From: a bacterium
Lineage (GTDB): Bacteria > UBP7 > UBA6624
DNA length: 64,000 nt
NCBI GenBank assembly: GCA_002716355.1
Contig: PBAU01000003.1
Span: 124,001 to 188,000, forward strand
Reading direction: 5' to 3'
The notes under the pieces were generated by a model. That model was not told the DNA's origin. It did no database searches and was given only the letters and a program-made list of their open reading frames with translations. How positions within the stretch are numbered: position 1 is the stretch's first letter; every line of letters starts with the position of its first letter. The position numbers and the translations under genes are program-made. Below, piece after piece: positions 1-64,000 of the stretch.

Positions 1-1988
1 TCAAAAACCATATCAACAGGACGCAAAAAATCTTCATTTGGTAAAAAATCATTTATGTGAAGGATTTCACCTTTTGAATCTAGGTGGACCTCTCTGATCC
101 AAAACCTAGACCATTCATAAATAAAAAGTACATTTTCATAATACTCAGGAAAACCTTGTCCCTTGTAACGGTAGACAGGTCCAGCCATTGCGGACCTCCC
201 ACCGCCTGAAAATAAAGGAAACTCTTCAGATTGAGAGTAAGGGTACCAGATAAAAGCTTCATTTGCAGCAGGTATGTTAATTGACCCTGTATTGTTTATT
301 GAATTATTTTTTAAGTTTTCACAATCAAAATAATCAGAAGATATTTTGTTTTCAAAATCATAGCTTCTGTAAGGTTTATTGTTGGCAATACAAAAAGGCC
401 AGCCATAATTGCCTGCTGTTCTTGCCTGGTTGATCTCGTCATAGCCCATCGGCCCCCTACTGTCATCATCCTCACTAGCATCTGGACCAATCTCCCCCCA
501 GTAAAGCCAATTATTTTTTTGGTCAATTGATATCCTGTAAGGGTTCCTGTTGCCCATTACATATATTTCAGGCCTTCCAGAATTTGATGAAAAAAGATTT
601 CCTTCTGGAATCTCATAACTTCCATCTTCCAAAGGCTTTATTCTCAATATTTTTCCTCTTAAGTCATTTACGTTGCCTGAAGACCTTGCAGCATCCCATG
701 GCTTTCTTCCGTCAGTTTCGTCAATCGGGCTAAAACCGTCTGAGGCAAAAGGATTGGTGTCATCACCAGTTGAAATAAATATATTGCCATTTTTATCAAA
801 CTCAATGGAGCCACCAGCATGGCAACAAGTTTCCCTTTGGCTTTCAACCTTAAGTATTGAAACTTCAGAACTGATTTCGAGCTTATTGTCAACAATATTA
901 AACCTAGATAAAGTTTGATGGTTTTCTGTTGGATGTGAATAATAAACATAAATCCTTCCTGTTGAGTCAAAATCTGGAGAAAGTGCCATTCCCAACAAAC
1001 CATACTCAAGACCATTGTCTATACCTGTAAAAACATCAATAGTACCCAATTCATCAATTTCACCAGAATCAGAATTTACTTTTTTTAATTTACCAAATCT
1101 TTCTATAAAGTACACATCACCATTTGATGCAACATCTAACTCTGTTGCTCCTTCAATATCGGTTGCAATTATCTCTCTTGTGTAATTAACTGCCAAGCCT
1201 GCATCGCAATCACCATCCTTTAAACCTACAAGCCATTCTGCAGCACCTAAAAGAAGTTTTTGAAATTCTTGATTTGTATAAGTTTCTTCAGTGTGGCCCA
1301 TTCCAGTATAAAAAGAACGCCCTCCATCATAGTTATGACACCATGTTATTGGATGATCTGGCCCCATTTTCCCTTGATCAACAACAGCAAGAACATGAAC
1401 CTCACCTCTTGGATTGTGATCATAGTCATACCATTCATCGACCTTCTTCCATCTTTCGTCTAGATGCCTGGTTGATGGATGAGATTTGTCTAAAATGGAA
1501 ACAGTTCCTTCTTTTATTTCTTCATGACCAGCAAAATATGCTCCAACAAGCTTTCCATACCATTCCCAGTCATATTCAGTATCTGCAGCTGAGTGAATAC
1601 CAAGATAAGCTCCACCATTGTTAATATAATTTTTAAAATATTCCTGTTCTAAATCATTCAAAACATCACCCGTTGTATTTAAGAAAAAAACAACATCAAA
1701 ATTACTCGAAAGATCTTTGTTGAAGACTGAAGAGTCTTCAGTGAATTCCAAATCCCAACTCTCAGGCTTGAAAAAAGATGGTAAAGCTTCTATAGCACCC
1801 TCTATAGCACCATGTCTGTAACCAGCTGTTTTGGAAAAGACCAAAATTCTTTTTGGCTCTTCTTTTTTTTCTGCCACCTCTATAGCCTTGCCAACACCAT
1901 CAACAATATCAACAACACTAATTTTTTTTGCACAAGAATTTAAAAGAAGCAAGAATAAAAAAATAAAAAAAGGAAATTTAATTTTCAT
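1..1988 (-). CDS. Secreted ThuA-like + glucose/sorbosone dehydrogenase fusion lipoprotein (3' end beyond left edge)
   Basis: This frame is open from the ATG at 1988 to the left edge (662 codons visible), so the C-terminus is missing. The N-terminus has a lipoprotein signal: a hydrophobic stretch ending LLLNSCAKK, with Cys near residue 18. Residues ~45-265 are a ThuA-like (trehalose-utilisation/glutamine-amidotransferase-fold) domain, with FSKTAGYRHGAI, GIHSAADTEY and GMGHTEETY. Residues ~280 onward match the PQQ-type glucose/sorbosone dehydrogenase beta-propeller (GLLGMALSPDF, CCHAGGSIEFD, GDDTNPF, MGNRNPYRIS, RPVDMVF). This two-domain arrangement is known in secreted sugar-oxidation proteins of marine Bacteroidetes and Planctomycetes. 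A periplasmic or surface role in carbohydrate handling is inferred. The start overlaps the end of the RNase H gene by 11 bp, so it is probably the distal gene of the clpC-to-rnh run. The substrate cannot be read from sequence. Confidence 0.85.
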   Translation of the reverse strand, partial: MKIKFPFFIFLFLLLLNSCAKKISVVDIVDGVGKAIEVAEKKEEPKRILVFSKTAGYRHGAIEGAIEALPSFFKPESWDLEFTEDSSVFNKDLSSNFDVVFFLNTTGDVLNDLEQEYFKNYINNGGAYLGIHSAADTEYDWEWYGKLVGAYFAGHEEIKEGTVSILDKSHPSTRHLDERWKKVDEWYDYDHNPRGEVHVLAVVDQGKMGPDHPITWCHNYDGGRSFYTGMGHTEETYTNQEFQKLLLGAAEWLVGLKDGDCDAGLAVNYTREIIATDIEGATELDVASNGDVYFIERFGKLKKVNSDSGEIDELGTIDVFTGIDNGLEYGLLGMALSPDFDSTGRIYVYYSHPTENHQTLSRFNIVDNKLEISSEVSILKVESQRETCCHAGGSIEFDKNGNIFISTGDDTNPFASDGFSPIDETDGRKPWDAARSSGNVNDLRGKILRIKPLEDGSYEIPEGNLFSSNSGRPEIYVMGNRNPYRISIDQKNNWLYWGEIGPDASEDDDSRGPMGYDEINQARTAGNYGWPFCIANNKPYRSYDFENKISSDYFDCENLKNNSINNTGSINIPAANEAFIWYPYSQSEEFPLFSGGGRSAMAGPVYRYKGQGFPEYYENVLFIYEWSRFWIREVHLDSKGEILHINDFLPNEDFLRPVDMVF

Positions 1989-2583
1989 TTAATTGTTCAT
2001 CTCTCGTTTTATTGACAAGCTCATCAGCTATAGTGTTTTTATCTCTTAAAACATGGATTAAATCAGTCTTAATTTCTGAAAAAGAAAGCTTCAGGTCAAA
2101 AATAATCTCTTTGTTCTTTTTTATTTTTTTATAACTTCCATCAACACAGCCAATAGCATAAGTTGAATCACTATAAATAGTTATTTTTTCATAATCTTGA
2201 ATATGTTTTTTATAAAGACTGAATGCTAATTTCATCGCTGTAAGCTCTGCAAAGTTATTTGTAATACCGTCTCCTAGATACTCTACTTCCGTGTCGATTA
2301 CTTTATCATCAACTATAAAAACTGCGGCTGAAGCGCCGTGACCAGGGTTTGGGGATGATCCCCCGTCAAAATGTATCCTTGTTGGCTCCAATGTGCCATC
2401 TGTATTTTTATTTTTTTTGCTTTTAGCTTTCGGGCTCGATTCCAAAAGTGTTTCAATAACCAAGCTTGCTTCTTTGATGTTTAAATCCTCAAGCTTCTTT
2501 CCATTTAAAATCTCATCCATTGACAGCTTTGTTTGCTTTAATAAACCTTTAATGTATCCCAGCTGCTTTTCGGTTATTCTCAT
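1978..2583 (-). CDS. Ribonuclease HI-family protein with an extra N-terminal helical domain
   Basis: The 201-residue protein has an RNase H fold at residues ~68-195. All four acidic catalytic positions can be placed: D73 in HFDGGSSPNPG, E113 in NNFAELTA, D139 in YSDSTYA and D187 in RDKNTIADELV. It should cleave the RNA strand of RNA-DNA hybrids in the cytoplasm. Residues 1-47 (ITEKQLGYIKGLL...EASLVIETLL) form a short helical module like those appended to phage and bacterial nucleic-acid-binding proteins. A Lys-rich linker joins the two. The 'DGGSSPNPG' signature is closer to the archaeal/plant-type RNase HI group than to E. coli RnhA; this is a family-level judgement. The start is the ATG five bases after the cutA stop. 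Confidence 0.85.
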   Translation of the reverse strand: MRITEKQLGYIKGLLKQTKLSMDEILNGKKLEDLNIKEASLVIETLLESSPKAKSKKNKNTDGTLEPTRIHFDGGSSPNPGHGASAAVFIVDDKVIDTEVEYLGDGITNNFAELTAMKLAFSLYKKHIQDYEKITIYSDSTYAIGCVDGSYKKIKKNKEIIFDLKLSFSEIKTDLIHVLRDKNTIADELVNKTRDEQLNEN

Positions 2584-2588
2584 AATTT

Positions 2589-2909
2589 CTATTCTAGATT
2601 TTCATGAAACCATTTTTCATATTTCTCGGAAAGTATTTCAAAATCATAAGAAATAATTTCAGGAATGTCGTAATTGTGGTATTTTTTTATGACATGAATT
2701 ACGTTTTTTAAAAATCTAGAAGTTGTTTTTATCTCTAGAACAAATTCTTTTTCTGTTTCCACCTTTCCCTTCCAGAGATATTTTGATTCACATCCATCAA
2801 TATTAGCAATCTGGACACATGGAGAAAAACCTTTTGCAATAATTTCTTTTGATATTTTTTCATATGTAGATTTGCTATCTGTTGTTGTTTTTACTATTTT
2901 ATAAACCAA
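2589..2909 (-). CDS. cutA: CutA1-family divalent-cation tolerance protein
   Basis: The 106-residue length is typical of CutA1, a small trimeric ferredoxin-fold protein. The pattern KGFSPCVQIANIDGCESKYLWKGK, then a charged strand EFVLEIKT and YDIPEIISYDFE, is the usual CutA core (Axxxn-i-x-s-x-Y-x-W-x-G-k-i, then hPYevPeii). The real cellular role of CutA is unsettled despite the copper-tolerance name. The predicted start is TTG, and no in-frame ATG lies near it. It sits between ispF (3-bp gap) and the RNase H gene (5-bp gap), so it is co-transcribed. Confidence 0.85.
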   Translation of the reverse strand: MVYKIVKTTTDSKSTYEKISKEIIAKGFSPCVQIANIDGCESKYLWKGKVETEKEFVLEIKTTSRFLKNVIHVIKKYHNYDIPEIISYDFEILSEKYEKWFHENLE

Positions 2910-2912
2910 AGA

Positions 2913-3401
2913 TCAACCCTCTATTTGGACAAGAACTACGGAAGTTGCATCTATACATTCTTTCCTGCCAATCGCGCCTATGCCTTCACCGTGCCTTGCC
3001 GTAACTCTGATATTTTCAGTTTCCAGAATTAAGGAAAGCCTTTCTTCTATAACCCCAAGATAGGAAGAGAGCCTTGGTTCTTCAAGTCTGACAATGACAT
3101 CAGCCTGGATAACCTTTACTTTATTTGTTTTTCTAACATGCTCTAACGTTTTTTGAAGAAGTTCTGTACCACTAATATCCTTTGTCCAACTCTTATCATC
3201 AGGAAAAACCTTACCTATATCACCGCATGAAAGAGCTCCTAGTATTGCATCACTTACCACATGAGAAACAACATCTCCATCACTGTGTGCCACAGGACCA
3301 TGTTCAGAATCTATAACAATCCCCATTAACACCAAAGCCCTGCCTTTCTCTAATTGGTGCCTATCCCAACCATGACCGATGCGAATAGTGGAATCAAGCA
3401 T
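2913..3401 (-). CDS. ispF: 2-C-methyl-D-erythritol 2,4-cyclodiphosphate synthase
   Basis: The 162-residue protein has normal IspF length. It catalyses ring closure to MEcPP in the MEP isoprenoid pathway. Visible motifs are the metal-binding D-x-H in GHGWDRHQL, AHSDGDVVSHVVSDAILGAL with the third metal histidine at HSD, the CGDIGKVFPD loop, and the C-terminal KATT-like box seen as RKECIDATSV, preceded by GEGIGAIGRK. It overlaps the upstream ispD by 8 bp, which points to translational coupling. The separate ispD and ispF genes encode consecutive or near-consecutive pathway steps. The start is ATG. Confidence 0.95.
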   Translation of the reverse strand: MLDSTIRIGHGWDRHQLEKGRALVLMGIVIDSEHGPVAHSDGDVVSHVVSDAILGALSCGDIGKVFPDDKSWTKDISGTELLQKTLEHVRKTNKVKVIQADVIVRLEEPRLSSYLGVIEERLSLILETENIRVTARHGEGIGAIGRKECIDATSVVLVQIEG

Positions 3402-4023
3402 TTATCAAATCCAAATCCTCTTTCCATGTTATTTTTGGATTAGGTGAATTGGTATGAATCATCTTCACGCGATAACCAGCATCAATAAAAAGTGAAGTTT
3501 CCTCAGTCACATCATTACCCATCAGGCTTAACAACAAGGATCTATCAAATATTTGCGGAGTTTGTATTTCAACAAGGCCATCCCTGGATACATTTTCAAT
3601 TTTTTCACCAATCCGACATACAGAGCTCGATACGGCTCTAACTAATGTTGCAGCTTTGTAGCCCTCTTTGACAGCGTCAACAAGCTTTTCAACAGCGTCA
3701 GATGGAATAAAAGGTCTAGCAACATCATGCACTATAACAAATTTGCTAGACCCCTGCATTATCCCCTTTTTAACCGAATCAGCTCTTGAAGCTCCTCCGC
3801 TTATTATTTGTATTTTTTTATTAACCTTTTCTGTTAACTTTGAAAGATCATCGGCATGAGAGACTACCGTAGTACTACTCCAACTATTGCCAAAAAAATT
3901 AATTGACCTATCTATCAAGCTTTTTCCGCGTACTGTCAATAAGGCTTTTCTGGATCCAAGCCTTTCACCGCTTCCAGCAGCAACTATTACGAGATCAATA
4001 TCAAGCTGGTCTTGCAAAGACAA
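3394..4023 (-). CDS. ispD: 2-C-methyl-D-erythritol 4-phosphate cytidylyltransferase
   Basis: IspD transfers CMP from CTP to MEP. The nucleotide-binding signature VAAGSGERLGSRKALLTV lies near the N-terminus, followed by SGGASRADSVKKGI, VHDVARPFI and the terminal EDLDLINA, all family hallmarks. At 209 residues it is shorter than E. coli IspD (236). The predicted start is TTG, and no ATG precedes the CTP-binding strand in frame. It overlaps the 3' end of the PIN/TRAM gene by 23 bp and ispF by 8 bp. Confidence 0.93.
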   Translation of the reverse strand: MSLQDQLDIDLVIVAAGSGERLGSRKALLTVRGKSLIDRSINFFGNSWSSTTVVSHADDLSKLTEKVNKKIQIISGGASRADSVKKGIMQGSSKFVIVHDVARPFIPSDAVEKLVDAVKEGYKAATLVRAVSSSVCRIGEKIENVSRDGLVEIQTPQIFDRSLLLSLMGNDVTEETSLFIDAGYRVKMIHTNSPNPKITWKEDLDLINA

Positions 4024-5038
4024 TTTGCCCAGCCTCCGTTTGAAGGACAGATTTTGCCGTTACATCTATTTTCTTACCCATATACTTAAGCCCACCTTCA
4101 ACAACCACCATAGTACCATCAGGCAAATGTCCAACTCCTTGATTCTTCTCGTTCCCCTCTCTTGTTATACTGAGTTCAAATTTCTCACCAGCAGTGAAAT
4201 GAGGCCTTAAGGATAATGTAAGCTCATTTAAATTTAAAACTCTCACACCTTTCATTTTCGCTACATGATTCAAATTTAAATCATTTGTAATCAAATCTGC
4301 TTTTATAGTATCAGCTAAAAAAACTAAATGCGAATCTGTATCTGATGTCATTTTAATTTTTTCTTCTAAGACTCTAACATAAAGCTGTTTGTCGTTAAGC
4401 AGGTCATTAAGGCATTCAAGGCCTCTTTTTCCCCTCATTCTCTTTTCAGGATTTGTACTATCTGCAAGTAGATGAATCTCATTGATTACAGAATTAGGAA
4501 TAAGGATTGGTCCTTCTAAAAATCCTGAACTTAAAACCATATGTATCCTCCTGTCGATTAAAACATTCGAGTCAAGAATTTTCGCTTTGCCAAATTGCTT
4601 TGGGCCACTTTTTATCAAGCTTGACAAAGGATCTGCAGCAACCATTGTCAAAACACATAAATAAAGTATTAAAAAACCACCAAGGTATGTTATCTGCATG
4701 CTCGAATTCTCTCCGCTCAACAACCATGGTGCTGAAAGATGTAGCGAGGATAAAAGCAAATAAAAAATAACCAACCCTGCAACTAGGCCAACTATACCGG
4801 AAACAACCTCTGAGGGCCTTCTTGATGATATCTGTGCAATAAAATCACTATTGAATTTTCTAAATGCAGATGTAAGCGGGGCAGAAAGGTAGCCAAAGAG
4901 AATTGCTACAGAAACAATAATCGCATTTTTTAAAGCGATCGTTTGATTTAAACCGAAAGAGCTTAAAAGGTAAGGTGCTGCTTTTACACCTATCATCAGC
5001 CCTACAAGCAAATAAAAGAAAATAGAAAGCCTTTTCAA
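4001..5038 (-). CDS. PIN/TRAM-domain membrane protein (YacL-like)
   Basis: The 345-residue protein has about four hydrophobic segments within residues 1-135. A PIN nuclease-fold domain follows at ~152-275 (LDSNVLIDRR with D156, VINEIHLLAD, DLITNDLNLNHVA), with a C-terminal TRAM-like RNA-binding domain at ~285-345 (GVGHLPDGTMVVVEGG). This is the architecture of B. subtilis YacL and its deltaproteobacterial equivalents, which sit beside carD and ispD as here. A role as a membrane-tethered ribonuclease is inferred from the PIN fold and has not been shown for the family. The likely start is TTG. It lies 63 bp downstream of carD. Confidence 0.88.
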   Translation of the reverse strand: MKRLSIFFYLLVGLMIGVKAAPYLLSSFGLNQTIALKNAIIVSVAILFGYLSAPLTSAFRKFNSDFIAQISSRRPSEVVSGIVGLVAGLVIFYLLLSSLHLSAPWLLSGENSSMQITYLGGFLILYLCVLTMVAADPLSSLIKSGPKQFGKAKILDSNVLIDRRIHMVLSSGFLEGPILIPNSVINEIHLLADSTNPEKRMRGKRGLECLNDLLNDKQLYVRVLEEKIKMTSDTDSHLVFLADTIKADLITNDLNLNHVAKMKGVRVLNLNELTLSLRPHFTAGEKFELSITREGNEKNQGVGHLPDGTMVVVEGGLKYMGKKIDVTAKSVLQTEAGQIVFARPA

Positions 5039-5101
5039 AACAAATAGCTAAACAAAAACCTTAATATCAAGGTAAGCAAAAAAATAGCTCACTTAATAAA
5101 G

Positions 5102-5635
5102 CTATGAAAAATCAATCATCTCCATGATTTTCTCACAAACATCCTGCATATTAGATTCAATTTTTGCTTTCTTCTCTCCGCGGATGCCCATGTAGCATTC
5201 AACCTCCCCTCTTATCTGTTCACAAACATCAGATAAAAGCTTTTGATCAAGTATTGACAAACGGCTATGATCATCATTATGTCTTGCTAACAAGTCCCTA
5301 GCAACCTCAGCAACTAAAGACAAATCACCACTTTTAATTTTTTTCAAGTTTTCAGAATGGTCTCTATTCCATCTTTGTTTTAATGCAGTTGGAGGGCTTT
5401 TTAAAACTCTTAAGCACTCTTCCAAATGATGGTCATTTGCTAAATGTCTAATAGCCAACTCTCCTTCTGCGGGTATTTTTATAGTAAGTCCTTTTTGAAA
5501 TAAACTCACTTGTAAGTATTTTCTAATTTTTCCACCTGGCACTCTCATCTCCTCTATGTTCTTTATAACTCCTGCTCCATGAACCGGATGGACAACCCCC
5601 ATGCCGATTTCAAAACTGCTTGAATCAAAACTCAT
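5102..5635 (-). CDS. carD: CarD/CdnL-family transcriptional regulator
   Basis: The 177-residue protein opens with the CarD RNA-polymerase interaction domain ([22 protein letters not shown], a Tudor-like fold). A helical DNA-contacting domain follows ([18 protein letters not shown]...[31 protein letters not shown]), ending in a basic/acidic helix. CarD/CdnL proteins bind the RNAP beta subunit and stabilise the open complex at rRNA and housekeeping promoters. The ATG overlaps the clpC stop (ATGA). The AAGGAG-like sequence ahead of the ATG lies inside the Lys-codon tail of clpC, so carD translation is probably coupled to clpC. Confidence 0.9.
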
Positions 5636-8202
5636 GATTTTTTCTCCTTTTTCTTCTTTTTCTTTTCTATGGATTTGATTACATCAAATGTAAATTCATC
5701 TCCATTTGTAGAAACAACAATCGTGTCTTGCTTTTCAATGTCTCCCTTTAAGATTATCTCAGCCATTGGTTCTTCTAAATCAACTTCAACCTGTCTTCTA
5801 AGTTTTCTTGCTCCCTCTCTAGGGCTGTAACCATTAGCAGCTAATAAATCTTTGGCTTCATCTCCAACAAGCAAACTTAGATCTTTTTCTTTTAATTTTG
5901 CTTCTAAGTTTGCCAATAATATATCGATAATGTTGATTATCTCACTCTTGCCTAATGAATCAAAAACTGCTATCTCGTCTAACCTTCCCAAAAGTTCAGG
6001 CCTAAATCTCTTCCTGGCTTCATCTTCTAATCTTTTCTTTAATATCTCATGGTCAAAATTAACCTGTTCGCCTGGCACTCCAAAACCTAAATCAGGAGTG
6101 TCGAATAATCCCTCAGTGCCAGTATTGCTTGTCAGTATTATTACAGTATTTCTAAAATTAACTTTATGACCAAGTGAATCTGTCAGCTCACCTTCTTCTA
6201 ATATCTGCAAGAGGATATTAAATATATCTGGGTGAGCCTTTTCGATTTCATCAAAAAGAACAACTGAATAAGGCTGTCTTCTTACAGCTTCAGAAAGCTG
6301 TCCGCCTTCGTCATAACCAACATAACCAGGAGGAGCTCCAAGCAACCTGCTTACAGTATGCTTCTCCATGTACTCAGACATATCTAACCTTGTAATTTTC
6401 TTTCTGTCACCTAGTAAAAATTCTGCAACAGTTTTAGCAAGCTCTGTCTTTCCTACACCTGTTGGTCCAAGAAACAAAAAGCTTCCTTGTGGTCTTGACC
6501 TATCAGTTAGACCTGCTTTTGATTTTCTCAATATAGAAGAAACCTTTGAGACAACATGCTTCTGGCCAATAATTCTTTCAGAAATAAATTTGTCTATATC
6601 CAAGATTCTTTCAGATTCTGATTTGCTTATTCGAGCAACAGGGACACCTGTCCAGATATGAACAACCTCTGCTACAGTCTCATCATCAACAAATGCTTCC
6701 TGCAAAGCCCTAACATTTTCTTCTTCTTTTTCAAGAGAGTCTTCAAGTAGGTTTATCTCTTCTTTAATTTTTAAAGTTTTTTTGTTTTCTATTTCTAGTT
6801 TTTCTCTTTGAGCAGTTATTCTCTCTCTTAAAATTGATGCTTTTTCAAGATCTTTAGAAAGCACTGCTTCTCTTTTTTCTGATTCAAGATCTTCAATTAA
6901 AGTTTTGATCTCGCTTCCAACATTAAGCAGGTCTTTTCTCTTGTTATCAATTTTAGATTTGATTTTTTCCATCTCCGGAGAGCTTGTGGAGAGGTTTAGT
7001 CTCACCTTGGATGAAGCTTCGTCTATAAGGTCTATAGCTTTATCTGGCAAAAATCTATCTGTGATGAATCTACTGCTCAGCTGAACAGCTGCATCAAGAG
7101 CATTGTCGCTTATTTCAACACCATGATATTCTTCATATCTTGACCTTAGCCCTTTGAGGATTTGAATTGATTCATCTATGCTTGGTTCGCTGACTTGCAC
7201 TATTTGAAACCTTCTATCCAGTGCAGGGTTTTTCTCAATATGTTTTCTATATTCGCCAAATGTAGTTGCACCAATGCAATGAAGCTCCCCTCTGGCTAAA
7301 GCTGGTTTCAAAATATTGGAAGCATCTATTGCACCTTCTGCAGCACCCGTTCCAACCAATGTATGAACTTCATCTATAAAAAGAATAATATTTCCATCAG
7401 AATCTTTCACTTCTGCTAATATTTTTTTTATCCTGTTTTCAAATTCACCCCTATACTTGGTTCCAGCGACTACACTTGCCAAATCTAAAGAAAAAACTTT
7501 CTTGCCCTTAAGCCTATCAGGAACCTCTTCGTTAACTATTTTTTGCGCTAAACCTTCAACAATTGCAGTTTTACCTACTCCAGGCTCACCTATAAGCAAG
7601 GGATTATTTTTGATTCTTTTATTCAAAATGTGAATCATTCTTTCTATCTCAGTTTTTCTTCCTATGGTGGGATCCAACTTTCCTTCACTGGCTAAAGAAG
7701 TTAAATTCTCAGCAAATTTTTCAAGAGTTTGAAGCTTGTTTTTTTCTTTCTTTCCTGAAGGTGGGGAATCTTCCTCCACTTCATAAAAAGATGACACTTC
7801 TGCTTGAAGCTCTCCAATAAAAAGTCCACTTTCCCTCAACGCTTTGCCTGCTGAGCCTCCATGTTTGAAGATTGCTGAAAGTATGTGTTCGCTTGCTATT
7901 TGAGCTTTTTTCATTTGCCTACTTTCGTCATAAGCGAGCTCAAAAACCCTTTTAGTATCGCTTGAAAAAGAAACAGCATAATCAGAATTCCCTTCATCTG
8001 TAATAATGGATTCAACCTTACTTAAGAGCTCGGTTGTTTTCGCACCCATGTTTTCTAATATTCTGTAAGCATTTGAATTTGGGCTTTTAAGAATTGATAT
8101 CAAAAGGTGTGTTGGCTCAAGGGCTTCAGATTTTTGCTGTTTTGCTATTTTTTGAGCTTTTATTATTACCCTTTTTGAATCGCTATGAAATTTATTCCAC
8201 AT
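5632..8202 (-). CDS. clpC: ATP-dependent Clp protease ATP-binding subunit ClpC
   Basis: This 856-residue Hsp100 unfoldase has a double Clp-N domain (residues 1-145) and AAA1 with Walker A GEPGVGKT (205-212) and Walker B FIDEVH (275-280). A middle coiled coil with a UVR-like stretch lies around 448-470, and AAA2 carries GPTGVGKT (579-586) and pore loop GYVGYDEGG. The LGF tripeptide in the AAA2 loop matches the VGF/IGF site that docks onto ClpP, so it should feed ClpP; no clpP lies in the window. An unusual poly-Lys tail ([10 protein letters not shown]) ends the protein. It has its own 75-bp upstream spacer containing a TAGAAT element, and it leads the operon with carD. Confidence 0.96.
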
Positions 8203-8249
8203 AATTAAGTTACGCTTAAAGTTAAAAAAAACAACACTCGTACCTGATT

Positions 8250-8255
8250 ATTCTA
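8250..8255 (-). promoter_or_regulatory. Candidate -10 element upstream of clpC
   Basis: On the minus strand, TAGAAT lies 47 bases before the clpC ATG in the 75-bp spacer after the acyl-ACP-reductase-like gene. The same hexamer recurs ahead of other transcription units here. No good -35 match is seen at standard spacing, so this is tentative. Confidence 0.3.
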
Positions 8256-8277
8256 CCATACATCTGTAAATCAATTA

Positions 8278-9348
8278 TTAAAAATCATTTTTGGATAAAA
8301 AATTTAAAACATTTTCTTCTGATAAATCTTGACTGAAAGATCTAAATCCAGCCCATTTAAAACCATTCTTTTCAGCCAGCTTCCAAATTTGCTCAACCTT
8401 GGTTATGTCTATCTCTCTTCCCAATGTGGATAACTCAAAAGAATCAGTAAGAGATATCAATATAGTTTCAGCTTCACATGCATAAGCGATATTTTTCGGC
8501 AATGGCCAATCATAAGAAAATTCAGGATTTCCTGGCAAGAGTATCTCACCACTTTCCAAAACCAAACAGTCAATTCTTTTTGCGGCTTCCTCCTTGCTTA
8601 AATCAGGGGGTAATGCTATGTCAATAACCACAGAACCCGAATTCAACTTATCTACAGGAATCGCTTTTCCTGCTGAGCTTGTTGCTCCAATGATTAATTT
8701 TGAATCTTTAAGCAAATCTGAATCCGTACCAAAAGAAACAACACTTCCACCTAGCTCTTCTGCGAGCATTTTTAATTTCTTTTTTGTTTTTGAAATAAGT
8801 ATCAATTTTGCATTCTTCTTGGCGAGCAACCTTGCAACTGCCTTGCCTATTGAGCCTGAAGCGCCAACTATTGCTATTTTTTCATTGCTGATTTCCTTTT
8901 TGGCCAATTCCAATATTCTTTCTACACTTTGAATAGTAGCTGCAACAGTTAATGAATTTCCTGTTGTTACCGATATCGGACTACGTTCAGAAACTGTTAT
9001 TCCAGCATCGCCAACAACACTAGTAAAAGCTCCAAGTCCCATTATCTTGGCTCCATATTTTTGACCCCATTTAGAAGCTTTAACTAAAAGCTTATATGTT
9101 TTTTCTGGCTTCTTTTGAAGCATTAATTTTGGAGTTGAAAGCAAACCTAAAACCCAACCTTCAGCTTTTTTGCCATCAGTTGTTTCTATCCCTTTTATTT
9201 TAAAGAGAGGAAAAGGGCCCAAGCCACCCACTAACCTTTCAGGAATGCCTTTCGGCAAATGCTTTAGAAACCTAAGTTGAGGAATCCTGAATAAATCTTT
9301 TTCCTCAGGTGGGTGAACCATAAAAATAAACTTTGCTATCTTTTTCAA
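8278..9348 (-). CDS. Long-chain acyl-ACP reductase (AAR)-like oxidoreductase
   Basis: The 356-residue protein resembles the cyanobacterial fatty acyl-ACP reductase along its length as I recall that family. It has an N-terminal segment ending in GLGAFTSVV (104-112; AAR has ALGGFTSII), then TTGNSLTVA (128-136; AAR TTGNTHTA), then a Rossmann nucleotide-binding loop VGASGSIGKAVAR (161-173). Cys291 in AYACEAETILI lines up with the AAR acyl-thioester cysteine (ACFAEAMLL). The expected reaction is NADPH-dependent reduction of acyl-ACP or acyl-CoA to a fatty aldehyde. No aldehyde-deformylating oxygenase or alcohol-forming partner is in view. It is the last gene of the dsbD-mccAB run. The start is TTG at 9348, abutting mccB, with ATG at 9321 as the alternative. 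A shikimate-dehydrogenase-like enzyme is the fallback reading. Confidence 0.68.
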   Translation of the reverse strand: MKKIAKFIFMVHPPEEKDLFRIPQLRFLKHLPKGIPERLVGGLGPFPLFKIKGIETTDGKKAEGWVLGLLSTPKLMLQKKPEKTYKLLVKASKWGQKYGAKIMGLGAFTSVVGDAGITVSERSPISVTTGNSLTVAATIQSVERILELAKKEISNEKIAIVGASGSIGKAVARLLAKKNAKLILISKTKKKLKMLAEELGGSVVSFGTDSDLLKDSKLIIGATSSAGKAIPVDKLNSGSVVIDIALPPDLSKEEAAKRIDCLVLESGEILLPGNPEFSYDWPLPKNIAYACEAETILISLTDSFELSTLGREIDITKVEQIWKLAEKNGFKWAGFRSFSQDLSEENVLNFLSKNDF

Positions 9349-10485
9349 TTAAAAACCCAACCCCTCTTCTAAATCTTCCCAAAGATCTTCCCGATCCTCC
9401 ACACCACAGGAAAGCCTAATAAGATTATCGGTAATGCCTTTTTCCAGTCTTTTTTTTCGGTCAATGCTTGCATGTGTCATTTTTGAAGGAACACAAAGCA
9501 AGCTTTCAACCCCACCTAAAGATTCAGCAAGTGTCCAATATTTTCTTTTGGAGACAAGTTTGTCAAAATCAATATCTCCAGTGACTTTAAAGCTAACCAT
9601 TCCACCATACCCACTTGATTGAGATTTGTGAACCATATGTCCATGATGATTCTTTAAGCCTGGCCAATAAACCACTTCAACAGCATCATGATCTTTTAAC
9701 TTGTTGGCTATAAAAGACGCATTCTCTTCATGTTTTTCCATTCTCAAAGAAAGTGTTTTTATTCCCCTTGTTAGCATATAACAATCAAAAGGGCTAGGGA
9801 CAGACCCTAAGTCATTTTGAACTTTTCTCAATTTTTCATTAATTTGATTGCTATTGGTTATTGCTGCGCCACCCAAAACATCAGAATGACCTCCAATATA
9901 TTTAGTGGATGAATGCATAACTATATCTGCGCCATAGTCCAATGGATTTTGAAACTTTGGACTCATAAAAGTATTGTCAACAATCAATATTGCATTTGGG
10001 GCTAAACTCTTTACTTTTGCTATATCCGTAATTTTTAGAAGAGGGTTTGTTGGTGTTTCTACCCATATTAAACTTGCTTTATCCCAATGCTGAAAACCTT
10101 CGGGGTCTGTCGTGTCTGCATAGAGAACCTCATAACCTTCGGGTTTTAAAAAATCATTCATAAATCTTCCAGTTCCACCATAGAGATCATCTCCCGCGAT
10201 TAAAGTCTGTCCTTTTTGAAGTAATTTTGTTATACTGGCGACAGCAGCCATTCCGCTAGAGAAACTTATTGCATATTTACCATTTTCCAAAGATGCCAAA
10301 AAGCTTTCAAGAACAGATCTAGTTGGGTTGTCGCTTCGTATATATTCATAAGAGCCCAAAGGCTTGCCTGGGCTAGATTGAGCATAAGTGGATGAAAGAT
10401 TTATTGGTGGCATTACACTTCCAGTATGCTTTTCTATTCCTTTTTTGTTGTGAATACATTTTGTATCAAATTTTTTACTTTTCAT
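9349..10485 (-). CDS. mccB: Cystathionine gamma-lyase/synthase-family PLP enzyme (MccB/MetB type)
   Basis: This is a Cys/Met-metabolism PLP enzyme of ~378 residues. The PLP lysine is in HSSTKYIGGHSDVLGG (about residue 195 from this start). Other hallmarks are SSGMAAVASI, YGGTGR, ETPTNPLLKI, VDNTFMSP and YGGMVSFKV. Its partner mccA is immediately upstream, and the two overlap at ATGA (ATG at 10485), so reverse transsulfuration (cystathionine to cysteine) is the best reading. MetB activity on O-acyl-homoserine cannot be excluded. A longer start (TTG at 10494) is possible but less likely. Confidence 0.85.
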   Translation of the reverse strand: MKSKKFDTKCIHNKKGIEKHTGSVMPPINLSSTYAQSSPGKPLGSYEYIRSDNPTRSVLESFLASLENGKYAISFSSGMAAVASITKLLQKGQTLIAGDDLYGGTGRFMNDFLKPEGYEVLYADTTDPEGFQHWDKASLIWVETPTNPLLKITDIAKVKSLAPNAILIVDNTFMSPKFQNPLDYGADIVMHSSTKYIGGHSDVLGGAAITNSNQINEKLRKVQNDLGSVPSPFDCYMLTRGIKTLSLRMEKHEENASFIANKLKDHDAVEVVYWPGLKNHHGHMVHKSQSSGYGGMVSFKVTGDIDFDKLVSKRKYWTLAESLGGVESLLCVPSKMTHASIDRKKRLEKGITDNLIRLSCGVEDREDLWEDLEEGLGF

Positions 10486-11402
10486 TTTTTCCAATCCTCA
10501 AATCTTGAATAAATATTTTTAGATATGTATCTTTCTGAAGAATCGCATAACAATGTCACCACATTAGCTCCTTCAGGCAGCATTTTTGCAACATTCAAAG
10601 CAGCAAAAACCAAAGCTCCAGAAGATGCCCCTACCAAAAGACCTTCTTCTCTTGCCAATCTTTTTGTTATAAAGTGAGCATCCTTATCAGAGACGGTAAC
10701 TATTTCGTCACACAAATCCTTTTCCCAAAGTTTTATAGTGGTCATGTCGTCTACACCTATGCCTTCGACCTTATGTGGCCCTGGGTCATCACCAAGCAAA
10801 ACAGATCCTTCAGGCTGAACTGCAATGCATTTTATATTTTTATTAATTTTCTTTAAAAACTTTGAAACACCTACAAAGGTTCCTGCTGAACCAATTCCAG
10901 CAACAAAAGCATCTACATTTTCCAATTGGGAATTTATTTCTGGAGCAGTTGTTTCAAAATGAGCCTGAGCATTATCGGGATTTGAAAATTGCAAAGGGAC
11001 CCATCCATTAAGCTCTTTCTTTAGCTGATATGCCTTCTCTATAGCACCCTCTATCCCCTCGCTTGTAGCGGTCCTGACAACCTTTCCACCCAAGGCAACA
11101 ATGATCTTTTCTTTCTCTTTTGAAAATCTGCCTGGCATAACTGCAATCATCTCCATGCCATAAAAGCAACAGGCCAAAGCTAATGCAATGCCAGTATTCC
11201 CAGCAGTAGGCTCTATAACTGCCTGCCCTTTCTCAAGCTCCCCTCGCTCTAAAGCTTTTTCGATCATAAAAAAACCAATTCTGTCCTTCACAGAACCTCC
11301 AGGATTTAAATATTCAGCTTTTCCAAAAACCCTTCTTCCTTTAGGTGAAAGCCTTTTCAACTCAACAAGAGGAGTATTACCGACAAGATCGTTAACTCTC
11401 AT
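10482..11402 (-). CDS. mccA: PLP-dependent cystathionine beta-synthase / cysteine-synthase-family enzyme (MccA-like)
   Basis: The 306-residue protein is a fold-type II PLP enzyme. The PLP lysine K39 lies in NPGGSVKDR. The substrate loop is EPTAGNTGIALA (64-75), not the TSGNTGI of plain CysK, and SNPDNAQAHFETTAPEI and GIGSAGTFVGVSKFLK follow. The EPTAGNTG variant resembles B. subtilis MccA, the O-acetylserine-dependent cystathionine beta-synthase, and here it is directly followed by an MccB-like gene. It probably condenses homocysteine with (O-acetyl)serine. It overlaps the redoxin gene by 11 bp. The start is ATG. Confidence 0.83.
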   Translation of the reverse strand: MRVNDLVGNTPLVELKRLSPKGRRVFGKAEYLNPGGSVKDRIGFFMIEKALERGELEKGQAVIEPTAGNTGIALALACCFYGMEMIAVMPGRFSKEKEKIIVALGGKVVRTATSEGIEGAIEKAYQLKKELNGWVPLQFSNPDNAQAHFETTAPEINSQLENVDAFVAGIGSAGTFVGVSKFLKKINKNIKCIAVQPEGSVLLGDDPGPHKVEGIGVDDMTTIKLWEKDLCDEIVTVSDKDAHFITKRLAREEGLLVGASSGALVFAALNVAKMLPEGANVVTLLCDSSERYISKNIYSRFEDWKK

Positions 11403-11955
11403 TGCTTTTCCATTTAATATTGCATCCTATACTTGGAAATTGATGTTTAATTATTTCTTTTTTTTCCAAAAATAAATCTACAGCAGCTCTTAAGCTTTCT
11501 CCATTGCATGGGATATCATTTCCTGGCCTGCTTTGATCAAGCTGGCCTCTATAAATTAGCCTATCGCTTTGATCAAAAAGAAAAAAATCAGGAGTGCATT
11601 GTGCCTTAAAAGCTTTAGCAACAGACTGGTCTTCATCAAAACAGTAAGGGAAACTGAAATTATTGCTCTTTGCCTGTTTTTTCAGATTTCCTAAAGAGTC
11701 TTGAGGGTAAGCAATCGAATCATTGCTTGAAATAGCAATTATGTCTAATTTATCTTTGTAATCACTAGAGAACAAGACTAACTCTTTTTCAATATGTACA
11801 ACATAAGGGCAATGCGCACATATAAACATTACTAAAGTCAACCTATCTTGATTTAAAGAATTTGAATTTATTAATCTTCCATCAACAACATTGCTCAATG
11901 AAAAAGTTGGCATTTCAGTGCCTAAAGGAGTCATGTACGAAGGGGTTAGAGACAT
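11392..11955 (-). CDS. Thioredoxin-fold redoxin (AhpC/TSA-like, PRX_like1 type)
   Basis: The 187-residue protein is a peroxiredoxin-like thioredoxin-fold protein. The CxxC active site is in MFICAHCPYVVHIEKEL (about residues 50-56). YGVNSSDA-like text appears as ISSNDSIAYPQD, and the cis-proline region is AQCTPDFFLFD, followed by YRGQLDQSRPGND. The family is widespread and poorly characterised; thiol peroxidase or disulfide reductase activity is inferred. No signal peptide is seen, so it is cytoplasmic. It sits between rmuC (2-bp gap) and mccA, in a group with DsbD and sulfur-amino-acid enzymes. Confidence 0.82.
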   Translation of the reverse strand: MSLTPSYMTPLGTEMPTFSLSNVVDGRLINSNSLNQDRLTLVMFICAHCPYVVHIEKELVLFSSDYKDKLDIIAISSNDSIAYPQDSLGNLKKQAKSNNFSFPYCFDEDQSVAKAFKAQCTPDFFLFDQSDRLIYRGQLDQSRPGNDIPCNGESLRAAVDLFLEKKEIIKHQFPSIGCNIKWKSNES

Positions 11956-11957
11956 TT

Positions 11958-12962
11958 TTAATCTTCTTGATTTTCCTCTTTTAGTTGTTTTTTTGTATCA
12001 AGTCCAAGTTTTTTTGCACTTCTTAACAAAGACTCAAGCCCCCCCGTTCCCTTTAATTTCGCATGAACATGCTTGAAGGCGTTTTCAAATTTGGTCATGT
12101 CTGCATCAAAGCCTACATATTTTTCATATACTTTTTTCAAAACCTCAATCAGTTTTTGAGAATTTTCATTCATTTGCCTTTGTATCCACATCTTATGTAT
12201 AGTCCTTAAAATAGGCATGATAAGCAAAGGAGAAGCAAGCATTACTTTATTAGCTTTTGCATGCTGGGACAAATCTTTATCATGCTCTTGTGCAACAAGT
12301 AAAGCGGCATCTATTGGGATATACATAAGAACATAGCTATAAGAGTTTTTTAGTTGTTGGTAGTTTTTCCTGCCCAATGTTGTTATAGTGTCCCTTAGAC
12401 TTTTTGTATGTTTTTTAAGGTCTGATGGATCTTTAGTCTCTATAAATTTCAACCAATTTTTTGTAATAAATTTTGAATCAATAATAACTTTTCTCTCTTG
12501 GTCAAGGTTCAGGATAATATCTGGTCGACCACTGCCAACTGTTTGTTGGACTTCATAATGAACACCTCTTTGTAGGTCTTCACTGTTCAACAAGGCTTCA
12601 AGAGCCAATTCGCCTAGGTCTCCAGAGATTCTCGTATTACCACCCATTGCCTCCCGAAGAGTCTTGGTTGATTTTTCTAAGCTTGTTAGGTTTTCTGCCT
12701 GTGTCTCTAATTTGGTGCTAAGTTCAATTGTTCGATCCTTCAGTGTGCCTATATGCTCTTTGAGTGTGTTTTGTAATTTTTCATTAAATTGATTTTTGCT
12801 TTTTTCCAAAAGCGAATCTGAAAAATCTTCTAGATCTTTTTTTCTTTCTTCAAGTTCAGACTCTTCTACGTTTTTAATCTTTTCGATTTCTACTCTATAC
12901 CTTTTGTCTTGCCAAAGATAAAGCAAAAAAGCACCCAGGAAAAAACCAGCAGCAAATTCCAT
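11958..12962 (-). CDS. rmuC: RmuC-family DNA recombination protein
   Basis: The 334-residue protein has an N-terminal membrane segment (residues 1-17, FAAGFFLGAFLLYLW). A long charged coiled coil follows at ~20-105, then the RmuC nuclease-like domain at ~110-310 (GDLGELALEALLN, GRPDIILNL, VIIDSKFITKNWLKF, YVLMYIPIDAALLVA, LASPLLIMPILRTI). RmuC limits inversions at short inverted repeats, and the domain has a PD-(D/E)XK-like fold with the D-...-DSK pattern visible here. It overlaps the DUF502 gene by a single base. Confidence 0.9.
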   Translation of the reverse strand: MEFAAGFFLGAFLLYLWQDKRYRVEIEKIKNVEESELEERKKDLEDFSDSLLEKSKNQFNEKLQNTLKEHIGTLKDRTIELSTKLETQAENLTSLEKSTKTLREAMGGNTRISGDLGELALEALLNSEDLQRGVHYEVQQTVGSGRPDIILNLDQERKVIIDSKFITKNWLKFIETKDPSDLKKHTKSLRDTITTLGRKNYQQLKNSYSYVLMYIPIDAALLVAQEHDKDLSQHAKANKVMLASPLLIMPILRTIHKMWIQRQMNENSQKLIEVLKKVYEKYVGFDADMTKFENAFKHVHAKLKGTGGLESLLRSAKKLGLDTKKQLKEENQED

Positions 12963-13573
12963 TATTTTTTGATTTTTTCTGGAGTAACTATACCAAGAGA
13001 AATAACTGCTTTCATTGCCTCTTCATTTGTCCAGCCAGTTTCTCTTATTTTGTTCTTCTCCACAAAAACAACCCACCCTGTTGCAGGGTTTGGAGGAATT
13101 GGAATGAAACACTTCACTAGATCTTTTTTATTCTTTTCGTCATGTATGTCTCCACAAATAAAAGCAACTGTCCATTGTCCATCCTTAAGATAAGGAACCA
13201 AAACAGGCTTATCAAAAGCCTTTCTCTCTTCAGGAGATAATGACTCTGCCAACTGCTTTCCAACACTCATTGTTTGGCCAACGATTGGGATTTTAGAAAC
13301 CCATGACTCAAAAAGAGCCAAAATGCTCTTTCCAAAAATATTGTTTATAAGAACTCCTACAAAATATAAAAAGATTACGAGAACAAGAAGTCCAAGACCA
13401 GGAATTTCGAACTGTATTAAAGGTTCAATTAAACCCATCACATTTTTATCAATCGCAACATAGGTGAGTTCAGCTACCTTGAAAACCAAAATAATTGGTA
13501 TCAGAGAAAGCAAGCCTCTCAAGATGTTTCTTTTTATGTGTTCTGGAAGATTGTTTTTTTGTTTTTTATTCAT
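12962..13573 (-). CDS. DUF502-family membrane protein
   Basis: The 203-residue protein has two transmembrane segments (about 18-35 and 55-75), followed by a soluble part with the family pattern (PIVGQTMSVGKQLAESL, PVLVPYLKDGQWTVAFICG, VKCFIPIPPNPATGWVVFVEK). DUF502 proteins occur in bacteria and plants (LIKE COV); the bacterial function is unknown. It lies between dsbD (17-bp gap) and rmuC (1-bp overlap), so it is part of the seven-gene operon. Confidence 0.85.
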   Translation of the reverse strand: MNKKQKNNLPEHIKRNILRGLLSLIPIILVFKVAELTYVAIDKNVMGLIEPLIQFEIPGLGLLVLVIFLYFVGVLINNIFGKSILALFESWVSKIPIVGQTMSVGKQLAESLSPEERKAFDKPVLVPYLKDGQWTVAFICGDIHDEKNKKDLVKCFIPIPPNPATGWVVFVEKNKIRETGWTNEEAMKAVISLGIVTPEKIKK

Positions 13574-13590
13574 AAGCCCTACTATTTTAT

Positions 13591-15120
13591 TTAAAAAGAA
13601 CTAACAAGATCAAAAAATTCTTCTTTTGTAAATTCTCCTATATGCACAACAGTGTCATCAAGCCCGTCTTGACTAAACATCAAAATAAGGGAAGGTGGTC
13701 CTGAGATATTATGTTCATTCCTAAATTGAAATTCCTCTTCACTCTCTTCTGTAAGGTCAACTTTTATAAATTCCCAATTTGAATTTTCAAAAAAAGCTAT
13801 CACCTCTTCGTCCTGCCAAACATTTTTGTCTACAGCCCTACATGGAATACACCATTTAGCAGTGAAGTAATAAATTTGATTTTTTTCTTCTGCTCCGGAT
13901 TGAACTGATCCATCTCCAGAGTCAAACCTTGACCAAGCCAAAAACAATCCATATGCAACTAAAGCTAAACCCATTGCTTTTTTAATCGTTATCAGCCATT
14001 TTCCGCCTTTAGGAATCTGTGCACCCAATGTTGAAAAACATATAAAAGGTATAGCCATGCCAAGACCAAGAGTTCCGAAAAGCTTAAACCCTTCTAGCAA
14101 GCTCCCAGTCTGCAAAACAGTTGCTGAAGCAGAGGCTAAAACAGGAGCCGTGCAAGGGGTTGCAGCTATACCTAAAGCTGCACCAAGCCCAATCTTTCCT
14201 TTTGTCCTTAAGAAATCTGTAAACTTTGAAATTTTTGAAGATGTTGGAATGGTGTATCCAGAAAGCATGAATATACCCATGACAATAAAAAGAACAGACA
14301 AAAACCAACCAAAAAAAGAACTTTGTAAAGCTGCACCGCTACCTTTTCCGAGTAATGCGAAAGCTGCACCGCAAACCGAATACGTCAAAACCAAGCCAAA
14401 AACAAAAGGCAGAGAGTTAAAAAAGGCTTTCAGGCCCCTCTCTCCATCAGCAACAGAAAGAACAACTATAGGCATGATTGGAAAAACACATGGAGAGAAG
14501 GCAAGGCCAAGGCCAGCAAGCAAAAGAACCCAAAATCCTAAAGAGTTTTGATTGGTGTTGTCAATAGGAGAAGTTAAAGCTTTTTCAGAATCCTCAACAG
14601 CCACAGGCTCCTCCTCAACAGCCACAGGCTCCTCCTTGAGGAGTTTGTCTTGGTTGATGTTTGACTTTATTTCAACGGTTTCCTGTGGGTAACAGATTTT
14701 ATCGGTACAAACCTGATAGGTTAATTTACCTTGAATGTGATCAACAGAACTCTCAAGAAAAGCTTTAACACTCAAAACAACTTGATATTCATAAACAAGA
14801 AGCTCTTCATCTGACCAGTCTAAAAAAATACTTTCTGGCTCAGGGTAAAAAACATCTTTCCATTTAACCCCCTTGCCTTCTGATGGTATAAATTCAGTCG
14901 GTATTAAATAAGGGTCAAGAGGCTCATTAGCGTTAACTTTCCAAGATTCTGGCAAGTCAATATAAATATCCCATCTTATCTCTTGTTTTTTTTCTTTTGA
15001 GTAAACGACCTTGTCAACAACTTTTACATCCTCACTGCTTGCAAAAGCACAAACCAAAAAAAGAAAAAATAAAGATAGAGTTCTTATAAACTGTTCAAAA
15101 TTGTTATAAACTTGTTTCAT
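13591..15120 (-). CDS. dsbD: Thiol:disulfide interchange protein DsbD-like
   Basis: The 509-residue protein follows the DsbD plan. A signal peptide (1-28) leads into a periplasmic alpha domain whose Cys pair is in YQVCTDKICYPQE. A multi-spanning domain follows, with its redox cysteines in AFSPCVFPIMPI and AATPCTAPVLAS. A C-terminal thioredoxin domain carries AKWCIPCRAVDKNVW. It would move electrons from cytoplasmic thioredoxin to periplasmic thiol proteins. The linker before the membrane part holds a duplicated EEPVAVE heptad encoded by a 21-bp tandem repeat. It is the first gene of the operon that ends in mccAB and the AAR-like gene. Its ATG overlaps the divergent start codon of the next gene. 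Confidence 0.92.
   Translation of the reverse strand: MKQVYNNFEQFIRTLSLFFLFLVCAFASSEDVKVVDKVVYSKEKKQEIRWDIYIDLPESWKVNANEPLDPYLIPTEFIPSEGKGVKWKDVFYPEPESIFLDWSDEELLVYEYQVVLSVKAFLESSVDHIQGKLTYQVCTDKICYPQETVEIKSNINQDKLLKEEPVAVEEEPVAVEDSEKALTSPIDNTNQNSLGFWVLLLAGLGLAFSPCVFPIMPIVVLSVADGERGLKAFFNSLPFVFGLVLTYSVCGAAFALLGKGSGAALQSSFFGWFLSVLFIVMGIFMLSGYTIPTSSKISKFTDFLRTKGKIGLGAALGIAATPCTAPVLASASATVLQTGSLLEGFKLFGTLGLGMAIPFICFSTLGAQIPKGGKWLITIKKAMGLALVAYGLFLAWSRFDSGDGSVQSGAEEKNQIYYFTAKWCIPCRAVDKNVWQDEEVIAFFENSNWEFIKVDLTEESEEEFQFRNEHNISGPPSLILMFSQDGLDDTVVHIGEFTKEEFFDLVSSF
14591..14632 (-). repeat. 21-bp tandem duplication in the dsbD linker
   Basis: Two exact 21-bp copies lie head to tail (14591-14611 and 14612-14632), with four bases of a third. 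They encode a repeated acidic heptad, EEPVAVE, in the linker between the periplasmic and membrane domains. The duplication keeps frame. Confidence 0.9.
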
Positions 15121-15127
15121 GAAACAA
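15112..15127. promoter_or_regulatory. Perfect 16-bp palindrome containing both divergent start codons
   Basis: TTGTTTCATGAAACAA is its own reverse complement. The central CATG supplies the ATG of dsbD on the minus strand (15118-15120) and the ATG of the DUF4139-like gene on the plus strand (15119-15121). Both proteins therefore begin Met-Lys-Gln with identical codons. It could be an operator or just the outcome of two mirror-image starts. There is no other intergenic DNA between the genes. Confidence 0.6.
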
Positions 15128-16459
15128 AAACCATTACTTTATATCCTATTTCTTTTTGCATTAAACAATTCAACTATCGAATCAACAAATCTTACTTTAT
15201 ACAACGATGGTACTGGATATGTTAATCAAACAATAAAAACAGAATTACCAATTGGAGAATTTGTTGACTGGAAACTTGACAACCTTGCAGCAAGTTTGGA
15301 GGCCACCAGTGTAAGGCTTTTTTCAGCATCAAATGACTCATTCAAAATACATGAACAAAACTTTGAATATGACCTTGTAAACAAATCAAAAATACTTGAA
15401 AAGTATCTTGGGAAAGAGATCAAATTCGCAATAACTAATATATCTACAGGCAGAATTACAAACAAGAAAGGGCTCCTCCTTTCAAACATTGGAGAGGGGG
15501 TCTATAAGATAGATAATGAAATATATATTGGCGCACCAGGAAGAATTATTCTTCCAGATCTTCCAGACGGCCTTGCAATTAAACCTAGCTTGAAATGGAA
15601 AATATCAAATTCAAAAAAAACCAAACAAGACTTACATCTCTCTTACCTAATGAGCGGAACACCTTGGAGTTCAGATTATTCACTTAACGTAAATGATGGA
15701 AGCTTTGTTGGTTGGGTTACATTGAACAATAATTCTGGAACATCTTTTACAGATTCAAACATCAGCTTGGTAGCCGGAGAGATAAACAGAGCTAAACAAC
15801 CTGTTGAAAATCTAAGGATGCAAAAAGTTTACACCGAGGCTGATTCGGTTCAATCTGAATCTTTATTTGAATACCATATGTATACATTACCAAATAAAAC
15901 TGACCTTCCTGACAAGAGCATCAAACAAGTTAAATTCGTATCTAGCAGCAATATTGAACTACAAAGAAAATACACAATAGAAAATCATGGCTACAGCTAT
16001 CAAAGCGTCAACAAGATTCCTGTGAAAGTATCAGTTGAATTTTTAAATTCAGACAAAAATGGCTTAGGCATACCTCTACCCAAAGGTTTAATAAGAATGT
16101 TTGCTACAGATAGCAATGGAAATAATCAATTTGTAGGAGAAGACAGAGTTTCACATACTCCAAAAAACGAAAAGATAAGCCTGAATGCTGGGGAAGCTTT
16201 TGATATCGTTAGCGATTTTAAAGAATTATCCACAAGGAACCTAGAGGGAAACAAAACAGAAAAAAAATACCAACTTTCAATTCGAAATCGAAAAGACACA
16301 ATTGTTACTGTTTCTTATAAAGCAAGATTGTGGGGAGATGTCCAAATCAAGCCTTCAGACATGTTTAAAAACATAGGAAACAACTGGTATGAGTCAAAAA
16401 TCAACATAAACCCAAATCAGGAAATCACATTGGATTACACTGTCGTTTTCAATAATTAA
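15119..16459 (+). CDS. DUF4139-like secreted beta-rich protein
   Basis: The 446-residue protein begins with a short signal peptide (KQKPLLYILFLFALNNS). It then matches the DUF4139-containing group: an early NLTLYNDGTGYVNQTI strand, LPIGEFVDWKLDNLAASLEATSVRL, a central KWKISNSKKTKQDLHLSYLMSG...WVTLNNNSGTSFTDSNISLVAGE, and a late FVGEDRVSHTPKNEKISLNAGEAFDIVSDF. Related proteins are extracytoplasmic and of unknown function. Transcription must start inside dsbD coding sequence, because the two start codons overlap. Its stop directly abuts the stop of the convergent uvrD. Confidence 0.8.
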   Translation: MKQKPLLYILFLFALNNSTIESTNLTLYNDGTGYVNQTIKTELPIGEFVDWKLDNLAASLEATSVRLFSASNDSFKIHEQNFEYDLVNKSKILEKYLGKEIKFAITNISTGRITNKKGLLLSNIGEGVYKIDNEIYIGAPGRIILPDLPDGLAIKPSLKWKISNSKKTKQDLHLSYLMSGTPWSSDYSLNVNDGSFVGWVTLNNNSGTSFTDSNISLVAGEINRAKQPVENLRMQKVYTEADSVQSESLFEYHMYTLPNKTDLPDKSIKQVKFVSSSNIELQRKYTIENHGYSYQSVNKIPVKVSVEFLNSDKNGLGIPLPKGLIRMFATDSNGNNQFVGEDRVSHTPKNEKISLNAGEAFDIVSDFKELSTRNLEGNKTEKKYQLSIRNRKDTIVTVSYKARLWGDVQIKPSDMFKNIGNNWYESKININPNQEITLDYTVVFNN

Positions 16460-18430
16460 TCAATAAATAAAACTGCTTCTAAAAGGCTTATCCAAACTGT
16501 CATTTCCTTCAAGCAAAAACCTACATGGTTTATTCATGTCGGAGCCTTGGAACTTAGTATTTGCTCCGCCCCATTCATTTGCAATAATCGGATAAGTAAA
16601 AGTCAGAAATCTTTTAGCTCTTGTAACAGCAACATAAAAAACTCTTCTTTCTTCCTCTATGTCATCGTTGCTGACTGTTCTTGGACCGCAAAAAGAAGAA
16701 TCGCAAGCCCTGATAATCCAAATCATATCCCATTCCAAGCCTTTAGATTGATGAATGGTGGAAAGGATCAGTCTCTCACCTTTATCGGTGCCTGCAACAA
16801 CATCAGAGCCAAACATCTCCCCCAATAAAACAAAATCAGAAATGAAAGACTTAAGAGACTTGTACGAATCAGACAACTGTGCCAGCTGATTGATGTCATC
16901 CTCCCTGTTGCTTGCGTTCTTGTACTTAACTTGCAAATAGTCAGAATAAGAGCTCTCCATAATTTTCACTATAAGATCTTTAGCTGTTGAATGCTCTTGA
17001 TGGTTCAAGCTGCTCAAAGAGAGTATCTCGTTAAAAAATATTACCCAATTCCTATAAGCTTTTTCTGGAAGTAAATCTTTGCCAAAATCTTGACCAAGGT
17101 CTGCAATGTTTTTTGATTTTAAAATTTCTTTTATCAGTTTCCTGGACCTAACAGCCCCGATACCAGGACACATCCCTATAACTCGAGTCCATGCAATCTC
17201 ATCTTTGCTATTTATAAGTATTTTCAAATGTGCAACGACATCTTTAATATGAGCCTGTTCAAGAAACCTAACACCACTCCTTATTTGATAAGGTATGTTT
17301 CTCTTAACAAGCTCTGCCTGCAAGAAAGCACTATGGCTATGATTCCTATAAAGAACAGCCATTTCAGAAAGACGAAAACCATCTTGAAATCTTTCAGCGA
17401 TCTTCTTAGCAACCCATGTTGCTTCAGCATTGACATTTGGCAAAGGCATTATTCTGGGCCTTGGCCCTACACTCTTGCTTGCCGGAACCAACTCTTTGTA
17501 AAATTGCTTTTTATTGTTCTTGATGATATCGTTTGCAAGATTCAGCACCTGGCTCGTTGACCTGTAGTTTCTTTTCAAATAATGTATCTTTACATCCTCA
17601 TGCCTGTCTTTAAACTCAAGTATGTTCTCATAAACTGCTCCTCTAAATGCAAATATGCTTTGGCAATCATCACCAACGACAGTCAGCTTGCCCCCATTAA
17701 CATTTGCTAACAAATCAACTATTTCACCCTGTATCTTATTTGTATCCTGAAATTCATCTACGAGAATATCCTCATGAAAAAAAAGCTCTTTGCTTTCTTC
17801 TGAAAAATCTGCCAAAAGCCTATGCCAGCAAATTAAAAGATCGTCATAGTCCAAACAATTTGCATTCCATTTTCTCTTTGTGTAAGCGGCATAAACATCA
17901 AATATTTCTTTCATGTATTCAAATGATTGAGGTGAGTTTTGCACAACAACGTCTTCAAGATCTTGATTTTTGTTAATTGAATTTGAAAACATTTCTATCA
18001 AAACCCTTGGTGTGGGAAAGTAATGATCCAATTTGCCTAAAGTTTCAGCAACGGTTGCCTTGACAAGGTCTCTTTGGTCTTCTGAGTCAATAATGGAAAA
18101 ATTGTTATCCAGCCCAATCAACTTTCCATGTGTCCTCAAATACCTATTTGCAATTGAATGGAATGTTCCCCCATTGATTCTTCCTCGGTTGCCAGAAATC
18201 AATGATGAAGCCTGGAACATCATGTTTCTTGCGGCTTTATTGGTGAATGTCAGCAAAAGCATATTCTCTGGACTCATGCCTTTTTCTATAAGGTATGCAG
18301 TCCTGTATGTAAGCGTTCTGGTCTTGCCCGTGCCTGCTCCAGCCAAGACAAGATGCTTGCCCTTTTCTGCAGTCACAACCTTTAATTGGTCATCATTAAG
18401 GCTTGAAAGATTGAGTTTCACAAGTATCAT
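16460..18430 (-). CDS. UvrD/Rep-type superfamily I DNA helicase
   Basis: The 656-residue protein carries the SF1A helicase motif series: Q-motif LNDDQLKVV, Walker A AGAGTGKTRTLTYR (about 31-38), FTNKAARNM, GGTFHSIANRYLR, Walker B ILVDEFQDTN, GDDCQSIFAFRGA, YLKRNYRSTSQVL, STIHQSKGLEWDMIWI and RRVFYVAVTRAK. It translocates 3'-5' on ssDNA in repair and replication. It is shorter than E. coli UvrD (720), as in Rep/PcrA-like proteins. The ATG lies 9 bp from the divergent Xer gene; codon 4 is GTG and could serve instead. Confidence 0.93.
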   Translation of the reverse strand: MILVKLNLSSLNDDQLKVVTAEKGKHLVLAGAGTGKTRTLTYRTAYLIEKGMSPENMLLLTFTNKAARNMMFQASSLISGNRGRINGGTFHSIANRYLRTHGKLIGLDNNFSIIDSEDQRDLVKATVAETLGKLDHYFPTPRVLIEMFSNSINKNQDLEDVVVQNSPQSFEYMKEIFDVYAAYTKRKWNANCLDYDDLLICWHRLLADFSEESKELFFHEDILVDEFQDTNKIQGEIVDLLANVNGGKLTVVGDDCQSIFAFRGAVYENILEFKDRHEDVKIHYLKRNYRSTSQVLNLANDIIKNNKKQFYKELVPASKSVGPRPRIMPLPNVNAEATWVAKKIAERFQDGFRLSEMAVLYRNHSHSAFLQAELVKRNIPYQIRSGVRFLEQAHIKDVVAHLKILINSKDEIAWTRVIGMCPGIGAVRSRKLIKEILKSKNIADLGQDFGKDLLPEKAYRNWVIFFNEILSLSSLNHQEHSTAKDLIVKIMESSYSDYLQVKYKNASNREDDINQLAQLSDSYKSLKSFISDFVLLGEMFGSDVVAGTDKGERLILSTIHQSKGLEWDMIWIIRACDSSFCGPRTVSNDDIEEERRVFYVAVTRAKRFLTFTYPIIANEWGGANTKFQGSDMNKPCRFLLEGNDSLDKPFRSSFIY

Positions 18431-18439
18431 TTATACATC

Positions 18440-19318
18440 ATGAATCTAACGAATCAAAAAAAATACACTGATTTGCTAGAGAAGTTCTCTTTGTTCCTGA
18501 TAAGTGAAGGCAAGTCTGATTTGACTATTGAAGCCTATATGAAAGATGTCAAAGGTTGGCTTGAGAAAAACAATAGCACACCTGATGAAATGGCTGACCA
18601 TATAGCTTCATTGGGAATACGGGGAAAGGCCTCCAGGACCATTTCGAGGCATGCCTCTTCATTGAGAAGGTGGGGAAGATTCTTGGTTGAGCATGGATAT
18701 GAGAAAGAGGATATCGCAAGGCTTATCGTCAACCCGAAAAGAAAGATACACTTGCCGACATTCCTTGTCCAGCAGCAGGTTGAAGACATAATCGAATCAT
18801 GTGACCAAGAATCTGAAATCGGCATAAGGGATGCAACAATGTTCCAGATGATCTATGACGCAGGGCTTCGTGGCAGTGAGGCCCTGAAGATCAAGCTTGA
18901 AGACTTGAGCCAGTCAAGGACAGAATTTATAGTCACGGGAAAGGGAAGCCGTGAAAGGGTTTGCCTCCTTGGCCCAAGGTCGAAGGAAAAGCTTGAAAAA
19001 TGGATTGAAGGCCCGAGAAAGGAATGGGACAGCAATGAATGCCCTTTCCTTTTCATCAGCAAGAAGGGGACACCCATAACGACAAGGCAATTGAGGAACA
19101 GGTTCTATGAGGCTGTCAAGAGTGCCGGATTGGGTTCAGGCATATCCCCGCATGCATTGAGGCATGCCTTTGCGACACATATGCTTCAGAATGGCTGTGA
19201 CATCAGGATAGTGCAGTCATTGCTTGGGCACAAGAGGATAAGCACGACACAGATCTACACGCATTTGGCTTTCCCTGACCTGCTCATGACGTACAGGGCC
19301 TGTCACCCTAGGGCTTGA
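18440..19318 (+). CDS. xerC: XerC/XerD-family tyrosine recombinase
   Basis: The 292-residue protein has the usual Xer length. A SAM-like core-binding domain spans ~8-90 (TIEAYMKDVKGWL). The catalytic domain has all active-site residues: R144 (AGLRGSEAL), K168 (TGKGSRER), H238 and R241 (SPHALRHAFATHML), H264 (LLGHKRISTTQIYTH) and nucleophile Y273. Chromosome-dimer resolution at dif is the default role; no dif-like site was found beside it. From about 18.6 kb the gene is roughly 48-53% G+C in sampled lines, against about a third for its neighbours, and uses AGG, AAG and GGC freely. That suggests a different history, or selection. Confidence 0.92.
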   Translation: MNLTNQKKYTDLLEKFSLFLISEGKSDLTIEAYMKDVKGWLEKNNSTPDEMADHIASLGIRGKASRTISRHASSLRRWGRFLVEHGYEKEDIARLIVNPKRKIHLPTFLVQQQVEDIIESCDQESEIGIRDATMFQMIYDAGLRGSEALKIKLEDLSQSRTEFIVTGKGSRERVCLLGPRSKEKLEKWIEGPRKEWDSNECPFLFISKKGTPITTRQLRNRFYEAVKSAGLGSGISPHALRHAFATHMLQNGCDIRIVQSLLGHKRISTTQIYTHLAFPDLLMTYRACHPRA

Positions 19319-19415
19319 TGGAAAGAAGTTCTATTTGACGGCGAGTGTCTGCAAAAGACGTACTGGCAGCAAACTTATCGATGTGGTGATTTGACTGAGT
19401 GCAACACCGGATCAA
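19319..19415. other. 97-bp spacer between Xer gene and Ig-like lipoprotein gene
   Basis: This is the longest non-coding stretch in the window and lies between two convergent genes. It is richer in G+C than the window average. A weak imperfect inverted repeat (GTGATT near 19386 and AATCAC near 19414) could form a poor hairpin, but there is no T-tract and no convincing terminator. No dif, att or tRNA sequence was recognised. Confidence 0.5.
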
Positions 19416-20090
19416 TCACTGGAAGACCTGGTTGACAACAAACTCAAAGGAAGCATTATCTGAAGTATTCCCAGCTCCATCCTTTACATTAACCTCAAAT
19501 TCATAGTCACCAAACGGCAGGTCGGGGTATGAAATGGCTCCTCCATTACATATTTCCCAGACTGGATTTTGCAACCCTGTAAGCCTACACCAATACTCAG
19601 CAACAAAATAGTTGTCAGTTCCATCATACGCAAAATTTGCAGTAAAAGGCGCAAAACCAACAATCTCTCCAGAAATATAGTCTGGAGATTCTGATATTGT
19701 TACTTCAGGATCAGTTAAATCAACAGTAAGTGTCCAGTTTATTCCTCCATGCGGTGGATTATGTGGTTCCTCGTTCCCAGCTGAATCAGTTGCCTTGACT
19801 TCAAAGTTCTGAGATCCATCAGAAAGGACCGTATAGTTAACAGGGCTTATACAAGACTGCCAAGACACAGTTGAGTTTTGACAATTGGTATTTGGACAAA
19901 GCCTGCATTCGAACGTGCAGTTATCTTCATCAGCCTGAAACGAAAAACTCAGAGTGGCAGATCCATGATAGCCTGATGGGGGATCAAGCAAGACAGTATG
20001 AGGAGGATCGACATCAGTAACAGGACCTGAGCCTCCTCCGCCACAGGCATATAAAAAAACTATAGAAAACAAAACAAAAAAATTTTTCAT
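19416..20090 (-). CDS. Lipoprotein with two cysteine-bearing Ig-like repeats
   Basis: The 224-residue protein has a lipobox (FLYACGGGGSG, Cys16). Two repeats follow, with the shared pattern Y/F-x-C-R-L ... W-x-x-C ... Y-x-x-L-x-x-G-x-x-x-FEV-x-x-x-D-x-AGN: residues ~55-108 and ~150-215. This disulfide-type bacterial Ig-like repeat is common in surface and adhesion proteins. The first repeat holds six cysteines. AAGGAG precedes the ATG at 20090. It lies 12 bp downstream of the pseudopilin gene, so a pseudopilus-associated or surface role is inferred from position only. Confidence 0.8.
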   Translation of the reverse strand: MKNFFVLFSIVFLYACGGGGSGPVTDVDPPHTVLLDPPSGYHGSATLSFSFQADEDNCTFECRLCPNTNCQNSTVSWQSCISPVNYTVLSDGSQNFEVKATDSAGNEEPHNPPHGGINWTLTVDLTDPEVTISESPDYISGEIVGFAPFTANFAYDGTDNYFVAEYWCRLTGLQNPVWEICNGGAISYPDLPFGDYEFEVNVKDGAGNTSDNASFEFVVNQVFQ

Positions 20091-20102
20091 ATTAAAACTC
20101 CT

Positions 20103-21122
20103 TTATCTGACATTGCCGTCAGTATCAACAACCATGATGATTCCGTCAAACAACGAATCTGGGTTTCCGGGAACTCCCCTGAATCCGCTTGAGTCACTGA
20201 CAACTCCATCATTGTCCGGATCCCAGGCATCGCTCATAAGCACATTAGGGACACCATCACCATAAATGCTGTCACCGCTGTATGGCTGCTCGCCATTAGC
20301 GCCTATGCCAGGCATGCACGCCCTATCGCCTCTTGATTCAATGGAGCCATTGAGCTGATAGCCTGGAGAGCAAAGGTAATCTTTGCCTATTCCTCTAGTG
20401 GATCCAAATGCAGCCAAGACCCAACCTTGGGAAACAGCTCTTGTTTCACTTGACGGATTGGCTTCACCTTGCTCTACATAAGGTGCAAACCTGCCTGAAA
20501 CCAATGACCTGTATATGAAAAGCCCTGGGATGAAGTCAATTGTTTTGGCATCTCCATCACCTACAAAATAAGTTCCTGGGGATTGACAGTCATTTGTGGT
20601 ATGGTCCAATGCAGACCAGCATGAGGATGGAAAATTTGGATCATGAAGAACATTGCCCATAAAGCTTCCAGCCCTCAATGGCACCTCAGAAAGCCCCATG
20701 TCGTCTAAAAGATGATCATCCATACATCCGAACCTTGGATCTTCAGCAGCCATCGTGCACATGCCTCTTCCATCCTGCACAAAAGGATTCTTCGGATACT
20801 GGTCGATATATCCAAATCTCAACAATGGATCCAATGCCGACCAGCTTCCATGCTCGTGACCAGCAATATCTGGATGTGCAGCGCTGGTTCCGCTGTACCC
20901 CCAGGAATTAGGTGTACCGCCCCATATGTATCCTGGATAATACCCATCATAGTCTGCAGCAAACCTATGAAGGGCTGACTGGATTATCCTGAGGTTATTC
21001 TTGACCTCGGTTTCTTTTGCCTTGTCTTTGGCCTTGACGAAATTAGGCAAAGCAAGCGAAACAAGTATTCCTAATATGGTTATCACAACTAAAAGTTCAA
21101 TAAGGGTAAATCCTCTTTTCAT
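20103..21122 (-). CDS. Type II secretion / type IV pilin-like major pseudopilin
   Basis: The prepilin leader MKRG|FTLIELLVVITILGIL is textbook (G/F cleavage, E5). The usual helix and KNNLRIIQSALHRFAADYDGYYPG follow, as in GspG-type pseudopilins. At 339 residues it is much longer than GspG (~140). The extra part is Cys-, Gly- and Pro-rich and ends with a DPDNDGVVSD loop that could bind calcium, then MVVDTDGNVR. GGAGGA lies 7-8 bases before the ATG, a strong ribosome site. No secretion-machinery gene is nearby, and G+C is about 50% in sampled lines. It could be a stand-alone surface pilin. Confidence 0.9.
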   Translation of the reverse strand: MKRGFTLIELLVVITILGILVSLALPNFVKAKDKAKETEVKNNLRIIQSALHRFAADYDGYYPGYIWGGTPNSWGYSGTSAAHPDIAGHEHGSWSALDPLLRFGYIDQYPKNPFVQDGRGMCTMAAEDPRFGCMDDHLLDDMGLSEVPLRAGSFMGNVLHDPNFPSSCWSALDHTTNDCQSPGTYFVGDGDAKTIDFIPGLFIYRSLVSGRFAPYVEQGEANPSSETRAVSQGWVLAAFGSTRGIGKDYLCSPGYQLNGSIESRGDRACMPGIGANGEQPYSGDSIYGDGVPNVLMSDAWDPDNDGVVSDSSGFRGVPGNPDSLFDGIIMVVDTDGNVR

Positions 21123-21167
21123 AACGTATCCTCCAAAAAATTATAACCCTAGAAAAAGATTCTTTAT

Positions 21168-21836
21168 TTAGTTGTATGCCTTTATGTAATCAAGCTCAAT
21201 CGTAAAAGGGCCATCTTTCTTGTCAAAAAGCATGATTCCAAAGCTTGATAGACTCTTTGGGTTCAACCTTATCCCTGGTATCCTTCGTCCAAATGTGGTT
21301 GCGTAAAAACTTTTAAAGGGGATTCTCACCGTAACCCATTCATCCTTTTTTGTTTCCAATGGGTGCCAAAAATCGAATCTGCCTGACCTAGAGGTGAAAT
21401 AATACTTCCTTCCATCCCCCCTAACCTTCAGCTCTATCCCTTTCCAATCTGCAAGATCAAAATTCTCACCAAAGCTCCTTATTGACGAAAAACCACCATT
21501 ATTCTCAAGAGATATCGAACCAGTAAAAAACAAACAGGATTCATTTGTGACATAAACATCTCCACGTGATATGCCTCCCATGACACCATCATTCACGACG
21601 CTCCAAAAAAGAGATGAATCTTCTGTTTTGAAGTCAGCAATCATCCTGGTCTCCTTAAGCTCTTTTGGTTCTCCCGAATCGCCACTTAGGTTTTTAGATG
21701 GGGTTGGAAGTTCTGATGTTTTTATTTCAGGATCATCACTCCTGCTTAAATCATTCAAATCAAGTGATGCAAAAAACAAAAACATCACCAATACAACCAT
21801 TTCAACTAAACTTTTTGAATCAGATTCTTTTTTCAT
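21168..21836 (-). CDS. CIA30-domain membrane-anchored protein
   Basis: I place the start at the ATG at 21836, because GGAGGG lies 5-9 bases upstream and a more distal ATG at 21926 would overlap the aminotransferase gene. The 222-residue protein has a hydrophobic N-terminal segment (MVVLVMFLFFASL), a variable linker and a CIA30 domain. The domain shows WSVVNDGVMGGISRGDV, FTGSISLENNGGFSSIRSF, GIELKVRGDGRKYYF, DEWVTVRIPFKSFYAT and FGIMLFDKKDGPFTIELDYIKAY. CIA30 is a galactose-binding-like jelly roll, named for complex I intermediate-associated protein 30. Bacterial members are poorly characterised. The anchor suggests a periplasmic location. Confidence 0.85.
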   Translation of the reverse strand: MKKESDSKSLVEMVVLVMFLFFASLDLNDLSRSDDPEIKTSELPTPSKNLSGDSGEPKELKETRMIADFKTEDSSLFWSVVNDGVMGGISRGDVYVTNESCLFFTGSISLENNGGFSSIRSFGENFDLADWKGIELKVRGDGRKYYFTSRSGRFDFWHPLETKKDEWVTVRIPFKSFYATTFGRRIPGIRLNPKSLSSFGIMLFDKKDGPFTIELDYIKAYN

Positions 21837-21870
21837 TTCACCCTCCAAAAGGGTATATTCTAGATAACAA

Positions 21871-23028
21871 TTACAGAAATTCTTCTTTAACCGCAACGGA
21901 TAATCTACGATAATCAGATTTCTCATTGTAGATTTGAGCCGATATCCTTATCCACAAACGATCGCTTGGGTCTGTAACAGCAACCTCAACCTTATGCTTT
22001 TCCCATAAGCGCTTAACAATGGACACCCTTTCATCATCTCCGCCAGAAATGCTTCCAGGTATAGGGATTGGAACCATACTCGCAAACATCTTCCTTTCAA
22101 GATTAAGGTCAACATTCCATTCTTTTGCCAACATTTGAGCTGAATCCCATGCAAGATTGTGCATATATTCTTTCACATCACCACTACCAAAAGACTCATA
22201 AAAATCAATTGCGGAATTCACAGACAGCCATGGTGAAAAGTCTCTTGTGCCTTGCCAGAGAAACTCGGTGCTGTAGCCTTCTTTTCCGTGGTAACCCCAA
22301 GAAATAACGGTTGGATGTGTCTTTTCTTGCATCTCGGGTGATGTCCACAAAAGAGCGCAACCTTTTGGTGCATAAAGCCATTTGTGCGCGTTTGTAACAT
22401 ACCAATCAGCACCAAGGCTTGGAATATCAAGTTCAATCTGACCAATTGCATGGGCCCCATCTACAAAAACTTTTATGCCTTTATCGTGAGCCATATCAAC
22501 AATTTTCTTTACTGGAAAGATTGTTGCAGATGCAGATGCAATATGGTCAACCAATAAAAATCTTGTCTTGCTTGTTAGTGCTGATTCAATTGAATCAACA
22601 ATTTCATTTTCACTCTTTGCTGGAAAAGGAACAATTGCCTCTTTTACAATCGCTCCTGAATTCAAGGCTACAAAATCCATAGTTGCCCTAACTGCACCAT
22701 ATACATGACTTGTTGTAACAAGTTCATCTCCAGGCTTGAATTCAAGAGATCTTAAAACAGAATTTGCACCTGTTGTTGCATTGTCAACAAAAGCCATATC
22801 CTTTCCGCTTGCAGAAACAAAAGAGCCAGCCTTCTCAAGGGACTCTTCAACCAAGCCTTCCCAAACTTCTCTTCCTAAAAATCTGCAAGGCTGCTTTTCC
22901 ATCCTTTCCCTTATCTCATTTTGTTTTTGAAGAACAGAAATGGGGCAGGCTCCGTAAGACCCATGATTTAAAAATGCAATTTCTGGATCAATGTGCCATT
23001 TGTTGATTATCTTTTTGCCAAATTTCAT
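21871..23028 (-). CDS. Class V aminotransferase (isopenicillin-N epimerase-like)
   Basis: The 385-residue PLP enzyme has NHGSYGACP near the N-terminus, FVDNATTGANSVLRSL, HVYGAVRATMDF, LLVDHIASASATIFP, FVDGAHAIGQIELDI and the PLP lysine in VTNAHKWLYAPKGCALLW. FLGREVWEGL and the DDERVSIVKRLWEKH C-terminus fit the isopenicillin-N epimerase/EgtE-like/cysteine-desulfurase-like branch. No beta-lactam or ergothioneine genes are nearby, so the substrate is open. It overlaps the upstream gene by 4 bp (ATGA). Confidence 0.85.
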   Translation of the reverse strand: MKFGKKIINKWHIDPEIAFLNHGSYGACPISVLQKQNEIRERMEKQPCRFLGREVWEGLVEESLEKAGSFVSASGKDMAFVDNATTGANSVLRSLEFKPGDELVTTSHVYGAVRATMDFVALNSGAIVKEAIVPFPAKSENEIVDSIESALTSKTRFLLVDHIASASATIFPVKKIVDMAHDKGIKVFVDGAHAIGQIELDIPSLGADWYVTNAHKWLYAPKGCALLWTSPEMQEKTHPTVISWGYHGKEGYSTEFLWQGTRDFSPWLSVNSAIDFYESFGSGDVKEYMHNLAWDSAQMLAKEWNVDLNLERKMFASMVPIPIPGSISGGDDERVSIVKRLWEKHKVEVAVTDPSDRLWIRISAQIYNEKSDYRRLSVAVKEEFL

Positions 23029-23630
23029 TTTTTCTCAAATTCAGGATCTAAGAATCCTGCCTCACGCAAAGAGACATCTGCAACCAAGATCATTCCTTCA
23101 AAGTTTGAATCTTTTGACAAGTCTGATGAGTCTAACTGTCTGAAATTCCCTCTACCATCAATTACACCCCTTACATTCGGGGGATAGTCCATATAAAGTG
23201 TATCTTGGTCAGGTATCTCAAAGCAATCTCTAGATTGCGCTGGATAGTAATAGACAGAACAAGTAAAAACTAAGAGCTTATCACCAGGGGAAAGCCAATC
23301 AACCTGAGAGCCTAATACTTCAACATAAGCCAAGCCGCCTTTGAATTCGCCGATCAAAGGCCCCTCAACAACCAAATCCTCTGCTTTTTTTGTTTCAAGT
23401 TTTGATATTTTTGAAATCTTGTTTGCCATTTTTTCTATAGTGGCATTGACATCATGAGGATCGACTCTCAAGACATCAATAACATTTACTTCGGTGACGA
23501 TCAAGTTGTCATTTGATTTTGTTATCAAGCTTTGGAAGTTGCCTGGACGTCCAACAACATACAGTACAACAAAAACAATAAAAGCCACAAAAAGAACACA
23601 ACCTTTATTTTCCCAAAGAAAATCTAACAT
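23025..23630 (-). CDS. Uncharacterised single-pass membrane protein
   Basis: I do not recognise this 201-residue protein. It has one N-terminal transmembrane helix (KGCVLFVAFIVFVVLYVVG) and then an extracytoplasmic part with alternating strands (EDLVVEGPLIGEFKGGLAYVEVLGSQVDWLSPGDKLLVFTCSVYYYPAQSRDCFEIP) and two possible disulfide cysteines. The segment GEFKGGLAYVEV...LSPGDKLLVFTC could be a small beta-barrel. It lies between the BsuPI/VWA protein (6-bp gap) and the aminotransferase (4-bp overlap), so it belongs to the same envelope operon. Confidence 0.75.
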   Translation of the reverse strand: MLDFLWENKGCVLFVAFIVFVVLYVVGRPGNFQSLITKSNDNLIVTEVNVIDVLRVDPHDVNATIEKMANKISKISKLETKKAEDLVVEGPLIGEFKGGLAYVEVLGSQVDWLSPGDKLLVFTCSVYYYPAQSRDCFEIPDQDTLYMDYPPNVRGVIDGRGNFRQLDSSDLSKDSNFEGMILVADVSLREAGFLDPEFEKK

Positions 23631-23636
23631 TTAAAG

Positions 23637-25541
23637 TTATCTAATGCCTCTTCTTCCACCTTTTTCCGAACCTTCTTCATCCGATTCCTTCTCTACTTCT
23701 TTATTCATTTCAGAAACCTTTAAGTCTATAGCTTCAAGCTCATCCAATTCTCTAAGCCTCTCTTCAAGAAAAAGAATTGTTCTTCTGCCTTTTGAAATCT
23801 CTATAGATGGAACCTGAATGGTTTCTGAGCCAAGAACCCTTATTGAGTAAGTGCCTTCCAAAAGCCTCACTGGCTTCCCAACGGAACTAGATGCAACTAT
23901 TGATCCATAAGAGTCAAGAACGACAAACCCTTCACCCTTTTGCTCATCAGAAACAATCTCTAACTGACCACCATTCATGTTGACTTTAGCCAAATCTTCC
24001 AATAAAGAACTTAACTCAACCAAGGTTACAAAAGGATAAAAAGACCCTCCAGTTTCTTTTGTTAAATTCTTATAAGCAGATTGCATTTTAGAGCTCAAAT
24101 TAAAACCGAAAACCTCTAAAGTAAAGTCAGGAGAGTTTTTATTTAAAGCCCTTGCTATATCCCAAGGACTTTCACCACATGAATCACCTCCATCAGTAAT
24201 TAAAAATATTGATTTAGGACCAGGATGGTTCTTTAAGTCAAGATATGCTGACTTTAATGCTCTAGTCAAAGCAGATGCTCCTGATGGAACCATATCCTCC
24301 AAAGAGATTAGTGCCTTGTAGGGTTTGAAAGACTCTAATGGGTGAACGAGACTTGTAAGATTGCAGTCAGAATTTTCATTACTTCCAAAAACCCTAAGCG
24401 CAACAAGCTCCTCTTCCAATCCTCCCTGCAGAAACAAGTTCTCCAAGCCATTTAAAACTACTTTGTGCTTTGTGTTCCTCCCGCTTGAAGCATTAATATT
24501 ATCTAAAAGACTTTTCGAATAATCTACAACTATCTCCAATGCAGGCACCTCAAGAATTTCTTCAGCAATAGCGTTCGAGCCCTCGAGGGTAAACCCAGAA
24601 CCAGCTTCAAAAGCAATAGGCCCTATCTTTAACTCATTATCAACAATGGGCAAGACCCCTTCGACAAGAAGAGTTCCCGCCTTAACAAGGTTCGAGCTTC
24701 TATCAAAATAATTCCAAGTTCTTTCTATCTTGATCTCTTTCCCAGGGAGAATCGTATCTTTTTGTAGGGATTCTAAAAAAAACTGTCCTGAAGACCATTT
24801 CCATAAAACCTTACTTTGGTTTTTGTCATATACAACAAAGTCAAACTTTTGTGCTGAAGGATAATTTAAAAATTTTGCTTCTTCTGAAAGGTTCCTTATT
24901 ATCATTTCAAATCTAACTTTTGTTCTGTCGGGATTGGCTCTTAGCTCAATATTTAAACCATCCTTCTGATAACCTGGGTAAAAGACCTCGCCATTAATGT
25001 GAGCCTCTCTTAAAACATAGCTTCCCCAGGATCCATTTGGACTGTACCAATTTCTACTTATCACACCTAAGCCATCTTTTAGATTCCATTCATCATTCAT
25101 TTGGTTTTTGCAACCTTTGCATGCATGATACTTCATTGAATTTTCTAAATCCCACCCTCCTGCGTTCCCTGAAGAAACTGCATATGTTCTTGCCGCCTCT
25201 GGATCACCATATAAAAATGGCAGCTCTTCTCCTGAGGGGGTTCTGTAAAAATAACCTTTTAATTTTGAGTTGTATCTAACGTGAAATGTTTGAGACTGGA
25301 CAGGCCCTAAGGTACCGGGGTATCCAGCAACAACCCAATATGTATAACCATCCTTGATAACCCTGTCTACAACTTCAACCTCAAATAAAGAACTGGTCTG
25401 CCTGCCTGTAAGATTGCCTTTGAATTCATAAACCCACTTGTTGCCTACTTCCATTGGCCAAAATGGAGTTTGAGGGAATGTTGCATCACCTTTTCCAAAC
25501 GCAAGGACAAGCAGGAAAGATAAACTTATTAAGTTTTTCAT
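23637..25541 (-). CDS. Secreted BsuPI-domain + von Willebrand factor A protein
   Basis: The 634-residue protein has a signal peptide (ISLSFLLVLAFGKGDA). An N-terminal domain (~25-180) has WPMEVGNKWVYEF and a CKGC pair. A BsuPI-type proteinase-inhibitor-like beta domain follows at ~195-300 (FEMIIRNLSEEAKFLNYPSAQKFDFVVYD, WKWSSGQFF, LPGKEIKIERTW). A VWA domain occupies ~335-510 with an intact MIDAS: D340-x-S342-x-S344, T426 (GASALTRAL) and D450 (LITDGGDSC). A short C-terminal beta domain and an acidic/basic tail end the protein. Metal-dependent protein binding in the periplasm is inferred. It overlaps the triple-thioredoxin lipoprotein gene by 4 bp. Confidence 0.85.
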   Translation of the reverse strand: MKNLISLSFLLVLAFGKGDATFPQTPFWPMEVGNKWVYEFKGNLTGRQTSSLFEVEVVDRVIKDGYTYWVVAGYPGTLGPVQSQTFHVRYNSKLKGYFYRTPSGEELPFLYGDPEAARTYAVSSGNAGGWDLENSMKYHACKGCKNQMNDEWNLKDGLGVISRNWYSPNGSWGSYVLREAHINGEVFYPGYQKDGLNIELRANPDRTKVRFEMIIRNLSEEAKFLNYPSAQKFDFVVYDKNQSKVLWKWSSGQFFLESLQKDTILPGKEIKIERTWNYFDRSSNLVKAGTLLVEGVLPIVDNELKIGPIAFEAGSGFTLEGSNAIAEEILEVPALEIVVDYSKSLLDNINASSGRNTKHKVVLNGLENLFLQGGLEEELVALRVFGSNENSDCNLTSLVHPLESFKPYKALISLEDMVPSGASALTRALKSAYLDLKNHPGPKSIFLITDGGDSCGESPWDIARALNKNSPDFTLEVFGFNLSSKMQSAYKNLTKETGGSFYPFVTLVELSSLLEDLAKVNMNGGQLEIVSDEQKGEGFVVLDSYGSIVASSSVGKPVRLLEGTYSIRVLGSETIQVPSIEISKGRRTILFLEERLRELDELEAIDLKVSEMNKEVEKESDEEGSEKGGRRGIR

Positions 25542-27010
25542 TTTTCCTCAGAAACAAGATCAATTAAAAATGGCAAATAGCCTAATGAACCTGAATCAAG
25601 CTTGTAAGGGGGGAAAATAAATGCTGGAGTGCCTGGCAAAGCTAAAGACTGGCCAATCTCTTTATCCTTGTTGACCCTCTCTTTTGCTTGAGTTCCACTC
25701 TTGCAAGATCTAAATTCCTCTATATTTAAGCCAAGCTCTGTTGCATACCTAACCAAATCACTACCAGAAAGAGCTTTTTGATTCGCAAAAAGCTTATCCT
25801 TGTACTCCCAAAATTTACCTTGCTCATATGCACATTCAGAAGCAATTGCTGCTTCATAAGCATTTTGATGCATTGGCAATGGATAATGATGGAAAGAATG
25901 AGATATAAGGCCAGTGTCTATAAAAGATTTTTTTAATGCAGGGTACTCTCTAATATTAAACGCTGCACAACCTGGGCACTCAAAATCCTCAAAAATATGT
26001 AAAGTTGGAGCATCAGGAGAACCTTCAAGGTGTCCACCTTCTATTTCACTCAAACCTTTAACCTTGTAAACACCTTCATACAATGTTCCTGAAAGAATTG
26101 AAAAAGACCCATGCCTTTCAATAAACTCTTCAACATTTCTTGGAACACTCACATTGTCAAGCATTATCAATGGAAGAACATCTGAATCATAAGCATCAAG
26201 GTATTGATCCCCTACAGGATCTCCAGACACCCTCCATTCAATATACTCAACCCCAAAAGCTCCTGCTATCTTATTTACAAAATTTTGAATTCTGCAGCCA
26301 TCGCAATCACCCTCAACAACAATAATCTTAGACTTTTTAGACTCAGAACTGTTATCAAAACCTTCAAGGAGCTCTAAAACCTGTGAAGCATCAATATTTG
26401 AACCAAGCATATAAGGACCGACCATTAAAAATGGCAACATCCTAGTTCTGATTGAACCATTTGAAGTGGCGATCTCTAAATCGCTTCCTCCAATGATTCC
26501 ATTGACAATCCTTTCCCTTTCAAGTTTTGCAGCATCAGCATTAACACCACTTTCAAGACACGACGCTAAAGAGTCTCTATCGCTTTCTGCAGCTATAGCC
26601 AAAAGTGATTCAAGATTTACAACATCCCCTTCAAGAGAGCTCCAAGTGTCATAAGAAGCAAGAGCATTAGTTTTGTATTCATTTTGTTTTTTAGCAGAGT
26701 CTAAACACATTGATGCCTCCATGATTTTCTCATCACTTTCGTAAACAGTTACAAAATCAAGAACAACATCAATACCCTCTTGAATTAAAGGCATGATTAA
26801 TTTATTAAAAGCCTCACTTCCACTTTTGTTTTCCCAATTGCTTGAAAAATAAACAACTTTTTCATCTGAATAAGTTATATCCTCAAAATTTACATGTGCA
26901 GGCTTTCCACTATCGGAGCTCTGCATCGAACCATCATTAGAAACAATGCCCTTCTCGTTTGAGCAAGCAAAGCTAAAAAAAACAATTAAAACAAAAAACA
27001 AATTTTTCAT
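25538..27010 (-). CDS. Lipoprotein with three thioredoxin-fold domains (DsbA-like)
   Basis: The start is the ATG at 27010, with GGAG 6-9 bases upstream; an in-frame TTG precedes it. The lipobox is VFFSFACSN (Cys16). Domain 1 (~48-205) looks like a DsbA fold (VVYFSSNW at the active-site strand, cis-Pro-like RMLPFLMVG) but lacks CxxC. Domain 2 (~225-305) is a short thioredoxin-like unit with CDGC (236-239). Domain 3 (~330-485) is a DsbA/DsbG-type domain with FEDFECPGCAAF (CPGC 345-348) and cis-Pro LPGTPAFIF. It would catalyse thiol oxidation or isomerisation in the envelope, perhaps recharged by the DsbD-like protein at 13.6-15.1 kb. I know of no named family with this exact triple layout. Confidence 0.85.
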   Translation of the reverse strand: MKNLFFVLIVFFSFACSNEKGIVSNDGSMQSSDSGKPAHVNFEDITYSDEKVVYFSSNWENKSGSEAFNKLIMPLIQEGIDVVLDFVTVYESDEKIMEASMCLDSAKKQNEYKTNALASYDTWSSLEGDVVNLESLLAIAAESDRDSLASCLESGVNADAAKLERERIVNGIIGGSDLEIATSNGSIRTRMLPFLMVGPYMLGSNIDASQVLELLEGFDNSSESKKSKIIVVEGDCDGCRIQNFVNKIAGAFGVEYIEWRVSGDPVGDQYLDAYDSDVLPLIMLDNVSVPRNVEEFIERHGSFSILSGTLYEGVYKVKGLSEIEGGHLEGSPDAPTLHIFEDFECPGCAAFNIREYPALKKSFIDTGLISHSFHHYPLPMHQNAYEAAIASECAYEQGKFWEYKDKLFANQKALSGSDLVRYATELGLNIEEFRSCKSGTQAKERVNKDKEIGQSLALPGTPAFIFPPYKLDSGSLGYLPFLIDLVSEEK

Positions 27011-27450
27011 CAAATTCTCCTTTGAAGTATCTCCCGAACCTTTTTTCCATCTACATTTTGACCTTTAAGCCTAGCCATAACCTGTCCCATTATTGGACCA
27101 AAGTTACTTTTATCCTGAATTGAAGAAAGCACTTCGTCAACAATAGAAACAATCATATCTTCAGAAACCTCCTCAGGGAGAAACGGTTCGATGAGCTTGT
27201 ACCTTTTCAAAGATTCCTCGTAGCCTTCCTCTGAACCGCTGAGCTTGAATGCTTCCATTGATTCATTAAGCTGTTTGCATTCCTTCTTAACAACCTTCAG
27301 CACATCCTCTTCATTTAGGTCAGCCATTTTTTCAATTCTTGCATTTTTTATCTGAGCTCTAAGCATATTGAAAGTCTGGATTGAAAAATGATCTCTCTTC
27401 AATCTTGAAGATTTGAATGCCTCCTCGATTCTTTTGTATGTTTCTGACAT
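27010..27450 (-). CDS. yqeY: GatB/YqeY domain protein
   Basis: The ATG at 27450 gives 146 residues, the normal YqeY length; a longer frame from 27504 would overlap the upstream gene. The family core is visible: IEEAFKSSRLKRDHFSIQTFNMLRAQIKNARIE, YEESLKRYKLIEPFLPEEVSEDMI and NFGPIMGQVMARLKGQNVDGKKVREIL. YqeY resembles the tail domain of GatB, the amidotransferase subunit that binds tRNA, and a tRNA-related role is inferred for the family. Its stop overlaps the start of the next gene by one base (TGATG). Confidence 0.9.
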   Translation of the reverse strand: MSETYKRIEEAFKSSRLKRDHFSIQTFNMLRAQIKNARIEKMADLNEEDVLKVVKKECKQLNESMEAFKLSGSEEGYEESLKRYKLIEPFLPEEVSEDMIVSIVDEVLSSIQDKSNFGPIMGQVMARLKGQNVDGKKVREILQRRI

Positions 27451-27463
27451 TAGTGCTACTATT

Positions 27464-27928
27464 CTATTCCTGTTCGTCAAGAGATTGTAAAACATAGGTT
27501 TCAAGCTGTTTTTTTATACCAAAACCCAGATAAGAGCTGGAATTATCAACAATTAAATTACACTTATCGACAATAAAATTAAAACTATCTGAAACCTTTC
27601 CTGAAGGCTTAAAGATATTCAAAAAAACAAAGCACAAAAGAAATGTATCATCGGCAAAGCCAATTGGCCCTAATGTATCCAAGATAAGATCATTTGGCCA
27701 GCAAAAATACGCTAAACTTGAATCTATAATTTTATGATGAGAAGAGAAGCTTGCAACCCTCTCCCTTCTTAGGATTTTAAAAATCTTTGCTGAAAAATTT
27801 AAAACATAATCAATATCTTGTGTAATTATTTTCTTTCTTTTCCATGAGTCTAAATTAGATTCAAAAAGATCAATATAAGCAATCATCTCTTTTTGATTGG
27901 GACATTTTCCATAATCTTTTATATCCAT
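27464..27928 (-). CDS. YkvA/DUF1232-like protein
   Basis: The 154-residue protein has the DUF1232 core YFCWPNDLILDTLGPIGFADDTFLLCFVF (compare YFxxPxDLIPDxIPxxGxxDD), with a second hydrophobic stretch next to it. A basic N-terminal half holds a helical WKRKKIITQDIDYVLNF. Function is unknown for the family, which is usually membrane-associated. It is 13 bp upstream of yqeY and follows an envelope protein by 17 bp. Confidence 0.7.
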   Translation of the reverse strand: MDIKDYGKCPNQKEMIAYIDLFESNLDSWKRKKIITQDIDYVLNFSAKIFKILRRERVASFSSHHKIIDSSLAYFCWPNDLILDTLGPIGFADDTFLLCFVFLNIFKPSGKVSDSFNFIVDKCNLIVDNSSSYLGFGIKKQLETYVLQSLDEQE

Positions 27929-27945
27929 TTACCCAAAAGAAAAAA

Positions 27946-28659
27946 TCAATTTGAAATTAACCCTGTAAAAACAATCGAATCTTCAAGATATTCTTCACTC
28001 CATTTCCAGCCTAAGCCTTTATGTCCAGGCATTTCAGCTAAAACCTGATCCCTAAAAGATTCTGGCAGCTCGTTTAAAAGCCATCCATTTGGATAAATTT
28101 TAAGCCTTATAAAACCCTCTTTTTCTACAATCAGCTCAACAGGTATCATGTCTGTATCATCAGCACTGCCAATCACTAATTGCAATTGTCCCGATATGTT
28201 TTCAAGACCTACTTCCTTGTTGAAGAAAACTTTCGGCACTGCATCGCTAATAATCTTAGATATACTGGCTTCCAAGTCAGACCAAAGCAAATCAAAACTT
28301 GCCCTTCCTTCCTCTGCTTCCTTAGGCACTAATTGGCTTAACGAATAATTATTAACACCTAATACGTCTTCCGAAAAGGTCATTTTCTTTATATTGATAT
28401 GCAGATTTCTTATTTTTATTCTGCCTAGATTTGCATTAGGTGCTTTTAGCTCAAAGCTTTCTAGCCTAGGGGGGTCATGGAACATGCCCTCAATTTTTAA
28501 AACCTCTATCTGCTCTGGCTCTATTTGAGCCATGGCTGCAATCCTGACTTTTTCTTCAAATGTTTTTTCAGTTTTAATATAACCTAAACCTCTTCCTCCA
28601 AACCAGATAACTGCAATAATAAAAGTAAATGTTAACCAGTCTGCAAAAAAGTTTTTCAT
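27946..28659 (-). CDS. Uncharacterised membrane-anchored protein
   Basis: The 237-residue protein has one N-terminal transmembrane segment (WLTFTFIIAVIWFGGRGLGYI). A domain of repeating short strands follows (QIEVLKIEGMFHDPPRLESFELKAPNANLGRIKIRNLHINIKKM). The alternation of 'NLHINIKKM' strands and the later ENISGQLQLVIGSAD...VELIVEKEGFIRLKIYP resemble DUF2993/AsmA-like lipid-transfer beta structures, but I cannot assign a family. It overlaps the upstream lipoprotein gene by 4 bp and was probably made with it. Confidence 0.7.
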   Translation of the reverse strand: MKNFFADWLTFTFIIAVIWFGGRGLGYIKTEKTFEEKVRIAAMAQIEPEQIEVLKIEGMFHDPPRLESFELKAPNANLGRIKIRNLHINIKKMTFSEDVLGVNNYSLSQLVPKEAEEGRASFDLLWSDLEASISKIISDAVPKVFFNKEVGLENISGQLQLVIGSADDTDMIPVELIVEKEGFIRLKIYPNGWLLNELPESFRDQVLAEMPGHKGLGWKWSEEYLEDSIVFTGLISN

Positions 28660-29627
28660 CTAACGTAAACCCTCCACCATATTAAATCAGCTGCTGATTG
28701 GCTTGTATCGTATGAATTTTCAATGCCATTCAAGTCCTCACTATACTCAAAACCTTTAACCAAGGGTGAAGGCAGTTCAATCACATACGGATCTAGCCAA
28801 TCAATATTAAAACCTGTTTCATTTCCTGGCTCATTGGTCACGAAATCAACCCCCCCGCCTAAACTAACTAGAATCTGAAATTTAAAAGTATCAACATCAC
28901 CAAGCCACTCATCAAGCCTTAATGTAAATCTAATAGCGTTTGAAGAATTGTTTTCTGCCTCATAATGGTCAAGCCCATACACCTCAGCTGATTGGTACCA
29001 ATCAGTCAAGAAGTCAAGGTCAGAAGGCGGTTGGTAAATATAATCAACCTCTTCAGCCCCTTCTATCTTCTTGCCTCCTGTTCCATGTAGAAATTTTGGT
29101 TGGCCACCAGTAAGATCCGAATCAGCCACATAAAGGAGGTATCTTGTCCAATACTCTCCACGATTTGGAGTTAAAACACTAGCTGCTGGAGCTAAGCTGT
29201 CGCCCAAACCCAGATAAACCAAGGCATCTATCGGAATCTGCTCTGTAAAAGAATCCTCTAATGTAATTGTTGAGGCAAGAATGTCTATGTCTGTGATTAC
29301 AGACGTGAAGTCCGAAATGCTAGGGTGAATCACCTTTACAGGAAGATTTGCAAGCATTTGGGTGCAATCATCATTAGCACAATCGAAAAAAGAACCATCT
29401 TGCTTTTTTAAAACAAGCATATTCTGCCCAACCAAAGCAAGCTCCTTGACCGCTTCAACATTCTCCTCAAGCATAAAGGCAAAATAATAAAAATAACTAT
29501 ACGGGTTGACATTCCCTCTAAAGCCCATTTCCAAATCTATCAGAGTAACGCTTCCCTGTCCAGCAGTCACTGTCTTTGCACACGAATTAAAAACTAAAAG
29601 CAAAAAAAACAATCTTACAAAATTCAC
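28656..29627 (-). CDS. Uncharacterised lipoprotein
   Basis: The 323-residue protein has a lipobox (FFLLLVFNSCAKT, Cys16). The mature part is beta-rich and aromatic (GNVNPYSYFYYFAFML, YWTRYLLYVADSD, YIYQPPSDLDFLTDWYQSAEV) with one Cys pair (FFDCANDDCTQM). I find no family. The predicted start is GTG at 29627. It follows truB after 8 bp and overlaps the next gene by 4 bp. Its tight link to the next membrane-anchored protein suggests an envelope pair. Confidence 0.7.
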   Translation of the reverse strand: MNFVRLFFLLLVFNSCAKTVTAGQGSVTLIDLEMGFRGNVNPYSYFYYFAFMLEENVEAVKELALVGQNMLVLKKQDGSFFDCANDDCTQMLANLPVKVIHPSISDFTSVITDIDILASTITLEDSFTEQIPIDALVYLGLGDSLAPAASVLTPNRGEYWTRYLLYVADSDLTGGQPKFLHGTGGKKIEGAEEVDYIYQPPSDLDFLTDWYQSAEVYGLDHYEAENNSSNAIRFTLRLDEWLGDVDTFKFQILVSLGGGVDFVTNEPGNETGFNIDWLDPYVIELPSPLVKGFEYSEDLNGIENSYDTSQSAADLIWWRVYVR

Positions 29628-29635
29628 AATATATA

Positions 29636-30331
29636 TTACATCTTAATCTGTGATGAGATAATCAACGACTCTATTTGTTTTTTTTCAGCAGAAAGCAAAT
29701 AATCTAATGTATGAGAGTCACTTATGTGAAAAGGGCCGCAAGCAACCCTTCTTAACTGAGACAAAGCTGCACCGCAACCTAAATTCAAACCTACATCATT
29801 TACCAATGTTCTTATATAAGTTCCCTTTGACACCTTTGTTTCAAAGTCAAAATAAGGTAATTTTAAATTTTTGACCTTGAAGAAATAAACATTTCTTTCT
29901 TTTTCTTCCCTATCAACATCCAAACCTTTCCTAGCAAGCTTATACAAGGGAATACCATTCTTCTTAACAGCAGAAAACATTGGAGGTCTTTGCATTATCA
30001 GTCCCTCAAAACTGGCAGCAGAGCTAATTAACTTTTCCATAGTCACATGACTCGTATCCTTAATTGATATCGGCTCAGTGTCAAGATCCTGGCTAGGGGT
30101 CTCGATACCCAACTTGCCCTGTCCAAAATAAACCTTCTCCAAGCCAGTCACATAAGCACTTTGCTTTGTTGCCTCTCTGCCTATTGCCAAAACCAGCAAG
30201 CCTGTAACTGAAGGGTCTAAAGTTCCACAGTGTCCAATTTTCTTTATTTGAATCTTTTTTCTGATCCTTGCAACAACATCATGGCTTGTATGCTCTGAAG
30301 GCTTATCAACAAGCAAAAAACCGGGCTTCAT
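29636..30331 (-). CDS. truB: tRNA pseudouridine(55) synthase
   Basis: The 231-residue protein matches TruB: GFLLVDKPSEHTSHDVVARIR, catalytic Asp in GHCGTLDPSVTGLLVLAIG, then QRPPMFSAVKKNGIPLYKLARKG and KGTYIRTLVNDVGLNLGCGA. It converts U55 in the T-loop of elongator tRNAs. It is shorter than E. coli TruB (314) because the C-terminal PUA-like extension is reduced or absent, as in other compact TruBs. The start overlaps the lepA stop by 4 bp. Confidence 0.95.
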   Translation of the reverse strand: MKPGFLLVDKPSEHTSHDVVARIRKKIQIKKIGHCGTLDPSVTGLLVLAIGREATKQSAYVTGLEKVYFGQGKLGIETPSQDLDTEPISIKDTSHVTMEKLISSAASFEGLIMQRPPMFSAVKKNGIPLYKLARKGLDVDREEKERNVYFFKVKNLKLPYFDFETKVSKGTYIRTLVNDVGLNLGCGAALSQLRRVACGPFHISDSHTLDYLLSAEKKQIESLIISSQIKM

Positions 30332-32112
30332 AGATCTAAAATTGAAAGCAAGGCTGATTGTGGTATTGCCACTGTCCCAACCTGCTTGAGTCGTTTCTTT
30401 CCTTCCTTCTGCTTTTCTAAAAGCTTTCTTTTTCTCGTTATGTCACCACCATAACACTTCGCTATAACATCCTTCCTGTAAGGAGGAATAGTTTTGGCAG
30501 CGACTATCCTTCCTCCAGAAAAAGCTTGTACAGGCACTTTGAACTGATGTCTTGGGATCTCCTTAGCCAACTTGTCTACAAGCGACCTTGAGAAGGTGTA
30601 AACATCATCTTTTGGAATTATCCCACCCAAGGCTTCAACTGAGTTTCCAGCTACATGTATCTCTACAACCTGCAGGTCAGAACTCCTCCATCCTGAAAAT
30701 TTATAATCCAGTCCAGCATAACCTTGAGTCGCTGATTTCAAATTTGAAAAAAAGTTATTCACAACTTCAGCCAAAGGTATTTCATATTTTGCAAAAACTC
30801 TATAACCATTATTTTCCATTGAAGAAAAGGAGCCTCTTTTCTTCTGTACCAGATCCATAACCTTGCCTAGATAGTCTTTTGGGAAAGAAATAGTTGCATC
30901 AACTATTGGCTCCATCCATTCACGTATGTTCTTGTCGTAAGGGATGTCTCTGATTCTTTTTATATGGTGTGAACTTTTGTCTGCTGTAACAAGTTTATAA
31001 GATACAGTTGGAGCAGTTGATATTATGTCAAGGTTAAACTCCCTTTCTATTCTTTCTTGTATAACTTCTTTATGGAGAGGGCCAAGGAAACCCATCCTTA
31101 AACCAAAACCAAAAGATGGACTATTTTCAACATCCCATGTTATAGAAGCGTCATTTAAAGATAATTTTTCAACACTGGTTCTCAATTTTTCAAAATCTTT
31201 TCCATCTACAGGATAAAAACTTGAAAAAACCATCTGGTTTGCTGGCTCATAACCACCTAAAGCTTCAACTTTTTCCACATTTTTTTTCAAAGCAACAGTG
31301 TCACCAACACGACACTCACTGATGTTTTTTAAATTTGTAACAATATAACCAACCTCGCCGCATGAAAGAACCTCTTTTGGAACTTTTGAATCTCTGAAAT
31401 AACCTATTTCCAAAGCGTCTAGATTTGTATTCGTGCCTATAAGATTGAGTTTTTCATTCTTCCGAATCTCCCCATCAACAATTCTTATATGCGCTATGAC
31501 GCCACGATAACTGTCATACTCTGAATCAAAAACCAATCCTCTAAAATATTCTGATGTCGTCTTGGGAGCAGAAACTTTTAAGATGATCTGCTCAAGAAGA
31601 TCTTTGACCCCTAAGCCACTTTTTGCGCTGATTTGCATAATGTCATCTGGATCAACATCCAAATAATCCGCAGCATCAATGATGGCATCATTCATATCCA
31701 GGTCAGGTAAATCACATTTGTTTAAACATGGAATTATTTTCAAATTTAACTTCTTTGCATGCTCGAAGTGAGCAACCGTTTGGGCTTCTATACCCTGTGA
31801 TGCATCTATCAAAAGAACTACTCCCTCGCAAGCAGCAAGAGCCCTTGAAACCTCATAGGTAAAATCAACATGTCCAGGTGTGTCAATAAGATTAAGTTGA
31901 TAGTTTTCACCATTATGATCATGAAAAACAGTTACAGTTTGGCTCTTTATGGTTATGCCTCTTTCCCTCTCTATGTCCATTTTGTCTAAAAATTGATTTC
32001 TCATCTTCCTGGAGTCAACAGTTCCTGTCATTTCCAGGATTCGGTCTGCAAGTGTTGATTTTCCATGATCAACATGTGCAACTATTGCAAAATTTCTAAT
32101 TTTTTTTATCAA
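30328..32112 (-). CDS. lepA: Elongation factor 4 (LepA)
   Basis: The 594-residue translational GTPase has G1 AHVDHGKSTLADR, G2-region RERGITIKSQTV, G3 DTPGHVDF and G4 NKCDLP. The LepA-specific C-terminus is present (CYGGDITRKRKLLEKQKEGKKRLKQVG). It acts on stalled or mistranslocated ribosomes. The predicted start is TTG, overlapping the phosphodiesterase stop (TTGA). The lepA-truB pairing places two translation-related genes after a hydrolase. Confidence 0.97.
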   Translation of the reverse strand: MIKKIRNFAIVAHVDHGKSTLADRILEMTGTVDSRKMRNQFLDKMDIERERGITIKSQTVTVFHDHNGENYQLNLIDTPGHVDFTYEVSRALAACEGVVLLIDASQGIEAQTVAHFEHAKKLNLKIIPCLNKCDLPDLDMNDAIIDAADYLDVDPDDIMQISAKSGLGVKDLLEQIILKVSAPKTTSEYFRGLVFDSEYDSYRGVIAHIRIVDGEIRKNEKLNLIGTNTNLDALEIGYFRDSKVPKEVLSCGEVGYIVTNLKNISECRVGDTVALKKNVEKVEALGGYEPANQMVFSSFYPVDGKDFEKLRTSVEKLSLNDASITWDVENSPSFGFGLRMGFLGPLHKEVIQERIEREFNLDIISTAPTVSYKLVTADKSSHHIKRIRDIPYDKNIREWMEPIVDATISFPKDYLGKVMDLVQKKRGSFSSMENNGYRVFAKYEIPLAEVVNNFFSNLKSATQGYAGLDYKFSGWRSSDLQVVEIHVAGNSVEALGGIIPKDDVYTFSRSLVDKLAKEIPRHQFKVPVQAFSGGRIVAAKTIPPYRKDVIAKCYGGDITRKRKLLEKQKEGKKRLKQVGTVAIPQSALLSILDL

Positions 32113-33470
32113 AATATAACCTTCCCATCCATTCTAAATTTAATCTTCATTCTCTTCAGTACAGATGGGGCTATATCAAGGATGGAACCCTCTTTGGGCT
32201 GTTTGTCTGAAACCCATAGGAAAGCATTGTCAAAAGTATGCATTCCCGTAATCAAAGAATGTGAAAAAACTTCTGCTCCTGGATCGAAACTTGCTTTCAA
32301 ATCAATGCCATCCTCAGGAAAACAAATCAAGTCAGGCGCTAGATCATATTTTGTAACACTCTCCTTGTCTGGGCTGAGAAAAAAATCCTCATTTGAAAAA
32401 TCATCAAAATAAACATCCTCTCTAACATAAACATCTCTGAAAACCTTTTTTCCAGAAGGGTCATTGATTTTCAAAAGATCAAGACGAATTTTTTCCCTTG
32501 TCTCCTCATAATCCTTTTTAGAGACACTTCCAAAACTCTCTCTGCCCTTCAGATTTAAATAAATTCTTCCTGGAAGCAATGAAAAAGCTTTAGTTTCAGG
32601 AAGCATCAAAGGTTCAAAAGATGATGAACCCTCTTTTAATTTCAATAATGATTTTTCGACAAGCCATGCATTCAGGTCAAGCTCATATCTGGTATTACAA
32701 AAACCATGATCTGAAAGCATCACAAAGGTACAATCCTTACCCTCTTCAAAAAACCAAGAAATTTGCGAATCTATTTCAGAATAAAAATCTTCAAATTTTT
32801 TTCGCCAAAAAGGATCATTTTTTTCCCATTTTTCCCATAAGAAATGATGTAATCTATCAGTTCCCATTACATGCAGATGAAAAAAATCCCAATCCTCTTC
32901 TTGGAAGATTTTCTTTGCAAAAGCAATCCTTACACTTTCAACCCTAAGAAGATCCTCATACCATGCATGCAAATCCTTTCTTACAAGGCTGTTATCTGGG
33001 TCTGGCTTATAACCAATTTCATTTAAATAACTTTCATAACGAGAAGGATGGACAATCCCTTTGTTTCCAGGCGGGGAAAGAAAACCACCTACAATCACTC
33101 CATTTATATTTTCTGGAGGGAAATTGAGGGGCACATTAATTGCAACGGGTCTTAAATTATTATCAGACAGAATTTTCCACAAACTATCCCCATCCCTATA
33201 GCTAGAGTTAACTATATACATTCCCTCCTTCTCGTTAGCGATATGCCTGTCAACAAAGCCATAAATGTTATGTTTTCCGGGGTTGTTTCCAGTCATGTAG
33301 CTAGTCCAAGCAGTTGCAGATTCACAAGGATGAACCGATTTGATCTCCACTGGATTAAAACCACTTTCAGCAATCACCTTTTTCAAATTTGGCATCAACC
33401 CTCTTTCCAAAAAATTCTCTAAAACCGTTAAAGGTACGCCATCGAGGCTTATAACAACTATTTTCTTCAT
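32109..33470 (-). CDS. Type I phosphodiesterase/nucleotide pyrophosphatase (alkaline phosphatase superfamily)
   Basis: The 453-residue protein has VISLDGVPLTVLENFLERGLMPNLKKV at the start. The nucleophile region is HPCESATAWTSYMTGNNPGKHNIYGFVDR, and the later metal ligands are HVMGTDRLHHFLW and FVMLSDHGF. There is no signal peptide, so it is cytoplasmic. Family members hydrolyse phosphodiester or pyrophosphate bonds in nucleotides, or phosphonates and sugar-nucleotide-like substrates; the substrate is not readable here. It is the first gene of the long minus-strand run to ~21 kb, transcribed divergently from the small gene at 33503. Confidence 0.88.
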   Translation of the reverse strand: MKKIVVISLDGVPLTVLENFLERGLMPNLKKVIAESGFNPVEIKSVHPCESATAWTSYMTGNNPGKHNIYGFVDRHIANEKEGMYIVNSSYRDGDSLWKILSDNNLRPVAINVPLNFPPENINGVIVGGFLSPPGNKGIVHPSRYESYLNEIGYKPDPDNSLVRKDLHAWYEDLLRVESVRIAFAKKIFQEEDWDFFHLHVMGTDRLHHFLWEKWEKNDPFWRKKFEDFYSEIDSQISWFFEEGKDCTFVMLSDHGFCNTRYELDLNAWLVEKSLLKLKEGSSSFEPLMLPETKAFSLLPGRIYLNLKGRESFGSVSKKDYEETREKIRLDLLKINDPSGKKVFRDVYVREDVYFDDFSNEDFFLSPDKESVTKYDLAPDLICFPEDGIDLKASFDPGAEVFSHSLITGMHTFDNAFLWVSDKQPKEGSILDIAPSVLKRMKIKFRMDGKVIF

Positions 33471-33502
33471 AACCTAAATTTAGATTATAGGATTAAGTTG
33501 CG
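33471..33502. promoter_or_regulatory. Compact divergent promoter region
   Basis: This 32-bp A+T-rich spacer separates two divergent genes. On the plus strand TATAGGAT (33486-33493) ends 9 bases before the ATG at 33503. On the minus strand TATAAT ends 13 bases before the ATG at 33470. The room is enough for two -10 elements and very short leaders, but the -35 regions would lie in coding sequence. Confidence 0.4.
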
Positions 33503-33889
33503 ATGAAAAAATGGATAATTTTAATAAGTGTTCTTTTAATAGGCCTAACGCTTGCAAATTTAGATATTTTCAACAAAACAAGTACAACTGAAGATAAAAC
33601 TCTAGAAGTTCAAGAAAGCAAAGAAGAGCTGGATGGCTTGTGGAATGTATATGATCATGTCTCAATCAATCATGATGGAACAATCCTTGAGCTTTTAGAG
33701 GAGATAAAAACAAATTCAAACTTTGAAATCAATTTGGATATTTCTGAAGAGGCTTTGGCAAGCATGAATGAAAGATTTACACTTGTTGTCGACATGAAGG
33801 TTTACGAGATTATTGGCCTAGTTTCCCAGTCTATAGGCTTGAAAACAGTTATAAGCGATGATTATAAAGAAGTGCTAATACACGACTAA
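33503..33889 (+). CDS. Small secreted protein with STN/secretin-N0-like domain
   Basis: The 128-residue protein has an N-terminal signal or anchor helix (WIILISVLLIGLTLANL). Its domain at ~55-128 reads GTILELLEEIKTNSNFEINLDISEEALASMNERFTLVVDMKVYEIIGLVSQSIGLKTVISDDYKEVLI. The order (lead helix, strand, 'l.l.l.....ei...i....gl......' and final strand) resembles STN/secretin N0 signalling folds. This is a fold-level guess. It stands alone between two minus-strand genes, with 27 bp before the lon-like gene. Confidence 0.7.
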   Translation: MKKWIILISVLLIGLTLANLDIFNKTSTTEDKTLEVQESKEELDGLWNVYDHVSINHDGTILELLEEIKTNSNFEINLDISEEALASMNERFTLVVDMKVYEIIGLVSQSIGLKTVISDDYKEVLIHD

Positions 33890-33916
33890 TTATTTAAAGA
33901 TTGCCTCTTCATCAAA

Positions 33917-36412
33917 TCACTTTTTCTTTGCTGAAGGCTTTTTTGCTTTGCTTTTCTTTGGACTCTTTTTCTTTTTCTTTTTTTCTACCTTTTCATTCCA
34001 GGCTTCAAGCTCAAGCCTTGGAGACTCTCTGTAATCTTGCAACCTTTTCTCAACTTCAGCAAAAATAGACCCTTCTGACCATGTTTTTTTTGCATCATTC
34101 CATTCACCAGCTTTTTTACCCGTAAGTATCTCAATGCCTTCTTCAATTGTTTTAACTGCCCATACATTGAAATCGCCTTTTTCTATAGATTCAATAACCT
34201 CTTTTGAAAGAATTAAATTCTCTACATTCTGATGAGGAATCATGACTCCTTGCCCACCAGTTAAGCCTCTTGCCTTGCAAAGATCGTAAAAACCTTCCAC
34301 TTTTTCGTTAACTCCACCAATTGGCTGAATTTCACCTTTTTGATTAACCGAGCCAGTTACAGCAATTCCTTGGTTTATTGGAATTTCAGAAATACTAGAA
34401 AGAATAGCATAAAGCTCTGTCGAAGAGGCTGAATCGCCATCAACCATTCCGTAAGACTGCTCAAATGCAATTGAAGCTGAAACAGATAAAGAGTTGTATT
34501 TTCCGAATTTTTCATGCAGCCAACCTGAAAGAATCATTACACCTTTATTATGTATACTTCCAGAAAGATCGGCTTGGCGCTCTATATTAACAATTCCGCC
34601 TTTACCTTGGAATGTATTAACAGTTATCCTGCTAGGCTTTCCGAAAGATTCATCCGAGATGGTAAAAACTGCTAAACCATTTATTGAACCAACTTTAGAA
34701 TCGCTTGTCTCAACAAGAATATGCTCTCTTTCAAGCATTTCTTGCATACGGTCTGGAATTAAACTATTTCTTCTTTTCCTGAATTCAAGAGTTTCCTCAA
34801 CATCTAAGGAATTAACAGAGTTTTGGTTTTTGTCTGATGCCATCTGACTAGACTCCCTCATCAGGTCAGTTATAACGCTGAATTTTGTTGAAACCTTACT
34901 CCTGTCTCCCGCGAGCCTAACCCCATGCCTGTACAGGCTCTGAATTGCAGAAAGGTCAAAATCAAGCAAATCTTCCTCATTAACTCTTTCTTTCACAAAA
35001 GAGCAATAATCCTCAAAAGATCCATCCTCTGAACTGTAACTGCTGTCAAAATCTGCTCGAACCTTGAAAAGTTCTTTGAAATCCTCATCATTAGAAGCAA
35101 GCAAATGGTAAACCCAAGGGCTTCCAATCATGACAACCTTCAGGTCCACTGGAATAGCTTTTGGCTTCATTGTTGTTGTAGTTGCATATCCAGCATGATC
35201 TGCAATATCCTCTATCAGTACCTGACCATCAGTTAATGCCCTTTTGAGGCCGTCCCATGCAACTGGATGCTTCAAAACATCAATTGCCTCTAAAACGATG
35301 TATCCTCCATTTGCTCGATGCAAGGCTCCTGCTTTGATCATTGTGAAGTCAGTTGTCATCATTCCCATCTCTACTCTTCTTTCCATTTTTCCAACAAGGT
35401 TTGCAAAGGTTGCATTTTTTTCAAGGACAACGGGGGAACCTTCTTCTTTTGACATATCAACAATCAAATTAACACTGTATTTCCTAAGGTTGGGCCCAGA
35501 AGGCATTGGCATAGCTAAAACCGGAACCTGGGCTTGTCCTGGAGGTTCATTTTTCCTTCGAAAAGAATCTGCATTTTTTAACACATCTTCTTGAAGCTCT
35601 ATAAGCCAATCTGAAACATTTTTCATATCTCTGTAATCTTCTTGAAGCCTTCTCATATGCCTTCCAACGGAAAAAAGAATAAGCCTTCTATCGAGATCGT
35701 TCACTTCTTTCTGTATCTCATCATCTATCTTTTGAATCTGCTCCAAATGATCATTGAGCTCTTCTTGGAGCTTGTCCTGAGTTTCCTGCATTTGCTCCTT
35801 GACCTCTTCAGGAAGAGCTCTAAACTTTCTTTCGTCTATCGGTTCTCCTTCCCAAATTGGTATGGTGATTATCCCCATGCTTGTTTTTTTAAGCAAGAAA
35901 TTATGAGAAGATGTAATCTCTTCCATCTCCTTAATTATTCCTTTTTTCATTTCAGAACCTTTTTTCCGCAACTTGTCTAATTCTTCTTTGTATTCGCCGC
36001 CTTCAAAAGCATTTGGTATTTCATCCTTTAATCTATTCATTAAATTTTCCAGATCTTCAGAAAATTTCCTACCTCTTCCTGGACTCAAGCTTAACGCCAA
36101 CGGCTCATCTGGTTGCGAAAAATTATGCACATAGCACCAATCATTTGGAACTGTTGCTTTTGAAGATAGGTGATCTACATATTTTTGAACTGTTGAATTT
36201 CTCCCAGAACCAGATATCCCTGAAACAAAAATGTTGTAACCTGGCTTTTTCATTCTTAAGCCAAATTGAATAGACTCAACAGCTCTTTCTTGCCCTATTA
36301 TTCGATCGCCTATTGGTTTAATTTTGTTTATGTCTTTAGGCCCAAAGCCAAAATCACACTGAGAAGCAGAAAGAAGGCAATCCTTTTTGCTACCAAAAAA
36401 TTCATTTTTCAT
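33917..36412 (-). CDS. LonB-type ATP-dependent protease (YcbZ-like)
   Basis: The 831-residue protein has an N-terminal AAA-type P-loop (VSGISGSGRNSTVQKY, ~64-80). A long coiled-coil insertion spans ~115-290, followed by the core with AGALHRANGGYIVLEAIDVL and a Lon protease domain at ~565-790. The Ser-Lys dyad is S661 (DGDSASSTELYAIL) and K704 (IGGVNEKVEGF). This matches the stand-alone Lon-related proteases (E. coli YcbZ) rather than classical Lon with its LAN domain. The protein ends in a long Lys tail (EKKKKKKSPKKSKAKKPSAKKK), like the ClpC above. It is divergent from korA across a 69-bp spacer holding an inverted repeat. Confidence 0.92.
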   Translation of the reverse strand: MKNEFFGSKKDCLLSASQCDFGFGPKDINKIKPIGDRIIGQERAVESIQFGLRMKKPGYNIFVSGISGSGRNSTVQKYVDHLSSKATVPNDWCYVHNFSQPDEPLALSLSPGRGRKFSEDLENLMNRLKDEIPNAFEGGEYKEELDKLRKKGSEMKKGIIKEMEEITSSHNFLLKKTSMGIITIPIWEGEPIDERKFRALPEEVKEQMQETQDKLQEELNDHLEQIQKIDDEIQKEVNDLDRRLILFSVGRHMRRLQEDYRDMKNVSDWLIELQEDVLKNADSFRRKNEPPGQAQVPVLAMPMPSGPNLRKYSVNLIVDMSKEEGSPVVLEKNATFANLVGKMERRVEMGMMTTDFTMIKAGALHRANGGYIVLEAIDVLKHPVAWDGLKRALTDGQVLIEDIADHAGYATTTTMKPKAIPVDLKVVMIGSPWVYHLLASNDEDFKELFKVRADFDSSYSSEDGSFEDYCSFVKERVNEEDLLDFDLSAIQSLYRHGVRLAGDRSKVSTKFSVITDLMRESSQMASDKNQNSVNSLDVEETLEFRKRRNSLIPDRMQEMLEREHILVETSDSKVGSINGLAVFTISDESFGKPSRITVNTFQGKGGIVNIERQADLSGSIHNKGVMILSGWLHEKFGKYNSLSVSASIAFEQSYGMVDGDSASSTELYAILSSISEIPINQGIAVTGSVNQKGEIQPIGGVNEKVEGFYDLCKARGLTGGQGVMIPHQNVENLILSKEVIESIEKGDFNVWAVKTIEEGIEILTGKKAGEWNDAKKTWSEGSIFAEVEKRLQDYRESPRLELEAWNEKVEKKKKKKSPKKSKAKKPSAKKK

Positions 36413-36441
36413 AAATTACAACTTTTATCCTAACACTATCG

Positions 36442-36469
36442 TTACGTTCTAAGGAACGTAATATAGAAT
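36442..36469 (+). promoter_or_regulatory. Inverted-repeat operator next to -10 element before korA
   Basis: TTACGTTC (36442-36449) and GAACGTAA (36454-36461) form a perfect 8-bp inverted repeat with loop TAAG. TATAGAAT (36462-36469) follows at once, then 12 bases to the GTG at 36482. The dyad sits where the -35 and spacer should be, so it is a likely regulator site for korAB, and possibly for the divergent lon-like gene. Confidence 0.5.
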
Positions 36470-36481
36470 CGCACTTTTGTA

Positions 36482-38284
36482 GTGAAAACAATAATTAACA
36501 ATTTAATGGTTTCTGTAGGGACTGCTAACGGTTCTGGATCACAAAGTGCAAACCTGATAATACATAGAGCTTTATTTAAAATGGGGCTACCAGTTTCAGG
36601 AAAAAATTTGTTCCCATCAAATATAGCTGGATTGCCAACTTGGTTCTTGATAAGGGTGACGGAACAGGGTTACCCTGCTCCAGCTGATGACACCAATATA
36701 GCAATTCTTATGAACCCAGACACATGGGAAAAAGATTTAAGCAAATTGAAAAAAGGTTCAGTAGCTATATACAACAGTGATACCCGTATGCCGGTAGAAA
36801 GAGACGATTTAATTCTTTACGACATTCCTTGTTCAAAAATAGCTAGAGGCATTGATTCAAAGCTTGCCAAACTCATAACAAATACAGTTTATGTTGGAGC
36901 CTTATCTGAAATCATAGGGATAGAACAAGAAGCAATCGTTGAAGCTTTAAAGCATCAATTTAACAATAAACAAAAAGCAATTGAATTAAATCTAAAAGCA
37001 ATTGACGAAGGTAGAAACTACATAAAAGAAAATCATAAAAAGAATCAACCCTGGAAGGTTGAGAGAAGAGATTTAACGCAAGGGAAAATGATAGTTGATG
37101 GAAATCAGGCTGGAGCTTTAGGCTCTCTTTTTGGAGGTGTCACTTTTCTTGCATGGTACCCCATTACACCCTCAAGCTCTTTAGCAGAAAGCTTAATTGG
37201 ATACCTGAAACAACACAGAGAGTATGTTGATGGTTCAAAAACTTATGCAGTGGTTCAGGCAGAAGATGAGCTAGCAGCAGCTGGAATGGTTTTTGGTGCA
37301 GGTTGGGCTGGATCCAGATCGATGACTACAACAAGTGGAGCAGGAATATCGCTAATGACGGAATTTATTGGTTTGGGCTATTACGCAGAGGTTCCAGGTG
37401 TTTTTTGGAATATTCAAAGAGTAGGACCATCCACAGGCCTCCCAACAAGAACACAACAATCAGATATAAATTTTTGCTATAAGCTTGGTCATGGCGACTC
37501 AACACACCCCGTATTGCTGCCAGCAACCCCCAAGGAATGTTTTGAGTTTGGATGGAGATCTTTTGATATTGCAGAAAGATTCCAAACTCCAACCTTTGTA
37601 CTTTCTGATTTAGATCTAGGAATGAACCCTTGGATTAGTGATGATTTCGAATACCCCAACAAACCTTTCGACAGAGGAAAAGTATTGAAAGAAGAAGATT
37701 TAAACAAGGTTGAATCTTGGGGGAGGTACAGGGACGTTGATGGAGACGGCATACCTTATCGAACACTTCCAGGAAACCCACATCCAGACTCTTCTTATTT
37801 CACCAGAGGCAGCGGACATGACGAAGATGCAACATATTCAGAAGACCCTGAAGTTTATGAGCGAAACATGAAAAGGCTAGCTAAAAAACACGAAGGCCTT
37901 AGGGCTAAAATGCCTCAGCCAAAAATAGAGCATTCATCAGGCAAGTCAAAAATAGGTTTAATATCCTATGGAACCGTTCATACAGCCATAGAAGAGACAA
38001 TAGACATTCTGAAAGAAAAAAACGTAGAAATTAATTACCTTAGGATTAGGGCCCTGCCCTTATCTCCAAAAGTTAATGAATTTATAGATTCACATGAAGA
38101 AATTTTCATCATAGAGCAAAACAGAGACGCTCAGATGTTCAACTTGATAAAAGAAGAGTTGGACTCATCAAATATTAAAAAAATCAAATCATGCGCTTAT
38201 TCAGACGGAATGCCAATGGCGGCATCAAAAATATCAGCTAATATAACTGAAAAAACACAAATCAAAATAAACAAAAAATCATGA
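36482..38284 (+). CDS. korA: 2-oxoacid:ferredoxin oxidoreductase, fused gamma-alpha subunit (KorA-like)
   Basis: The 600-residue protein has a gamma-type domain first (residues ~1-190; GTANGSGSQSANLIIHRALFKMGLPVSGKNLFPSNIAGLPTW). The pyruvate-flavodoxin alpha domain follows at ~205-600 (GNQAGALGSLFGGVTFLAWYPITPSSSLAE, AEDELAAAGMVFGAGWAGSRSMTTTSGAGISLMTE). The partner korB overlaps by 4 bp. 2-Oxoglutarate is the likely substrate, given icd and sucCD close by and no OGDH here; other 2-oxoacids are possible. The start is GTG with no clear Shine-Dalgarno and a TATAGAAT-N12 upstream. Confidence 0.9.
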   Translation: MKTIINNLMVSVGTANGSGSQSANLIIHRALFKMGLPVSGKNLFPSNIAGLPTWFLIRVTEQGYPAPADDTNIAILMNPDTWEKDLSKLKKGSVAIYNSDTRMPVERDDLILYDIPCSKIARGIDSKLAKLITNTVYVGALSEIIGIEQEAIVEALKHQFNNKQKAIELNLKAIDEGRNYIKENHKKNQPWKVERRDLTQGKMIVDGNQAGALGSLFGGVTFLAWYPITPSSSLAESLIGYLKQHREYVDGSKTYAVVQAEDELAAAGMVFGAGWAGSRSMTTTSGAGISLMTEFIGLGYYAEVPGVFWNIQRVGPSTGLPTRTQQSDINFCYKLGHGDSTHPVLLPATPKECFEFGWRSFDIAERFQTPTFVLSDLDLGMNPWISDDFEYPNKPFDRGKVLKEEDLNKVESWGRYRDVDGDGIPYRTLPGNPHPDSSYFTRGSGHDEDATYSEDPEVYERNMKRLAKKHEGLRAKMPQPKIEHSSGKSKIGLISYGTVHTAIEETIDILKEKNVEINYLRIRALPLSPKVNEFIDSHEEIFIIEQNRDAQMFNLIKEELDSSNIKKIKSCAYSDGMPMAASKISANITEKTQIKINKKS

Positions 38285-39303
38285 GCAAAGAAAACATACT
38301 TGGATTACCAATACAAGAGTACAAGGGTGGAAAGTCAACCTTATGTGCTGGATGTGGACACGATTCAATAACTGACAAAATCATCAAGGCATGTTTCAAC
38401 AATGGAATAAAACCCCATATGGTAGCAAAAATGTCTGGAATAGGCTGCAGCTCTAAAACTCCTGCGTATTTTTTATCCAAATCACATGGCTTCAATACGG
38501 TTCATGGAAGAATGCCTTCAGTGTCTACTGGTGCCGCTTTAGCAAATAGACAACTTACCGTTTTGGGTGTGTCTGGTGATGGCGATACAGCCAGTATAGG
38601 AATAGGTCAATTTGTGCATTGCGTAAGAAGGAATGCCCCTATGGTTTATATTGTTGAAAATAATGGTGTATACGGCTTAACAAAAGGTCAATTTTCAGCA
38701 ACAGCAGATGAAGGGTCTAAATCAAAAAGAGGGGTTCCGAATGAGATCCCGCCCATTGACTTAACCAGTTTAGCAATCCAATTGGGATGTGGCTTTGTTG
38801 GAAAAAGCTTTTCAGGGGCACCAAAACAACTGACCCCATTAATACAAGCAGCATTGAGTTACCAAGGGACAGCGGTAATAGATGTAATATCACCCTGTGT
38901 AACTTTCAACAACCACGAAGGCAGCACAAGAAGCTACAACTATGTTAAAGATCATGACATAGAGCTTCAAACTTTAGACTACATTCCCAGTTTTACACCT
39001 ATTGATGAAATTGACATACCACAAGGCGAATCAACAGATGTTGAAATGCATGATGGTTCGACAATAAGGCTTACGGGGACAAAAGAAGATTACGATGTTC
39101 ATGATAGAAATGCAGCTATCGCCGCAATTAATGAATCAATGGCTAAAGGCGAACATCTAACAGGCCTTCTTTACCTTGATAATGCCAAAAAGAACATATA
39201 TCAAGAAATGAGACTCTGTGAAACTCCATTAGCATCCCTTCAAGAGGAAACAATAAGACCTACAGAAGAAACACTTTTAGAGATAATGAACTCTTACAAA
39301 TGA
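38281..39303 (+). CDS. korB: 2-oxoacid:ferredoxin oxidoreductase beta subunit (KorB-like)
   Basis: The 340-residue thiamine-diphosphate subunit has LCAGCGHDSI (a Fe-S/TPP start motif), MSGIGCSSK, the TPP-Mg motif GVSGDGDTASIGIGQFVHCVRRN and NNGVYGLTKGQFSAT, then CVTFNNHEG. With korA it would oxidise 2-oxoglutarate to succinyl-CoA and reduce ferredoxin; the reverse CO2-fixing direction is chemically possible. There is no separate ferredoxin or delta subunit in the operon. Confidence 0.92.
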   Translation: MSKENILGLPIQEYKGGKSTLCAGCGHDSITDKIIKACFNNGIKPHMVAKMSGIGCSSKTPAYFLSKSHGFNTVHGRMPSVSTGAALANRQLTVLGVSGDGDTASIGIGQFVHCVRRNAPMVYIVENNGVYGLTKGQFSATADEGSKSKRGVPNEIPPIDLTSLAIQLGCGFVGKSFSGAPKQLTPLIQAALSYQGTAVIDVISPCVTFNNHEGSTRSYNYVKDHDIELQTLDYIPSFTPIDEIDIPQGESTDVEMHDGSTIRLTGTKEDYDVHDRNAAIAAINESMAKGEHLTGLLYLDNAKKNIYQEMRLCETPLASLQEETIRPTEETLLEIMNSYK

Positions 39304-40262
39304 GTGTAACCCTCGCAACATTTTTTATTGTTTATTTAGTAAGTTCATTTTGCTTTAATGCCTCTGTCATGAAAAAGCATGGCGGAACCCTATTAAAGTG
39401 TGAATCAGGAATCTTAAGAACAAACCTAAGAATAATACTTTATTTGATTGGGTTAATCTTTGGGTCTTTTGTAGTTGTAAGCAGTTTAGACATTGTGCAA
39501 CAATCTATACCGGAATTTCCGTCAGTGGGCCCAATACTTGCAATGCTTGTATTAATATTCATATCAGAATTTTTCTTTAACTTCTTTGACAAAAAGGGAA
39601 CCTTGGGTCTGAGTATTTCAAAAAAAAGGCTGCTGGAAGGTGTCGAGGGTTTAAATTATGGTGCAGTGATATTCATCGCCTGCCTCCTCCCCTCACTTCT
39701 AACAGGCTCAATTGACCCCTTCACAAACATGCCTGGCAGACTAAACCCCAGCCTTCTTGGTGAAATGTTTGGAATTTTAATTATCGCAGCACTTTTTGAA
39801 GAAGTTCTTTTTAGGGGTTATATTTTTCGAACACTAACATACACCTGTCCAGCTTGGATACCCTTAACACTCTCTTCTTTCATCTTCTCTTACGTTCACT
39901 GGAATCAGGCTGTTCTCACAGGCGAAGGGGACACGCTTCAATGGCTATTCAGAATAAATGTTTTTTTAGCAGGTTGGATTATGGCAAAATTAATCATAAG
40001 AACAGGCAATCTTTGGTATGCATGGTGGTGGCATTTTTCATGGAATTTTATTCAAGGCCCAATACTAGGCATATCTGTATCCGGAACAGATATAGGAAAA
40101 GAATTTGGTGCAATATACAAAGAAGGCAATGACCTGATAACAGGAGGGTCGATTGGCATAGAGGCATCACTCCCAGCAACAATAATTCTTTATCTTGCAA
40201 TAATCAAAGAAAAAGAAATAACACAATTCTTTAAGATAAAAAAAATCCAGGCTAAGAAATAA
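39300..40262 (+). CDS. CPBP-family intramembrane metalloprotease
   Basis: The 320-residue protein has about seven to eight membrane segments. CPBP (CAAX/bacteriocin-processing) motifs are present: EEVLFRGYIFR (EExxxR), SSFIFSYVHWNQ (FxxxH) and WYAWWWHFSWNF. These are the glutamate and histidine zinc ligands of the Rce1-like family. The ATG overlaps korB by 4 bp, so it is co-expressed with the oxidoreductase, and the reason is unknown. Its 3' end overlaps the convergent sucD by 11 bp. Confidence 0.88.
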   Translation: MSVTLATFFIVYLVSSFCFNASVMKKHGGTLLKCESGILRTNLRIILYLIGLIFGSFVVVSSLDIVQQSIPEFPSVGPILAMLVLIFISEFFFNFFDKKGTLGLSISKKRLLEGVEGLNYGAVIFIACLLPSLLTGSIDPFTNMPGRLNPSLLGEMFGILIIAALFEEVLFRGYIFRTLTYTCPAWIPLTLSSFIFSYVHWNQAVLTGEGDTLQWLFRINVFLAGWIMAKLIIRTGNLWYAWWWHFSWNFIQGPILGISVSGTDIGKEFGAIYKEGNDLITGGSIGIEASLPATIILYLAIIKEKEITQFFKIKKIQAKK

Positions 40263-41127
40263 ACCCTTTTAAAATGTCTGGCATTTCTGATAATCTTTCA
40301 GGAACAGGAACCCCAACTGACTCTAAGGCTTCTACCTTGCTTTGTGGTGTCCCCTTGTTTCCTTCAACAATAGCACCTGCATGCCCCATAGCCTTTCCTG
40401 GAGGAGCTGTCCTTCCACCTATAAAGCCTACTATCTTGTTTGAAATTCTAGACAATGAAGGAATCATTTCAGCAGCTTCCTCTTCATCTGAACCACCTAT
40501 TTCACCTACCATGGCAACAGCAAGAGTGTCCTCATCATGATCAAAAGCCTTCAGGGTTTCTATAAATCTAGCCCCTATCACTCTGTCTCCACCTATTCCA
40601 ACAGCTGTTGAAATACCTAAACCTGCCCTGCTTATCAAATCAACAAGCTCGTAAGTCAATGTTCCTGATCTTGAAACGAGGCCAATATTGCCCTTTTTGA
40701 AAATACTGGAAGGCATGATACCCATTGAAGCTTGCCCTACAGAAAAAATGCCAGGACAATTTGGACCAACCATAATAACTCCTTCCCTTCTGACAAGTGC
40801 TCCAATTTTTATTTCATCATGCAAAGGTATGCCTTCAGTGATAACAACCAAAAACTTAACACCTGATTCAACAGCATCTTTTACAGCAGCCAAGCAAAAT
40901 CTTGCTGGCACGAAAATAACAGAAGCAGTAGCTCCAGTATCCTTGACTGCATTTGAGCAATTGTCAAAAACAGGCAAACCCAAATGCGATTCGCCTCCTT
41001 TTCCAGGAGTTACACCAGCAACAACATTGGTTCCGTACTTGATCATGTTGCTAGTATGAAAGGTGCCCTCTCTTCCTGTCATTCCTTGAACTATAACTTT
41101 TGTTTTATCATTTAACCAAACGCTCAT
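40252..41127 (-). CDS. sucD: Succinyl-CoA ligase (ADP-forming) alpha subunit
   Basis: The 291-residue protein shows VIVQGMTGREGTFHT and the CoA-binding Rossmann region GVTPGKGG. It also has PNCPGIF, GIVSRSGTLTYEL and the phosphohistidine in GHAGAIVEG, all SucD markers. With SucC it interconverts succinyl-CoA and succinate with substrate-level ATP or GTP formation. The start overlaps sucC by 4 bp. It is the last gene of tyrS-icd-sucC-sucD. Confidence 0.97.
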   Translation of the reverse strand: MSVWLNDKTKVIVQGMTGREGTFHTSNMIKYGTNVVAGVTPGKGGESHLGLPVFDNCSNAVKDTGATASVIFVPARFCLAAVKDAVESGVKFLVVITEGIPLHDEIKIGALVRREGVIMVGPNCPGIFSVGQASMGIMPSSIFKKGNIGLVSRSGTLTYELVDLISRAGLGISTAVGIGGDRVIGARFIETLKAFDHDEDTLAVAMVGEIGGSDEEEAAEMIPSLSRISNKIVGFIGGRTAPPGKAMGHAGAIVEGNKGTPQSKVEALESVGVPVPERLSEMPDILKGFIS

Positions 41128-42260
41128 GATTCATCCCTTAACCTAACGGCAAGCTCTGCAGCCTCATCCATAACATCCGTAACGCTTAAATCCGTTTCAT
41201 TTTTTAAAATTTCCAAACCTTCTTCCGCTCTAGTTCCAGTAAGCCTTATCACTATTGGAACCCTAGGAGAAGATTCATTTACAACATCAGCTATACCCCT
41301 AGCAACCTCGTCCCCTCTCGTAATTCCTCCAAAAACATTAATGAATATTGATTTAACTTTTGGATTTCCTTCAACTAGCTTTAAAGCGTTATTTACAACT
41401 TCTGCTTTTGCTCCCCCTCCTATATCCAAAAAATTAGCAGGCTCTCCGCCTGCATTCTTGACAGCATCCATGGTTGCCATAACCAAACCTGCTCCATTAC
41501 CAATAATACCTACATCTCCCTCCAAGTGAACATAAGAAAAGCCTTGTTTTTTTGCTATCTTTTCTCTAGAGCTATCATCCCCTGAATTCATTTCAAACAA
41601 TGATGATTGTCTAAATTCAGCAGTGTCATCAACACTCATCTTACAATCAAGAATCACAACCTCTTCATCTTCAGTCAAAACAAGAGGATTAACCTCCAAA
41701 AGGGTCAAATCTTTATCTACAACCATGCCATAAGAAGAAATAATTATTTTCACAACCTCATCAACGTAACTTTTGTTCAAGCCTGATTCAAGCAGTTTTT
41801 TCTCTAATTCAGAAATCTCTAATGCCTTTAATGGGTTGATTGGCATTTTGAGAACCTTTTCTGGTGAATCATGAGCAACCTGCTCTATGTCAACACCACC
41901 CTCTACAGAAAAGATAAGCGTCATTGATCGGTTCGCCCTATCAAAAGTTATACTCATGTACCATTCTTCTTTTATATCAACAGCTTTTGCAACAAGTATC
42001 TCTTCGACCTTGTGGCCCTTTATGTCCATTCCTAATATAGCACTTGAAATGCTTTCAGCCTCTTCTTTGTTGAATGCTAGCTTTACACCGCCAGCCTTAC
42101 CTCTTCCTCCTATAAGAACCTGTGCTTTGATAACCACTGGGAAGCCAACTTCAGAAGCGTAACTGATGGCATCATGCACATTTGAAGTCACAAGACCTAA
42201 AGCTACATTTTCAAATCTTTCAGATAAAACTTTTTTTCCTTGATATTCTTTAAAATCCAT
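41124..42260 (-). CDS. sucC: Succinyl-CoA ligase beta subunit
   Basis: The 378-residue ATP-grasp protein has VVIKAQVLIGGRGKAGGVKLAF near the N-terminus, LEVNPLVLTEDEEVVILDCK, NGAGLVMATMDAVKNAGGEPANFLDIGGGA and FVNIFGGITRCDxVA-like text (INVFGGITRGDEVARG). It overlaps icd by one base. Together with icd and KorAB it covers isocitrate to succinate. Confidence 0.97.
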   Translation of the reverse strand: MDFKEYQGKKVLSERFENVALGLVTSNVHDAISYASEVGFPVVIKAQVLIGGRGKAGGVKLAFNKEEAESISSAILGMDIKGHKVEEILVAKAVDIKEEWYMSITFDRANRSMTLIFSVEGGVDIEQVAHDSPEKVLKMPINPLKALEISELEKKLLESGLNKSYVDEVVKIIISSYGMVVDKDLTLLEVNPLVLTEDEEVVILDCKMSVDDTAEFRQSSLFEMNSGDDSSREKIAKKQGFSYVHLEGDVGIIGNGAGLVMATMDAVKNAGGEPANFLDIGGGAKAEVVNNALKLVEGNPKVKSIFINVFGGITRGDEVARGIADVVNESSPRVPIVIRLTGTRAEEGLEILKNETDLSVTDVMDEAAELAVRLRDES

Positions 42261-43468
42261 TACATCCTCTCAATAATAGAATCCCCAAAAGCAGAACAGC
42301 TAACTGGCTCAACCCCACCAATCAAACGAGCAAAATCATAAGTAACCTGCCTGTCAGCAATTGAATCTTCTATTCCTTTTATTATTAAATCAGCTGCCTC
42401 AGTCCAGCCAAGATGCCTTAGCATCAATTCGCCTGAAAGTATAACTGAACCTGGGTTAACCTTGTCCTGTCCTGCATACTTAGGTGCAGTTCCATGTGTT
42501 GCCTCAAAGATAGCATGACCGGATTGGTAATTAAGGTTACCTCCCGGAGCAATACCAATACCTCCAACCTGAGCAGCAAGCGCATCTGAAATGTAATCGC
42601 CATTAAGGTTAAGTGTCGCTATGACATCATATTCATCTGGCCTTGTTAGTATTTGCTGCAAAAATGCATCAGCAATAACATCCTTAACAACTTCTCCAGT
42701 TTCAAAAACCCTCCAAGGGCCTTCCTGTAAAACTTTTGCACCTCTAGAATCTGCAACTTCATATCCCCAATCTCTAAAAGCGCCTTCTGTGAATTTCATT
42801 ATGTTTCCTTTATGAACAAGCGTCAAATTCTTTCTATTGTTTTTAAACATAAAATCAAAAGCAGACCCAACAAGCCTAGAAGTGCCCTCTTTTGAAACTG
42901 GCTTAATCCCTATTCCGCAAGAGCCAGGGAATCTTATCTTCTTATACTTTTCAGGAAATTCATCAGACATCCAATTCAAAAACTTCTTTGTATCTTCAGA
43001 ATCAAAAGCATACTCAATACCTGCATAAATATCCTCAGTATTCTCTCTAAAGATTACCATATCAACTTTCTGAGGGTCTTTAACAGGGCTAGGAACACCC
43101 TTGAACCACCTAACAGGTCTTAAACAAACATAAAGATCCAAAATTTGCCTCAAAGCAACATTCAAACTCCTCATTCCTCCACCAACAGGAGTGGTCAAAG
43201 GTCCTTTTATGCCTACTAAATAATTCTTAAAAGCTTCTATGGTTGCATCAGGAAGCCAATCACCAGTCTCCCTGTAAGCTTTCTCTCCTGCCAAAACCTC
43301 AAGCCATTCAATTTTTCTACTTCCAGAATATGCCTTTTCGACAGATGCGTCAAAAACTCGTACGCTTGCCTGCCATATATCTGGACCTATTCCATCGCCC
43401 TCTATAAAAGGAATTGTTGGATTGTCCGGAACGCACAATTCCCCATCTTGCATAGTAATTTTTGTCAC
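42260..43468 (-). CDS. icd: NADP-type isocitrate dehydrogenase
   Basis: The 402-residue protein matches bacterial [18 protein letters not shown], the substrate/regulatory serine region [71 protein letters not shown], then [28 protein letters not shown]. It makes 2-oxoglutarate for KorAB. The predicted start is GTG at 43468, or an ATG five codons later. It overlaps tyrS by 4 bp. Confidence 0.96.
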
Positions 43469-44640
43469 AATACCTCCAAGTCAAACCAAAACCTTTTTCC
43501 AGCCTTTACCGTACCTTTGAATTTTGGCTTAAATATAAATTGCCAATCGTTGATTGTATCTCCATCCACCTTTACACCACCTCCAGAAATAAGCCTTTTA
43601 ACCTCATTTTTGCTAGAAAAATTGCCAGTTTTGTGAATTACATCTAACAAATTAACATCACTGGAGTATGTGAAAGTTTTTCTATCATCGGGTATTGTCT
43701 TTTTTTGTATCGTATTTTCAAAATGTGATCTTGCAGACAGCGCAGATTCTTCACCTTTCAAAAAAGAGGTTATCTCGAAAGCAAGAATTTTTTTTGAATC
43801 CATTGGATGCATACTTAAAATCTCAGAAATCTTCAACTCTTCAATATCTGTCAGCAAATGAAAATAATCTTTCATTGGCGCATCAGGGAGGCTCATTAAT
43901 TTTCCATACATATCTTTTGCATTCTCTTCAAGGGATATGTGATTTTCATAAGATTTGCTCATTTTCTTTTTTCCATCAAGGCCCACAAGAAGAGGCATGG
44001 TGATGACTATCTCAGGATCTTGGCCGCTTTCCTTCATTGCTTGTCTTGTTGTCATGAAATTTGGTATTTGATCAGTTCCGCCCATTTCTACGTCTGGACA
44101 CATGACAACAGAATCATGAGCTTGAAATATTGGATAAAGAACCTCATGGACCCTAATGCTTTCGCCCCTGTTTAAACGACCTCTAAAATCATCTCTTTCA
44201 ATAATCCTGTTAAGGCTTCTCGCTTGGCATATTCCTAATATTTCTGCAGCAGATAGATTGCCTAACCAGTCATTATTGTTAAGAAAATCTGTTTTTCTAG
44301 AATCAAGAATCAATAAAGCCTGTTCCTTATAGCGTTTGGTATTTTTTTCAATTTCGACAGCACTTAAGACTGGCCTTGTCGTTTTCTTGCCACTTGGATC
44401 ACCAACCAACGCCGTAAAACCCCCTATAACTATTTGCACATTATGTCCATGATCCTGAAACCTTCTCAAAACTTTAAGAATCACCATATGCCCTAAATGA
44501 AGCTCCGGAGCTGTTGGGTCAACCCCTAGCTTAAGGTTCAATTTCTTCTTGCTTGAAATTCTTTTTTGAAGCTCATCCTTACTGACAACAGTGTCAGCGC
44601 ACCTTAATAAAAAATCTATGGAATTCAAATTATCCTTCAT
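43465..44640 (-). CDS. tyrS: Tyrosyl-tRNA synthetase
   Basis: This 391-residue class I synthetase has the HIGH box as HLGH (48-51), KMSKS as [11 protein letters not shown] and a C-terminal S4 RNA-binding domain ([18 protein letters not shown]). It charges tRNA-Tyr. It leads the tyrS-icd-sucC-sucD run, an unusual linkage of translation and TCA genes. No T-box leader fits in the 49-bp spacer upstream. Confidence 0.95.
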
Positions 44641-44689
44641 TTAAACACTCAATTATAGAAAGTAATAAATAAAATCTACTAAAAGAACC

Positions 44690-46747
44690 ATGAGAATCAG
44701 GATGTTATTAAAAATAATTAGAGCATTTTTGAGAACGCTTGTCTCAATTTCTTTAATTTTTATAGCCTATATTTCATTTTCAGTAAGAAAAGAAATGGGA
44801 GATATAAGGCAGAAACTTGCCGAAATTCCCACTTCTCCAATTTACCTAGACAGGTATGGAAGTCAGATATATTACCAAGATGGCTTTAAACGATTCAAAT
44901 TTAATGATTCAAAAACAGGAATCCCAGAACTGGACATTCAAAGAGAGGTTTCAAGCAGGATGCTAATGCTCACAGCAATTGCAGCAGAAGACAAAAGATT
45001 TTTTTCGCATGGCGGTGTTGACGGATCTGCAATCGCAAGAGCATTCTTAGCAAATCAAAAAAACAAACAGATCGTCGAAGGCGGATCAACTATAACTCAA
45101 CAGCTAGCAAGGACAGCTTTCAAAAATGTTGTTGGTGAAGACAAAACATACATAAGAAAATTACGTGAAGTTTTTGCGGCAATGCTAATAGAAAAAGAAA
45201 TGACAAAAGAAGAGATACTTGAAAACTGGTATACATGGATCAGTTTTGTTCCGTCAAACCCAGGATTGCTAAATGCTTCTGAATCTTTATTTTCAAAAAA
45301 ACCATGGGAGCTAAAAACACACGAGATGGCATTAGTTATCGGATTAGCTCAAAGTCCAACAAGATACGACCCCCTTACATACATCAACAATGCAAACAAA
45401 AGAAAAGAAAGCGTTCTGAAAAGAATGCTTGAATTAAATTTCATAAATGAAAAAGAATATCAAGAAAGCATAAATGCTGAAGTTAAACTAAAACCACTAG
45501 AAAAAACATTTTACGCAACAGGTTTCATCAACTCCTTAAAGGAGAACGCAGATCTTGACCTTTCCGACTACCCTTTAATCAATACGACATTAGACAAGAA
45601 GCTTCAAAATAACGCTTATGCTTCTATTTGCTTTTTCATGGAAAGGCTAAAGGGTCAAAAGATTGATAAAGAGCTTGGGGGAATAGAAGGTGTTTCTTTA
45701 ATCTCTATAGACCCAAAAACAGGAGCCATTAGAGCTTTTGTAACATCACAACACGAAATAAAAGCAAAAAAAGAAAATTATGAAATTGGAGACGAGCTGG
45801 GCTGCCTTGAGAATAAAGAACCAACCTCTAAAGGAAACTGGTATGATTTTTCAAAATCCTTCAGGAGTCCTGGTTCAGCAATTAAGCCTTTCATCTTTAC
45901 GGTTGCATTAGAGAACGGAATGGATTTGAATCAAGAAATAGCAGATAGAGAAACTTTATTCTGGAACGAAGACGACTCAAGTGTATATGCTCCTCAAAAT
46001 CACGATGGCGAATATCTGAAAATATCAAATTGGGTTAATGCTTTTGCAAACTCTTCAAATGTTCCCTTTGTTTCACTCTTAGACACAATAGGGAGTGAAG
46101 AGATATCCGAATATTGGCAAAAAATGAACTTTGAGAAACCCTGGGAGGATTACCTTTCAGCAGCTCTTGGGTCAATAGAAATGAATCTTCTTGAAGTAAC
46201 TGCGCTCTTTTCCACAATTGCCTCATATGGGGAAAAAAGAAATTTTAAGTTTTTTGAATCTGGCGCTACTCAAAATGGTGAAATAATTTTTAAAAAAAAC
46301 AACAGCTCTAAAAAAATATTCGAAGCACAAACAGCGAAAAAAACTATTTATATACTTGGGGAAGCAATACAGCATGAAAAAAGCACTGCATCTGCATCAA
46401 TAATGTGCAACGGACTAGAGAGAGAAATTCCAAAACTAGCTGGAGAGTGCATTCAAGAATGGTTTCCCTCTACAAGCAAAACAATTGGGCCAAAAAAACA
46501 TGTCATATTTGGAAAAAGTGGCACAAGCCAAAACAATAGAGATGGCTGGTATATTGGATGTATCCCTGATTTATGCACTGGAATATGGATTGGATCAAGG
46601 CAAGGTGGTGGAAAATTAAGTGGAGGCAATTACCCAGCGCTAATGTTTAATATGTTCATGAGACTTTCCGCACCTACCCTTTCATGGAATACATTTGAGT
46701 CGCCAAATAATTTTGAATTTGAACCAAAAAACATCTTTAGTAATTAA
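44690..46747 (+). CDS. Class A penicillin-binding protein (peptidoglycan glycosyltransferase/transpeptidase)
   Basis: The 685-residue protein has one N-terminal membrane anchor (ISLIFIAYISFSV). A GT51 domain follows (catalytic E100 in AAEDKRFFSHGGVDGSAIARAF; GGSTITQQLART; REVFAAMLIEKEMTKEEILENWY). The transpeptidase domain has S396-x-x-K399 (SPGSAIKPF), SSN and KSGTSQNNRDGWYIG (KTG-type box). It polymerises and crosslinks peptidoglycan in the periplasm. It is slightly shorter than typical PBP1 proteins. Confidence 0.93.
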   Translation: MRIRMLLKIIRAFLRTLVSISLIFIAYISFSVRKEMGDIRQKLAEIPTSPIYLDRYGSQIYYQDGFKRFKFNDSKTGIPELDIQREVSSRMLMLTAIAAEDKRFFSHGGVDGSAIARAFLANQKNKQIVEGGSTITQQLARTAFKNVVGEDKTYIRKLREVFAAMLIEKEMTKEEILENWYTWISFVPSNPGLLNASESLFSKKPWELKTHEMALVIGLAQSPTRYDPLTYINNANKRKESVLKRMLELNFINEKEYQESINAEVKLKPLEKTFYATGFINSLKENADLDLSDYPLINTTLDKKLQNNAYASICFFMERLKGQKIDKELGGIEGVSLISIDPKTGAIRAFVTSQHEIKAKKENYEIGDELGCLENKEPTSKGNWYDFSKSFRSPGSAIKPFIFTVALENGMDLNQEIADRETLFWNEDDSSVYAPQNHDGEYLKISNWVNAFANSSNVPFVSLLDTIGSEEISEYWQKMNFEKPWEDYLSAALGSIEMNLLEVTALFSTIASYGEKRNFKFFESGATQNGEIIFKKNNSSKKIFEAQTAKKTIYILGEAIQHEKSTASASIMCNGLEREIPKLAGECIQEWFPSTSKTIGPKKHVIFGKSGTSQNNRDGWYIGCIPDLCTGIWIGSRQGGGKLSGGNYPALMFNMFMRLSAPTLSWNTFESPNNFEFEPKNIFSN

Positions 46748-46758
46748 ACTATACTTTA

Positions 46759-47586
46759 GTGAAAACCAAAACAAGCAATAAGAACAAAATAAATACATCC
46801 ATACTTATCGGATCAGGCAAAGGTGGAGTTGGAAAATCAATGGTTTCTGCAAATGTGGCACTAGGGCTTGCCTCAAGAGGTCTAAAGGTTGGATTGCTTG
46901 ATGCGGATATATATGGTCCTAGCCAGTCTCATTTTTTTAATCTTCCAGAAAGAACAGGAGCAACAGAAAAAGGATCGATAATCCCGCATGAAAAACATGG
47001 CATAAAAATACTTTCAATGGGCTCAATAGTCAGCAAAGACAAACCATTGATTTGGAGAGGTCCAGTTGTGCATAGGGCTTTAGAACAATTAACTAAAGAT
47101 GTGGAATGGGGGGAAATTGACATTCTTATTGCTGATATACCTCCAGGAACCGGAGATCCCTTGATATCACTAACGAATATACTAAAGCCATCAGGCAGCG
47201 TGCTTGTGACAACCCCTCAAAACACATCAATCAATGATGCTTTAAGGTCAAAGAGCGCTTTTGATAAACTGAATTGTGAAATCATAGGGATTGTTACAAA
47301 CATGAGTGGATACTTTGATAAATCACAAGACAAAATATTGCCTCTTTTCCCTAATGCAATCAATTCATTCGCTTCAAAAAATAACTTAAAAATAATTGGT
47401 GAAATACCTTTTGACCCATTGATAGCACAAACATGCGAATCAGGCAGCCCCTACCTGTCAGATCCTAAAAATTTACAAAATGATATTTGGCAAAAAGTAA
47501 TTACAAACATATTAGAATTTGCTGAAAAAAAAATAACAGAAAACAAAAACAAAAACAGGATTGGCAACCTAGAAATCATTGACTAA
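46759..47586 (+). CDS. Mrp/ApbC-type P-loop ATPase lacking the CxxC motif
   Basis: The 275-residue protein has the deviant Walker A GSGKGGVGKSMVSANVALGLA (18-27) and DADIYGPSQSHFF, then IADIPPGTGDPLISL. It is Mrp/NBP35-like but has no N-terminal DUF59/MIP18 domain. The C-terminal CxxC that bridges the Fe-S cluster in the family (normally NMSYFxCPxC) is replaced by NMSGYFDKSQDK. An Fe-S carrier role is therefore doubtful; a divergent Mrp/ParA-like function is possible. The start is GTG. Its stop overlaps the convergent permease stop by 4 bp. Confidence 0.85.
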   Translation: MKTKTSNKNKINTSILIGSGKGGVGKSMVSANVALGLASRGLKVGLLDADIYGPSQSHFFNLPERTGATEKGSIIPHEKHGIKILSMGSIVSKDKPLIWRGPVVHRALEQLTKDVEWGEIDILIADIPPGTGDPLISLTNILKPSGSVLVTTPQNTSINDALRSKSAFDKLNCEIIGIVTNMSGYFDKSQDKILPLFPNAINSFASKNNLKIIGEIPFDPLIAQTCESGSPYLSDPKNLQNDIWQKVITNILEFAEKKITENKNKNRIGNLEIID

Positions 47587-49373
47587 AGATAATAATAAAT
47601 AATTGTCCAACACGCTGCAGCACCGGTTATCAAAGTCATTGGGATTCCAATTTTTATAAAATCTTTAAACTTGTACTGGCCTAAGCTGAATACAAGAGTA
47701 TTTGTCTGGTATCCAATAGGTGTTGCAAAAGATGCTGAAGCTGCTATTGCAACAGCAAGCATGAAAGGATAAGGGTCCCAATTCATTGAAGTACACAAAG
47801 TTAAAACCAATGGAACGAATGTGATTGCAGTCGCTGCATTAGACAAAAAACTTGTCGCTATTGCAACTAATAAATAAATAACAATCAATGCTGAAGATGA
47901 AGAAGTGTTTTGAAGACCACCTTGAAGATCTTGAACAAAGTTGTCAAAAATACCCTTTTCATACATTGCGTTACTCCAAGCAAGAAGGCCAACAAGAAGA
48001 ACAACAACCTTATGGTCAACAGCCTCTATAGCCTCTTCTATCTTTACGGTATTGAAAATCAACATTCCACCTACAACAACAATTGATACAAGATCTAATG
48101 AAAAACCCCTATAGGCTAAAAATATAAATACAAATAATGCCAATATTGCAACATTAGCATGTTTTCTGTGAAAAAAATTGTATTTATTTTCAGAAACGAT
48201 TACCAAGTCTGAATAAGGCTCATTAATTTTCTCAAAATTCGTTGAAGTGCCGTGAAGAAGCAATGTGTCACCTACACGCAAACGATAATTCATCAATGAA
48301 CCTTTTACAGGCTTTGACCCATGCCTTATGCTAAGGACAGTCAGGCCAAAATGATCACGAAAGGAAAGCTCTCCAATTGTCCTACCTGCCATTTGAGAAC
48401 CAGGAACAACTAAAGCTTGCCCCAACTTTAACCCTTCCTCTGCGGCAGATTGAAGCTCTTGTTCTGGTCCAATCATTTGTATCTCATACCTTTCAGAAAG
48501 GTAACCACATCTATCAGGATCAACTCTAACTAAAAATTCATCCCCTTCAACAAATAAAGTATCTCTATGGGGAGCCATAACCATATTGTGGTCTTTTCTA
48601 TGTATCTCTACAAGCTCAACCCCTGACTCAAAAAGAAATCCTGAATCCTCAAGATTTTTACCTACCAATATTGAATTTTCTTGTATTCGAAAAGCAACCA
48701 TAAAGCTATTTAATTCATAATTTTCAGTCAAATTTTCGCGGATATGAGTGTCAGGAAGCAACTTTCTTCCAAAAAAAGTCAACCAGACCCCACCTGCAAC
48801 AGCAGCAGCAAAGCCCGGAATGATAAAAGAAAACATCTCTATTTTTCGAAAATCTAAACCATTTGACGCTATAAGTTCCGAATAAGACTGAGCAACAAGC
48901 AAATTGGTCGAGGTTCCAATGAGGGTCATCGCTCCGCCTAAGATTGCAACATAAGATATTGGTATAAGAAGCTTACTTGTAGAAATGCCGCTTCTTCTTC
49001 CAAGCTCTAATGCAACGGGTATAAGAATTATCACAACAGCAGTATTGTTAAGAAACATTGAAAGAACTGCAATCACAAAAAAGAAAAAACCAACTCTAAA
49101 TCTCGTTACAGACCTTGGCTCGCCTTCACTTCCAACCAAAAATCTTCCTATCAGGTTGAAAGCTCCGCTTTTTTGGATTGCAAAGCCAAGTACATATAGT
49201 GCAGAAATCGTAACAACAGCCGGATCAACAATGACAGCGAGACCTTCTGAAGGACTAAGTGCACCAAAAGCAATTAACAAAAACCACAAACCCGCCCCGA
49301 CCCTTTCGTAAGCAACAAGATCAAAAACAAGAAGCACTATTGCGCAGATGCCTAAAAAAACAGAAATATCCAT
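47583..49373 (-). CDS. SLC13-family permease with central RCK_C/TrkA-C domains
   Basis: The 596-residue protein has about 10-12 membrane segments in two blocks (~1-205 and ~395-596), with a soluble insert at ~215-385. The insert holds two TrkA-C/RCK-type domains (ILVGKNLEDSGF...EGDEFLVRVDPDRC and MAGRTIGELSFRDHFGLTVLSIRHG...RVGDTLLLHG). The second membrane block has the DASS-like FLSNAATAITFVPLVL and PIGYQTNTLVFSLG. This is the layout of YfbS/SAC1-type anion permeases; sulfate, dicarboxylate or another anion are candidates. It has no matching regulatory neighbour and precedes nothing co-oriented except the NYN gene upstream. Confidence 0.9.
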   Translation of the reverse strand: MDISVFLGICAIVLLVFDLVAYERVGAGLWFLLIAFGALSPSEGLAVIVDPAVVTISALYVLGFAIQKSGAFNLIGRFLVGSEGEPRSVTRFRVGFFFFVIAVLSMFLNNTAVVIILIPVALELGRRSGISTSKLLIPISYVAILGGAMTLIGTSTNLLVAQSYSELIASNGLDFRKIEMFSFIIPGFAAAVAGGVWLTFFGRKLLPDTHIRENLTENYELNSFMVAFRIQENSILVGKNLEDSGFLFESGVELVEIHRKDHNMVMAPHRDTLFVEGDEFLVRVDPDRCGYLSERYEIQMIGPEQELQSAAEEGLKLGQALVVPGSQMAGRTIGELSFRDHFGLTVLSIRHGSKPVKGSLMNYRLRVGDTLLLHGTSTNFEKINEPYSDLVIVSENKYNFFHRKHANVAILALFVFIFLAYRGFSLDLVSIVVVGGMLIFNTVKIEEAIEAVDHKVVVLLVGLLAWSNAMYEKGIFDNFVQDLQGGLQNTSSSSALIVIYLLVAIATSFLSNAATAITFVPLVLTLCTSMNWDPYPFMLAVAIAASASFATPIGYQTNTLVFSLGQYKFKDFIKIGIPMTLITGAAACWTIIYYYL

Positions 49374-49380
49374 AATCGAT

Positions 49381-50028
49381 TTACTTCAAGGAAAGCTTCC
49401 TGAAGTCTTGCCTATCTAAAAGTTTATGAAAATCAGCATGGTTGATCAATTCAGAAGATACATTACCCCTGGATGAAACGACACCAACAACTTGTCCAAT
49501 TTCCTTTAAATTCTTTAAAAGATGAATAAAGTCTGCATCACCTGAAACGAGTATCTGAACATCTGATATCTCTCTATTTGCATCTTTAATCATATCTACA
49601 GCTATCTGAACATCTATGCCCTTCTCTTTGATTTCAATTGCATCATCTATCAAAAAACTTCTTAGAGAGGATTCCAAACTTGCCAATTTAGCAATCGCCT
49701 CTCTTGGCAAGGTTTTATCCTGACATGCCTTCTTTATTGTTTCCAGAATGTTTTTAGAAACTTTCCTTGTCTCAACCTTTAGCTTGCCTAGCTTAACCTC
49801 CATCCTTTCTTGCCTATTGATAAATTCCACAAATTTAGATTTGCGATCGTATGCTATTGGGTCTAAACTTCTATCTGGCAAAGCAACGTAGTAATAAGCT
49901 CTTATTAGCCTTTTATCGCTGCCAACAATATTTTGCACAAGCCTTTTAACATCAACTCTTGCGATTCCATAATCCATGTGCGATCTATAAAGATTATGTG
50001 CATCAATATATACAATTACTTTTTCCAC
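49381..50028 (-). CDS. NYN/LabA-like (DUF88) putative ribonuclease
   Basis: The 215-residue protein has IDAHNLYRSHMDYG at the start (NYN Asp), AYYYVALPDRSLDPIAYDRKSKFV, then KEKGIDVQIAVDMIKD and VSGDADFIHLLKNLKEIGQVVGVVSSRGNVSSELINHADFH. NYN domains are PIN-fold, metal-dependent RNases, and LabA-type members are widely distributed in bacteria. The predicted start is GTG. It sits 7 bp upstream of the permease and may be co-transcribed. Confidence 0.9.
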   Translation of the reverse strand: MEKVIVYIDAHNLYRSHMDYGIARVDVKRLVQNIVGSDKRLIRAYYYVALPDRSLDPIAYDRKSKFVEFINRQERMEVKLGKLKVETRKVSKNILETIKKACQDKTLPREAIAKLASLESSLRSFLIDDAIEIKEKGIDVQIAVDMIKDANREISDVQILVSGDADFIHLLKNLKEIGQVVGVVSSRGNVSSELINHADFHKLLDRQDFRKLSLK

Positions 50029-50095
50029 CTTAAAAAACCTCTTACCAAATTCTATATTTTTTTTCGAATTAATGCTAAGTCAAAAAAATAATAGA

Positions 50096-50103
50096 TATAG
50101 AAT
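50096..50103 (+). promoter_or_regulatory. Candidate -10 element before fumC
   Basis: TATAGAAT is followed by 10 bases and the ATG at 50114. It is the same octamer as before korA. No clear -35 was seen. The surrounding 85-bp spacer is otherwise A+T-rich and featureless. Confidence 0.35.
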
Positions 50104-50113
50104 TAACTTTTAG

Positions 50114-51430
50114 ATGAATAAGCTTTACGGAAAAGAAACACAGCTTGCAATAGACAATTTCAAAATATCTTCACAGAAGATTTCCCAACATGTAATTTCA
50201 GCCATTGCTTTAATCAAATACTCTATGGCTAAAGCTAACAGCAAATTTAAACTACTTGAAAAAAGCAAACTTGAACCAATACAGAAGGCAAGTCAGGAGG
50301 TTATGGACGGAAAATGGCTTGAACAGTTTCCGATAGATGTCTTTCAGACAGGTTCTGGAACAAGCACGCACATGAATGTCAATGAAGTGGTTGCAAAAAG
50401 AAGCTCTGAACTATCAAGTACAAAAATTGATGCTCATGATGATTTAAACATAGGACAGTCATCGAATGATGTCATACCTTCATCAATACAGATTGCAGCT
50501 GCCCTAGCAATTAAAAATCATCTAATTCCATCACTTAAAAACCTAATAAACGAAACAGAAGCCCTTGCGCAAAGGTCATCCGGCTTGATAAAAACTGGCA
50601 GGACCCATCTTATGGATGCACTGCCAATCAAGCTTGAGGATGAAATTAAAGCTTGGAAATATGGTCTTGAATATTGCCTTGAAGAAATTAGCGACTGTTT
50701 AAAAAAATTATCTGAAATTCCTTTAGGCGGAACAGCTGTCGGATCTGGTGCAAACTCATCAAGGAAAGCCACCCTGGAATGTTTAAACATAATGTCTGAA
50801 AAAACATCATTACAACTAAAACAAATTAAATCTCCATTTTTAGGCATGTCAATTCCCCTTCCCTTGCTGATTGCTTCATCTCGTTTAAAAAACCTGTCAT
50901 CGTGTCTTTACAAGATTTCAAATGATTTAAGATGGATGAATTCAGGGCCACTTGCGGGTTTGTCAGAGATCAAGCTGCCCAAACTTCAACCAGGATCATC
51001 CATAATGCCCGGTAAAGTTAATCCAGTTATACCTGAGGCAGTGTGTCAAGCTTGTTTTCAAGTTCAAGGAAATGACAACGTTGTAACGAATGCAGTTTCT
51101 TCTGGATCCTTCCAACTGAATGTCACGTATCCACTTATTTCAAAAAATCTACTTGAATCAATTGAACTGTTATCAAACTCAATGATTGCACTTTCCGAAA
51201 AAGGAATCAACAGCATTGAGTTCAACAAAGATCTTATTCAGGAAAGACTTTGGAAAAACCCAATACTAGTAACTGCACTAAACTCGAGAATAGGTTATAA
51301 AAAAGCATCGAAAATAGCGCAAAAAGCCTATAATGAAAAAAGAAGCATCCTTGATGTTGCATCGGAAATGACAAATATTTCCAAAGAAGAGCTAAAAGAA
51401 ATAATGGACCCAGGAAGACTTTCCCAATGA
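50114..51430 (+). CDS. fumC: Class II fumarate hydratase
   Basis: The 438-residue lyase has FQTGSGTSTHMNVNEVVAKRSSEL, NIGQSSNDVIPSSIQ and GRTHLMDALPI, then the signature GSSIMPGKVNPVIPEAVCQ. It interconverts fumarate and malate. It is a little shorter than E. coli FumC (467). Aspartase is related, but the TGSGTST/GSSIMPGKVN set fits fumarase best. It overlaps the following membrane-protein gene by 4 bp. Confidence 0.92.
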   Translation: MNKLYGKETQLAIDNFKISSQKISQHVISAIALIKYSMAKANSKFKLLEKSKLEPIQKASQEVMDGKWLEQFPIDVFQTGSGTSTHMNVNEVVAKRSSELSSTKIDAHDDLNIGQSSNDVIPSSIQIAAALAIKNHLIPSLKNLINETEALAQRSSGLIKTGRTHLMDALPIKLEDEIKAWKYGLEYCLEEISDCLKKLSEIPLGGTAVGSGANSSRKATLECLNIMSEKTSLQLKQIKSPFLGMSIPLPLLIASSRLKNLSSCLYKISNDLRWMNSGPLAGLSEIKLPKLQPGSSIMPGKVNPVIPEAVCQACFQVQGNDNVVTNAVSSGSFQLNVTYPLISKNLLESIELLSNSMIALSEKGINSIEFNKDLIQERLWKNPILVTALNSRIGYKKASKIAQKAYNEKRSILDVASEMTNISKEELKEIMDPGRLSQ

Positions 51431-52158
51431 AACAATTAACAAAATCATTTGAAAAATTTTTAGATTTGAATTTCTTTATCCCAGTCTGGCTTTTAACAGC
51501 TATTCCAACCATACTTATCTATAGAGGAAGTGGAGTGAATCCAACAACAATAGCAACTCCAGCTGCACAAAAAATAATAGAGGCTGCTATCTTTAAATTC
51601 TTTAGCACCACTACAGGTATCATTACGCTTGTGTTCATCTTGCTCTGTCAGGTCTTACTCACAACAATATCTTTAAAAAAGGCAAAAAATGCTAACATAT
51701 CAGTAAAAGAATGTCTAAACCAAGCAGTAGAAGCTTTTCCTAGATTCTTTTTGACTGCTATGGTTCTCATTTTGATAGTTGGTTCCGCAATAATGATTGG
51801 CGCTGCCACTGTTGGCCTTGCCTTCATAATAATTGCCCCTGCCCTCGCGTGGTTTTCAATCTCTTCTATTTTTTGGATAGCTTCAGTGGTGGAAAACAAA
51901 AAATCCGGGTTCACACCAATTGCAGAAAGCATAAGCATTTCAAAAGGAAAGATGTGGTACATATTTTTCACCTTGACTGTAACTGGGATTTCAATCAGCA
52001 TTACACAATCTATCCTTTCCGCAATTGGATCATTGGCAAATGAAACAATGAGTATTCTTTTAGGAGCAGCAATAGGACCGTTGGGTCCTTTGGTTACAGC
52101 ACAGATGTACATTGATTTTTCAAAATCAAAAAAACAAAAAAAGGAAAAAGAGAGCTAA
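51427..52158 (+). CDS. Multi-pass membrane protein (about six segments)
   Basis: The 243-residue protein has hydrophobic segments at about 15-30, 55-80, 98-125, 125-145, 175-195 and 205-225. The pattern resembles the membrane domains of glycerophosphodiester phosphodiesterase-like/YciC-type proteins (repeated 'a-ai-fsisk gkmw yif' loops), but I do not recognise a definite family. The start overlaps the fumC stop (ATGA), and the 3' end overlaps convergent lplA by 4 bp. Confidence 0.75.
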   Translation: MKQLTKSFEKFLDLNFFIPVWLLTAIPTILIYRGSGVNPTTIATPAAQKIIEAAIFKFFSTTTGIITLVFILLCQVLLTTISLKKAKNANISVKECLNQAVEAFPRFFLTAMVLILIVGSAIMIGAATVGLAFIIIAPALAWFSISSIFWIASVVENKKSGFTPIAESISISKGKMWYIFFTLTVTGISISITQSILSAIGSLANETMSILLGAAIGPLGPLVTAQMYIDFSKSKKQKKEKES

Positions 52159-52907
52159 TCGAGCTTGCCTTTTTTCAAAATATTCACATATTTTGTTTCT
52201 GGCAACCTTTCCTTGATCTGATTATCAAAATCAAATTCAAGACATGGAATTTGAAAAAAATCTTTTGCTATTTGTAATATTTGCTTTTTTATAGACTTAG
52301 CATCTAAGCAAATGTCTAACATTTTCAAATTTGAAACATAATCTTCATGCGGTATACCTGGTCTATCAGGAGGTATTGGCAAATATCTTTTTATTTTCTC
52401 AATCGGCGTATCAATAAGCAATGTGCCATGCCAAAGAAGGGCATTGCCCCTTCTAGCCTGAGCTGTTCCTGAAACTTTTTTAAAGTCATTCGATTTTGCA
52501 GCAAGTATGTCACTTATCCTTCCAGTTGAGCTATTCAATCCATTTTGATTTAAAAAATTTTGTATTATTAATGAAAGCCATTCGAAAGACTTTTTTGGAT
52601 CAAGCGGCAGCTTCCACCTTTTTCTATCAAGCGCTATAGCTATATTAAGATTACCTCTATCGTGAAAAACGGCACCACCTCCACTGAATCTCCTGTAAAC
52701 ACCAACATTGTCCTTAATGCAGTTTTCAATATTGCAAACTTCTTCTATTTTTTGCGACTTGCCTAAAATAACAGAATCATCACCTTTCCAAAACCTCAAC
52801 CAAACATTATCTGGATTCAACTTGACGTCTTCAAGAAGAAACTCCTCAATCCTCAAATTAAGATTCTGATTTGCTGCGGAGTAATCAAGATAATTAATCT
52901 TCGACAT
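52155..52907 (-). CDS. lplA: Lipoate-protein ligase A-like enzyme
   Basis: The ATG at 52907 is the likely start (MSKINYLDYSAANQNL), overlapping the gcvP end by 14 bp; a longer frame to 52964 would run further into gcvP. The ~250-residue BPL/LplA/LipB-fold enzyme has RFSGGGAVFHDRGNLNIA, the conserved Lys in KVSGTAQARR and LLWHGTLLI. It attaches lipoate to carrier proteins, here most obviously GcvH. LplA/LipM/LipL functions cannot be separated by eye. Confidence 0.9.
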   Translation of the reverse strand: MSKINYLDYSAANQNLNLRIEEFLLEDVKLNPDNVWLRFWKGDDSVILGKSQKIEEVCNIENCIKDNVGVYRRFSGGGAVFHDRGNLNIAIALDRKRWKLPLDPKKSFEWLSLIIQNFLNQNGLNSSTGRISDILAAKSNDFKKVSGTAQARRGNALLWHGTLLIDTPIEKIKRYLPIPPDRPGIPHEDYVSNLKMLDICLDAKSIKKQILQIAKDFFQIPCLEFDFDNQIKERLPETKYVNILKKGKLD

Positions 52908-55743
52908 CAAAACTCTCAACCGGTGGGCAGGTGCAAATAAAATTCCTATCTCCAAAAGTTTCATCTATCCTGGATACAGAAGGATAAAATTTCCTCTCTT
53001 TAACCCACCCTAAAGGGAAAAAAGCTTTTTCTCTAGTGTAAGGACGATCCCAATTGGAATTCGCTATTGATGCTGCAGTATGTGGGGAGTTCTTCAAAAC
53101 ATTATTCTCCTTTGGCATGATGCCTGCATTAATTTCATCAATTTCTTTTCTTATTGAAATCAAAGCTTCTGCAAACCTGTCTAGCTCAGCTTTGTCTTCA
53201 CTTTCGGTTGGCTCAATCATCACTGTGCCTGGAACTGGGAATGAAACAGTAGGAGCATGAAAGCCATAATCCATTAATCTTTTAGCTATATCAGTTACAT
53301 TAACACCTGTGTCGTTTTCGATATCACGTAAATCAAGGATAAACTCATGTGCAACATTTCCAGTTTTTCCCTTAAAAAGAACCTTGTATGCTTTTTGAGT
53401 TTTTTTCATTAGATAGTTTGCATTGAGTATTGCCGTTTGGGTTGCTTTTTTCAAACCTGAAAAACCCATCATCCTTATGTACAAAAAAGGAATACAAAGT
53501 ATAGATGCACTTCCCCAAGGGGCAGAAGAAACCTGCTTACCCTTGTGTCCTGTTTTTATTACTGAGTGACTAGGTAAAAAAGCTTTAAGATGTTTTGCAA
53601 CGCAAATTGGACCAACCCCTGGACCACCACCACCATGCGGTATACAGAAAGTTTTATGAAGATTCAAATGACAAACATCCATTCCATAATCACCAGGCCT
53701 ACATAAACCAACTTGAGCATTCATATTTGCACCATCCATATAAACCTGACCACCAACAGAATGAATCAAATCAGCAATATCTTTAATTTTGTGCTCAAAA
53801 ACACCATGAGTTGAAGGATAGGTAACCATTAATGCTCCAATTTCATCACCATATTTTTTACATTTATCCTGAAGGTCTTCAAAATCAACATTTCCATGCT
53901 TGTCACAAGCAACTACTTTTACCTTGAAGCCCGCCATGACCGCACTGGCAGGATTTGTTCCATGAGCAGAACTAGGTATCAAGCAAACTTTCTTATGACG
54001 ATTACCATTGCTCAAATGATAATCCCTTATGCATAAAAGGCCAGCATACTCTCCCTGTGAACCAGCATTTGGCTGAAGTGAACATCCATCAAGGCCCGTC
54101 AAAGCACAAAGGTCCCTCTCAAGCCAGCAGATTAATTCTTTGTATCCTTTTGTCTGTGATTCAGGAGCAAATGGATGTATGTTTGAATTTTTAGCCAATG
54201 TTACCGGGTACATGCATGAAGTCGGATTAAGCTTCATCGTGCAGGAGCCTAAAGGTATCATTGATGAGGTAAGGCTCAAATCTTTATTTTCAAGCCTTTT
54301 TAAATATCTAAGCATATTATGCTCACTATGCAAGGTATTAAAAACAGGATTGCTTAAATAAATACTTGACCTTCCAGCAATTTCAATGCTTTTTGTCGTT
54401 GCTCTTTCAACAAAATCTTTCTTTAGGTCGTCAAAATCAGCAGATATGCCAAAAATACTTAAAACCTCATGCACATCTTTAATTTCAGTAAGTTCATCAA
54501 ATGAAATTCCAATTGCAAATTTATCAAACTTTCTAAGATTTATTTTTCGACGAGCTGCCATTTTATGAATTTTTTCTGCGTCACAATAAACCTTTAATGT
54601 GTCAAAAACAATTGAAGATTCAGTTTTAAATCCTGATTTTTTTAAATTTCCATGTAAAAGATCCATCAGGAAATGAATTTTTTTTGCAATACCCTTAAGA
54701 CCTTTTGGTCCATGGTACATTGCATATGCAGCAGAAATAACAGCCAATAAAACCTGACTTGTGCAAATATTGCTTGTGGCTCGCTCTCTCCTTATGTGCT
54801 GTTCTCTACTTTGAAGGGACAATCTGTATGCTGGACCTCCTTCAGAATCAACTGAAAGGCCAACAACTCTTCCAGGTATCTTTCTTTTATACTTTTCCCT
54901 TGTAGCAAAAAATGCAGCGTGAGGCCCTCCATAACCTAAAGGAACCCCAAATCTTTGCGCATTTCCAACAACGATGTCAACACCATAGTCAGAAGGAGGC
55001 TTGAAAAGAACAAGCGCCATTAAATCTGTTGCCACCGTGACTATACCTTTCTCAGCCTTAACAGCTTTCACTAATCCCGAACAATCTTTTAATATCGTTC
55101 CTTCAGTATCAGGAGTTTGTAAAATTAATCCAAAAACATCACCAGGGACCTCTTGGGAATCGACATCAAAACCAAACTCGTCAATCAAAATCCCTAAAGG
55201 TTCAGCTCTCGTTTTCAAAAGCTCTATTGTTTGTGGATGACATTTATCATGAACAAGATATCTTTTTTTATGTTTTTTCTTCTGAATATTAAAGCTCATT
55301 ATCATAGCTTCAGCTGCTGCAGTAGATTCATCAAGAAGAGAGGAATTGGACACCTCTAAGCCTGTTAAATCAGCAATCATGGTTTGGAAATTGAAAAGCA
55401 TCTCCAGTCTACCTTGAGAAATTTCTGCCTGATAGGGAGTGTATTGAGTGTACCAACCGGGATTCTCAAGTATATTTCTTTTAACAACATTTGGAAGGCG
55501 TGTTGCATAATAACCCATTCCTATAAAAGATTTAAAAATATTATTTTTATCTAAAATATCAAATATAAGCTTCTCTGCTTGATCTTCGCTAAAAGGATCT
55601 CCAACGTCTAAATCTTTATTTAAAAAAATAGAATCAGGAATAGCTTTTCTAGACAATTCATCCATAGATGAAAAACCTAAATATTTAAGCATTTCCTCTC
55701 TTTGAGAGTCTGTAGTTCCGATATGCCTTTCAACAAAAGCCAT
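52894..55743 (-). CDS. gcvP: Glycine dehydrogenase (decarboxylating), P protein
   Basis: The 949-residue protein is a full-length, single-chain GcvP. It has FVERHIGTTDSQREEML at the start, the N-half GMGYYATRLPNVVKRNILENPGWYTQYTPYQAEISQGRLE, and the C-half SMIPLGSCTMKLNPTSCMYPVT. The PLP lysine is in NLHKTFCIPHGGGGPG. It decarboxylates glycine and passes the aminomethyl group to GcvH. It overlaps gcvH by one base. Confidence 0.97.
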   Translation of the reverse strand: MAFVERHIGTTDSQREEMLKYLGFSSMDELSRKAIPDSIFLNKDLDVGDPFSEDQAEKLIFDILDKNNIFKSFIGMGYYATRLPNVVKRNILENPGWYTQYTPYQAEISQGRLEMLFNFQTMIADLTGLEVSNSSLLDESTAAAEAMIMSFNIQKKKHKKRYLVHDKCHPQTIELLKTRAEPLGILIDEFGFDVDSQEVPGDVFGLILQTPDTEGTILKDCSGLVKAVKAEKGIVTVATDLMALVLFKPPSDYGVDIVVGNAQRFGVPLGYGGPHAAFFATREKYKRKIPGRVVGLSVDSEGGPAYRLSLQSREQHIRRERATSNICTSQVLLAVISAAYAMYHGPKGLKGIAKKIHFLMDLLHGNLKKSGFKTESSIVFDTLKVYCDAEKIHKMAARRKINLRKFDKFAIGISFDELTEIKDVHEVLSIFGISADFDDLKKDFVERATTKSIEIAGRSSIYLSNPVFNTLHSEHNMLRYLKRLENKDLSLTSSMIPLGSCTMKLNPTSCMYPVTLAKNSNIHPFAPESQTKGYKELICWLERDLCALTGLDGCSLQPNAGSQGEYAGLLCIRDYHLSNGNRHKKVCLIPSSAHGTNPASAVMAGFKVKVVACDKHGNVDFEDLQDKCKKYGDEIGALMVTYPSTHGVFEHKIKDIADLIHSVGGQVYMDGANMNAQVGLCRPGDYGMDVCHLNLHKTFCIPHGGGGPGVGPICVAKHLKAFLPSHSVIKTGHKGKQVSSAPWGSASILCIPFLYIRMMGFSGLKKATQTAILNANYLMKKTQKAYKVLFKGKTGNVAHEFILDLRDIENDTGVNVTDIAKRLMDYGFHAPTVSFPVPGTVMIEPTESEDKAELDRFAEALISIRKEIDEINAGIMPKENNVLKNSPHTAASIANSNWDRPYTREKAFFPLGWVKERKFYPSVSRIDETFGDRNFICTCPPVESFDVED

Positions 55744-56102
55744 TAATGTTCTTCTTGCTTGTGAACCTCATAAGCCGCAGAGTTCATCAAATCTTGATTT
55801 TTATCAAAACTGGAAAAAGAAATAAGCCAACCTTTATCTTCAGCAGAAGCATTTACCAACTGAGGGCTGTCTTCAAGTTCTTCATTTACATTTTCAACTA
55901 TACCAGAAACAGGAGAGTAAACAACCTCACTAGTTTTAACACTGTCTATCTCAGCAATTTCATCACCTACAGACACTTCGTCCCCTTCTTCAACAAGGAT
56001 TTCAATGTAAGTTAAATCCCCTAAAGCATTCTGCGCATGGTCAGTTATTCCTATCTTGCTAGTATCCTCATCGAACCATTCATGTGTTTTTGAATAAAGC
56101 AT
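55743..56102 (-). CDS. gcvH: Glycine cleavage system H protein
   Basis: The start is the ATG at 56102, 4 bp after the gcvT stop, with AGGAGA upstream inside gcvT; the ORF open to 56144 is longer but overlaps gcvT. This gives 119 residues. The lipoyl lysine is K56 in EIDSVKTSEVVYSPVSG. Family cores are KTHEW, GITDHAQNALGDLTYIE and DKGWLISF. It carries the lipoate-bound aminomethyl group between P and T proteins. Confidence 0.96.
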   Translation of the reverse strand: MLYSKTHEWFDEDTSKIGITDHAQNALGDLTYIEILVEEGDEVSVGDEIAEIDSVKTSEVVYSPVSGIVENVNEELEDSPQLVNASAEDKGWLISFSSFDKNQDLMNSAAYEVHKQEEH

Positions 56103-56106
56103 AAAT

Positions 56107-57168
56107 TTATCTCCTATAAAAAGGTTTTTTGCACAATGTAGCAATCTTAAACCTTTTTCCTTTTTTAATTAAGACTTCTTTGTTGTTTTCATCAAAATCC
56201 TCCAACAAAGCCAATGCGATTGGTTTTTTTAAAGTTGGAGAATAAAGTCCACTTGTAACCTTCCCAACTAAAAGATTATCGAAATAAACACTAGAGCCTT
56301 CCCTCACTGGAACCTCAGGAAGTAAAGCAAATATTTTTCTTTTCTTTTTTTTATCAATATAAGAAAGTAATTCTTTTCTACCTGAAAAATCCCCTTTTTC
56401 AAACTTTACAGCCCAGTTGAGATTAGCTTCAATTGGATTTATGCTTAAGCTTATCTCGTGACCATGAAGAGGGTAACAAACCTCAAGCCTCAAAGCATCC
56501 CTTGCCCCCAAGCCAATAGGAGCAGCGCCGATATTTAAGAATTTTCTATAAATAGATTCTGCCTCCATTGGCCTAACAAAAATTTCAAATCCATCCTCTC
56601 CTGTGTAACCTGTTCTAGCAATCTCTACTTTAATATCGTCAATCTCACCTTTTTTAATTTTGAATTTACCTAAAGATTCAACATCGAAACCAACCTCTTT
56701 TAAGTAAAAACTGCTTTTGGGACCTTGCAATGCGATCAGGCTCCATTCATCAGTTTCATCCCTAAAAGAAACACCCTCAATCAACCTTGAAGATATCCAT
56801 TTTTTTCCTGCTTCTGTATTTGAAGCATTAACTACCAGTCTCCAATCCTCTAAACTAAGCCTGTAGACGATAAGATCGTCTATAACCCCTCCCTTTTCAT
56901 TCAACATAAGGTTGTACTGGGCCTGATTAATTTCAATTTTTCTAATATCATTTGTAAGCAATGACTGCAAAAAATCAAGTGACTTTTTTCCAGATATTAA
57001 AAATTCACCCATATGACTAACATCAAAAACGCCAGCATCCTCTCTGACTGATTTAACTTCGCTCTTGATACCTTCTTCAAACCATAAAGGCATTTCCCAA
57101 TCACCAAAGGGTCCAAATCTTGCTTTTGATTCGCAATGAACATTAAACAAAGGAGTTCTTTTTAACAT
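56107..57168 (-). CDS. gcvT: Aminomethyltransferase (glycine cleavage T protein)
   Basis: The 353-residue protein has RTPLFNVHCESKARFGPFGDWEMPLWFEEGIKSEVKSVREDAGVFDVSHMGEF, then FARTGYTGEDGFEIFV-type text (EIARTGYTGEDGFEIF) and GARDALRLEVCYPLHGHE. It transfers the methylene group from the H protein to tetrahydrofolate. It is first in gcvT-gcvH-gcvP-lplA. No glycine riboswitch fits in the 35-bp upstream spacer. Confidence 0.97.
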   Translation of the reverse strand: MLKRTPLFNVHCESKARFGPFGDWEMPLWFEEGIKSEVKSVREDAGVFDVSHMGEFLISGKKSLDFLQSLLTNDIRKIEINQAQYNLMLNEKGGVIDDLIVYRLSLEDWRLVVNASNTEAGKKWISSRLIEGVSFRDETDEWSLIALQGPKSSFYLKEVGFDVESLGKFKIKKGEIDDIKVEIARTGYTGEDGFEIFVRPMEAESIYRKFLNIGAAPIGLGARDALRLEVCYPLHGHEISLSINPIEANLNWAVKFEKGDFSGRKELLSYIDKKKKRKIFALLPEVPVREGSSVYFDNLLVGKVTSGLYSPTLKKPIALALLEDFDENNKEVLIKKGKRFKIATLCKKPFYRR

Positions 57169-57203
57169 GTTCTAATTCTAGACTTAGACTCTAGGATAAA
57201 GGC
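57169..57203. promoter_or_regulatory. Mirror-image divergent -10 elements (gcvT / hydrolase)
   Basis: In this 35-bp spacer, minus-strand TAGAAT (57180-57175) is followed by exactly 6 bases and the gcvT ATG. Plus-strand TAGGAT (57192-57197) is followed by exactly 6 bases and the ATG at 57204. The eight-base arms ATTCTAGA (57175-57182) and TCTAGGAT (57190-57197) are inverted repeats with one mismatch. A -10 that close to the ATG fits leaderless initiation. Neither ATG has a Shine-Dalgarno. Confidence 0.45.
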
Positions 57204-57926
57204 ATGAAAAAAGTTAAATGCTTGCTATTGCATGGTTCTGGAATGAGCGACAAAACTTGGTCGGCTTTAATGAGTCATTTTCCCAAAAATTGGGTAATTT
57301 TCAACCCAACCCTACCCGGCCATGGCTCTCAAGACCTGCAAGTAAAAAATCTAAAAGAGCTCAGCTTTTGGCTCAAGCAACAAATCAAGAAGAAAAAACC
57401 TGACATAGTAGCAGGCTGGTCAATGGGTTCCTTTTTACTTCAAAACACAATCAACAAATACGGAAAAATGAATATAAAAGTTGCATCCTTTATAAATGGA
57501 TCTCCAGCAGAAAAAAAATCAAAAACCTCAAAGGAGGCTCTTCAGCAAAAGCTTGACAACTATTTTTCTGATCCAATAAGGCACATCAAACCAACCTTAA
57601 ACGAAATGAAAGAACATTGGTCTCAGGATGACATAAAATCAATAATAAAATCTTGTAAAAACTCAGACAAAACCCTTTTAGAGAACCTAAGATGGGATAT
57701 GTTTGAAACAGATTTTGGGAAAATGATAAAAAACTTCCCAACACCTATACTTTTAATGCATGGAATTTATGACAAGATAAACCCTTTAAGCCAAGCTAAA
57801 TGGGTAAACAAGACTGCGAGAAAAAGCTTGCTTTTCGAATTTGAATCCAGGCATGCCCCTTTTACAAAAAACCCTCAATTGTTTGTTGAGAAAATGATTG
57901 AAGGTTACGAAAAGCTATCCTGCTGA
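57204..57926 (+). CDS. Alpha/beta hydrolase (BioH/RBBP9-like)
   Basis: The 240-residue protein has LLLHGSGMSDKTWSALMSHF, the oxyanion-loop PTLPGHGSQD, the nucleophile elbow GWSMGSFLL, an acid in LMHGIYDKINPL and a histidine in ESRHAPFTKNP. The order and size resemble BioH-type carboxylesterases, which in biotin synthesis free pimeloyl-ACP methyl ester, but no bio genes are near and the substrate is unknown. The 3' end overlaps the convergent desaturase by 12 bp. Confidence 0.85.
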   Translation: MKKVKCLLLHGSGMSDKTWSALMSHFPKNWVIFNPTLPGHGSQDLQVKNLKELSFWLKQQIKKKKPDIVAGWSMGSFLLQNTINKYGKMNIKVASFINGSPAEKKSKTSKEALQQKLDNYFSDPIRHIKPTLNEMKEHWSQDDIKSIIKSCKNSDKTLLENLRWDMFETDFGKMIKNFPTPILLMHGIYDKINPLSQAKWVNKTARKSLLFEFESRHAPFTKNPQLFVEKMIEGYEKLSC

Positions 57927-58763
57927 ATCAACCTTTCTTGACTTCTCTAAAAAAAACACCTCAATGATCCAAGCAGAAAGGTCAATTTCTCCCTTCTTTT
58001 TAGATGTTCTATGATTTCCTGGATCCCAATGATGGTTGTTGTGAAGCCCAAAAGAAAAAAAGGTCAAAAAATGAACAAGCCAATTATTCTTTGACTGGCA
58101 CTGTTTTCCGGTTTTGTAATTTTCATACCCATACATATGACAAATAACATTCACAAAAGCCATCTGACAATCAACTATTGCTGATGGAATCAACATTCCA
58201 AAAAGCAGCCACTCAAAACCAAGAAAATACCACAATGAAAAAACATACAAAGAAACAAGTAAAAAATAATAAGCATGTGTGAACTGATAAATCTTGTCTG
58301 AAATTAGACCTTTAAAATATTTTTTATTTTCAAGTGGCACAAACTCATATGCTGGATGCAGGTAAAACCAAACCTTCCACCATGGTATTGAATGAGGAGA
58401 ATGCGGGTCATCTTCACTGTCACATTCGGCATGATGTTTTCTATGTACAACCGCCCAATGCAAAGGGCTTCCACTCATACATGGAATAGACCAAAATAGC
58501 AAAAATATCCTTTTTATTTTTGATGTTTTGAAAGACCTGTGAGCGTCATACCTATGCAATCCAATATCTGTACCCAAGACAATCATAAAAAAACAAATAA
58601 TCAAAGAAAGAGTCCACATAGTGGTTACATTACTAGAATTTTTAATAGAGTAAAAAATTCCAAACAGAACAAACAAAGGTTTGATGATGATCAAAAACCT
58701 CATGATTGGAGAATATAAATTTTCTAAATAAGGATTATAGAAAAATCGTTTTTTTTGATTCAT
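57915..58763 (-). CDS. Membrane fatty-acid desaturase (acyl-CoA delta-9-like)
   Basis: The 282-residue protein has the three histidine boxes of stearoyl-CoA-type desaturases: HRYDAH (about 70-75), HRKHH (107-111) and HNNHH near 240, each between membrane segments. It binds a di-iron centre and should introduce a cis double bond into an acyl chain. It is the last gene of the nadE-M20-TC-FAD-desaturase run and overlaps the FAD enzyme by 4 bp. The chain substrate (CoA, ACP or lipid) is not readable. Confidence 0.92.
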   Translation of the reverse strand: MNQKKRFFYNPYLENLYSPIMRFLIIIKPLFVLFGIFYSIKNSSNVTTMWTLSLIICFFMIVLGTDIGLHRYDAHRSFKTSKIKRIFLLFWSIPCMSGSPLHWAVVHRKHHAECDSEDDPHSPHSIPWWKVWFYLHPAYEFVPLENKKYFKGLISDKIYQFTHAYYFLLVSLYVFSLWYFLGFEWLLFGMLIPSAIVDCQMAFVNVICHMYGYENYKTGKQCQSKNNWLVHFLTFFSFGLHNNHHWDPGNHRTSKKKGEIDLSAWIIEVFFLEKSRKVDSAG

Positions 58764-60106
58764 TTTTTGATAGAGAGCTTCAATCCACTCTTATGAGATA
58801 CATTTTTAAAAATCTTCAAAAAGAATTTACTAAATTCCTTAATAGCTTTTTTTTCAAAAGCAATAAAGGTTCGTATATACATATCTCTAATCTTTGGATA
58901 ACGATTACCCCATTTCAAAAACATATCAACAAATTTTGGATTGTAATAAAGCTGAGCCCATCCCTGAATGTGAAAAAGAACATCCTGGAATTCTTCTTTA
59001 TATTTTGCATGATACTCTTTTTCAAGAAAGCCTTCAGACAGATTGTCTTCTTCCATTCCCTTCATCACTGCATCAGCAAGAATCATTCCTGAGCCATGAA
59101 CAACATGCAAGCCAGCAGAAAACACAGGATCAACAAAGCCTAAAGTGTCCCCTATTAAAACCCAGCCATCACCTACAGCTTTGGATGATTTTGCATGAAA
59201 ATTTGTCAAAAGAGCAGAATCTTTTGAGGATTGGTTGATTTTTGTTTTAACTGCATCAAAGCCAGTAATCCTTGTTGCATTCTCTATTCTTTTTTTTATA
59301 AAAGGGTGATTCCAAACCCATTTTTCATAAAATGCCTCAGGGTCTTTTGAATATTCATCCCAATGTACATGCTTGTTGGCAACAACACCTATAGAAGATT
59401 TTGGATCCTTAAGCGGTGCCCACCAGTACCAAAGGTCATTTTCGGTAAACAGCAACCTAACATCTCCAGCATTTTTACCTTGATCTTTTTTACAGTCTTC
59501 CCAATGTGCAAAACAAGCAAACGAATGCAATTCTTCAATCTCCATCCTGATGCCTAACTTTCTAGGTATGAAATTAGTTCTCCCACTGGCATCAACAACA
59601 AGCTTTGACCTCACTTCAAAAGTTTTTCCATGACGTTCAAAAGAAACTCCATTCATTCTCCCATTTTCGTCATAAAAAAGCTCTTCAACTCTTGCTTCCT
59701 CAAGAGCTGTAACGCCATTGTTTCGTGCATGGTTTAATAAAAATTCATCATAAACAGAACGGTCTAATTGGTAAACATGGGCATGGCATCTTGAATCTTC
59801 AGGATGAACATCTTGGTCAAAATTAAACTGAGTACCATTTGGAGTTATCCAGCCAGCACCCCATTTTTGGATAAACAAAGGGTCCATCATTTCTTTCGTA
59901 ACACCTAATCGATGCCAGATTCTCCAAATAGCCGTTGGGGCGATTATCTCACCAACACAAAATCTTGGAAATTTAGATCCCTCTAAAACTATAACTTTAT
60001 AGCCTTCCTTTGCTACAAGTGTTGCAAAAACAGCACCAGCTGGGCCGCCTCCTATGACTATAAAATCATAAAATTCATCAGGAATAAAATGTTTTTCTCT
60101 GTTCAC
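58760..60106 (-). CDS. FAD-dependent oxidoreductase of the flavin halogenase-like group
   Basis: The start is uncertain: GTG at 60106, or TTG at 60130, which would overlap the upstream gene by 13 bp. The FAD Rossmann motif IVIGGGPAGAVFA and E in VIVLEGSKFPR lie at the N-terminus. The segment FPRFCVGEIIAP resembles halogenase/geranylgeranyl-reductase 'FPRxxxGE' loops. VVDASGRTNFIP and GDTLGFVDPVFSAGL complete the FAD-binding set. The halogenase WxWxIP motif is not present; WYWWAPLKDPKSSIGVV sits in its place. So a monooxygenase or reductase on a lipid-like substrate is more likely than halogenation. It pairs with a tocopherol-cyclase-like and a desaturase gene. Confidence 0.83.
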   Translation of the reverse strand: MNREKHFIPDEFYDFIVIGGGPAGAVFATLVAKEGYKVIVLEGSKFPRFCVGEIIAPTAIWRIWHRLGVTKEMMDPLFIQKWGAGWITPNGTQFNFDQDVHPEDSRCHAHVYQLDRSVYDEFLLNHARNNGVTALEEARVEELFYDENGRMNGVSFERHGKTFEVRSKLVVDASGRTNFIPRKLGIRMEIEELHSFACFAHWEDCKKDQGKNAGDVRLLFTENDLWYWWAPLKDPKSSIGVVANKHVHWDEYSKDPEAFYEKWVWNHPFIKKRIENATRITGFDAVKTKINQSSKDSALLTNFHAKSSKAVGDGWVLIGDTLGFVDPVFSAGLHVVHGSGMILADAVMKGMEEDNLSEGFLEKEYHAKYKEEFQDVLFHIQGWAQLYYNPKFVDMFLKWGNRYPKIRDMYIRTFIAFEKKAIKEFSKFFLKIFKNVSHKSGLKLSIKK

Positions 60107-60117
60107 GAATACATATT

Positions 60118-61053
60118 CTAAGGCAACCAATTGTTATGATGGCTTTTTAATCCAGAACCCAACGCAGGAAAATTTGATTCAAAAAATTCACCTAAATAAT
60201 TACCGCTAACATAGCCATCAAAAGATTCTGGATTTGAAAAAACCTGATCACTCACTTCAGGGCTAGGAAAAACAATATCCCTTTTTGAGCCATGTTTCGC
60301 CTGTCCTTCTATTATTATTTTTTTATTTTGATCCCTTACAAAGAAATCAAAAGAATCACCCTTGTTTTCAAAATAAATATCATGTCCAAGAAAAGTAGCA
60401 TAAACATTGGTTTTTTCTTTGTTCGCCCATCTAAAAATACCTTCATCACCCTTGGCTGTAGGCATTAAACCTATCTCAAAAGCGGAATTAGTAAATTGCG
60501 GGATAATATTTGCATGCAGCCAATTCCAAGAATCAGGAAAATCCGGTCCATGATTTTTTGCCTGATAAACAATCGCATCCTTTAAATCAAACTTCTCTCC
60601 CGAAAAAACTATAGAACCGTTCGCAAAACCTTTCATGGTTGGAACCCTATGTATAAAAGGTAAAGACCTCAAATGCAACTTTTCCCTAACATTAAAAGCT
60701 CTAAGGTCAGAGCCTTTTTCTGTTCCATCAGAACACACTGAGTCAATTGAAAAATTCCAACTCTTGTCTTTTTCAGATATAGAAATCAAATCTGAAGAAA
60801 AAAGATTATCCTGCCATTCAATATTAGCATTATCCTGGCTCATCTTTAAATCATCAAATATCTCAAAACATTCAACATCTGAAAAAGAAGAACAAAAATA
60901 GAAAAATTTTCTTAAACCAATATCTGTAGAAATCACATAAGGCATAACAAAAAACCATTTTTTCTCCGCAGGGATGACAACCCTGCAGTTCCAGAAATCA
61001 AACCAATTGCCTTTTCCTGGGTATCTATAAGAATTCCTGTAATCAAAATTCAT
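60118..61053 (-). CDS. Tocopherol-cyclase-like (lipocalin-type) protein
   Basis: The 311-residue protein has a beta-rich lipocalin/CrtC-VTE1-like layout. The segment AIVYQAKNHGPDFPDSWNWLHANIIPQ (160-186) matches the tocopherol cyclase signature (xxEKNWGxxFPxxWxWxQ). SYRYPGKGNWFDFWNCRVV and PFIHRVPTMKGFANGSIVF support an entry domain that binds a hydrophobic substrate. Tocopherol cyclases close a chromanol ring on prenylquinols; related CrtC proteins hydrate carotenoids. Cyclase activity here is inferred and could be of a different kind. It overlaps the M20 gene by 11 bp. The start is ATG. Confidence 0.7.
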   Translation of the reverse strand: MNFDYRNSYRYPGKGNWFDFWNCRVVIPAEKKWFFVMPYVISTDIGLRKFFYFCSSFSDVECFEIFDDLKMSQDNANIEWQDNLFSSDLISISEKDKSWNFSIDSVCSDGTEKGSDLRAFNVREKLHLRSLPFIHRVPTMKGFANGSIVFSGEKFDLKDAIVYQAKNHGPDFPDSWNWLHANIIPQFTNSAFEIGLMPTAKGDEGIFRWANKEKTNVYATFLGHDIYFENKGDSFDFFVRDQNKKIIIEGQAKHGSKRDIVFPSPEVSDQVFSNPESFDGYVSGNYLGEFFESNFPALGSGLKSHHNNWLP

Positions 61054-62221
61054 TCAAAGCCTCTGTAGCCATCATGACATGCAATGCCACGCCAAGATGC
61101 AGAGCATCTTCATCAGCTTTAAAATTTGGATTATGGACGCTTACAGTTGTTCCTTTTTCTTCATTCCCAATCCCAAGTGCAATAAAGCAACCTGGACAAA
61201 CTTCTGTATAATAGGCAAAATCTTCACCGCCCATTACAGGGTCCATCTCTACAATGTTTTTTCCAAAAATATTTTTAGAGTAACTTTTAATATCCTTCCA
61301 GCAATCTGGATCATTAACAGTTGGAGGGTATACCTTACCTGGAAAAAGAACTCTTGCGCTACACCCATTTGATATTGATACACCTTCAACCACTTCTTTG
61401 AGCCTTTTTTGAACTCTCATCTGTCCATCCATTGTGAGAGACCTTATGGTGCCTCCAAAACGTATAGATTCAGGAATAACGTTATGTGCATCGCCTCCAT
61501 TAACATAGGTTACACTCAGAACAGCTGGCTCCAAAGGATCTGTTTCCCTACTTATTATGCTCTGTAAAGAAGAAATTATTTGAGATGTTGTTGTGATTGG
61601 ATCTATTGAAAAATGTGGCATTGCTGCATGCCCACCTTTGCCTCTTATTTCAACCTCAAAAAAACCTGCAGATGCAAGAAATGTTCCTGACCTTGAACCT
61701 ATAGACCCTGTTGGCAAGGTCGGCCAAACATGCAATCCAAAAACCTTGCTTACTTTTGGATTGTCTAAAGCTCCCTCTTCTCTCATTTTCAACCCACCCG
61801 CTCCACCTTCTTCTGCTGGCTGAAATAAAAACTTAATTGTTCCTTTTATCTTCTCTTCATGTTTTTTAAAAATCTTAACCGCACCTAAAAGCATTGCAAC
61901 ATGACAATCATGGCCACAAGCATGCATCTTCCCATCAATAGTGCTTTTAAAATCAAGATCGTTCTCTTCCTGTATTGGCAATGCATCCATGTCTGCTCTT
62001 AAAGCAACACATGGCTCTTCACCTGTCCCAATTTGAGCTAAAACACCGGTCTCTGCAATTGGATGCTCGTATTCAACATTAAGCTCATCTAATTTTTCCC
62101 TTATAAGCTGACTGGTTTTAAACTCCTCATACATTGTTTCTGGATACTTATGAATCTCTCGCCTAATGGAAACAACCCACTCCTCTATATTTTTAGCTTC
62201 TGATAAAAAATCTATCTTCAT
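61043..62221 (-). CDS. M20-family metal-dependent amidohydrolase
   Basis: The 392-residue protein has ALRADMDALPI, CGHDCHVAML (metal Cys-His ligands), LFQPAEEGGAGG, GGHAAMPH and MGGEDFAYY. This is the hippurate/IAA-amino-acid hydrolase and N-acyl-amino-acid deacylase pattern. It removes an acyl group from an amino acid or peptide. AAGGAG lies before its ATG, inside nadE. It overlaps nadE by one base. Confidence 0.93.
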   Translation of the reverse strand: MKIDFLSEAKNIEEWVVSIRREIHKYPETMYEEFKTSQLIREKLDELNVEYEHPIAETGVLAQIGTGEEPCVALRADMDALPIQEENDLDFKSTIDGKMHACGHDCHVAMLLGAVKIFKKHEEKIKGTIKFLFQPAEEGGAGGLKMREEGALDNPKVSKVFGLHVWPTLPTGSIGSRSGTFLASAGFFEVEIRGKGGHAAMPHFSIDPITTTSQIISSLQSIISRETDPLEPAVLSVTYVNGGDAHNVIPESIRFGGTIRSLTMDGQMRVQKRLKEVVEGVSISNGCSARVLFPGKVYPPTVNDPDCWKDIKSYSKNIFGKNIVEMDPVMGGEDFAYYTEVCPGCFIALGIGNEEKGTTVSVHNPNFKADEDALHLGVALHVMMATEALNEF

Positions 62222-63027
62222 TAATCTTTCTCCTTAAAGGCACCTTTATTTTTGTAAACTGGTATATTTTTCATTTTATGTGAATTTTTAAAATTGAAAT
62301 CAAGATACTTTTCAATAAGCTTAATCTCTTTTGCAGCAAGGGAACTCTTGTTGCTTTCGTACTTCTTTAAACCTGTCTTCATCACCCATTCAAGATCTTT
62401 ATAAGATGCTCCTATCTGATCTTCATCAGTTCTTGAATCATCCCATAAGCCATCAGTTGGAGGTGCATCAATTATGGATTGATTGATGCCAAAAAACTTA
62501 GCAAGATCCCATACTTCAGATTTGTAAAGATCTGCAATGGGAGCAATATCAACTCCACCATCTCCATATTTTGTATAAAAGCCAATACCGTAATCTTCAA
62601 TTTTATTACCTGTTCCAACCACAATACCACTTTTAATTGCAGCAATATGATACAAACATGTCATTCTCAGCCTGGATCTTGTATTGGCTTCAGCATGCAG
62701 GTTTGAAAATTTTCCTATTGGATCAGGGCTCAAAGAGGCAATAAAAGATTCGAATGGAGCAGTTAGATCAAGCTCCATCACTTGAACATTTGGATATTTT
62801 TCAGAAAGCCATTCAAGATGAATTTTTGCCAATGATAGTTGTTTCTGATTTTGCCTAATCGGAATCGACAATGCATAAGTTGAAATACCTGTTGCTGCAG
62901 CTAGGGTTGAAGCGACAGCTGAATCAACACCTCCAGAAACCCCGACAACTAAAGATTGAATTTCATTATCAGAACAATAATCCTTAATCCAGCAAGCAAT
63001 ATCCAATGACAACTTTTGATAATTCAT
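62221..63027 (-). CDS. nadE: NH3-type NAD(+) synthetase
   Basis: The start is the ATG at 63027; a TTG two codons earlier is less likely. The 268-residue N-type ATP pyrophosphatase has LVVGVSGGVDSAVAST (P-loop), SNLHAEANTRSRLRMTCLYHIA, GTGNKIEDYGIGFYTKYGDGGVDIAPIADLYKSEVW and TDGLWDDSRTDEDQIGASY. It lacks a glutaminase domain, so it uses ammonia. It makes NAD from deamido-NAD. TAGAAT lies 14 bases upstream of the ATG. Confidence 0.95.
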   Translation of the reverse strand: MNYQKLSLDIACWIKDYCSDNEIQSLVVGVSGGVDSAVASTLAAATGISTYALSIPIRQNQKQLSLAKIHLEWLSEKYPNVQVMELDLTAPFESFIASLSPDPIGKFSNLHAEANTRSRLRMTCLYHIAAIKSGIVVGTGNKIEDYGIGFYTKYGDGGVDIAPIADLYKSEVWDLAKFFGINQSIIDAPPTDGLWDDSRTDEDQIGASYKDLEWVMKTGLKKYESNKSSLAAKEIKLIEKYLDFNFKNSHKMKNIPVYKNKGAFKEKD

Positions 63028-63050
63028 AAACAATAAATATGATTCTAAAT

Positions 63051-64000
63051 CTATCTTTGTCCTAAGATTTTACTCTTAAACCTCCAGGAGAAACTATTTA
63101 AAATCAATCTAGATTTTTTTAATCTTAAATATAGCTCCCTGGCTTTAGAAACTGATGGTTTGCCAGTAACAATATTACCCTTCAAGCCTTGGTGTTTCAT
63201 TTTTTTCAAAAGAGAATTCGAAATCAATCCTCTTTTATTGACTTCAGAAAGTTTTAATTTTTCAATAATTGAAGCTAAATGTTCTGGATCTTCATGGTCT
63301 ACAAACCACCCACCGCCATTCTCAACAATAAAATCTCCTAAATGCTCTCCTTGCGTAACGATGACAGGTTTGCTGCAAATCATTGCGTCCAGTAAACGTG
63401 TCCTATATGCAATAGGGGCCTCGATGCTTTCCTTACTGTGCAGAGACACCCAAGCAAGTGCATTATTCACATAATCCAGATACTCTTTCTTGGCTGTAAA
63501 CCTGTTTATCTCTACTTTCTCAGAACTCAAACCCTTCATGGCGGCATTTCTAAAAAATGCACCATTGTATCTGTCTGAAAAAATAACACCCTTGTATTTT
63601 GTATCAGCAATACTCACAGCCTCAACAAACGTTTTAGGATCAAGCCAATCCCAGCCGCCACCACCCCAAATCAAATAAAGATTATTTTTTGGAGAAAAAG
63701 AGAAATTTGCTGGAACTGGAGGTATTACAGAAAAATCTTTTTTTGAAAATTCATCAACAATATCTGGGTACATGTTTTTTCTTAATTCAAATTGCATATC
63801 ATGTGCAAAAATAAAATGAGAACCAAGAAGAAGTGCGATCTTTTCTAACATTGCACTACTTTCCTGAATATGAATATCATCTGGAAACCTGTAGTAATTC
63901 TCTTGACAAATTGGTGTTAAAAAATCAACAATCCAAGGTTTTCCATCCCATATTTCTTTATTTGACATTAACAATCTTGGGGGGCCTACAACAAAAGAAT
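63051..64000 (-). CDS. GT-B glycosyltransferase, 5' end beyond right edge
   Basis: The frame stays open through the right edge: the codons before the apparent TTG at 63974 still read ...SFVVGPPRLL. So the true start lies outside the window. The visible ~316 residues look like the C-terminal half of a GT-B enzyme (GT4-like): NLYLIWGGGGWDWLDPKTFVEAVS, GVIFSDRYN, DYVNNALAWVSLHSKESIEAPIAYRTRLLDAMICSKPVIVTQGEHLGDFIVENGGGWFV. It probably adds sugars to cell-surface polysaccharide or lipid. It is 23 bp upstream of nadE. Confidence 0.82.
   Translation of the reverse strand, partial: SFVVGPPRLLMSNKEIWDGKPWIVDFLTPICQENYYRFPDDIHIQESSAMLEKIALLLGSHFIFAHDMQFELRKNMYPDIVDEFSKKDFSVIPPVPANFSFSPKNNLYLIWGGGGWDWLDPKTFVEAVSIADTKYKGVIFSDRYNGAFFRNAAMKGLSSEKVEINRFTAKKEYLDYVNNALAWVSLHSKESIEAPIAYRTRLLDAMICSKPVIVTQGEHLGDFIVENGGGWFVDHEDPEHLASIIEKLKLSEVNKRGLISNSLLKKMKHQGLKGNIVTGKPSVSKARELYLRLKKSRLILNSFSWRFKSKILGQR

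Follow-up and report, generated by a model that had tools for sequence, protein, structure and literature searches.

A small-genome (1.3-Mb) marine bacterium of UBP7 (Candidatus Bimafiota) encodes side by side a membrane desaturase, an FAD protein of the halogenase superfamily, and a tocopherol cyclase-like protein, and from the last two, residues kept in related proteins are gone. In the cyclase-like protein, alanine replaces an aspartate or glutamate and histidine a tryptophan, and the flavoprotein carries the motifs WxWxAP and GEI; these substitutions are new here. The best reading of the sequences is that the two would be lipid enzymes that have neofunctionalised, next to a desaturase of the ordinary kind. 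We tentatively propose a UBP7-specific lipid-modifying gene set in which desaturase, flavoprotein, and AttH/CrtC/VTE1-fold protein would act on one lipid, and we rate this somewhat short of an even chance.

Gene order within and beyond UBP7

The window, the whole 64,000-nucleotide stretch analysed, carries the three genes adjacent on the minus strand; upstream of them come an M20 hydrolase, nadE, and a glycosyltransferase (Table 1). Open reading frame coordinates agree with this arrangement as described in a first-pass annotation made from the DNA alone. That annotation also called the genes nearly overlapping. Adjacency stands, but the 13-bp overlap between the FAD and 311-aa genes probably does not: homology with UBA7824, the sole match in a scan of genome contigs, probably places the FAD-protein start at a GTG at 60106, leaving an 11-bp gap. 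Promoter and terminator scans gave matches no more often than roughly expected by chance, and PHROGs matches were uninformative. There is no dedicated flavin reductase or carrier-protein gene alongside the triple.

Table 1. Coordinates of genes and motifs in the window
Feature	Position	Strand	Evidence
Stearoyl-CoA/DesC-type membrane desaturase, 282 aa	57915-58763	minus	PF00487, 56 bits (cut-off 29.7)
Desaturase His box 3, H241-N-N-H244-H245	58029-58043	minus	invariant in alignment
Desaturase His box 2, H107-R-K-H110-H111	58431-58445	minus	invariant in alignment
Desaturase His box 1, H70-R-Y-D-A-H75	58539-58556	minus	His invariant in alignment
Flavin-dependent halogenase-superfamily protein, 456 aa	58760-60130	minus	PF04820 (Trp_halogenase), 69.5 bits (cut-off 21)
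FAD protein F332-V-D-P-V-F-S-A-G340 (Fx.Px.Sx.G tunnel motif)	59111-59137	minus	conserved
FAD protein W234-Y-W236-W-A238-P239 (WxWxIP variant, Ile to Ala)	59414-59431	minus	
FAD protein K89, conserved halogenase lysine by alignment	59864-59866	minus	K in 21/21 homologues and all UBP7
PF14249 (tocopherol cyclase-like) AttH-fold protein, 311 aa	60118-61053	minus	Tocopherol_cycl, 33.6 bits (cut-off 26.6)
311-aa protein Y163-Q-A165-K-N-H168-G...W176-N-W178	60520-60567	minus	
M20 amidohydrolase/carboxypeptidase	61043-62221	minus	TIGR01891, 380.6 bits, above cut-off
nadE, short form	62221-63033	minus	TIGR00552, 161 bits
GT4 glycosyltransferase	from 63051		upstream of nadE

UBP7 is a marine phylum of which a handful of genomes are known. 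The order desaturase, FAD protein, PF14249 protein is kept in all three that we examined (two of them from one genus), down to 42-59% identity, and dN/dS values of 0.03-0.12 denote purifying selection on each gene. In one genome, G002, the PF14249-protein and FAD genes are separated by a contig break, and the order continues as expected on either side. The M20 gene is the upstream neighbour in every case. The flanks acpS-GT2-GT4-nadE-M20 and gcvT-gcvH-gcvP-lplA-fumC are equally conserved. Among the other 39 pairs of co-directional genes in the window, 24 overlap and 34 lie at most 20 bp apart. The linkage of the triple therefore carries little weight. The first-pass annotation had taken the overlaps as evidence of one pathway, a step we reject, and the synteny is not specific to the triple.

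Beyond the phylum, homologues of the FAD protein and of the PF14249 protein fall in separate genomes among the 386 searched; only UBP7 is common to both sets. At 17 FAD loci neither partner lies within about 5-7 kb, and the neighbours of other FAD homologues share no common theme. Several genomes hold a desaturase with one of the other two, unlinked, and in the literature we found no such three-gene cluster. The expectation that the triple would recur elsewhere in conserved order thus holds inside UBP7 and fails in the other genomes searched, where the genes are carried apart, the arrangement that had been named as evidence against a joint function.

It is a serious possibility, if on balance a doubtful one, that there is no pathway. 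Three unrelated lipid genes would then sit in the long housekeeping run of a streamlined genome, downstream of ribosomal-protein genes and a cdaA-ybbR-acpS block. The desaturase would simply serve the cell's acyl chains in general, and its two neighbours would have separate roles. The frequency of overlaps, the equally conserved flanks, and the failure to find the triple in the other genomes searched all favour this view. So does the exchange of nadE in G002 for a 549-aa glutamine-dependent form (L016, 2211-3860) in the same slot with the order undisturbed, as well as the finding that the source genome holds a single desaturase of its kind (E ≤ 1e-5). However, all three neighbours belong to lipid-type families in a genome of only 1.3 Mb, and both the FAD and 311-aa proteins carry phylum-specific changes in their active sites.

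An ordinary desaturase beside two altered proteins

The desaturase scores above the PF00487 cut-off and has the three histidine boxes reported for it earlier, HRYDAH, HRKHH, and HNNHH, with H209 likewise invariant in the alignment. Its best solved relatives are the SCD1 structures 4ymk and 4zyo (E 2e-14), and it is 54-92% identical to its counterparts in other UBP7 genomes.

The FAD protein belongs, as first annotated, to the halogenase group. Its best PDB match is CndH (3e1t, E 4e-43), with PltA, Bmp2, and CmlS as other solved relatives, and among NCBIfam models it reaches 133 bits against CmlS, below cut-off. A geranylgeranyl reductase identity was rejected on its score against GG-red-SF (TIGR02032; 110.4 bits, cut-off 158.8). 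The GxGxxG motif (G27-x-G29-x-x-G32) is present. The WxWxIP motif had been described as missing; in fact it differs by one substitution. Its isoleucine is found in 21 of 21 other homologues and is alanine in all three UBP7 proteins, which also read GEI where all 21 relatives have GES; further positions invariant in the relatives are changed as well. In a tree, the UBP7 proteins form their own long branch, with a stem of 1.26 and support of 100/99. It lies outside the CndH/SgcC3 clade and groups with no characterised halogenase.

The 311-aa protein is a divergent PF14249 member with a predicted AttH/lipocalin-like double-barrel fold. The Tocopherol_cycl profile, whose score bears out the tocopherol-cyclase signature noted earlier, aligns only with residues 135-191; profile comparison with 14 other PF14249 proteins (hhalign) gave probability 98.9 and E 2.5e-17 over 263 columns. 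A PDB sequence search returned no match even at E 10. A structure model built from 17 sequences (mean pLDDT 53.6, thus of low confidence; a three-sequence model, at pLDDT 35, was unusable) matched AttH 2ich (Z 13.7) and CghA 6kaw (Z 12.7) over 184-191 residues. The AttH/CghA/kievitone-hydratase/25-phosphosteroid-lyase group spans Z 9.4-13.7, and the next unrelated fold follows at Z 7.0. The model argues against a different fold, which the first-pass annotation had named as a way for its assignment to fail. Enzymes on prenyl or polyene substrates are among the fold matches (CghA, Phm7/Fsa2, kievitone hydratase, 25-phosphosteroid lyase), and the claim that these families act on long hydrophobic molecules is supported for all three.

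In the family motif Y-x-[DE]-x-[ND]-W-G, the acidic residue and the tryptophan are present in all 14 other PF14249 members and are A165 and H168 in all three UBP7 proteins. A165 aligns with D268, the proton donor of CrtC, in which the motif Y-x-D-x-N-x-G...W-x-W is invariant and D268, W283, and W285 are essential (PMC12402844).

Proposed chemistry and competing substrates

Because the FAD and 311-aa proteins lack residues that their relatives keep, they probably act on a lipid in a new way, and the fixation of these changes throughout UBP7 suggests functions that are new but settled. A shared pathway of the three proteins is plausible, and we infer each reaction, the common substrate, and their joint action as follows. 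The SCD-type desaturase would use O2 to form a double bond in an acyl chain. The flavoprotein would oxidise a hydrophobic substrate by a C4a-peroxyflavin or by flavin redox chemistry. The AttH/CrtC/VTE1-fold protein might take up the oxidised chain in the cavity of its barrel for isomerisation, addition, or ring closure; it would do so without the usual Asp/Glu of its family, and His168 is the obvious candidate for catalysis.

The WxWxI motif is said to suppress monooxygenation (PMC12871659, PMC10696468). With this shield altered, the flavoprotein is more likely an oxygenase than a strict halogenase, judging from its sequence. True halogenation, in which it would chlorinate or brominate a lipid or carrier-bound aromatic in seawater, is improbable. 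That its best solved relatives are halogenases and that it keeps K89, GxGxxG, and FxDPxxSxG speak for such a role, as does a C-1027-cluster halogenase gene (31% identity) among its closest annotated plasmid matches. The lysine and Fx.Px.Sx.G are nevertheless not diagnostic, since both also occur in uncharacterised homologues, and the alanine, the GEI motif, and the separate long branch point away from halogenation. A flavin reductase candidate, one PF01613 protein unlinked to the triple, is present in the source genome and in G001, but none was found in G002.

A prenylquinone, tocopherol, or carotenoid substrate is unlikely from the gene complement, which for the source genome covers the families searched. 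Phytoene/squalene synthase (PF00494) was found in none of the three UBP7 genomes (positive in 7 of 14 controls), and we judge a carotenoid role unlikely. A tocopherol role is likewise judged unlikely: no homogentisate-type enzyme is among the three UbiA proteins of the source genome, which are CtaB (heme O), MqnP/ubiA_other (futalosine-menaquinone), and a decaprenyl-phosphate phosphoribosyltransferase-like protein, although at 86.6% completeness a gene could have been missed.

Tocopherol cyclases act on prenylquinols and geranylgeranyl reductases on prenyl chains. It is accordingly conceivable, if very unlikely, that the 311-aa protein and the FAD enzyme modify menaquinone at its prenyl tail or its ring, with a chromanol or an oxidised or reduced prenyl chain as product. 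The futalosine-type menaquinone prenyltransferase gene lies beside UbiD-, UbiX-, and MqnE-like genes, and the 110-bit GG-red-SF score would fit; yet that score is below cut-off, alanine stands where acid-driven closure to a chromanol would call for Asp/Glu, and none of the UbiA proteins is of the homogentisate type. Highly improbable, too, is the idea that Bimafiota lack the usual dehydratase of fatty-acid synthesis and use imported acyl chains, from which the M20 hydrolase and the triple would make an undescribed oxidised or cyclised membrane lipid.

The UBP7 proteins are natural members of the tocopherol cyclase-like and halogenase-like families without a residue otherwise invariant in our sample, the acid and the WxWxI isoleucine respectively, and this natural replacement makes the real role of those residues testable. 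Should the three genes act together, a pathway would be assigned to a marine phylum with few known genomes.

Comparison with known systems

Relative to stearoyl-CoA desaturase and DesC, whose three histidine boxes it shares and to which 4ymk ties it, the UBP7 desaturase shows nothing unusual. The flavoprotein has its fold family, GxGxxG, lysine, W.W..P, and Fx.Px.Sx.G in common with CndH, PltA, CmlS, Bmp2, and SgcC3, but is 26-31% identical to them over aligned columns and differs in its own branch, WxWxAP, and GEI. With VTE1/SXD1 (PF14249) the 311-aa protein shares the Y..KN.G..FP..W.W core and a family score above the curated cut-off, whereas its identity to three full-length bacterial members is 18-21%, alanine and histidine stand for Asp/Glu and Trp in Y-x-[DE]-K-N-W-G, and no tocopherol pathway was found. 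Its predicted fold, from a low-confidence model, is that of AttH, the CghA-Fsa2-Phm7 lipocalin-like Diels-Alderases, kievitone hydratase, and 25-phosphosteroid lyase, at 7-13% identity. The whole-length profile match to CrtC is not significant; the resemblance lies in the short motif Y-x-D-x-N-x-G...W-x-W, which the UBP7 protein carries without the aspartate.

Conservation and linkage of the three genes

The window lies on contig C3 of a 1.26-Mb genome (completeness 86.6%), whose relatives below domain level in our genome set are G001, of the same genus, and G002, of the same family, only. The lineage, UBP7 or Candidatus Bimafiota, is represented by six genomes (0.83–1.39 Mb) of saline-water and marine origin (PMC11382960). 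The three genes that the first-pass annotation proposed as one lipid or prenylquinone modification pathway are present with the neighbours it described, M20 amidohydrolase, nadE and glycosyltransferase genes upstream. Its family assignments stand, subject to two important active-site corrections.

The three genes of the proposed pathway, with Pfam assignments
Gene	Position in window	Strand	Match
FA_desaturase	57915-58763	minus	above curated cut-off
Trp_halogenase (FAD protein)	58760-60130	minus	above curated cut-off
Tocopherol_cycl (311 aa, TC-like protein)	60118-61053	minus	above curated cut-off

Homology with the UBP7 relative UBA7824 places the probable start of the FAD gene at a GTG at 60106, which leaves no overlap with the TC-like gene. 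An alpha/beta hydrolase gene found in all UBP7 (57204-57926; top NCBIfam match BioH, below cut-off) is convergent with the desaturase gene and overlaps it by 12 bp.

In G001, nadE, M20, TC-like, FAD and desaturase genes follow in uninterrupted order. In G002, contig C31 stops with the TC-like gene, contig C17 opens with a truncated FAD gene followed by the desaturase gene, and the outer neighbours are the same. Identity to the window proteins in G001 and G002, respectively, is 95% and 59% (FAD), 82% and 42% (TC-like), and 92% and 54% (desaturase). Between the window genome and G001, dN/dS is 0.033 for FAD, 0.120 for TC-like and 0.076 for the desaturase, and 0.057-0.067 for the comparison genes gcvT and gcvP. 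The three are real genes under selection. The nadE slot holds a 270-aa short form here (62221-63033) and a 549-aa glutamine-dependent form in G002 (stretch L016, 2211-3860), an in-place gene replacement within the same operon slot.

The overlaps that had been read as a sign of a common pathway carry little weight: among 43 pairs of adjacent same-strand genes in the window, 28 overlap; once the four pairs of this finding are excluded, 24 of 39 still do, and 34 of the 39 are no more than 20 bp apart. Both flanks are also conserved (acpS, two glycosyltransferases and nadE upstream; gcvT, gcvH, gcvP, lplA and fumC on the far side), and the position of the three genes is therefore no more conserved than that of their neighbours. 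The upstream run (stretch L017, 11052-18426) continues without strand change through GT4, GT2, acpS, ybbR, cdaA (DAC domain), rpsI, rplM, rplQ, rpoA and further ribosomal genes, placing genes of ribosome, c-di-AMP and lipid type in one very long block.

Distribution outside UBP7 and biosynthetic context

Co-occurrence in other genomes, the check suggested for the pathway, did not emerge among 386 genomes sampled across Bacteria. The FAD profile matched 25 further genomes (E <= 1e-20) and PF14249, the tocopherol cyclase-like family, matched 20 outside UBP7 (E <= 1e-8), and the two lists share no non-UBP7 genome. The UBP7 TC-like profile found full-length relatives in UBP7 only, with partial matches elsewhere. 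None of 17 FAD loci examined had a TC-like or desaturase gene nearby; a related desaturase was present, unlinked, in 10 of 25 selected genomes, 7 of them non-UBP7. A shared pathway is possible, with thinner support than first assumed.

A role in tocopherol or carotenoid synthesis is unlikely: the UbiA proteins are a heme O synthase, a futalosine-type menaquinone prenyltransferase and a decaprenyl-phosphate phosphoribosyltransferase-like protein, and no phytoene/squalene synthase was found in the UBP7 genomes. The futalosine-type gene lies near MqnE-, UbiX- and UbiD-like genes, named by eye from sequence (stretch L125, 502-8813); carbohydrate-binding-like and peroxiredoxin-like genes are interleaved there. 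The window genome and G001 each encode one flavin reductase, unlinked to the three genes.

The FabA/FabZ profile (PF07977) had no match in any of the three UBP7 genomes and matched 9 of 14 controls. From stated completeness values, three independent absences through incompleteness alone have a probability of about 0.01 (0.13 x 0.38 x 0.22). If real, the lineage would lack the usual fatty-acid synthesis dehydratase, and standard type II synthesis may be absent despite acpS. The single, weak carrier-protein match (PF00550; G002, stretch L123, 3169-3420) sits beside an RNase III-like gene, with no fab genes adjacent. Window positions 36482-43468 carry a ferredoxin-type TCA branch: 2-oxoacid:ferredoxin oxidoreductase alpha/beta genes and, on the other strand, isocitrate dehydrogenase-type and succinyl-CoA ligase genes.

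The desaturase retains three histidine boxes and H209, all invariant in UBP7, and its top solved relative is SCD1. It may be the general acyl desaturase, because no second such protein turned up in the genome at E <= 1e-5.

Altered residues in the FAD and TC-like proteins

The most specific new result is the loss, fixed across UBP7, of residues in two adjacent enzymes that are otherwise invariant among sampled relatives (21 FAD homologues, 14 PF14249 members). Solved relatives of the FAD protein are halogenases, CndH first, and it retains GxGxxG, K89, W-x-W-x-x-P and FxDPxxSxG. Because uncharacterised homologues share the lysine and Fx.Px.Sx.G, neither is diagnostic of a halogenase. Several positions 90-100% constant in the 21 homologues are altered in all UBP7 proteins, including GES to GEI and WxWxI to WxWxA. 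In the tree, the UBP7 proteins stand apart from the CndH/SgcC3 pair on a long branch of their own (100/99). Because WxWxI is held to suppress monooxygenation (PMC12871659, PMC10696468), halogenation is no likelier than hydroxylation or another oxidation.

The TC-like protein is a distant PF14249 member (hhalign against 14 others: 98.9%, E 2.5e-17, 263 columns). Its structure model, built from 17 aligned sequences (pLDDT 53.6), matches AttH (2ich, Z 13.7), CghA (12.7), 25-phosphosteroid lyase (11.9), Phm7 and Fsa2 (11-12) and kievitone hydratase (11.4), whereas the best unrelated fold reaches 7.0. The different fold that would have counted against the proposal was not what family match and model pointed to. 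Among these structural matches are a hydratase, a lyase and pericyclases that act on hydrophobic substrates.

The PF14249 core motif is Y-x-[DE]-x-[ND]-W-G..P..W-x-W. All 14 other members carry D/E at the acid column and W at the Trp column, where all three UBP7 proteins have Ala165 and His168; the UBP7 protein has therefore lost the presumed proton donor of the family. That catalytic role is inferred from CrtC, in which D268, W283 and W285 of the Rubrivivax enzyme are essential (PMC12402844). Hhalign places the CrtC Asp on the PF14249 acid column, with an overall score against CrtC that is not significant. Plasmid CrtC sequences share an invariant Y-x-D-x-N-x-G..W-x-W, whose Asp-to-Trp spacings (+15, +17) equal those of the Rubrivivax residues.
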